Below, piece by piece: positions 1-34,783 of a DNA stretch of 34,783 nucleotides. Both the position numbers and the translations under genes were made by a program. The notes under the pieces are model-generated. The model was given only the letters and a program-made list of their open reading frames with translations, made no database searches and was not told where the DNA came from. Source of the DNA: Acidobacteriaceae bacterium (GTDB lineage Bacteria; Acidobacteriota; Terriglobia; Terriglobales; Acidobacteriaceae); contig PLQW01000090.1 in NCBI GenBank assembly GCA_003160215.1, forward strand, positions 80,307 to 115,089, given 5' to 3'. Every line of letters starts with the position of its first letter. The stretch's first letter is position 1.

Positions 1-1479
1 TGGTAAAGAAAGGATCGAAAATGCGAGGCAGAATCGATTTATCGATGCCAGTTCCCGTATCGCTAACCGCTAACATCACGTAGCGTCCGGGTTGAACGGG
101 AGGGTGCTCCTGGGTGTACGCATTGTCTAAGTCGACGTTGGAAGTTTCGAGATGAAGGATGCCGCCTTCGGGCATGGCATCGCGCGCGTTGACAGCAAGG
201 TTGAGGATCACCTGCCCAACCTGGTTGGGGTCCAGCCGGGAATTCTCCAGCGTGTCACACAGGTTTGTCACCAGTTGAATGTCCTCTCCGATGATGCGGC
301 GCAACATGTGCGAAGTCTCGCTTACTACCGAGTTCATGTTGATGACGCGGACCTGCATAATCTGCTGCCGGCCGAGTGCCAGCATCTGCCGGGTAAGGGC
401 GGCGGCACGGTCGGCCGCTTTGGAAACTTGCAGCAGCAGCTTGCTGAGCGGATTATCAGGCGTGGTTTGAGCCAGCATCAACTCTGTCGAGAGCTTGATC
501 ACGACCAAAATGTTGTTGAAATCGTGAGCTATGCCTCCTGCCAGTCTGCCGACCGCCTCCAGCTTCTGCACCTGACGGACCTGCTGCTCCAACGCGCTCT
601 GTTGGGTCATGTCTTCGATGTAACCGGCGAAGTACTCCGCATTGGTATGAGCGTCGCGAGCGAGCGAACCTGAGATTCGCACCGGCACCGTGCTTCCATC
701 GTGCCGGAGCAGGCTGAGTTCATGACCATGAATTCTTATACTTCGCCTAAGCACCTCGATCAGCCGGCCGCGATCCTTAGGGTCCGAATAAAGCCCGGTT
801 GAGAGTTTCAGGCCCATGGCTTCGTCGACGCTGTATCCGCCCAGGATCTTCAGCATCGCTGGATTCAGAGATTCAAAACGGTCCTCGTCGAGCGAAGTCC
901 GGCTGATACCGAAAGGTGCGCTGTCCACCAGTGCCTGCAGCGAGGCCTGCGATTGCCTCAGCGCCTCCTCCATCGATTTGCGTTCGGTGACATTGTTGGC
1001 CAGCACCAATTCGTAGGGATGGCCGTCTTGCTCGAATCGAAACGCTCTGATCTCGGCGAATAGAAGACTGCCATCCTTCCGGCGGTGGCGCCAGATTCCC
1101 GCACAGTTGAACCCGAGATAGACCTGGTTCATAAGATCCAGTAACGCCGGTATCTCCTCAGGAGGGCGGATATCCAAGAGAGTCATCTCCAGGAATTCTT
1201 CCCGGAAAAAACCATAGGTCTGCACGGCGGCATCATTCACGGAGACAAAGCGCAGGGTGGCGCAGTCATAAACCCACATGGGGTAGGGATTGGAGGAGAA
1301 GAGGAGCTGCTGCTGGTTTTCGGCGTCGCACGAACGCTGCGATTCGGCCGCCAATTCCTGGCGCAGGCGCACCAGTTCCCGATCGCAACTAAGCTTGCGT
1401 TGGAGCAACCAAAGCAACGCCCGGCCCCGATCACGAGCGCGACGATGACGAAGAGCGGCATCCGGCCAGACCCGCGCAA
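1..1479 (-). CDS. PAS-domain sensor histidine kinase (partial, runs off left edge; N-terminus uncertain)
   Basis: Minus-strand translation reads ...NPYPMWVYDCATLRFVSVNDAAVQTYGF (PAS), a second PAS-like unit, then GGIAHDFNNILVVIK (H-box), NLAVNARDAMPEGG (N-box) and VSDTGTGIDKSILPRIFDPFFT (G-box). The plus-strand ORFs here are antisense shadows. Confidence 0.88.
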
Positions 1480-1690
1480 AAGCGATATCTCCCAACCGGC
1501 TGTCGGGAGCGTTCGTACAGGCGCCGGTTTCGAACTCCGTAACCCTGCCGTGCAACGTACGGAATTCTTCAGGCGCTTGTCGAGTGCTTGCGTGCCCTAG
1601 ATTGCATCGAGGCCCGCCCTATCGATCAGCTACGCGAGCGAGCCGTGCAGGACTTGAGGCAGCGCATGGCACCTTTGCAATAGCAATAAG

Positions 1691-1713
1691 CTCCCGCGCG
1701 CGTGACGCGGGAG
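1691..1713. repeat. Hairpin ctcccgcg-cgcgtga-cgcgggag
   Basis: 8-bp perfect inverted repeat in the intergenic region. Confidence 0.5.
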
Positions 1714-1774
1714 TGATTCGACCTATCTAGTTAGCAGTTATACCACCTTACAGCCTGTTATCTATAGCATATTC

Positions 1775-1792
1775 TGGCATGTTGACATGCCA
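1775..1792. repeat. Hairpin tggcatg-ttga-catgcca
   Basis: 7-bp perfect inverted repeat with 4-nt loop. Confidence 0.5.
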
Positions 1793-1978
1793 CTTTTATA
1801 GTATACGCCTGGGTGCGGATTCGGAACCGCAGGGGGTTATCGCCAACCTGCCGCGATATCAAGGCATCTGGGCAGCGGTGGGAACGCTTCGGGGATGGTG
1901 GACCAGCGGCGTACAATCGCTAACGCTGGCCCGTCAACGGGCAAGAAATAAAATTGTTTCAGGAAATCGAGGTTCCTC

Positions 1979-2422
1979 ATGTCACTTTGGCAGGTCGGTG
2001 TGCAGATGGCTACGGGTAAGCTGCCCAAGGTCATCAAGCCTCGGCCACACGCGATGATCGACTACGCGGCCGCCGGATCATTCATGCTAATGGGCGCGTT
2101 GTGGTGGAGGCGCAACAAGCGGGCGGCTATCGGCTCTCTGATCTGCGGAGGAGCGACTGCCGTCAACAGCCTGCTGACGGATTATCCCGGCGGGATGTTC
2201 AGGGTCATCAGCTACAGACACCACGGCCGGATCGACGCGGGAATTGTGGGTCTGACAGCGGCCATACCGAGTTTCATGAACTTTAGGAACCAGCCTGAGG
2301 CTAGGTTCTTCATCCTCCGTGCTTTGGGGCAGACCGCAATTACAGGGTTGACGGATTTCGACTACTACGAGCACCCCTGGTCGCGGCGGCTTCGTCATGA
2401 GGAGAATGAACCTGCGGTGTAA
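1979..2422 (+). CDS. Hypothetical membrane-associated protein
   Basis: 147-aa ORF with hydrophobic segments (FMLMGALWW, IGSLICGGATAV, AGIVGLTAAIP); not antisense to a better ORF. Confidence 0.7.
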   Translation: MSLWQVGVQMATGKLPKVIKPRPHAMIDYAAAGSFMLMGALWWRRNKRAAIGSLICGGATAVNSLLTDYPGGMFRVISYRHHGRIDAGIVGLTAAIPSFMNFRNQPEARFFILRALGQTAITGLTDFDYYEHPWSRRLRHEENEPAV

Positions 2423-2610
2423 GTTACTCTGCAGAACTCCTAAACCAGCGCAAGCGCCGAGTCGGGCTTCGACTGGCAGTTTGCCCGTACCGAATCCCTC
2501 TATTCCGCCGCGCCGTCCGAGGCTCTCTTCCTACCCCTGCTACAATGCAGGCGAAAACCATCCGCACGTCTGGAGATTCTGGCGCGTGCCAGAGTGGGTG
2601 GAATCTACGT

Positions 2611-2624
2611 AGTTCGATCGAACT
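2611..2624. promoter_or_regulatory. 14-bp perfect palindrome agttcgatcgaact upstream of the ECF sigma gene
   Basis: Perfect dyad about 80 bp upstream of the predicted sigma factor start. Confidence 0.35.
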
Positions 2625-2701
2625 TCTGGCCGTGTTTTTTCGTATAAATCTATAGCAGTGAGTGGGATTGGGCCAGGAGTCACGCCCCTTGGGAGCGCTG
2701 G

Positions 2702-3301
2702 TTGGACGATATCCAAGCCGTCAATGCCCTCGTCCGTCGCTGTGTTACAGGCGACGCTGCGGCTTGGCAGGAAATCGTTCAGCAGTATCATCGCCGGATC
2801 TATAACATCTGCTATCGCTTTTCGGGATCGCCCGACGATGCGGCTGACCTGACTCAGGAAGTATTCATCAAAATGTATCGCACGCTCAGCACGTTCGACA
2901 CCGCGCGCGCGTCGCTTATGACCTGGATCACGACGGTCACTCGGAATCTGCTGGTGGACCACTTTCGTAAGGGAAAATATGACCGGGTCACCGACTCGCT
3001 GGATGCGACGCCGGGCAACCAGGACGACGGCCTGACCCTGGTAGAGAAGCTGGAAGACCGCTCTGCCGGTCCGGAAGCCCGGGTGCGAAGCCAGGAGACC
3101 CAGAAGCTCGTCCACGAAGCCCTGCGGAAGCTCTCGCCGGAGCTGCGGGAGGCGGTCATTCTGCGCGATCTCCAGGATATGGACTACAAAGACATTGCCA
3201 TAGTCCTCAAGGTCCCAGAAGGCACGGTGAAAAGTCGCATAAATCGGGGGCGAACGGAACTTGCGAGGCTGTTACAACGTAATTACAAGCAGGTGAGTTG
3301 A
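2702..3301 (+). CDS. ECF-type RNA polymerase sigma factor (TTG start)
   Basis: Sigma-70 region 2 (DAADLTQEVFIKMYRTLSTFD) and region 4 (LSPELREAVILRDLQDMDYKDIAIVLKVPEGTVKSRINRGR). Confidence 0.93.
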   Translation: MDDIQAVNALVRRCVTGDAAAWQEIVQQYHRRIYNICYRFSGSPDDAADLTQEVFIKMYRTLSTFDTARASLMTWITTVTRNLLVDHFRKGKYDRVTDSLDATPGNQDDGLTLVEKLEDRSAGPEARVRSQETQKLVHEALRKLSPELREAVILRDLQDMDYKDIAIVLKVPEGTVKSRINRGRTELARLLQRNYKQVS

Positions 3302-4098
3302 TGCCCAGCGAGAACCAATCCGGAATGCAATGCGTCGAGTGCGAAGGCCTGTTGGCCGAAGCGATCGATGGCGCTCTGCACGGCTCTACGCTGGCCGCGT
3401 TTGAGGCGCACCAGCAGTCCTGCGCAGCATGCCGCGCTATGGTGGAAGAGGCCACGGCGGGCATGCACTGGTTGAAGGGGCTGGATGAGGCCGAGCCGCC
3501 GCGCAATCTGGTGCACAATATTCTGGCACAGACCATAGGGGCGCTTCCGTCGGAGCACGCCGTAGTCTCGCCGCGTGGCGATGGCTGGTTCGATAAGATT
3601 AAGGGCCGGTTGGCGACGGTCTTCGCTCCGGTTGCAACCCCGCGCTTCGCCATGTCGTTTGGCATGGCATTCTTCTCCATCACCATGCTGCTCAGCATCG
3701 CGGGGCTCCATTTGAGCGATCTGCGGCGGCTCGACTTGAGCTCCAAGGGCGTCACCAAGACGTATTACTCCACCCAGGCGCGCGTGATTCGTTATTACGA
3801 AAACATTCGCCTGGTGTATGAGATCGAGTCGCGGGTGCGTGACTTGCGGCGCGTCGCAACTCCGGAGAAGCAGCAGGAAGAGCCCACGCCCAAGAACCAA
3901 CCGAAGAGCGATAACCGGCAAGACAAGGATCGCCGTAACCAGAACTACAGCCGTGACGGAAACCAGCCCGAGCTGGCTGCGTCTCCGGCTGGGAATGAAC
4001 AAGGAATGAATAAAGTGACGAATCAGGCCCGGCTGCGGGGTCCCCAACAAGCTCCGCCTTTGAGCTTGGTGGGGTGCTTGAACAGGAGAACCGCATGA
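3301..4098 (+). CDS. Zinc-finger anti-sigma factor
   Basis: N-terminal HQQSCAAC zinc-binding motif, central TM segment (MSFGMAFFSITMLLSIAGL); start overlaps the sigma stop (TGATG). Confidence 0.82.
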   Translation: MPSENQSGMQCVECEGLLAEAIDGALHGSTLAAFEAHQQSCAACRAMVEEATAGMHWLKGLDEAEPPRNLVHNILAQTIGALPSEHAVVSPRGDGWFDKIKGRLATVFAPVATPRFAMSFGMAFFSITMLLSIAGLHLSDLRRLDLSSKGVTKTYYSTQARVIRYYENIRLVYEIESRVRDLRRVATPEKQQEEPTPKNQPKSDNRQDKDRRNQNYSRDGNQPELAASPAGNEQGMNKVTNQARLRGPQQAPPLSLVGCLNRRTA

Positions 4099-4835
4099 AC
4101 TGCGCCAATCATGTCGATGTTCCCGCAGTCGCATTCTGCCGTACGTGTGGGAAACCACTGTGCAGTAGCTGCGTGCGAGACGTCCATGGCGTTATCTATT
4201 GCGAGGAATGTTTGGCCTCGCACTTGAGCGGCACCATGCCGCCACCCGGTACCTCTACCGTGCCGCCGGGTGCTCCACCTGAAACCGGGGTCGGAAGTCC
4301 GGGCCTGGCTGCGATCCTGGGATTCATTCCGGGTGTCGGGGCCATGTACAACGGCGAATATGCCAAGGGCTTTGTTCATGTGCTTATCTTCGCCACGCTG
4401 ATTTGGATGACGGCCCACCTGAATGGCATCTTCGGTTTGGGCATTGCTGCGTTCGTAATCTATATGCCTATTGAGGCGTACCAGACAGCGCGTGCCCGCC
4501 AGATGGGGTTGCCGGCGCCGGATCCGCTTGGCCTTAACCGCCTGTTCTCGCCGGGAGGCCCGGCGCCGGACCGAGCTTCAGGTGTGGCTGCCGGCGCAGT
4601 ACCGGTGACAGGAACTACTTCGACAGCGGCCCCAGAGGGGCAACCTGCAGACGCCGAATGCTGCCCGCCGTCGCGAGTGCCGATCGGCGCCGTCGTCCTG
4701 ATCGGTCTGGGTGTGCTGTTCTTGCTCAACGAGATGGACGTGCTGAATTTCGACCGTTTATGGCGGTTTTGGCCGCTCGTCCTCATCGCCATCGGCATTC
4801 GCGTGCTGATGCGGCGGCGTGGGATGGGCTGGTGA
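4095..4835 (+). CDS. B-box-type zinc-finger plus LiaF-like TM domain protein
   Basis: CANHVDVPAVAFCRTCGKPLCSSCVRDVHGVIYCEECLASH; C-terminal IGAVVLIGLGVLFLLNEMDVLNFDRLWRFWPLVLIAIGIRVLMRR; ATGA overlap with the upstream stop. Confidence 0.82.
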   Translation: MNCANHVDVPAVAFCRTCGKPLCSSCVRDVHGVIYCEECLASHLSGTMPPPGTSTVPPGAPPETGVGSPGLAAILGFIPGVGAMYNGEYAKGFVHVLIFATLIWMTAHLNGIFGLGIAAFVIYMPIEAYQTARARQMGLPAPDPLGLNRLFSPGGPAPDRASGVAAGAVPVTGTTSTAAPEGQPADAECCPPSRVPIGAVVLIGLGVLFLLNEMDVLNFDRLWRFWPLVLIAIGIRVLMRRRGMGW

Positions 4836-4845
4836 GGAGGACATC

Positions 4846-5241
4846 ATGAGATTCCGCTGTAACCCCTATTGTTCGTGCAGCCGTTGCCGTGCTCATGGGT
4901 TCATGGGACCTGCCGTCCTGATCACCCTCGGGGTGTTGTTCCTCGTTGATCAGTTAGGGCACGCGCACTGGATGGAATTTGGCAGTACCTGGCCGGCGCT
5001 ATTGATCGTGATCGGCCTGATCATGTTCCTGCAACACAACGCTTCGGTCGAAGGTCATGTGCCTCGCGATTATCCGGGGTTCGTGCAACCCGGTAGGCCG
5101 GGACAACCGATGCCGCCTGGCGCTCAGGGGTATCCGCCGCAACCGCCGGTGGTAACGCCGGCTCCGGTTCCGCCGGCTGGCTCAATCACGACGGGTGCGA
5201 ATTGGAACAATCCTAACGATCCGGAGGTGCGTAATGGCTAG
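4846..5241 (+). CDS. Small membrane protein with LiaF-like TM domain
   Basis: GPAVLITLGVLFLVDQLGHAHWMEFGSTWPALLIVIGLIMFLQHN; SD ggagg upstream of ATG 4846. Confidence 0.78.
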   Translation: MRFRCNPYCSCSRCRAHGFMGPAVLITLGVLFLVDQLGHAHWMEFGSTWPALLIVIGLIMFLQHNASVEGHVPRDYPGFVQPGRPGQPMPPGAQGYPPQPPVVTPAPVPPAGSITTGANWNNPNDPEVRNG

Positions 5242-6652
5242 CCAGAATACCTATCCGCCACCACCGCCGCCGCAGTATCAGTATCCGCCGCCGCCGCCGC
5301 CGTATCGCTATCGGCGCTCGATCGCGGGCCCGCTGGTGTTGATCGTCATCGGCCTGCTATTTCTGCTGCGGAACTTTGGAATCCGGTTTCCGATCTGGCA
5401 CTTTTTCGGACGCTGGTGGCCGTTGCTGCTCATCCTCTGGGGCGTTATAGCGCTGATTGAGCACACCACCTCGCAGCGCATGGGCTATCGCACGCGTCAC
5501 CTGGGCGCCGGAGGCATTGTGTTGTTGATATTTCTGGTGGCCTTGGGTGTCTCCGCGCATTACTCGTCGGACATTGACTGGGGCGGGGTCCGCAATGAGA
5601 TCCAGATGGACGACGATCTCGGCGGCATCTTCGGCACGGCGTACACCTTCGACGACACGCTGCAGCAGTCGTTTCCCGCGCACGGTAATTTGCGCATGGT
5701 CTGCGATCACGGCAGCCTGAACATTGCGCCCGCCGACGACAACACCCTGCGCGTCGTGGTGCATAAGAAGGTGTATGCGCAGAGCCAGAACGACGCCAAT
5801 AAGTACAACGACGGCACCAAGCCACAGATCACGGTGACCGGAAATTCCGTGGTGCTGAACGCTAACACCAATGGCGCCGGCGAACACGGAGTGCAGGCCG
5901 ATATGGACATCTTCGTGCCGCGCGACGCGACGCTCGACATTGCCAGCAAACGCGGCGATGTGACCGTCAATGACCGCAAGGCCGACGTAAAGATCGCGTT
6001 GCAGCATGGTGACGTTACCCTGAACGATGTCAGCGGCGCGGTGAACATCAGCTTGCAGAAGGGTTCGGTGCGCGCCTCCAAGATTGCTGGAGACCTCGAT
6101 GTGGAAGGCCACATCGACAACGTGACCATCGATGAGGTGGCCGGTGCGGTCCATCTTAACGGCGACTTCTTCGACGATATTCGCCTTAGCAAGATCGCCA
6201 AAACCGTGACCTTTAAGTCATCGCGGTCGGACTTGCAGATCGCGTCCGTGCCTGGCGATCTGGAAATCGCCGGCGACGAGGTGCGGGGCAGCGATCTAAG
6301 CGGTCCCGTGCGTCTCATCACCCGGTCCAAGGACATCCACATGGAGAATGTCTCCGGAGACTTGCAGCTTGAGACCACGAATGGCGATATCGAAGTACAC
6401 GCGGCCGACAAACTGCCGCTGGGCCGGATCAGCATTTCGAGCAAACGCGGTGACATCTCACTGGTGCTGCCGTCGAAGGCGGGATTCCAGGTGCAGGCCA
6501 ACACCAGCAAGGGCGATATTACCTCCGAGTTCGATGCCGTGAAGATCGACGAAAGCAAAGGCTCGGCACGGGCATCCGGCGCCGTCGGCAACGGTGTGAG
6601 CAAGCTGCAAATCAGCACCGATACCGGTGACATACGGATAACGAAAGGGTAA
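5234..6652 (+). CDS. LiaF-like TM / DUF4097-type beta-repeat (putative adhesin-fold) protein
   Basis: GPLVLIVIGLLFLLRNFG...WWPLLLILWGVIALIEHT followed by short repeats (KRGDVTVND, QHGDVTLND, QKGSVRASK, TNGDIEVHA, KRGDISLVL, TGDIRITKG); SD cggagg, ATG 5234. Confidence 0.85.
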   Translation: MASQNTYPPPPPPQYQYPPPPPPYRYRRSIAGPLVLIVIGLLFLLRNFGIRFPIWHFFGRWWPLLLILWGVIALIEHTTSQRMGYRTRHLGAGGIVLLIFLVALGVSAHYSSDIDWGGVRNEIQMDDDLGGIFGTAYTFDDTLQQSFPAHGNLRMVCDHGSLNIAPADDNTLRVVVHKKVYAQSQNDANKYNDGTKPQITVTGNSVVLNANTNGAGEHGVQADMDIFVPRDATLDIASKRGDVTVNDRKADVKIALQHGDVTLNDVSGAVNISLQKGSVRASKIAGDLDVEGHIDNVTIDEVAGAVHLNGDFFDDIRLSKIAKTVTFKSSRSDLQIASVPGDLEIAGDEVRGSDLSGPVRLITRSKDIHMENVSGDLQLETTNGDIEVHAADKLPLGRISISSKRGDISLVLPSKAGFQVQANTSKGDITSEFDAVKIDESKGSARASGAVGNGVSKLQISTDTGDIRITKG

Positions 6653-6717
6653 TGCTGGTTCACCACAGAGACACAGAGGCACGGAGAAATCCGTGCCTTT
6701 TGTGCGTTAGGGCATGC

Positions 6718-6827
6718 TGTCATCCCGAATCGAGGGATCTGCGGTTCGCCGGTACCGTCACGCCGCCGGGAACAAACGCAGATCCTTCGACTCGCCCGCT
6801 GAAGCAGCGGGCTCGCTCAGGATGACA
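6718..6827. repeat. Imperfect palindromic element with tgtcatcc...ggatgaca ends
   Basis: Outer tgtcatcc/ggatgaca and inner ggatctgcg/cgcagatcc complementary arms. Confidence 0.7.
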
Positions 6828-6874
6828 AACCAGTGGTTGCCATTAGCTGATGACTGGAAACTCGAAACTCGAAA

Positions 6875-7555
6875 CTACCTACGATCCACTTTTTTCACAA
6901 GCTGCTCCACCTCAGCCACCACATCGTCGATGCTCTTGTGCGTGGTATCGATGTGCACCGCGTCCGGCGCGGCGGCGAGCGGCGATGCCAAACGCGTGCG
7001 GTCGCGCTGATCGCGGGCAGTAAGCTCGGCGAGCACGCGCTGCGCCTTCTCGGGTGAGTGCGATCCGTCCTGCAGCACGCGCCGCTCTGCGCGAACGCTT
7101 TCATCGGCATCGAGAAAGATCTTCACGTCGGCGTTGGGAAACACGGCGGTGCCAATGTCGCGGCCTTCCATCACCACGCCGCCGTCCAGCCCTAACTCGC
7201 GTTGGCGCCCTACCATCACCTCGCGCAACCGCGGATGGATGGAAACGCGCGATGCTGCGGCGGTGACATCCGTGTCGCGTATGCGCTGCGAAACATCACG
7301 ACCATCCAGCAACACGCGGTTGCCTTCGCCGCGAGGTTCGAGTTCGATCGCGGTGCCGTCCGCCAACTCCCGGAGCGCCTCGCCATCGTCCAGAGAGACC
7401 TGCCGCTCCATTGCCTTCAGCGCCAGTGCGCGATACATGGCGCCGCTTTCCAGGTTGACATAACCGAGCTTCTTCGCCAGGCGCGCGGCGATTGTGCTCT
7501 TGCCTGAACCTGCCGGCCCGTCGATGGCGATCACCAACTTGCGGGCTGTACTCAT
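6875..7555 (-). CDS. cmk: Cytidylate kinase
   Basis: KLVIAIDGPAGSGKSTIAARLAKKLGYVNLESGAMYRALALKAM; VVMEGRDIGTAVFPNADVKIFLDA. Confidence 0.96.
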   Translation of the reverse strand: MSTARKLVIAIDGPAGSGKSTIAARLAKKLGYVNLESGAMYRALALKAMERQVSLDDGEALRELADGTAIELEPRGEGNRVLLDGRDVSQRIRDTDVTAAASRVSIHPRLREVMVGRQRELGLDGGVVMEGRDIGTAVFPNADVKIFLDADESVRAERRVLQDGSHSPEKAQRVLAELTARDQRDRTRLASPLAAAPDAVHIDTTHKSIDDVVAEVEQLVKKVDRR

Positions 7556-8547
7556 TCCTTGCCGGTGTCCTTCGCGGGAGGGACTGGTCTCGATGGCGAT
7601 GCCGATGGGGACTTTCTGGGCCGCCGCTGTACCAAGGGCTTACCGGGCTCGGGTGGGTGCGGTGTGAAGCGCGGCTGGAGTTTGGGCCTACGCTCAACAT
7701 GCGGGGGCGGCGCTTCCAAGGAAGAAACTTGCAGCAATACGCGGCCGGCAACGTGGACGAAACTCAATTCACGCGCAGCTTGGAGCGCGCTGATGGCCTC
7801 GCGGACCCGCGCGCGACCGATGAGGTTGGAGAAGAAATGTTCCACTTCTTCCTGTTGGGCTGCCAAAACACAATCGAGATATTTCGAGACCAGCGCCGTC
7901 AGCGACTCTGCCACCGAGACGTGCATGCCTTCTTTAACCGCCTCGGGCGACCAGCGGAAGAGCACGTCCCAGAACACACCTTTCTTCTGGGTGTAATCGA
8001 CGCGGGTGATGCGAAGCTTGGCCCACAATTCATCCGACGCGCGGTCTAGGGCCGCGGCGGAGATGTCGCCGCCCAGCAACTCGCGCAGCCGGTATTCGGA
8101 GATGGGCCCTTCCTTCTGGATTATGTGAAACGCATCCACCGCGAGCGGAGAATATTCCGAACGGGCGCCCGCTTTCGGTGCCTGCCGCGGGTTTCGGTCT
8201 CCGACCAATCCGTAAAAATAGGGAAAAACCGATGCTGAAACGATGAAGTTATTATCCGGGAAGACGTTCGCCTCGTAGGCCGCTTTCTCGCGCAGCAGGC
8301 GGACCATCAGGTCCTTCGCCTGGCAAGCGCTGGAATCGGCAAACGCCATCTGCCGGGCGGGCAGATGCTCGTCACTGCCGGCATACGCGCCCACGAAAGT
8401 TGGCACCAGCACCGCCGGCCGCTGCGGATAAAGAAGACAGAAGCCCACTGAATCGATGAACTCACGCGCCTCGTCCAGCGTGCGGATAGGCCGCCCGTTC
8501 AAGCGCCATTTTTCCCGGCGCAGCTCCTGTAGTTGCTGTTCCTGCAT
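7552..8547 (-). CDS. Hypothetical protein, tentatively winged-helix / AlkZ-related
   Basis: 331-aa ORF overlapping the cmk start by 4 nt (ATGA); helix-rich FHIIQKEGPISEYRLRELLGGDISAAALDRASDELWAKLRITR. Family call is from memory and weak. Confidence 0.75.
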   Translation of the reverse strand: MQEQQLQELRREKWRLNGRPIRTLDEAREFIDSVGFCLLYPQRPAVLVPTFVGAYAGSDEHLPARQMAFADSSACQAKDLMVRLLREKAAYEANVFPDNNFIVSASVFPYFYGLVGDRNPRQAPKAGARSEYSPLAVDAFHIIQKEGPISEYRLRELLGGDISAAALDRASDELWAKLRITRVDYTQKKGVFWDVLFRWSPEAVKEGMHVSVAESLTALVSKYLDCVLAAQQEEVEHFFSNLIGRARVREAISALQAARELSFVHVAGRVLLQVSSLEAPPPHVERRPKLQPRFTPHPPEPGKPLVQRRPRKSPSASPSRPVPPAKDTGKE

Positions 8548-8621
8548 AGAAGGCAGCTATCAGCACTTGGCAACCAGCTAGAGCGACTCCAGGGTTACCT
8601 TATCCAGCGAGCAAGGGTAGA

Positions 8622-8639
8622 GCGGCGCTTTAGCGCCGC
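8622..8639. repeat. Hairpin gcggcgc-ttta-gcgccgc
   Basis: 7-bp perfect stem, TTTA loop. Confidence 0.8.
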
Positions 8640-8685
8640 GTTCGCTGCGAACAAAACACCCCCCCTAGAGTGAGTGCTCCTCGAC

Positions 8686-8703
8686 GCCGGCCTGAAGGCC
8701 GGC
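8686..8703. repeat. Hairpin gccggcc-tgaa-ggccggc
   Basis: 7-bp perfect stem, TGAA loop. Confidence 0.8.
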
Positions 8704-8783
8704 TCTACCGGCCGCACACCAATATTGGAACCGCTTTAGCGACGCTACTCTGTTTGTCCCCAAACCTCTAAAAAACCGCATCT

Positions 8784-8838
8784 CCAGCAAGTGCTAAATG
8801 CCAAGTGCTGAATGCTGATTGCTGATAGCTGCTTGCTA
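8784..8838 (-). repeat. Degenerate short-period microrepeat (CAGCAATCAGCATTCAGCACTTGGCATTTAGCAC type)
   Basis: Runs directly from the mutL TAG stop on the minus strand. Confidence 0.7.
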
Positions 8839-10809
8839 GATTCTCTTAAAGGCCCGCTGAATGTCCTTAACAGAATACCGCAGAACGACCGGCCGGCCAT
8901 GCGGACAGCTCATGGGGCAATCGGTTTTGGCCAACTCGCTCAGTAGCCACTCCATTTTGTTCTGCTCCAGCGGCATGTTGACCTTGATGGCCGCATGGCA
9001 CGCAATGCTGGCGGCGATGCCGGTTCGGATCCTTTCCAGGTTTAGCACCTGTTCGTCACGCTCGAACTGGTCCAGGATTTCATGCAGCATGTGCTCGACG
9101 TCGCCCGCCGTAACTCCGGCTGCCGTGGTCTTGACGGCGAAGGTGCGAGAGCCGAACGGTTCCACTTCAAAACCGTTGCAGTTCAGTTCGTCGCAGATCT
9201 CCGCGAAGACCGACATCTGGCCCGGCGTCAACTCGACGATGAGCGGCATCAGCAGTTGCTGCTTCTCCGGAGACTCGGCGAGGCGCAGCTTGCAGATTTT
9301 CTCGAACAGAATGCGTTCGTGCGCGACGTGCTGGTCGATGATCCACAGGCCCTGTGGATTGATCGCCAGGACGAACGAATCGCGAATCTGGCCCACGGGA
9401 CGAAGCGTACTCAGCGAATCCAGCCCGACAGGTGCGTCGTCGTCCGCAACGACGGCAGAGCAGCCATTTTCGCCCCGTGTCATGGCGGCAGCGCCCGCTA
9501 ACGGACCTCCAAACGTCTGCGGAGGGAAGCGGGCCACGGGAACAGCCGCATTCCCTTCCACGGCAAATCCGCTGCCCTCGAACTGCAACCGTGCATTGAA
9601 CGGCGGGACCTCGGGAGGACGCAAAGCAAACGCAGCATCGGCAGCGGTCACCTGCAATTCGTCAGTCGTAAAATCGCGGACTCCCGGCGTGAAAGACGGC
9701 GAAGCTGTCGGCTGGGCGTGAATCTCCGTCATGAACGCGGGAATTGGCCGGGTTTTCATCAGGACGGCGCGAACCGAATCGCGAATGAAGTCGTGCAACA
9801 CCGAGGATTGCCGAAAGCGCACCTCGGTCTTGGAGGGATGCATGTTGACGTCAACCTCGGTGAAGGGCATCTCCAGGAACAGCAGCACGACCGGGAAAAC
9901 CGTCGGCGGAATGATGTTGCGGTAAGCCTCGGTGAGGGCGTGCTGCACCACGCGATCGCGAATCAGGCGGCCATTCACGAAAATGAAAATCGAGTTGCGG
10001 TTAAGCTTCTGAATCTCCGGCCGCGAGACAAAGCCGTGCAGTTTTACATCGCCCGCCACCGGCGGCTCGTAGTCTTCGCCGCGCCGCCAGGGCGGAGGCT
10101 GCGGCAGTCCCACGCGCGATAGCGGCAGCAGCGCGCTCAGCGGAATCAACTGATCCAGCGTCTCCTTGCCAAACACCTGGTAGATACGCTGCGAATGGCC
10201 GGCCACGGGAGGGGCGATCAACATGGCATTGGTCGCGGAGTGCAGCTCCCAGTGCATCTCGGGATGGGCCAGGGCGTAGTGCGTTACCAGCGATGCGATG
10301 TGCGACAGTTCGGTGGATTCAGCCTTCAGGAATTTGCGGCGCGCGGGAATGTTGAAGAACAGATCGCGGACCGTGATGCACGTGCCCAGCGGCAGGCCCG
10401 CCTCCTCGACCGTCAGCAGCTTGCCGCCGGCGATCTCGACCACCGTCCCGGCAGCGTCTTCGGGCGCATGGGTCTCCAGACGCAGGCGGCTGACGGAAGC
10501 CATCGAAGGCAGCGCCTCTCCGCGAAATCCCAGAGTTGCAATGTTCAGCAAGTCGTCGGTATTGCGGATCTTGGAGGTGGCGTGACGCTCGAAAGCCAAC
10601 ATGGCATCGTCGCGCACCATCCCGCAGCCGTCGTCGGTCACCTGGATCAGTTTCTTGCCACCCGCTTCGACGGTGACCCGGATGCGGCGCGCCCCGGCAT
10701 CCAGCGCGTTTTCCAACAACTCCTTGACCACCGAAGCGGGTCGCTCCACGACTTCGCCTGCGGCGATCTTGTTGGCTACGTTTTCGGAAAGAACGTGGAT
10801 GCGGCCCAT
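8836..10809 (-). CDS. mutL: DNA mismatch repair protein MutL
   Basis: IHVLSENVANKIAAGEVVERPASVVKELLENALDAGA; DDGCGM; ATSKI; LGFRGEALPSMASVS; C-terminal CHAAIKVN, CPHGRPVVLRYS. Confidence 0.97.
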   Translation of the reverse strand: MGRIHVLSENVANKIAAGEVVERPASVVKELLENALDAGARRIRVTVEAGGKKLIQVTDDGCGMVRDDAMLAFERHATSKIRNTDDLLNIATLGFRGEALPSMASVSRLRLETHAPEDAAGTVVEIAGGKLLTVEEAGLPLGTCITVRDLFFNIPARRKFLKAESTELSHIASLVTHYALAHPEMHWELHSATNAMLIAPPVAGHSQRIYQVFGKETLDQLIPLSALLPLSRVGLPQPPPWRRGEDYEPPVAGDVKLHGFVSRPEIQKLNRNSIFIFVNGRLIRDRVVQHALTEAYRNIIPPTVFPVVLLFLEMPFTEVDVNMHPSKTEVRFRQSSVLHDFIRDSVRAVLMKTRPIPAFMTEIHAQPTASPSFTPGVRDFTTDELQVTAADAAFALRPPEVPPFNARLQFEGSGFAVEGNAAVPVARFPPQTFGGPLAGAAAMTRGENGCSAVVADDDAPVGLDSLSTLRPVGQIRDSFVLAINPQGLWIIDQHVAHERILFEKICKLRLAESPEKQQLLMPLIVELTPGQMSVFAEICDELNCNGFEVEPFGSRTFAVKTTAAGVTAGDVEHMLHEILDQFERDEQVLNLERIRTGIAASIACHAAIKVNMPLEQNKMEWLLSELAKTDCPMSCPHGRPVVLRYSVKDIQRAFKRI

Positions 10810-10821
10810 GACTTCAAGAGT

Positions 10822-11130
10822 AATTCACCACAGAGGCACAGAAAAAGTATCTCAGTTTCGAGTTTCAAGTTTCAAGTTTCAAGTTTCGAGTTTCAAAGGA
10901 AGCTGGCTTCTTCCGCAATTGCCGGAACGTATTGGATTCACTATTCCATTAATTCACCACAGAGACACAGAGACACAGAGACACAGAGAAAATTTCTTGG
11001 TCTCAAGTTTCAAGGTTCGACCAAAATCGCTAAGCTGAAGAAGGGTGCCAAACGGAGAACTAGCGAAGTATCGGCGGTGAAAATTCGAAACCTCTCGAAC
11101 TGACCCCTAGCCCCTAGCCCCTAGCCCCCG
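10822..11130. repeat. Intergenic low-complexity block: ttcaccacagag-(acacagag)n, (gtttcaa/gtttcga)n and (cccctag)n
   Basis: Three distinct short tandem families visible in ~300 bp. Confidence 0.75.
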
Positions 11131-11132
11131 CC

Positions 11133-12308
11133 TTACTGCCGGGGCGCATAGTATCCTTTGCGGGCGCGCACCTTGTACTTCTTGTTGTCGGCCATGATTT
11201 CGATTTTGCGGTACTTGCCATTGGGAGCGAAATCGGCCGGTTTGTAGGAAACCGCGTACTGGCTGCGCAGCTCGTCCTGAATCTGCGAGAAGGCGTCGGC
11301 CACGTCCTGAATCTTGAAAGGGAAAAAGGCCTTGCCGCCGGTTTCGTCGGCGAAGTGTTCGAGGATTTTGTCGCCTCGTAACTTCAGCCCGCTGGTATTG
11401 GTTGAAATGGTATAGATGATGACCTCGGCGCGCTGCGCCATTTCCACGGCTTCGTCGCGCGAGACCCGGCTCTGATTGTCTTCGCCATCGCTGAGCAGGA
11501 TGATGGCGCGCCGCGTGGCCACCTGGCTTTTGTCGGCCTGCATCAGCTTATCGCGGCAGGCATAGTAGATTGCGTCGTACATCGCGGTACCGCCGCCCGG
11601 CCGCAGCATGCGCACGCCATGGGAAAGCGCCTCGGTATCGTCCGTGAAGTCCTGTGTCACCTCGGGTGTGGTGTCGAAGCCGATGACAAACGCCCGGTCG
11701 TACTTAGACCGGACGATCTGATTCAGGAACTCGATGGCCGCTTCCTGTTCGAACTTGAAGCGATCGCGCACCGAGTTGCTGGCGTCGATGAGCAATCCGA
11801 CGCGCAGCGGCAGGTTGGTTTCCCTACTAAAAGAGCGGACGCTCTCCGCAGGCTTGGCGTCGTCAAAAACTCTGAAGTCGTTCTGCGTAAGGTCTTTTAC
11901 GAAATGGCCGCGCTTGTCGGTGACGGTAAAGACTACGTTGACTTCGTCCACGCGTTTGCGGATGACGGTCAGGGTATCGTCGGGATTGTCGCTCTTCGCG
12001 GTGGAGCGATCGGCAGATGCCGTACCCGATTTATCCGATGCGCCGGAAGTGGACGGTTGCGAAGAGGCGGTCGGCGGAGCCGTTACCTGCGATGAAGAAC
12101 TTGGGTCCGCGGGGGTTGGCGCTGCCGGGGCCGGTGACTGCGCCGGAGTACTGGATTGGCTGGTCCCGGAGGGTGGCGGCGGAGCGGATTGCTGGGGAGG
12201 GAACTTCGTCGCCGATGGCGCGGTAGGAAACTGCTGCTGTGTCGGGTTCTGAGCGGCCAGCCCCCACGACAAAGCCGCCAGCAAAACCAGGATCAACCAA
12301 GTTTTCAT
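11133..12308 (-). CDS. Secreted VWA-domain protein (VWFA-related family typical of Acidobacteria)
   Basis: Signal peptide MKTWLILVLLAALSWGLAAQ; VWA core VGLLIDASNSVRDR, ILLSDGEDNQSR; Pro/Ser-rich linker. Confidence 0.88.
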   Translation of the reverse strand: MKTWLILVLLAALSWGLAAQNPTQQQFPTAPSATKFPPQQSAPPPPSGTSQSSTPAQSPAPAAPTPADPSSSSQVTAPPTASSQPSTSGASDKSGTASADRSTAKSDNPDDTLTVIRKRVDEVNVVFTVTDKRGHFVKDLTQNDFRVFDDAKPAESVRSFSRETNLPLRVGLLIDASNSVRDRFKFEQEAAIEFLNQIVRSKYDRAFVIGFDTTPEVTQDFTDDTEALSHGVRMLRPGGGTAMYDAIYYACRDKLMQADKSQVATRRAIILLSDGEDNQSRVSRDEAVEMAQRAEVIIYTISTNTSGLKLRGDKILEHFADETGGKAFFPFKIQDVADAFSQIQDELRSQYAVSYKPADFAPNGKYRKIEIMADNKKYKVRARKGYYAPRQ

Positions 12309-12354
12309 TCGAAGTTCCATTATAGCCGCTGGCGAGGTCGCCGCGGACGCTCCG

Positions 12355-12436
12355 TTTTCACCACGGAGAACACGGAGGGCACGGAGAAGAAATAACAATA
12401 GAAACCCCGTGATCTCCGTGTCCTCCGTGGTGAAAA
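12355..12436. repeat. Long imperfect inverted repeat (23-bp arms, 1 mismatch)
   Basis: ttttcaccacggagaacacggag (12355-12377) versus ctccgtgtcctccgtggtgaaaa (12414-12436). Confidence 0.85.
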
Positions 12437-12454
12437 AAGAATTCTTGGGTAGAG

Positions 12455-12470
12455 CCAGCCTTCAGGCTGG
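12455..12470. repeat. Hairpin ccagcc-ttca-ggctgg
   Basis: 6-bp perfect stem, TTCA loop. Confidence 0.8.
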
Positions 12471-12514
12471 TGTCAAAGCTCGGCCCCACACTTCAGTACG
12501 CGCCACCCTGCTCG

Positions 12515-13555
12515 TCAGCCTCGAATCTGTTCCAGAAGCTGTGTCAATTCCGGAGGCAGCGGGGCGCTGAAGGAAAGCGGCTGACCGGTGCGGGGATGTG
12601 TGAACTCGATGGCCGCCGCATGCAGGAAGTTGCGACCGAGGGCGAGTACGATGGGCGTCTGCCTGGCTTTCGGCTGGCTTGCGCCCCGAGAGGTCGCTTT
12701 GGTTGAGGCCGGTCGCAGAGCAGTAGGTCGGCGCAGTTCTCTCGGCGCCCGGTACAGCGAGTCGCCCACCACGGGATGGCCGATCGACGACATGTGCACG
12801 CGGATCTGATGGGTGCGGCCCGTCTCAATGCGAACGTCCACCAGCGCAAACTTGCCAAATTGCGAGGCTATCCGCTCGCGAACTTCATAATGGGTGATGG
12901 CTGCGCGGCCTCCGCGGCCACGGGTCGTCATGCGAATGCGCCGCACCGCATCGCGGCCGATCTCAGTATTGATGGTGCCGCGGTCTTTCGCCGGCCAGCC
13001 ATGCACGAGCGCCACGTAACGCTTCTTCACCTGCCGCCCCGAAAATTGCTCGCCCAGCTTGCGGTGGGTCACGTCGTTCTTGGCGACGATGATCAGCCCG
13101 CTGGTTTCCTTGTCGAGACGGTGCACGATCCCCGGGCGCAGCGCGCCGCCCACATCCGATAGCTTGGCGAAGCGATGCAGCAGGGCGTTGACCAGCGTTC
13201 CGCGATTGCGTTCGTCCTCGGTGGCGCCCGCTCCGGCGTGCACCATCATTCCCGCTGGCTTGTTGATGACAGCCAGGTCGTCATCCTCATAGACGATGTC
13301 GAGCGGGATGTCCTCAGCGATGGCGCGCAACGGCGGAGGGTCAGGGTCGCCGAGGATGGCGATCTGTTCGCCGCCGCGGAGCCGAAGCGACGGCTTGGAG
13401 ACGCTACCGTTGACCAGGGCTTTCTGTTCCGCCAACAACTGCTGCACGCGGGCGCGGCTGATATCGGGGATTTGTGCGGTGAGGAATTGATCGAGCCGTT
13501 GGCCAGACGCATCGGCGGTGACGAAGATCGTTATGGGGAAGCGGTCTGACGGCAT
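12515..13555 (-). CDS. rluD: RluD-like 23S rRNA pseudouridine synthase
   Basis: S4-like N-terminus (RLDQFLTAQIPDISRARVQQLL), GIVHRLDKETSGLIIVAKND catalytic motif, TGRTHQIRVHMSSIGHPVVGDSLY. Confidence 0.94.
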   Translation of the reverse strand: MPSDRFPITIFVTADASGQRLDQFLTAQIPDISRARVQQLLAEQKALVNGSVSKPSLRLRGGEQIAILGDPDPPPLRAIAEDIPLDIVYEDDDLAVINKPAGMMVHAGAGATEDERNRGTLVNALLHRFAKLSDVGGALRPGIVHRLDKETSGLIIVAKNDVTHRKLGEQFSGRQVKKRYVALVHGWPAKDRGTINTEIGRDAVRRIRMTTRGRGGRAAITHYEVRERIASQFGKFALVDVRIETGRTHQIRVHMSSIGHPVVGDSLYRAPRELRRPTALRPASTKATSRGASQPKARQTPIVLALGRNFLHAAAIEFTHPRTGQPLSFSAPLPPELTQLLEQIRG

Positions 13556-13776
13556 GAGTTTCGAGTTTCCAGTTTCGAGTTTCCAGTTTGCGGAACGGTT
13601 GGGAGTTCGTCAACGACAGAGTGGAGCGCCAGGAGAGCGGGAAGCTCAGAACTGAGCGCTGCTTACTCAACCGGTGAGCTTCTCTATTTCTCGCTTGTCA
13701 TCCCGATCGACGAGCCTGCGACCCGGCAAGGGGTCGAGGAACCTGCCGTTCGCCACACCGGCCCTTTGCTGGGCCC

Positions 13777-13801
13777 ACTGGAAACTGGAAACTGGAAACT
13801 A
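13777..13801 (-). repeat. TTTCCAG tandem repeat that includes the lgt stop codon
   Basis: Minus strand TAGTTTCCAGTTTCCAGTTTCCAGT. Confidence 0.8.
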
Positions 13802-14602
13802 CCTCGCCGCCTTCACCGCCACTGGCGGACTCAGCGTTGCGCGGCGCATCCACAGCAGGCCGCCGCCGATCACCAGGCACAACGCTATCGCCTGGGTTCC
13901 TGACATGAATCCCATGAACTCGCCGCGACCGGGGTCGCCGCGGAAGAACTCGATGAAATAGCGAGCCACTCCGTAGACGATCATGTATGTGCCCATGATC
14001 TCGCCTTCGAACTTCTTGCGCCGGAGGAGCCACACTAGGAACAGGCAGTTGGCCAGCTCGACAACCATCTCGTAAAGCTGCGTGGGATGCAGAGGCACGT
14101 TGAGCGGGGTCCCGACGATCTCATTGGCCAGGGGATTGTGGAAGGTCACAGCCCAGGGCACGTGGGTTTCGCGGCCCCAGCAGCAACCCGCGGCAAAACA
14201 GCCGACACGGCCGAAGGCGTGCCCCAACGCCAGTCCTGGAGCAAACACGTCGCAGGTTCGCAGCACGGGCAGATTGTTGCGGCGCATGTACCAGATGCAC
14301 AGAACCAGCCCGAGCACAAAGCCGCCAGACCACACGCCACCCGCCTGGAACGTTGACAGGCTGAAAATCTCTCCCGGGTGTTCGCGATAGTATCCGAAAT
14401 CCACAAGGATCATCAGGAGCTTCGCGCCGACAATGCCGGAGAGGATCGCAATGATGCCCAGATTCCATAGCTTATCGGGATCGAGTCCCTGCTCGCGACC
14501 GAGCTTGACGATGAGCATGAGGCCAAAGATGAGGCCCAAGGCGGCCATCAATCCATAGGTGGGCAGGCCAAAGTTGCCAATGTGAAATAAACGGGGAAGC
14601 AC
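13799..14602 (-). CDS. lgt: Prolipoprotein diacylglyceryl transferase
   Basis: FGLPTYGLMAALGLIFG, LGHAFGRVGCFAAGCCWGRET, LYEMVVEL; multiple TM segments. Confidence 0.95.
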   Translation of the reverse strand: MLPRLFHIGNFGLPTYGLMAALGLIFGLMLIVKLGREQGLDPDKLWNLGIIAILSGIVGAKLLMILVDFGYYREHPGEIFSLSTFQAGGVWSGGFVLGLVLCIWYMRRNNLPVLRTCDVFAPGLALGHAFGRVGCFAAGCCWGRETHVPWAVTFHNPLANEIVGTPLNVPLHPTQLYEMVVELANCLFLVWLLRRKKFEGEIMGTYMIVYGVARYFIEFFRGDPGRGEFMGFMSGTQAIALCLVIGGGLLWMRRATLSPPVAVKAAR

Positions 14603-14655
14603 GTTGCTATTTTAGATGCAAAGGGGCAGCGTGCGCTTCAGGGCGCGCCAGCCGT

Positions 14656-14793
14656 CAGCCATCAGCTTTCAGCCGTCGGCCAAAACCCCGCCGTCAGATC
14701 GAGAATACGGTTAGGAAAATGGTGATAGGAGAAAAAGGCGGCGCTGAGATCAATGACAGCTCTTGTCGGGCTTTAGCTGAAAGCTGATGGCTG
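14656..14793. repeat. 18-bp perfect inverted repeat cagccatcagctttcagc / gctgaaagctgatggctg
   Basis: Arms at 14656-14673 and 14776-14793. Confidence 0.8.
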
Positions 14794-14811
14794 ATAGCTG
14801 AAAGCTAAGAA

Positions 14812-14975
14812 AAAAGCCGACCCGCGGGGCCGTGTTCAGTGGGCCGTCAATGAACCCGTCCTATACGGTGGGAACCCTCCGCAGCTCTTTAGGCATTTCC
14901 GCATGGCGGAACGTCGCACACCGAGCCGAATACGAGTAGGGCCCCCTGTTCATTGAGCATTGGTTCAAAAAACGG
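14812..14975 (-). ncRNA. ssrS: Candidate 6S RNA (boundaries approximate)
   Basis: Non-coding GC-rich region directly downstream of zapA on the same strand; CAGGGGGCC...GGCCCACTG closing stem, internal TTCCGC-CAT-GCGGAA hairpin, ATGCCTAAAGAGCTGCGG resembling the GCCTTAAAACTGCGACG segment of E. coli 6S, and GGCCCCGCGGGTCGGCTTTTTT at the 3' end. Confidence 0.65.
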
Positions 14976-15185
14976 TTGCCACCAACACCAACTTTGCAGG
15001 CCGGCTTTCTGCTCAGATGCTATGGAAAAGGCGGACAGATAACAAGAGCTATGGGCCAAATAGTTGGAAATTTACGTGCGGCAATATTTACAACGGCGGA
15101 CCGGGAGGGCAGAGAGTTTCCACAATTCAGCAGCGGCAGGAAACACGAGTCTATTCCGTGCGCCCCATGGACTCGGCGGTCAGCC

Positions 15186-15509
15186 TTATCCGGCTCGCCG
15201 CGGCTCCGCTAGCACTTCGTCCAGCGCGCCCGCCAGTTGCCCCGCTCGCTCGTTGTAGTCGCTGGCGATGGAGTCGTACTTCCGTCTCAGCATGTGGAAC
15301 TCATCGGCGATATTCAGCGCGGCCAGCACGGCGACCCGCAGGGAATCGACCGTAGCGGCCTGCTGTGAGATCAGACGCATCTTGGTATCCACGTACTCGG
15401 CCAACTCGCCGATATATTCCGGGTCGGAACCCCGGAGATGGTAGGTCTGGTCGTAAATCTCGACACGGACACTGCCCGCGCCGTTCCCGTTGCCGTTAGA
15501 CTGACTCAA
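15186..15509 (-). CDS. zapA: Cell division protein ZapA
   Basis: VRVEIYDQTYHLRGSDPEYIGELAEYVDTKMRLISQQAATVDSLRVAVLAALNIADEFH. Confidence 0.93.
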   Translation of the reverse strand: MSQSNGNGNGAGSVRVEIYDQTYHLRGSDPEYIGELAEYVDTKMRLISQQAATVDSLRVAVLAALNIADEFHMLRRKYDSIASDYNERAGQLAGALDEVLAEPRRAG

Positions 15510-15615
15510 GCGTGCCTCCTATACAGTGGCTAGGGGTCAGGGGGTTAGGGGCCAGAAAATCGAGGATGGAACGCTACTCTAGCCCCTGCCACTAAACCCT
15601 AGTCCCTGCTTCCGA

Positions 15616-15909
15616 TTATCTTGCCGATTCTTCCGCGTTTAAAGCCTCAATTTGATTCAGCATCTTTTCTACTCGGGTACGTACCTCTTCGCGCTCCCGG
15701 CGCAGGCCGACCATTTCCTGGCGCATGGTGTCGATCTCCTCTTCGCGCTCATTCAACTGCTCGCGCAGGCGGGAGGCATCGCGCTCGACGGCGGCCTTGG
15801 CCTCGCGGGCCGATTTTAACAGCTCGATGGTGCGGAGGATTTTTTCTTCCAGGGACTTGAAATCGGCGGTAGAAGAAACGGAGGCGGTTTCGACGGCGTT
15901 CGCGGGCAT
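15616..15909 (-). CDS. ZapB-like coiled-coil protein
   Basis: 97-aa heptad-rich coiled coil (LEEKILRTIELLKSAREAKAAVERDASRLREQLNEREEEIDTMRQEM) immediately upstream of zapA. Confidence 0.7.
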   Translation of the reverse strand: MPANAVETASVSSTADFKSLEEKILRTIELLKSAREAKAAVERDASRLREQLNEREEEIDTMRQEMVGLRREREEVRTRVEKMLNQIEALNAEESAR

Positions 15910-16261
15910 ATGAAGAATGACCTCAAAAAATTTGTTATCGCGAGCGCAGTATATCGCAGAAATTCATGTTGGATGACGGGCAAGTTGCGAATCTGGCTTA
16001 TTTAGGTGGCGGCGAACCTGAATGTTCACTGCGGACAACACGAAACAGAGACAAAAGACAAACCTACCGCAGATTTAACGGATGAACGCGGATTCTTTTG
16101 AAGGCAAGGCCGGACACCTCAGCGATTCAGGATTGTCATATTCGCCTTGTATGGTGAGCAGGGCTTCGGACCGGCGGCCAAGGGCGTGGGATCGTTGCCA
16201 CTACAGGGGTCCTTCGACTCGCTGCGCTCGCTCAGGATGACAACGTTAGCCAGTGGGCGAC

Positions 16262-18295
16262 TCATTGCGCGCGCAGCACGCCGCCCAGCGATTGCAGTTT
16301 CGCGACGATCTTCTCCGACCATTGCGCCACTTCGTCGTCGCGTAATGTGCGCTCCTTCGACTGGAACTCCGCGTGGAGCAGCACCGAGTACTTGCCGGGG
16401 CCAACCTTCTCGCCGCGAAAGATCTCTGCCGGAACGAACTGCTGTAGCTCGGCCAGCCCCAACTCTTCGACGGCCGACCGGATGCGCTCGAAGGTGGTCG
16501 CTTCATCGAAGATGAACGAGAAATCGCGCTCCACCGCCGGGAACTTCGAGATGCGCCGATAACGCGGCTCGCGCAAGGGATGGCGATACAGGCGGTCGAG
16601 CATTAACTCTGCGACGTAGACCTCCTGGCGTAACTTGCGAGCAGCCGACAGGTCAGGATGCAGTTGCCCAAAGCAGGCAAGGGTCTCGCCGTCCATCGCC
16701 GCGCGCGCCGAGCGGCCGGGATGGAAGTACGGCGGCGTCTGATCGTCGAAGTGCAGCTTCTGATGCTCGAAGGCCGCAAGCAGCTCTTCGACGTCGCCCT
16801 TCATGTGGAAGAACGTGTACGGCTGCGCCAGCGAGTGGACGCTCTTTGCGATGGCGTCGCCGGTAGCGACAAAACCCAAGTGTCGGCGCTCATCGTGCCG
16901 GTCGCCCAGCTTCTCGAATACCTCGCCTGCCTCGAACAGCCGCACGTTAGAGTTGCCGCGATTCACGTTGTATCCCACCATGTTCAGCAGGCCGGGGATA
17001 AGCGAGGTGCGCAGATAGCCCGCCTCATCACTCAGCGGATTGGCGATGGCCCGCGGCTCGCCTCCGCCGAAGGCCTTGGCCTCCGGCCCGGAGATGAAGG
17101 TGATCGAAATGCTCTCGTTGTAGCCGAGCGCGAGCATGGTCTCGCGAACCCTCGCATTCTTCGGCTCGTCGGGCAGCGCGACGACTGCCCCGACAAACGC
17201 GGGCAGCGTGTTGGGAAACTTGTTGTATCCGTAGATACGCGCCAGCTCTTCCAGTAAGTCAATCTCGCGCTCCACGTCGAGACGCCAGGTGGGAACAAGT
17301 GCGCTGAAGTCGCCTGCTGCGGTGCGGGTGACGCCGAAGCCGAGCCGCCGCAGGATGCGCTCAATCTCATCCCCGTCGATATCAACACCCAGGTTGCGCC
17401 TGACTTCCGAGCGGCACAGGGCGATCGGCGGGCGCTCCGGCTTGCGGGCAACGGCATCGATCTGCTCGCCGTGTAACTCGCCGCCGGCGCTCGCGAGAAT
17501 TAGCTCGGCTACGCGATCGCAAGCCAGCGGCGTAATGCCCCAGTCAGCGCCGCGCTCGAAGCGATGCGACGCGTCGGTGTGCATGAGGTGGCGCTTGGCC
17601 ATGCTGCGCACCGTCGCCGGGTCGAACCATGCCGACTCGATCAGCACGTTCTTGGTCTGCTCGGTAATCATCGAGTCGAAGCCGCCCATGACGCCTGCCA
17701 GCGCCACAGGCTTTTTCCCGTCAGCGATGACCAGGTCATCGGTCGTGAGCTTGCGGTCCACGCCGTCGAGAGTCTTGAGCAACTCGCCTTCGCGCGCGCG
17801 ACGCACAACGATGGTGCCGCCTTCCAGCAAGTCGAGATCGAACACGTGTGTCGGATGGCCAAGCTCGTTCAGGGCGTAGTTCGTCGCGTCGGCGGCGTTG
17901 TTAATGGGACGCGAACCCAGCATTTCGAGCCGCTTGGCGATAGGCTGCGGCGATGGCCCGACCTTGACGTTGCGAACGATGCGCGCGGTATAACGCGCAC
18001 AGCCCTGGGCATCTTCAATCACGATAGGGAAGTTTCCGGTGCTATTAGGCTGCGGTAGCTTCGGCTCGACCTTCTTCAGATCGACGTTGTAGATGGCCGA
18101 CGCCTCGCGCGCCACGCCGTAGTGGTTCATGGCGTCCACGCGATTGGTGGTCAGGTCCATCTCGAAGATGACCGCGCCGTTCTCTTCCTGGACAGACTCC
18201 ACCGCGATTCCGGCCGAAGTCAGGTCCTCGGCGAGTTGGCGGTCGGCGGCGGCAACGTTGACGAACTCACGCAGCCATGCGGGGAGGATTCTCAC
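16262..18295 (-). CDS. pheT: Phenylalanyl-tRNA synthetase beta subunit
   Basis: MRILPAWLREFVNV, B3/B4 region, SHRFERGADWGITPLA, C-terminal FDX-ACB domain (FPAVERDFSFIFDE ... LRDDEVAQWSEKIVAKLQSLGGVLRAQ). Confidence 0.97.
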   Translation of the reverse strand: MRILPAWLREFVNVAAADRQLAEDLTSAGIAVESVQEENGAVIFEMDLTTNRVDAMNHYGVAREASAIYNVDLKKVEPKLPQPNSTGNFPIVIEDAQGCARYTARIVRNVKVGPSPQPIAKRLEMLGSRPINNAADATNYALNELGHPTHVFDLDLLEGGTIVVRRAREGELLKTLDGVDRKLTTDDLVIADGKKPVALAGVMGGFDSMITEQTKNVLIESAWFDPATVRSMAKRHLMHTDASHRFERGADWGITPLACDRVAELILASAGGELHGEQIDAVARKPERPPIALCRSEVRRNLGVDIDGDEIERILRRLGFGVTRTAAGDFSALVPTWRLDVEREIDLLEELARIYGYNKFPNTLPAFVGAVVALPDEPKNARVRETMLALGYNESISITFISGPEAKAFGGGEPRAIANPLSDEAGYLRTSLIPGLLNMVGYNVNRGNSNVRLFEAGEVFEKLGDRHDERRHLGFVATGDAIAKSVHSLAQPYTFFHMKGDVEELLAAFEHQKLHFDDQTPPYFHPGRSARAAMDGETLACFGQLHPDLSAARKLRQEVYVAELMLDRLYRHPLREPRYRRISKFPAVERDFSFIFDEATTFERIRSAVEELGLAELQQFVPAEIFRGEKVGPGKYSVLLHAEFQSKERTLRDDEVAQWSEKIVAKLQSLGGVLRAQ

Positions 18296-18455
18296 GCAGG
18301 CCTCATGGCTGGTTCGAGGGAGACAGATGATTTTCGGCCAGCTTCTCGGACGAGGAATGAAGCAAAGAAAGCCGATTTCCCATTAAAGCCTCGAGTAAGG
18401 AATGAAGCCGCCATTGCGAAAAAAACAGTCCCGCGAGCGGGACGGCTTAGCTTAG

Positions 18456-18475
18456 CCCAGCGCTTCAGCGCTGGG
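18456..18475. repeat. Hairpin cccagcgc-ttca-gcgctggg
   Basis: 8-bp perfect stem, TTCA loop. Confidence 0.85.
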
Positions 18476-18566
18476 TAAGGGTGGTGAGTAATCCTGAGTC
18501 CCGTAGGGACGGTAGAGGAGAACGAGTCTGCCGTGCCTACGGCACTCCAATCCATTTTTACGCCTA

Positions 18567-18586
18567 CCCAGCGCTGAAGCGCTGGG
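18567..18586. repeat. Hairpin cccagcgc-tgaa-gcgctggg
   Basis: 8-bp perfect stem, TGAA loop. Confidence 0.85.
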
Positions 18587-18725
18587 CTAAACTGAGCCGC
18601 GCCTACGGCGCTGGTTTTGGCACGGTTCTGACTTTGCCGTATAAGCCAGGCTTTCTCGCGCTTCGAGCTACCATCCTCGAAGCCGATAACACTGGCCAAC
18701 CACACGGTCATTGAGAGAAAACTTT

Positions 18726-19829
18726 TCACGCGAACTGCTCCAAAAAGCGTACATCGCCTTCGTAGAACAACTGGATCTCTTCTACCTCGTACTTCAGGAT
18801 TGCGATGCGCTCCACGCCCATGCCAAAGGCGAAGCCGCTGATCTTCGACGAGTCATAGCCGTTCTGCTTCACGAAGTCGAAGACGTTGGGGTCTACCATG
18901 CCGCAGCCGAGTAGTTCGATCCAGCCGCTGAATTTGCACTTGCGGCAGCCTTTCCCACCGCAGAAGATACAGCTCACTTGCATGTCGGCGCTGGGTTCGG
19001 TGAAGGGAAAGAACGACGGATAGAAGCGCGTCTTCACCGACGAGCCGAACAGCGCCTTCATCGCGTGGTCGAGCGTGCCCTTCAGATCGCAGAAGGTGAT
19101 GTTGGTGTCCACCGCCAGCCCTTCGACCTGGTGAAACACCGGCGAGTGAGTCGCGTCGAGCGGATCGTTGCGATGAACCTTGCCCGGAATGACGATGCGC
19201 ACCGGCGGAGGCTGCTGCTCCATGGTCCGAATCTGCACCGGCGAAGTGTGGGTGCGCAGCAGCAGGCGATCGCGCGCGGGCTTGCTCTCCTGGTCGGCGA
19301 TGAACAGCGTGTCTTGCGTGTCGCGCGCGGGATGGTTCGGCGGGAAGTTCAGCGACTCGAAGTTGTAGTAGTCGGTCTCAACCTCGGGGCCTTCGCCGAC
19401 GGAGTAGCCCATCGCCTTGAAGACGGCGACAATCTCGTCCATCACGCGCAGCACAGGATGCTTGACGCCGATGGGGCGCTGGATGCCGGGAAGGGTGATG
19501 TCGAGGCGGTCGGCGGCCAGCTTCGTGCTTGAGGCCGAAGCGTGGATTTTGTCTTGCGCCGCTTCGATGGCGGCTTCGGTGCGCGCCTTGAGTTCGTTGA
19601 CGCGGCGGCCGACCTCGCGCTTAGCCGGGCCGGGCGCGGCTTTCAGCCAAGTGTCATTGATCTGTGTGAGCACGCCGTTTTTGCGAGCAAGCCAGCGGTC
19701 GTGGAAGGCTTTCCAGTCGGATTCGCTGTGGAGATCGCGGCTTTCGGCGTCAAGCGCGGAGAATAATTCGGCCACGGCGCGATCCAACGCCTCAGGGGAG
19801 TAGTCCTCGAGTTTTGGGACGGTATACAT
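18726..19829 (-). CDS. pheS: Phenylalanyl-tRNA synthetase alpha subunit
   Basis: Class II motifs: GVKHPVLRVMDEIVAVFKAMGYSVGEGPEVETDYYNFESLNFPPNHPARDTQDT; LLRTHTSPVQIRTM; FAFGMGVERIAILKY; start set at the MYTVPKL ATG. Confidence 0.97.
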   Translation of the reverse strand: MYTVPKLEDYSPEALDRAVAELFSALDAESRDLHSESDWKAFHDRWLARKNGVLTQINDTWLKAAPGPAKREVGRRVNELKARTEAAIEAAQDKIHASASSTKLAADRLDITLPGIQRPIGVKHPVLRVMDEIVAVFKAMGYSVGEGPEVETDYYNFESLNFPPNHPARDTQDTLFIADQESKPARDRLLLRTHTSPVQIRTMEQQPPPVRIVIPGKVHRNDPLDATHSPVFHQVEGLAVDTNITFCDLKGTLDHAMKALFGSSVKTRFYPSFFPFTEPSADMQVSCIFCGGKGCRKCKFSGWIELLGCGMVDPNVFDFVKQNGYDSSKISGFAFGMGVERIAILKYEVEEIQLFYEGDVRFLEQFA

Positions 19830-19871
19830 GCGTCGTGTCGCGCGGCTTCCGCCGCGCTCAGGTCTTGTGCC

Positions 19872-19927
19872 GCCCCTGAAGGGGCTCAAATCTCAAATTG
19901 CAATCTACCCAGCGCTGAACCGCTGGG
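19872..19927. repeat. Two adjacent hairpins gcccc-tgaa-ggggc and cccagcg-ctgaac-cgctggg
   Basis: Perfect stems around a TGAA core. Confidence 0.8.
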
Positions 19928-20057
19928 CTAAGCTGTTCCGTCCCGCAGGCGGGACTCGATCCGTCGCGCTACGATAATTCTTCCTCTGCAAGAAGTTTCA
20001 ATCCTGTCATCCCGACCGAGGACTTCAGTCCGAGCGGAGGGGCCTGCTTTTGGTGCC

Positions 20058-20121
20058 GCCCCTAAAGGGGCTCGGAATCTTCTTGGTGGGCGCGGTAAAT
20101 GATCCGAGTCCCTTCAGGGAC
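20058..20121. repeat. Two hairpins gcccc-taaa-ggggc (20058-20071) and gtccc-ttca-gggac (20108-20121)
   Basis: Perfect stems with TAAA and TTCA loops. Confidence 0.8.
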
Positions 20122-20180
20122 GACACCGCAACCAAAAATCTCTGCCCGATTAACACGATGCCGGATTTTCGCCGGCAGCT

Positions 20181-20762
20181 TTACAGCGTTCCCTCTTTAC
20201 CGTGCGTCCGGACCAGCACCGTGCCGAAGCGCGTCCCCGAACCACGCGGTTCGATCGAGACCAGGTGTTCGTTGTCGCTGGTGCCGGTCTTGAGTTCCCA
20301 TCCATCGCCATGCGTGTCCTTACAGGTCAGCTTCTGGTCCTGACCATCGCCATGCGATCCTACATGAACATCCGAGCCACCGCTGTGGCCGCTGCATACC
20401 AGCACGTCGCCGAAGCTCTTCAGTTTGTCGAGATAAAAAGATTTGACCTTTTCCGGCGAGTCGTCGGTCTCGTACTCCGCCGCGATCACCTTCAGGCCAA
20501 ATCCCGCGGCGCCGATATTGATGTTGGCGGAATGGTTGTCCCCGTTTTCCTCGGGACGCAAGTGCGCACCCGGGTAAACCGGAATACCGTTGTCCGCCGC
20601 CTTATCGCCGGTATCCACCTTCAGGTTGGCAAAGGGAGTTTGAATATCGACCTTCTCGTTCTTCTTGTCCTTATCGTCCACATGAATCGAGCAGGCAGCC
20701 AGCAGCACCGCTATGCTCGCCATTATAAGAGCTAATAAAACCTTCGTAGCGACCTTACTCAT
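20181..20762 (-). CDS. Putative lipoprotein
   Basis: Lipobox MASIAVLLAACSIHVDD; 4-nt overlap with the upstream GH3 gene. Confidence 0.8.
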   Translation of the reverse strand: MSKVATKVLLALIMASIAVLLAACSIHVDDKDKKNEKVDIQTPFANLKVDTGDKAADNGIPVYPGAHLRPEENGDNHSANINIGAAGFGLKVIAAEYETDDSPEKVKSFYLDKLKSFGDVLVCSGHSGGSDVHVGSHGDGQDQKLTCKDTHGDGWELKTGTSDNEHLVSIEPRGSGTRFGTVLVRTHGKEGTL

Positions 20763-22663
20763 TGTGGTCCTCCGCTGGACTCTTGTGCCACGCCCGTCAG
20801 TCCCGCACCACGACCGGCGATGTTCGGAATGGTTACAGGCAAGCGGCCGGTCATCGGGATTTCGCCAAACATTGCCTTCACCGCACTCAACTCGGAATCG
20901 TGACCGTTGGAGAAGGTGCAAATGTAGGTTTGCACCTCGGGCACTTGGGCGGCAATGTAGGGACTGCCCACGGCCACAACGATCGTCTTCTCCGCCGCGC
21001 TTCGCAAAACCTGCTGTAGCAGTGTCGCGGACGACTCCTGTACGGCTATCGCGTTGACGGCTGCGCCGTCCTGCGCTCGCACCACCCTGCCCGCAACCGG
21101 AAACTCGTACACTGCGGCGATCGCCACTTGCGACTCTTGCACCGCAGTCAACACCAGTTGCGTCATTCCTGCCGCGTCGCGGGGATCGATGTAATACACC
21201 CGGGCGTCAGGAATTCTCGCCCTGAGCTCATGGTCCAGCGTTCTCCCCGAATCGGAGCGGCTGTCGTCCGCAAAAATCAACAAGACAGTGCGATGGCGCG
21301 TCTCCGCTACTGGCTGATACGAATTCGGCGGAGCCTTGGTTCCCTTTCCGGTTGCTTTTAATGGAAGCGCCCGATGATTGTCCCGGACCAGCGTAACCGC
21401 TCGGTCAGCGACCTCTTGCGCAGCCTCCAGGCTAGCGGGTTTGGCCACGATCTGATTCACGGCATGGATATCGACCAGTTTGGCCTTGTTCAGCCCAACC
21501 GAGGCCTTGGCGCGCAGGATCTTCAACACCGATTGATCGATGCGCGATTCGGAAATCTCCCCGCTGCGGACCGCTCGCAGTAATCCGTTGTACGAGCCGT
21601 CGAGATCGAAAGGCATCAGCAGCACGTCATTACCCGCCTTCACGGATTCGACCGCGGCCCGGGCCGCCCCCTCGGACCCCTCTTGCGGGAATGACTGCCG
21701 CAGCCCACCCATGTCGAGCGCGTCGGTGATGACCAATCCGTGGAAGCCCATCTGCTCCTTCAAAAGTCCGGTCACGATAGCGGACGAGATTGTGGCCACG
21801 CGATTGGGACCGGAATCGAGCGCTGGGACGAGCACATGGGCGACCATCACCGCGTCAACTCCGGCTTGGATGGCGGCGCGAAACGGTGGCAATTCAATCG
21901 TATCGAGATGGGCCGTGTCTCCTTTCACCACGGGCACGAACACATGGGAATCGCTTTCGGTGTCACCGTGCCCCGGGAAATGCTTGGCCGTGGTCATCAT
22001 GCCGTACTCGTGGGCGCCTGCGATGTAGGCGGCTGCCATGTCACCGACCCGCTTCGGGTCTTCGCCGAACGAGCGGGTGTTGATGATGGGATTCGCAGGA
22101 TTGGAATTGACGTCGGCATCGGGAAACCAGTTCCACTGCACGCCGATGGCGCGCGCCTCCTGGGCGGTGATGCGACCGGACTGGCGCGCAAAGTCGACGT
22201 CATTAGCAGCGCCGAAGGCCATGGCTTGGGGGAAGTCGGTGGCCCCGTTAAGGCGCATGCCCAGTCCGTGCTCGAAGTCGGCGGCGAAGATCAGCGGAAA
22301 ATCGGAATCCTTCTGCAACTGATTGGTGACCATGGCCGCTTCGAGCGGTTCATTCTTGTAGAGAAAGCCGTCCTCCCAACGCACGGTCAGTCCAAATCCA
22401 CCGAGGTGGCACTTGCGCATGGTATCGCGCAACGCGATGTAATCGGGGCTGTCCACGTTCGTGAACTGCGCCAGCGCGCGGACCATGAACATCTGGCCAA
22501 TCTTCTGCTCCAGCGACATTTTCTTCAGCGACTCGCGCGCCCATTTCTCGCCTTTCTTATCGAGATGGACCGGGCCGGGGATTTGAAACGGTTCTTTGGC
22601 GTAACTCACGGTTGACATACAGACCGAGATCGAAAGCACGGCAAGAAGCACTCCGCGATTCAT
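20759..22663 (-). CDS. Glycoside hydrolase family 3 (NagZ-like beta-N-acetylhexosaminidase)
   Basis: Signal peptide; MSLEQKIGQMFMVR; TTAKHFPGHGDTESDSHVFVP; GLVITDALDMGGLRQ. Confidence 0.92.
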   Translation of the reverse strand: MNRGVLLAVLSISVCMSTVSYAKEPFQIPGPVHLDKKGEKWARESLKKMSLEQKIGQMFMVRALAQFTNVDSPDYIALRDTMRKCHLGGFGLTVRWEDGFLYKNEPLEAAMVTNQLQKDSDFPLIFAADFEHGLGMRLNGATDFPQAMAFGAANDVDFARQSGRITAQEARAIGVQWNWFPDADVNSNPANPIINTRSFGEDPKRVGDMAAAYIAGAHEYGMMTTAKHFPGHGDTESDSHVFVPVVKGDTAHLDTIELPPFRAAIQAGVDAVMVAHVLVPALDSGPNRVATISSAIVTGLLKEQMGFHGLVITDALDMGGLRQSFPQEGSEGAARAAVESVKAGNDVLLMPFDLDGSYNGLLRAVRSGEISESRIDQSVLKILRAKASVGLNKAKLVDIHAVNQIVAKPASLEAAQEVADRAVTLVRDNHRALPLKATGKGTKAPPNSYQPVAETRHRTVLLIFADDSRSDSGRTLDHELRARIPDARVYYIDPRDAAGMTQLVLTAVQESQVAIAAVYEFPVAGRVVRAQDGAAVNAIAVQESSATLLQQVLRSAAEKTIVVAVGSPYIAAQVPEVQTYICTFSNGHDSELSAVKAMFGEIPMTGRLPVTIPNIAGRGAGLTGVAQESSGGPQ

Positions 22664-22687
22664 GACGAACCGACCATATCAGAAGTC

Positions 22688-23662
22688 TCAGACCGACGGC
22701 CGTACGGTTTCCCGGGAGGAAACCAGTTCGGCAGCTTCTTTCGCCACTGCGGGATCGTCTCCGAAGGCCGCGAGCCAGGTGACGTCGGGCTCGCGGCGAA
22801 ACCATGTCATCTGCCGCTTGGCGTAGTTGCGATGCCCTTGCTGCGTCGCCGCCAGCGCCTGCTCGCGCGTAAGTTCTCCGCGCAGGAATTGTGTGGCCTG
22901 CTTGTAGCCGAGTGAGTCCAGTGGCGTGACGCTCTTGCGCTCGCCGTATCGCGCGAGCAGAGATTTTGTTTCTTCGATCAAGCCGTTGTCGAACATCTGG
23001 CAGGCCCGCTGATTGAGGCGCGCGTACAGCGCCTCGCGCTCCGGATTGAGCCCGATCCGCAGAATGCGAAATCCGCGCAAGGGATCGCGCCCGCGTAGCT
23101 CCCACAACTGGCTCATCGGCGCACGCGCAGCCAGGCATACCTCCACGGCGCGAATGATCTTGGGTGCGTCGTTAGGATGAATCTTCGCCGCAGCCGCGGG
23201 ATCCAGGCGAATGAGCACCTTGTGCAGATGAAGCGAGCCGCGCTCCTGCGCGCGTTCGCGTAAGCGTTCGCGCAATTCTTCCGAACGTTGCGGCCCTGGG
23301 AAGAGCCCGTCCAACAGCGCTCGCAAATAAAGACCCGTGCCACCAACTACGATGGGAAGCCGCTGGCGACCGGCGATTTCCTCAATGGCTGTTCTCGCCT
23401 GTCGCGCATACTCACCTGCGGTGAACGGCTGGTCGGGCTCAGCCACATCGAGAAGATGATGCGGCGCCAGCGCCCGTTGTTGCGGTGTTGGCTTGGCCGT
23501 TCCAACCTCGAAGTGACGATAGATGGCCACCGAATCGCAACTGACCACTTCGCCGGCGAACTGTTGCGCAAGAGCGATCGCGAGAGCCGATTTGCCCGAA
23601 CCTGTCGGTCCAAGAATAACGACAAGGAGCGGCTCAGATTGGATCGGAGGCAGAGTGCTCAT
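22688..23662 (-). CDS. miaA: tRNA dimethylallyltransferase
   Basis: LLVVILGPTGSGKSALAIALAQQFAGEVVSCDSVAIYRHFEVGTAKPT; IVVGGTGLYLRALLDGLFPGP; RNYAKRQMTWFRRE. Confidence 0.96.
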   Translation of the reverse strand: MSTLPPIQSEPLLVVILGPTGSGKSALAIALAQQFAGEVVSCDSVAIYRHFEVGTAKPTPQQRALAPHHLLDVAEPDQPFTAGEYARQARTAIEEIAGRQRLPIVVGGTGLYLRALLDGLFPGPQRSEELRERLRERAQERGSLHLHKVLIRLDPAAAAKIHPNDAPKIIRAVEVCLAARAPMSQLWELRGRDPLRGFRILRIGLNPEREALYARLNQRACQMFDNGLIEETKSLLARYGERKSVTPLDSLGYKQATQFLRGELTREQALAATQQGHRNYAKRQMTWFRREPDVTWLAAFGDDPAVAKEAAELVSSRETVRPSV

Positions 23663-23854
23663 TCAACGCGCACCCCAGGGAATGGTCCGGCCGAAACGGA
23701 AGAACGCCAGGGCAAGGATGAAGACCACAAGGACGAGAAGGCCTAAAACTTTCGCGCGCTCACGCGAACGATATCGCGCCTTCCAATCTGCATCATGCTC
23801 GCGAGCATCGGAGTCAGGCTTTGATCCGGGCTGCTGGCCGGGGTTCACAGCCAC
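23663..23854 (-). CDS. Small single-TM protein
   Basis: 63-aa ORF with VLGLLVLVVFILALAFF, directly abutting the miaA start. Confidence 0.6.
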   Translation of the reverse strand: MAVNPGQQPGSKPDSDAREHDADWKARYRSRERAKVLGLLVLVVFILALAFFRFGRTIPWGAR

Positions 23855-23877
23855 ATTCTACGCGTGAGAGTTGGCAC

Positions 23878-23894
23878 TGGTGCAGTTTGAATTC
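23878..23894. repeat. Left 17-bp inverted repeat tggtgcagtttgaattc of the two-gene cassette
   Basis: Perfect inverted match to gaattcaaactgcacca at 24813-24829. Confidence 0.9.
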
Positions 23895-23950
23895 TAGCGG
23901 CCTTGAACGCCTCTAACGGGACAAAGCTGGTAAACTTTCCTTGATCCTAG

Positions 23951-23975
23951 CGCACCCCTAATATAGGCTGGTGCG
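23951..23975. promoter_or_regulatory. Operator-like dyad cgcacc-N13-ggtgcg overlapping a TAATAT -10-like hexamer
   Basis: 6-bp perfect arms upstream of the cassette's first ORF. Confidence 0.4.
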
Positions 23976-24043
23976 TCTACTTAGATGTGCCGTTGTATGT
24001 GTGTGCGCGTCCGGACCCTTCCTCTGGGGCGGGAGAGAAGCCA

Positions 24044-24556
24044 GTGGCTACCGCAAGCGAAGTCCTCAACAACTTTGGAATCGATAATTGGAACGCTAAG
24101 GTGTACGGCAGCCTCTCGACGGCTGCGCAGCTCTCGCTCTTAGTGAAAAATCGCGCCCAGGCGTTAAGGATGTCATACCTTCTCTGGAAGCTGAACTCGC
24201 AAACCGCAAAATTCTTTCAGGAAGTGGACGACGTTATGACGGGGAAACACGTCGCCGCGCAGACGCAGCCCTGTGAACCTATTTCACTCGAAAGGCTTGA
24301 ACAATCGAGAGATTCCTTGATCCAGCTCGGAATCAACCTAGGCAGGATTTACGAGGATGCGAGACGGAACAGATTAACCAATCATTCGCTGATTGCCGGA
24401 CCCGTAACCGCTCTTCGGGCACACGCCGATCATTTCCTTGAATTGGCAGAGTGGTTCGATTCGTTCCAACACATGGACGAGATCGAGCAAGCGTTTGCCA
24501 GCGCGCGCGAGGAAAAGCGCCTAGGCGAGGTGTACGACTTATCGCAGGTCCAGTGA
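24044..24556 (+). CDS. Unassigned ~170-aa helical protein, first gene of a putative toxin-antitoxin-like pair
   Basis: GTG 24044 preceded by gggagag SD; stop directly abuts the toxin ORF. Confidence 0.7.
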   Translation: MATASEVLNNFGIDNWNAKVYGSLSTAAQLSLLVKNRAQALRMSYLLWKLNSQTAKFFQEVDDVMTGKHVAAQTQPCEPISLERLEQSRDSLIQLGINLGRIYEDARRNRLTNHSLIAGPVTALRAHADHFLELAEWFDSFQHMDEIEQAFASAREEKRLGEVYDLSQVQ

Positions 24557-24814
24557 TTGGCGCTGAAAGTCCAACTCGCGGGCACAGCGTTCAAATATCT
24601 CAACTCTCTCGACAAGCCCACAAGAGCCAGAATTAGGGACAAATTGGAGGCGATTGCGAAGGCCCCTGAAGACCCTCGCCTCTCTTACCCTCTCTCGGCC
24701 AGCACCAAGAGAAGCACCCGCATTGGCCCTTACAGGGTCCTATTCGAAATCGACGAGGAAACTCTTTTCGTTGCTCATATCGCTCCCCGGGGACAGGTTT
24801 ACCGTAAAGCCTGA
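24557..24814 (+). CDS. RelE/ParE-superfamily toxin-like protein
   Basis: 85 aa; FKYLNSLDKPTRARIRDKLEAIAKAPEDP...RIGPYRVLFEIDEETLFVAHIAPRGQVYRKA matches the RelE/ParE pattern. Confidence 0.85.
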   Translation: MALKVQLAGTAFKYLNSLDKPTRARIRDKLEAIAKAPEDPRLSYPLSASTKRSTRIGPYRVLFEIDEETLFVAHIAPRGQVYRKA

Positions 24815-24829
24815 ATTCAAACTGCACCA
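24813..24829. repeat. Right 17-bp inverted repeat gaattcaaactgcacca of the two-gene cassette
   Basis: Perfect inverted match to 23878-23894; overlaps the toxin stop codon. Confidence 0.9.
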
Positions 24830-24840
24830 CAGCGTGGGAG

Positions 24841-25920
24841 CTATTCGATATCGCCCTTTTGCGGGTTGTAGTAGAAGCGGAAACGCAATGCCAGATAGGG
24901 AGCGTGATATTCCGATGGCAACGGAGCGAACGGGTTCGAGGCGGTGATTCCGCCCCAGGCGGCGCGATCCAGCGACACGTCGCCCGACACTCCAGTGATC
25001 TTCATGCCTGCCACCCTGCCATCCGGCAGGATCGCGAACTCGATGGCAACCTTGCCGCGTTTGAGCAGTGGGGCACGCGCCGCTTCGGGGATGATGGTGT
25101 ACCAGTTTCTGCGCACGGCATCGACAACGCGGGAGAGATAAGGCCCGAAGTCAACGCCCTGGGTGTCGCTCAATACATCCAGGGCCCCTAGCGTCCTCGC
25201 TCTTCCACCCGGACCCGCCCCGTAATCGCCGCCACCACCGCCGTAAGAGCCGCCGCTGCCGCGATGCTCGGCAACCGAACGAGCGGCCTGCGCCGTGAGG
25301 TCGCCCGGCGTCTTCATCATCTGCGCGAAGTCAATCTGCTTGCCGCTGCCTTGATCTGGCATGGGCAGCTTGGGATTCGCCTGCGGCGTGGCCGACTGCA
25401 TCTGTGCCATCTGTTGCGACGGGTTCGGTTGCTGGCTGCCTTGCGGCGGTGGCGTCATCTGCGCCGACTGTGCGGGAGGCGCCGGCGGCCCTGCACGCCG
25501 TAACTCCTCCAGCGTCTTTTTGTCGATCGACGGATGCTGGCTCATCGCGATGCGGTTCTTGTCGGAAAGCTTGTCCGTCTTGGGCGCAACTTTGGGCGCT
25601 TTCTGCAGGTCGGGTGGCAGATCGAGATAGGTCATGTTCTGGTTCTTCATCAGGTCGGCCGTCGTGGCCAGATCGATGCTCTTGTAGCCGAAAATCTTCG
25701 GTGACATGACCAGAAAGATCACCACCATCATGTGCACGACGACGGAAATCCAGAAGGCTTCGCGCAGGCGCGAGCGCTCTAGGTCATCCTCTAGTTGGAG
25801 CAGCAGATGTGGCGTGAGGTCCAAGCCGGCAGGACCGTTGTCAGCCCACAAGGCGAGCTGCTGTTCTTCCTTGGTAGGGAGTTCTGTCGGTCTCTCTGGC
25901 GGTATTAAGATTGAAGCCAT
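24841..25920 (-). CDS. TonB-family energy transducer-like protein
   Basis: Single N-terminal TM (FWISVVVHMMVVIFLVM), Pro/Gln-rich linker, TonB-like C-terminus (VAIEFAILPDGRVAGMKITGVSGDVSLDRAAWGGITASNPFAPLP). Confidence 0.85.
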   Translation of the reverse strand: MASILIPPERPTELPTKEEQQLALWADNGPAGLDLTPHLLLQLEDDLERSRLREAFWISVVVHMMVVIFLVMSPKIFGYKSIDLATTADLMKNQNMTYLDLPPDLQKAPKVAPKTDKLSDKNRIAMSQHPSIDKKTLEELRRAGPPAPPAQSAQMTPPPQGSQQPNPSQQMAQMQSATPQANPKLPMPDQGSGKQIDFAQMMKTPGDLTAQAARSVAEHRGSGGSYGGGGGDYGAGPGGRARTLGALDVLSDTQGVDFGPYLSRVVDAVRRNWYTIIPEAARAPLLKRGKVAIEFAILPDGRVAGMKITGVSGDVSLDRAAWGGITASNPFAPLPSEYHAPYLALRFRFYYNPQKGDIE

Positions 25921-26072
25921 CCGTTTGGATCAAGTACGCCCTGAGCTCAACCACTTAGACGCCCCTCGACCCTCCGGAAGTACAATACTTCCCCGGTGAT
26001 GGAGCAACCGTAGTAAACCCGGTAGCCTGCTGCAAGTTTCTAGCTTCTATTTTCGCACAGGAGGAGTCCTTA

Positions 26073-26258
26073 ATGCGATTCGCCCGCTGGGGTCAGAGAG
26101 TTCCACTAAAGGTACTCGTGGATGAGTTGCCGAGTTGCCAGCAGATCGGAAGGAACGGAATTACTTCTCGCTTTGCCGACGATACGCCCCGGATATCGTT
26201 GGTCATCCCAGCCGGAAACGCCTCAGGCCGCTTCCGTTCAGATATCATGCTGGAGTGA
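26073..26258 (+). CDS. Small ORF, possible leader or coupled partner of the GNAT gene
   Basis: Strong SD aggaggag before ATG 26073; stop overlaps the GNAT GTG by 4 nt (GTGA); no recognised domain. Confidence 0.4.
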   Translation: MRFARWGQRVPLKVLVDELPSCQQIGRNGITSRFADDTPRISLVIPAGNASGRFRSDIMLE

Positions 26259-26785
26259 CTCTGCAAACAATTCTCACTTCGCGGCTCATGCTGGTGCCCT
26301 CTACGCAAGCCTTGCTGAGCCTGGAGATGGCCGACATGGCGGCGTTCGCGAACCTGCTTGGGGTGTCTATCCCGGAGGACTGGCCACCCGGCGAATATGA
26401 CCGCGATGCCATGCAGTTCTTCATCGAGAAGTTGACGGAAGGTGGATCTGACGCAGTGGGTTGGTATGGTTGGTATGCGATCCGACAAGCCACACAACAC
26501 GAACCAGCCACCCTGGTTGGCGGCGGCGGCTATTTGGGCCCGCCAGATGAGACGGGCACCGTAGAGATTGGCTATTCCATCTCAGAACGATGGCGCGGGC
26601 AAAGTCTGGCACAGGAACTTGTTACCGCCCTGGTAGACAACGCACTTAGGAGTGGCGCAACGAAGATCATTGCTCACACCCGTCCTGATAATCCGGCCTC
26701 TGTCGCCGTGCTGAGGAAGTGCGGCTTCTGCCAAGCGCTCAGTACAGACCCACGCATGCTGCAATTCGACTACTCTCACTCATAG
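26255..26785 (+). CDS. GNAT-family N-acetyltransferase
   Basis: [11 protein letters not shown]..., [53 protein letters not shown]. Confidence 0.87.
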
Positions 26786-26877
26786 CGAACTTGTGCCTTT
26801 GGCTTGTCGCAATCCCAATTCTCGAGTAACGGGCAAATCGGAAACTGACCCAATCCACAAAAGGTACACTGTCTGCC

Positions 26878-28782
26878 ATGAAGTCAGTCATTGTCGGCAC
26901 CGCGGGCCACATTGACCACGGCAAGAGCGCGCTGGTACGGGCCCTTACCGGCATCGATCCCGACCGCCTGGAGGAGGAGAAGCGGCGCGGCATCACCATC
27001 GACCTGGGCTTCGCCAATCTCGACTTGCAAAGTCCCGATGGAGAGCCGATCCGCATTGGCTTGGTCGATGTGCCCGGCCACGAGCGCTTTGTGCGCAACA
27101 TGCTGGCCGGCGTCGGCGGCATCGATCTGGTGCTGCTGGTGGTGGCGGCCGACGAATCCGTCAAGCCCCAGACCCGCGAGCACTTCGAGATCTGCCGTCT
27201 GCTTGCGGTGCAGCGTGGCATTACCGTCCTCACCAAGGCCGACTTGGTTGACGCCGAGACCCTGCAAGTCGTCGGCATGGAAGTGGCAGAGTTCCTCCAA
27301 GGCTCGTTCCTCGATCCGGCAACTTCGCCGATTATCCCTGTCAGTTCCAAGACCGGCGCGGGACTCGACCAACTGCAACGCGAACTGGCGCGGCTGGCCG
27401 CCCAGGTTCCGGCCAAAGACTCCAGCGCAGTCTTCCGGCTGCCGATTGATCGCGTGTTCACCATGAAGGGTTTCGGAACGGTGGTTACCGGCACTCTGAT
27501 CTCGGGCACGGTCCACAAAGAGCAGGAAGTCGAAGTCCATCCTACCGGCAAGCGCCTGAGGGTGCGCGGAGTGCAGGTGCATGGGCACTCGGCGGAAGAA
27601 GCCATCGCCGGACAACGCACGGCGTTGAACCTCGCCGGCGTGGAAACCACTGAGCTCGCTCGCGGCATGATGCTGACGCCGCCAGAAATGTTCCATCCGG
27701 TGGTCCGCTTGGGAGTGCAGCTTGACCTGCTGCCTTCGGCAAGGCCACTGCGGCAGTATGCTCGCGTCCACTTGCACGTGTTCGCGGCGGAGACCATCGC
27801 GCGCGTGACCCTGCTGGGCGCAAAGCAGCTTCTGCACGGCGAGTCGGGATTCGCGCGCTTGAAGCTCGACCGTCCGATCGTGTTGTTCCCCGGCGACCGA
27901 TTCATCCTCCGGCAGTATTCGCCCGTGATCACCATTGGAGGAGGCCGCGTGCTCGACGCCGGCGACCCGCCGATACGTATTGCACGCGATCAAAGCTTGC
28001 CCTTTCTTCAGACCATCGCCAACGCCAGCCCCAGGGAAGCGCTGTTGGCGCGCATAAATCGGCGGCGGATTTTTGGACTCACCCTTGCCGAAGCCGTGGC
28101 GGAAACGGGATGGCTCCCCGCTCGCGTGCAACAGCTCGCCGCTGAACTAAAGCAGGCGGGCGAGATAGCGATTTTCGGCAACGTTCTGATCACCTCCCGC
28201 TGGCTGGAAAGAATTCGTCAGGACATCCTGTCCCTTGCCCGTCACTTCCATGACGCCAACCCTTTGCTGGCGGGAATCAACAAGGAAGAGCTTCGCGCAG
28301 CAAAGTGGGGCTATCCCGAGCTGTTCGATGGAGTCGTCGCTGCGTTGCTACGCGAAAAGAAGCTCGAAGCCGACGGCGAGCTGCTGCGACTTCCCGGCCG
28401 CGGCGTGGTTCTCCGCGACGAGGAGGCCGAATCGAAGTCGCAGATCGAGCAGGCCTTCGCCAAGGCAGGCTTGCAGGTCCCGGCGCTCAAGGACGTACTG
28501 GCCTCGCTGCCGGTGGACAAAGTGCGCGCGCAGAAGATTCTCACGCTGCTGCTGCGCGATCGCGTGCTGATCAAGCTTTCGGATGACCTGGTGTTTCATC
28601 GCGATGCGCTGGAAGCCATGCGCCGGCAGATTGTCGCGCAGAAAACGAAAACACCCAAGCTCAACGTGGGAAACTTCAAGGACCTCTTCGGGGTAACGCG
28701 GAAATACGCCATCCCTCTGCTCGAATATCTCGATCGCGAGCGGGTGACGCGCCGCGTGGGGGACGAGCGGGTCATTCTCTGA
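26878..28782 (+). CDS. selB: Selenocysteine-specific translation elongation factor SelB
   Basis: [61 protein letters not shown]-terminal winged-helix repeats ending [32 protein letters not shown]. Confidence 0.95.
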
Positions 28783-28848
28783 TAGGGATATTTACTTGAC
28801 GCCACCTGACCAACCCCTCTAACACAGTCGAAACTCACGAGCGCGCTA

Positions 28849-29712
28849 CTACAGCCCTACTTCGATCCTTGACCGTGGATCGAGGTAATCCCGCAGGCCG
28901 TCGCCAATGAAGTTGAACGACAGCACCGCCAGCATGACTGCGGCGGCGGGGAAAAGTACCAGGTGGGGCGAATCGAACAGGTGGGAGCGCCCGTCGTTCA
29001 GCATCGAACCCCAACTTGCCGCCGGAGGCGGGACACCCAGCCCGAGGAAGCTCATGGTGGCTTCCGCCAGGATGGCGCCCGCCATTCCGATGGCCGCCTG
29101 CACGATAATGGGCTGAATGATGTTCGGCAGGATGTGCCTAACGATGATCCGCAAGTCGCTTGCGCCCAGTGCGCGCGCGGCTTCCACGAATTCGCGCTCG
29201 CGGACCGCCAGCACCTGAGCGCGGACCAATCGCGCATAGCCTACCCATCCTCCAATCGATAACGCTAGGATCAGATTGAAGATGCCGGGGCCGAGAAAGG
29301 CGACAAACGCGATCGCCAGCAGGATTCCAGGGAACGACATGAAAGCGTTCATCACGACCACGTTGAGCACGCGGTCGGTGACTCCGCCATAGTAGCCCGC
29401 AATCGAGCCGAAGATCAGTCCCAGCGTGAGGGACGCTGCCACCACGCAACTTCCCACCAGCATCGAGATGCGGGCTCCGTAGATGATGCGCGAGAGGATG
29501 TCGCGGCCTAGTTCGTCGGTGCCAAACCAGTGTGAGGCCGAGGGCCCCATGAGTCGCGCCGGCAGGTCGATCTGCGCGGGATCCTGCGGAGCGATCCAGG
29601 GCGCGAACAGAGCGCACAACAAGAAGATGGCGACCATTACGAGACCCGCAGTTGCGAGCAGGTTATAGCCGGCAGCCCGACGGAGCGAAACAAGTTGTGC
29701 GGTGGACGCCAT
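28849..29712 (-). CDS. ABC transporter permease, DppC/OppC type
   Basis: GTDELGRDILSRIIYGARISMLVG; EAARALGASDLRIIVRHILPNIIQPIIVQA; AILAEATMSFLGLGVPPPAASWGSMLNDG. Confidence 0.93.
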   Translation of the reverse strand: MASTAQLVSLRRAAGYNLLATAGLVMVAIFLLCALFAPWIAPQDPAQIDLPARLMGPSASHWFGTDELGRDILSRIIYGARISMLVGSCVVAASLTLGLIFGSIAGYYGGVTDRVLNVVVMNAFMSFPGILLAIAFVAFLGPGIFNLILALSIGGWVGYARLVRAQVLAVREREFVEAARALGASDLRIIVRHILPNIIQPIIVQAAIGMAGAILAEATMSFLGLGVPPPAASWGSMLNDGRSHLFDSPHLVLFPAAAVMLAVLSFNFIGDGLRDYLDPRSRIEVGL

Positions 29713-29789
29713 GCAGCATCATGTTAAATGAATATGGCGGCGTTCTTGCGAAAGCGCCGCCAAGTAGTTGGGGACTTGCGACCGAGCAC

Positions 29790-30233
29790 CTACTTCATGG
29801 TGACGTTTCGTATCAGATAGCTGGCGACCTGCCGCCCGTTCTCGACGCGCTTGTCAATCACCTGCTGCTCTTTGCTCTTGTCGCCATATTGTTTCATCCG
29901 CAGGTCCAGTACTTTCATCCCAAGACCATCGAGAGCGGCCATGTTTTTGTAGGTTAGGGAGATTCCGATGTCCCAGTCGTCGATACTGGCTTTCGTCTGG
30001 TTAAAGAAAACCTGATAGCCCTCGATGAGCCCGGCGATCTTCTCGGCGTCCCAGATCGGCTTGATGTTGTTCTTCACGTCGTCCATGAACGCGTTGAAGT
30101 GCCCGGGAAGAATGTGGACCAACGTGACACGTTCCACTGTGCCCTCGGTGTATTGGTCCTGTGCTGCCGCCGTGGCCAGAGATAGAAGAGAGAAACACAA
30201 TGCTGCTACTGCGAGCCGCAAAGCTTGCTTCAT
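29790..30233 (-). CDS. Secreted hypothetical protein
   Basis: Signal peptide MKQALRLAVAALCFSLLSLATAAAQ; 147 aa. Confidence 0.75.
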   Translation of the reverse strand: MKQALRLAVAALCFSLLSLATAAAQDQYTEGTVERVTLVHILPGHFNAFMDDVKNNIKPIWDAEKIAGLIEGYQVFFNQTKASIDDWDIGISLTYKNMAALDGLGMKVLDLRMKQYGDKSKEQQVIDKRVENGRQVASYLIRNVTMK

Positions 30234-30480
30234 GTACAGCCTCCTTGTTTTGTGATGTCCGGAGTGTGCCTTATCTGCGGTATCCCGTAAAGCGAAAACT
30301 GGTAGGCTCGCCGGGTTCCTGCACGCTGTGCGCTTCCTTAAACGTTGATGGAGGACAGCTCCATCGCGAATCGGGAAGGGCAGCGTGAACTTAAGCCGCG
30401 AAATGGCACAACTCTCGCAGTATCAGCGTCCAAGGACTAGAATCGTGGGTTCAGAGGCATGCCCCTCGGGTAATCGGCCC

Positions 30481-31494
30481 ATGTTGTCTTTCAAACTGGT
30501 CTATAGCGAGAAGTATTTCCTCCCCATCGGCGAGCACATCTTTCGCGCCGACAAGTTTCGTCTCATTCGCGAGCGCCTGCTTGAGCAAGGCGTTGCTGAA
30601 GACTCCGATTTCGCGGTTCCGCACTCGGCCAGTGAAGCCGACGTCCTGCTGGTACATTCGCCGCTTTATGTGAACAAGTTGATGGAAGGCACCCTAAGCG
30701 CACGCGAGGAGTTAGAGATGGAGATTCCGTACTCGCCGCAGGTGGTGGATGCCTTCATGCTCCACACCGGAGGTTCGATCCTGGCAGCGGAACGCGCTCT
30801 GGAAGATGGTGTCTGCATTAACGTGGGCGGCGGGTTTCACCACGCGTTTCCAGAACACGGAGAAGGCTTCTGCATGATCAACGATTTCGCCGTGGCCATT
30901 CGTGCCATGCAGAAGCGCGGCAAGATTGGTCGTGCCATGACGGTTGATTGCGACGTACATCAGGGAAACGGCACTGCCTTTATCTTTGGAAGTCCGCGGC
31001 CCAACCCGGGCACTTTACCCTCCTGGCCGGCTGCAACAATGGGAGCTCCGCGGCGGACCACCATGATGGAAGGCTCCAGCAAAGATGTGTTCACGATTTC
31101 CTTGCATCAGGAGAACAACTATCCCTTCGTCAAGCCGCCATCTTCCATCGACGTCAACCTGCCCGATGGCTGCGGCGATGTCGAATATCTGGCCTGGCTC
31201 GATAACGCTCTGAGTTCCGGTTTGCGGCTGTTTGAGCCGCAACTGATCTGCTACGTTGCGGGCGCCGATCCTTACGCCGACGACCAGCTTGGCGGACTGA
31301 ATCTGTCCATTGCGGGGTTGAAGCAACGCGACGAGCTTGTCTTCCGGGCCGCGCGCGCACGCGACATACCCGTGATGGTCACCTACGCCGGCGGCTATGC
31401 GAACCACATCGAAGACACGGTGACCATTCACTGCAACACCGTGGTTGCGGCGGCCGAGGTGTACCGCACAGCGCCGAGTGAAACGTCGCGATAG
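30481..31494 (+). CDS. Histone deacetylase-family (AcuC/HDAC-like) protein
   Basis: GGGFHHAFPEHGEGFCMINDFAVAIRAM, VDCDVHQGNGTAFIF, ISLHQENNYPF, GADPYADDQLGGLNLS; start at MLSFKLVYSEKY chosen by homology reasoning (ORF open from 30385). Confidence 0.9.
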   Translation: MLSFKLVYSEKYFLPIGEHIFRADKFRLIRERLLEQGVAEDSDFAVPHSASEADVLLVHSPLYVNKLMEGTLSAREELEMEIPYSPQVVDAFMLHTGGSILAAERALEDGVCINVGGGFHHAFPEHGEGFCMINDFAVAIRAMQKRGKIGRAMTVDCDVHQGNGTAFIFGSPRPNPGTLPSWPAATMGAPRRTTMMEGSSKDVFTISLHQENNYPFVKPPSSIDVNLPDGCGDVEYLAWLDNALSSGLRLFEPQLICYVAGADPYADDQLGGLNLSIAGLKQRDELVFRAARARDIPVMVTYAGGYANHIEDTVTIHCNTVVAAAEVYRTAPSETSR

Positions 31495-31544
31495 GTTCTC
31501 TCATCCAGTAAGTACGCATCGCTGCGTGATATCCTGATTTCAGC

Positions 31545-31565
31545 GCGGAAACCGCAGGTTTCCGC
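31545..31565. repeat. Hairpin gcggaaacc-gca-ggtttccgc upstream of ffh
   Basis: 9-bp perfect stem 30 bp before the ffh ATG. Confidence 0.6.
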
Positions 31566-31595
31566 CCGCCCAGCCAGAGCTGTGGACTCCTAACA

Positions 31596-32954
31596 ATGTT
31601 TGAGAACCTTACAGATAAGCTGCAGCGTGCCTTCAAGAATTTGCGCGGACAGGGCACCCTGACGGAAGAGAACATCGGCGAAGCGCTGAAAGAAATCCGC
31701 ATGGCGCTGCTCGAAGCCGACGTTAACTTCAACGTAGTCAAAGAATTGATCGAGCACATCCGCGAGAAGGCGCTGGGCCAGGAAGTGCTGACCGCGCTTT
31801 CCCCCGCCGAGCAGGTGGTCAAGATTGTTCGCGACGAACTGATCATCGTTCTGGGCAAAGACTCAGCCAAGCTGAAGTTCGCCTCCCAGCCGCCCACGGT
31901 TGTGCTCATGGCGGGTCTGCAGGGTTCCGGTAAGACAACCACTTCCGGCAAGCTAGCGAGCTGGCTCAAGCAAGGTGGACACCGGCCCATGCTCGTCTCG
32001 GTTGACGTTTACCGTCCCGCGGCGCGGGAGCAGCTCAGAGTAGTCGCGCAGGCCATCAAGGCCCATATCTATGAAGGCAAGGTCGAGGAATCGAACACCG
32101 CGACTGTCGAGCGGCTAGTAAAGGAAGCGCGGCGCGAGGCCATCAACAACGCCTGCGACGTGCTCATCGTTGACACCGCCGGCCGGCTGCACATCGACGA
32201 GCAACTGATGGACGAGATGCAGTCGCTGAAGAAGATCCTGAATCCGCAGGAGATCCTCTTCGTCGCTGACGCCATGACCGGCCAGGACGCGGTAAGGTCG
32301 GCCGACGAGTTCCACAAGAAGCTCACGCTCACCGGCGTGATACTCACCAAGATGGATGGCGATGCCCGTGGTGGTGCGGCGCTTTCCATCCGCAAGGTGA
32401 CCGGGCAGCCCATCAAGTTCATCGGCATGGGCGAAAAATACGATGCCCTGGAGTTGTTTCATCCCGACCGTATCGTGGGACGGATTCTGGGGATGGGCGA
32501 CATCCTCTCGCTGATCGAGAAGGCCGAAGCCCACCTCGACAAGAAGAAGTCGGAAGAGTTTGCGCAGAAGGCGCTCAGCGCCGACGGCTTCTCGCTGGCG
32601 GACTTTCGCGATCAGTTGCGGCAGGTGAAGAAACTCGGCTCGTTGCAGAGCATCATGGGCATGATGCCCAAGATCGGACCGTTCGCCAACATGCAGAAGT
32701 CGGCGGACAAAGTGGACGAAAAGCAACTCAACCGCGTCGAGGCCATCATAAACTCCATGACTCCGCACGAACGCGACCACCACGAGGTCATCAACGGTAG
32801 CCGGCGCAAGCGCATCGCCCGCGGCTCGGGGACCAGCGTTCAGGAAATAAACCAGTTACTGCGCCAGTACGCGCAGATGCGTAAGATGTTCAAGAGCATG
32901 GGCAAGCCCAGCTTCGCTCGCCGGCTAGCAGGCATGAAGATGCCGGGCATGTAG
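31596..32954 (+). CDS. ffh: Signal recognition particle protein Ffh
   Basis: MFENLTDKLQRAFKNLRGQGTLTEENI, GLQGSGKTTTSGKLA, DTAGRLHID, TKMDGDARGGAALS, M-domain FRDQLRQVKKLGSLQSIMGMMP ... SRRKRIARGSGTSVQEINQLLRQYAQMRKMFK. Confidence 0.98.
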   Translation: MFENLTDKLQRAFKNLRGQGTLTEENIGEALKEIRMALLEADVNFNVVKELIEHIREKALGQEVLTALSPAEQVVKIVRDELIIVLGKDSAKLKFASQPPTVVLMAGLQGSGKTTTSGKLASWLKQGGHRPMLVSVDVYRPAAREQLRVVAQAIKAHIYEGKVEESNTATVERLVKEARREAINNACDVLIVDTAGRLHIDEQLMDEMQSLKKILNPQEILFVADAMTGQDAVRSADEFHKKLTLTGVILTKMDGDARGGAALSIRKVTGQPIKFIGMGEKYDALELFHPDRIVGRILGMGDILSLIEKAEAHLDKKKSEEFAQKALSADGFSLADFRDQLRQVKKLGSLQSIMGMMPKIGPFANMQKSADKVDEKQLNRVEAIINSMTPHERDHHEVINGSRRKRIARGSGTSVQEINQLLRQYAQMRKMFKSMGKPSFARRLAGMKMPGM

Positions 32955-33039
32955 GAAAGGCCGCGGTTCGCGTTGAGAGGGGATCACTACGCAAGTAAAT
33001 GCCCCATGTGGATGTTTGGAATTGACGGTTCATCTCTAG

Positions 33040-33151
33040 GAATTGTCATTACGAGCGAAGCGAGGAATCTGCTTTCGTCTGCGCCAGGCGCGATGGCGGG
33101 AGAAAAGAAGCAGATCCCTCACGGCCTGAAGGCCGTTCGTGATGACAATTC
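33040..33151. repeat. ~112-bp imperfect palindromic element between ffh and hslU
   Basis: Ends gaattgtcattacga / tcgtgatgacaattc (14/15 complementary), inner aatctgctt / aagcagat arms, nested acggcc-tgaa-ggccgt hairpin (33121-33136). Confidence 0.8.
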
Positions 33152-33179
33152 AGAAATCACGAAACACAAGAGGTAATCA

Positions 33180-34619
33180 TTGGCTATTTATCTTCCAGCA
33201 ACCGCAGATGACGAACACGTTGCACTCGACGAATTAACCCCGCGCGAGATCGTGCGCGAACTTGACAAATATGTTGTAGGGCAGAACCAGGCGAAGCGCG
33301 CCGTGGCCATCGCCCTGCGCAATCGCATGCGCCGCCAGAAGCTCTCGGCCGAACTCGCCGAAGAAGTCATCCCCAAGAACATCATCATGATCGGCCCCAC
33401 GGGCGTGGGCAAGACCGAGATCGCCCGCCGGCTGGCGAAGCTGGCCAACTCTCCCTTCATGAAGGTGGAGGCGTCGAAGTTCACCGAGGTTGGCTACGTG
33501 GGTCGCGATGTTGAGTCCATGATCCGCGACCTGGTGGAGATCGCCATCGACATGGTGCGCGAAGAGAAGCTGGAAGACGTTGCCGACAAGGCTGAGCTAA
33601 ACGCGGAAGAGCGCCTGCTCGACCTGCTACTGCCGGCGATGCCAGCCCCGGTGCAGATGCGTCCCGCCGCGCAGGACCCGCAGCAGATCGGATTCAACAT
33701 TGGAATTGGCGGTGAACCCTTGCTGGCCGGTGAACCTGGCTCGCGCACTCGCGAGAAGTTTCGCCAGCAGTTGCGCGAAGGCAAGCTCGACGAGCGCATC
33801 GTGGAGCTGGACGTCCGCGAAAAATCGATGCCTGCGTTCGAGATCATTACCAATCAGGGGGTCGAAGAGATGGACGTCAACATGAAAGACATGTTGCCCA
33901 ACATCTTTGGCCAGCGCACCAAAAAGCGGAAGATGAAGGTCAGCGAGGCTTTCGAGTACCTCATCCAGGAAGAAGAGCAGCGTCTGATCGACATGGACCA
34001 GGTCACGCGCATCGCCGTGGAGCGCGTGGAGAACTCGGGCATCATCTTCCTCGACGAAATCGACAAGATCGCCGGACGCGAAGGCGGGCACGGGCCTGAC
34101 GTCTCGCGTGAAGGCGTGCAACGCGACATTTTGCCCATCGTCGAAGGCACCACGGTGAACACGCGCTACGGCATGGTGCGCACCGACCACATCCTGTTCA
34201 TCGCCGCCGGTGCATTCCACGTGTCCAAGCCCAGCGACCTGATCCCCGAATTGCAGGGGCGCTTCCCCATCCGGGTGGAGCTGCAATCGCTGACGGTGGA
34301 AGACTTCATCAAGATACTCACCGAGCCGAAGTCGTCGCTCACCAAGCAGTACATCGCGCTGCTCGACACCGAAGGGCTAAAGCTGGAGTTCACTCCGGAA
34401 GCATTGGCGGAAGTCGCGAACTTCGCCTTCCGCGTGAACGAAGGGACAGAGAACATCGGCGCACGTCGCCTGCACACCATCATGGAGCGCGTGCTGGATG
34501 AGATCAGCTTCGAGGCTCCGGACATGAAGGAAAAGAGCGTGACCATCGACGCCGACTACGTGCGCAAGACCCTCACCGACATTGTGAAGGACCAGGACTT
34601 GTCGCGGTACATCCTGTAG
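33180..34619 (+). CDS. hslU: ATP-dependent protease ATPase subunit HslU
   Basis: [114 protein letters not shown] start. Confidence 0.96.
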
Positions 34620-34708
34620 TTAAGTGGCAAAACTTTGCCCAGGACAGAGGCACGGATGGGAGGCCATGCCTTCCGTCTGGCAACTGATCACTGGCCACTG
34701 ACAACTGC

Positions 34709-34783
34709 TTACATCCCCGCCCCGCCTTCGAAGATTTTCTCCATCTGGTAGGGGAACACGCGATAGAGAGCGTAGCTGATGCC
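34709..34783 (-). CDS. C-terminal fragment of an unidentified protein (runs off right edge)
   Basis: Minus-strand open frame ...GISYALYRVFPYQMEKIFEGGAGM*. Confidence 0.5.
   Translation of the reverse strand, partial: GISYALYRVFPYQMEKIFEGGAGM

Follow-up and report, generated by a model that had tools for sequence, protein, structure and literature searches.

A gene pair resembling a toxin-antitoxin module between IS1-related ends in a genome of the Acidobacteriaceae

Why are two plus-strand genes in an Acidobacteriaceae bacterium, surrounded by minus-strand genes, enclosed by a perfect inverted repeat? The preliminary description of the 34,783-nucleotide stretch of DNA analyzed here (the window) had proposed a discrete, possibly mobile cassette. 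The 17-mers at positions 23878-23894 and 24813-24829 were confirmed as perfect reverse complements separated by 918 nt, and the window contained no other match to the 17-mer at up to three mismatches (0.07 expected). In the 5.34-Mb draft genome to which the window belongs, the exact 17-mer was restricted to this locus. Its first 13 bases (TGGTGCAGTTTGA) occurred nine times, compared with about 0.2 occurrences expected as estimated from length and none for the reversed control. The concern that the repeat might be a common genomic word was thus not borne out, and a chance origin of the 13-mer was rejected. The contexts of the nine occurrences shared a longer consensus, GGTAGTGGTGCAGTTTGAA. A terminal inverted repeat with this consensus has the perfect 17-bp repeat as its core; the true repeat is longer than 17 bp and imperfect outside the core. 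The motif was carried by all nine genomes of the genus that were searched, by 22 of 61 relatives overall and by at least 115 stretches of public genomes, mostly from Terriglobia. The transposable-element family with GGTAGTGGTGCAGTTTGAA ends is widespread in Terriglobia (Acidobacteriota).

In the fetched loci, the motif formed 57 inward-facing pairs but only one outward-facing pair when ends within 3.5 kb were paired. Perfect flanking duplications of 8 bp were present in 26 of the 57 pairs, and 36 pairs showed at least seven of eight identical positions, whereas widths of 5-7 and 9-12 bp gave no more than one perfect duplication each. Forty distinct elements with at least 6/8 duplication ranged in size from 88 to 3230 bp and had inserted into targets of varied sequence. 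Half of them (20/40) were shorter than 400 bp, seven spanned a full-length homologue of the transposase P0003, and the middle group contained passengers and no full transposase. Furthermore, the family sequences included palindromic inserts of 27-41 bp consisting of two abutting ends with almost no interior, bordered by 8-bp duplications matching at 8/8 or 7/8 positions (L024, L082, L083, L084, L098, L106, L111, L115, L123, L127, L142 and L145). They look like scars of near-precise excision or collapsed elements.

Placed in the register of this family, the element in the window extends from 23873 to 24834 (962 bp). The left terminal inverted repeat (GGCACTGGTGCAGTTTGAATTC; 23873-23894, plus strand) has two mismatches to the GGTAGTGGTGCAGTTTGAA consensus in its first 19 positions. 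The right one (24813-24834, minus strand) has three mismatches to the 19-bp consensus, all within the outer 4 bp. Where the family has GGTAG, the outer ends read GGCAC on the left and CGCTG on the right (other strand). No obvious target-site duplication had been recognized before; one of 8 bp is nevertheless present in decayed form. Its left copy TGAGAGTT (23865-23872) shares six of eight positions with the right copy TGGGAGCT (24835-24842), which is 7/8 identical to the empty-site sequence and runs into the stop codon of a convergent TonB-like gene. Adjacent to the left repeat, a subterminal segment containing GGCCTTGAACGCC and GTAAACT (23895-23935, plus strand) is common to other family elements in the genus, as judged from an alignment of nine left ends and a match of 83% over 41 nt, overlapping the terminal repeat, with G005:C117.

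As described before, exactly two plus-strand genes are bracketed by the repeats. Gene 1 (P0001, 170 aa) extends from 24044 to 24556 and gene 2 (P0002, 85 aa) from 24557 to 24814. For gene 1, the GTG at 24044, which follows GGGAGAGAA, was preferred over the start of the open reading frame at 23987; gene 2 begins with TTG at 24557, immediately 3' of the gene 1 stop. The right repeat indeed starts inside the stop codon of gene 2, overlapping the last two bases of the TGA at 24812-24814. Upstream of the pair, a stem-loop or palindrome (TGGTGCGTCTACTTAGATGTGCCG; 23969-23992, plus strand) lies in a leader position and is conserved in front of the homologous pairs of the relatives G001 and G007; it might serve as an operator. 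Scanning the element for promoters revealed no sigma-70-type site. The absence of a transposase held true, and no transposase remnant was found within 23873-24834 either. The neighbors are all encoded on the minus strand: a 63-aa open reading frame (23663-23854) and miaA (22688-23662) on the left and the TonB-like gene (24841-25920) on the right, both names being read from the translations.

Empty sites in close relatives had been suggested as a check on mobility, and genes standing at this position without the repeats in all relatives as the contrary outcome. Precise empty sites were found in three genomes of the same genus (G005, G007 and G008), which lack the insertion. Their sequences align to the joined flanks with one 8-bp target copy and no other gap. 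As the flanks are contiguous in these genomes, with a single TGGCAGCT at the insertion position, an insertion occurred at the window locus, and its ancestral target was a single stretch of 8 bp. The TonB-like gene now lies on one side of the element and the 63-aa open reading frame and miaA on the other. Moreover, the empty sites confirmed the register of the 6/8 duplication. Judged by spacing, G003, G004 and G006 carry no insert of this size either. At the same intergenic site, G001 contains approx. 490 bp of unrelated sequence (L186, G001:C169).

Homologues of both genes were found side by side in G001 (approx. 52% and 65% identity for genes 1 and 2, respectively), G007 (51% and 80%) and G235 (26% and 52%). 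The flanks of these three loci show no mutual similarity, and DNA similarity between G001 and G007 does not extend beyond the pair and approx. 75 bp of its leader. G007 thus has an empty site at the position of the window element, yet it possesses the pair at another locus. In G001, the core of the terminal repeat (TTCAAACTGCACCA) follows directly after the toxin stop; none of the homologous pairs at other loci retained two clean ends. Relatives of P0001 are rare. Of 300 genomes from the family, four contained them, and among 396 genomes sampled across the phylum only the window's own copy was detected. These data demonstrate that the gene pair moved as a unit between independent loci. The notion of a discrete, possibly mobile cassette was therefore substantiated by empty sites in three congeners, by two congeners in which the pair occupies other loci and by 39 further elements that have the same ends and are flanked by duplications of 8 bp.

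What does the element carry? The assignment of gene 2 to RelE/ParE-like toxins was corroborated by a match to PF05016 (E=8e-8; 33.2 bits compared with a cut-off of 23) and to the RelE-like toxin PHROG 1213 (E=1.9e-12), which identify its predicted product as a member of the ParE/RelE toxin superfamily. For gene 1, Pfam, NCBIfam and PADLOC yielded nothing, PHROG matches stayed below threshold and no PDB match was convincing. No relatives of P0001 were found in plasmids, phages or viral contigs. A single-sequence AlphaFold2 model was all helical with low confidence (pLDDT 59). From its position and its conserved pairing with the toxin gene, gene 1 probably encodes an antitoxin. The element could also be mobile while its cargo is no working toxin-antitoxin pair, gene 1 coding for some other accessory protein or the toxin being inactive. 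The lack of database matches for gene 1 and its poorly predicted fold would fit such a scenario, which we regard as unlikely: gene 2 exceeds the PF05016 cut-off, the two genes remain neighbors in three relatives, even at identities as low as 26%/52%, the frame of gene 1 is open in all relatives found, and YhaV and HicA toxin genes are carried by other elements with the same ends.

In L058 and L089, both with family ends, a YhaV-like toxin gene is preceded by a gene that is Phd/YefM-like or unnamed. A further YhaV-like toxin gene lies between family ends in L161, where the duplication matches at only 4/8 positions, and L109 carries a HicA toxin. Other cargo of the family comprises dCTP deaminase-like, NYN, DUF998 and trypsin-like proteins. 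Many left ends contain a standard leader, AAACT..ATG, approx. 60 bp into the element (25 of 189 unique ends compared with two in a shuffled control; among them L003, L004, L006, L011, L013, L041, L070 and L161). Because of this leader, the start of the cargo genes is fixed in position, and the genes are possibly leaderless. Differing small cargo proteins (L003, L004, L064, L155 and L161) end in a common C-terminal tail like SQAAARIVREATE. Several of the tail-sharing proteins exhibit Zn-ribbon-like CxxC motifs, and the two that were tested had no Pfam match.

The transposases of the complete elements point to the source of mobility. Four of them, including P0003, scored above the gathering cut-off of PF03400 (DDE_Tnp_IS1). 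The NCBIfam IS1 model was their best match and remained below its equivalog cut-off (56-58 compared with 100 bits), which is why we use the name IS1-related. In L086 and L160 the transposase is split into two frames. Transposase-bearing elements such as L113 and L136 share the 19-bp consensus with the ends in the window, which deviate from it by two and three mismatches. An intact transposase bounded by exactly the end class of the window was not found in its own draft genome. The element L217 of a congener is intact (2666 bp, 8/8 duplication) and belongs to a neighboring end class. End classes differ in the triplet following GGTAGTG (GTG, GGT, GCT, TCT or TCC; L109, L165, L209, L211, L217 and L232) and may reflect separate transposase specificities. 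The passenger elements L080, L081 and L089 keep only the last 26-55 transposase codons, suggesting internal deletion as the route to non-autonomous copies.

Taken together, we consider it very probable that 23873-24834 is an old, passenger-only, non-autonomous IS1-related element that has lost its transposase and was presumably mobilized in trans; it can be called a mobile insertion cassette or a transporter IS lacking its transposase. Several features count against this interpretation: the copy in the window encodes no transposase, no intact one bounded by exactly its end class was found in its own draft genome, the duplication reaches no more than 6/8, the outer ends are mutated, and two clean ends are missing from the homologous pairs at other loci. 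The mechanism, which the preliminary description had left open, most likely involved a cognate transposase acting in trans, as the shared ends suggest; the mobile nature of the element itself follows from the insertion data. The empty sites show that the segment was inserted, with duplication of 8 bp, next to the TonB-like gene and the 63-aa open reading frame upstream of miaA; the enzyme that recognized the GGTAGTGGTGCAGTTTGAA ends would have been an IS1-type DDE transposase encoded elsewhere. The cargo is a ParE/RelE-type toxin gene behind a gene that probably encodes the antitoxin and has a conserved leader of its own. The expected effect of the pair would be that the host becomes addicted to the insertion or that the element maintains itself selfishly. 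Since the outermost bases of both ends have decayed, the copy in the window is probably fixed and no longer mobile.

Two tandem arrangements were observed in the same genome (G000:C104:16161-16876, L203; G000:C179, L204). Between neighboring elements lies just one 8-bp target copy, which both share, GGAAAAGA in one case and CCTGCTTT/CCTGTTTT in the other, as if one element had inserted exactly beside the end of another. Such arrays could also be expected if the repeats were recombination sites around a movable pair, as in an Xer/pdif-type module or an integron-like cassette, for which toxin-antitoxin pairs are typical cargo. The probability of a site-specific recombinase cassette is nonetheless very small. 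Exact 8-bp duplications at varied targets are the mark of a DDE enzyme and not a product of tyrosine recombinases, the complete elements encode an IS1-related transposase instead of a recombinase, and the target duplications together with the empty sites refute a cassette of this type. That the repeat is merely an operator or convergent terminator palindrome of the pair, as the location of the right arm between convergent stops and of one arm in the leader region might suggest, has a negligible probability and is refuted by the 8-bp duplications and by the joint absence of both arms and the genes from the empty sites, the same sequence also occurring at many unrelated loci with very different cargo.

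The reading as an IS1-related passenger element has implications beyond this locus. Toxin-antitoxin pairs can spread by IS1-related elements reduced to ends and cargo. Such elements lack a transposase and are therefore overlooked by annotation pipelines that seek transposases. With the 19-bp end consensus and the rule of an 8-bp duplication, members of the family can be searched for throughout Acidobacteriota. In the pair, moreover, a ParE/RelE-type toxin is accompanied by a candidate for a new antitoxin family. In the literature searched, with ISfinder and most subscription journals outside it, no description of toxin-antitoxin cargo in IS1-related elements, transposase-less ones included, was found. 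A more far-reaching idea, which we put forward tentatively and consider rather doubtful at present, is that Terriglobia host an IS1-derived gene-cassette system with interchangeable small cargo, tandem insertion and frequent 27-41-bp scars, and that gene 1 represents a new antitoxin family. Such a system would be made up of non-autonomous elements with standard ends, in many of which the AAACT..ATG leader would express the cargo, toxin-antitoxin pairs included.

Compared with type II modules of the ParDE and RelBE types, the pair shares the toxin superfamily, the upstream partner gene and the conserved adjacent operon layout, whereas the partner comprises 170 aa, is predicted to be helical and falls into no known antitoxin family. 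Like members of the IS1 family, the elements have a DDE transposase with the C-terminal PF03400 domain, a short target duplication of fixed length and ends that open with GGT. Comparison with the end of E. coli IS1 (GGTGATGCTGCCAAC, as verified in annotated copies) gives GGT..TG.TGC as the common pattern. Duplications of IS1 measure approx. 8-9 bp. Classical IS1 encodes its transposase in two overlapping frames, the present elements in a single uninterrupted open reading frame of approx. 270-295 aa. Also unlike in the IS1 family, passengers are present, and a transposase is missing from most of the sampled copies. As the element in the window has none of its own, it is not an autonomous IS; matching ends, the fixed-length duplication and the IS1-type family transposase place it among non-autonomous IS1-related elements. 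Tn3-family transposons are a well-known setting for toxin-antitoxin passengers (PMC7157771). These transposons and TIMEs (PMC4133298) resemble the present family in carrying ParE/RelE-class and other type II passengers and in having non-autonomous derivatives with shared ends. Tn3-family elements, however, generate duplications of 5 or 6 bp, possess ends of approx. 38-40 bp and carry their toxin-antitoxin genes by the resolvase/res module, while the present elements show 8 bp and ends of approx. 19 bp, and no resolvase was seen in them. The 8-bp duplication and the IS1-type transposase set them apart from the Tn3 family. Mobile insertion cassettes (MICs) and transporter ISs have already been described (PMC3129680), and the arrangement found here corresponds to theirs: passengers lie between IS ends and are presumably mobilized in trans where the transposase is missing. 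What distinguishes the element in the window from MICs and transporter ISs is that its ends are IS1-related and that its cargo is a two-gene, toxin-antitoxin-like operon.
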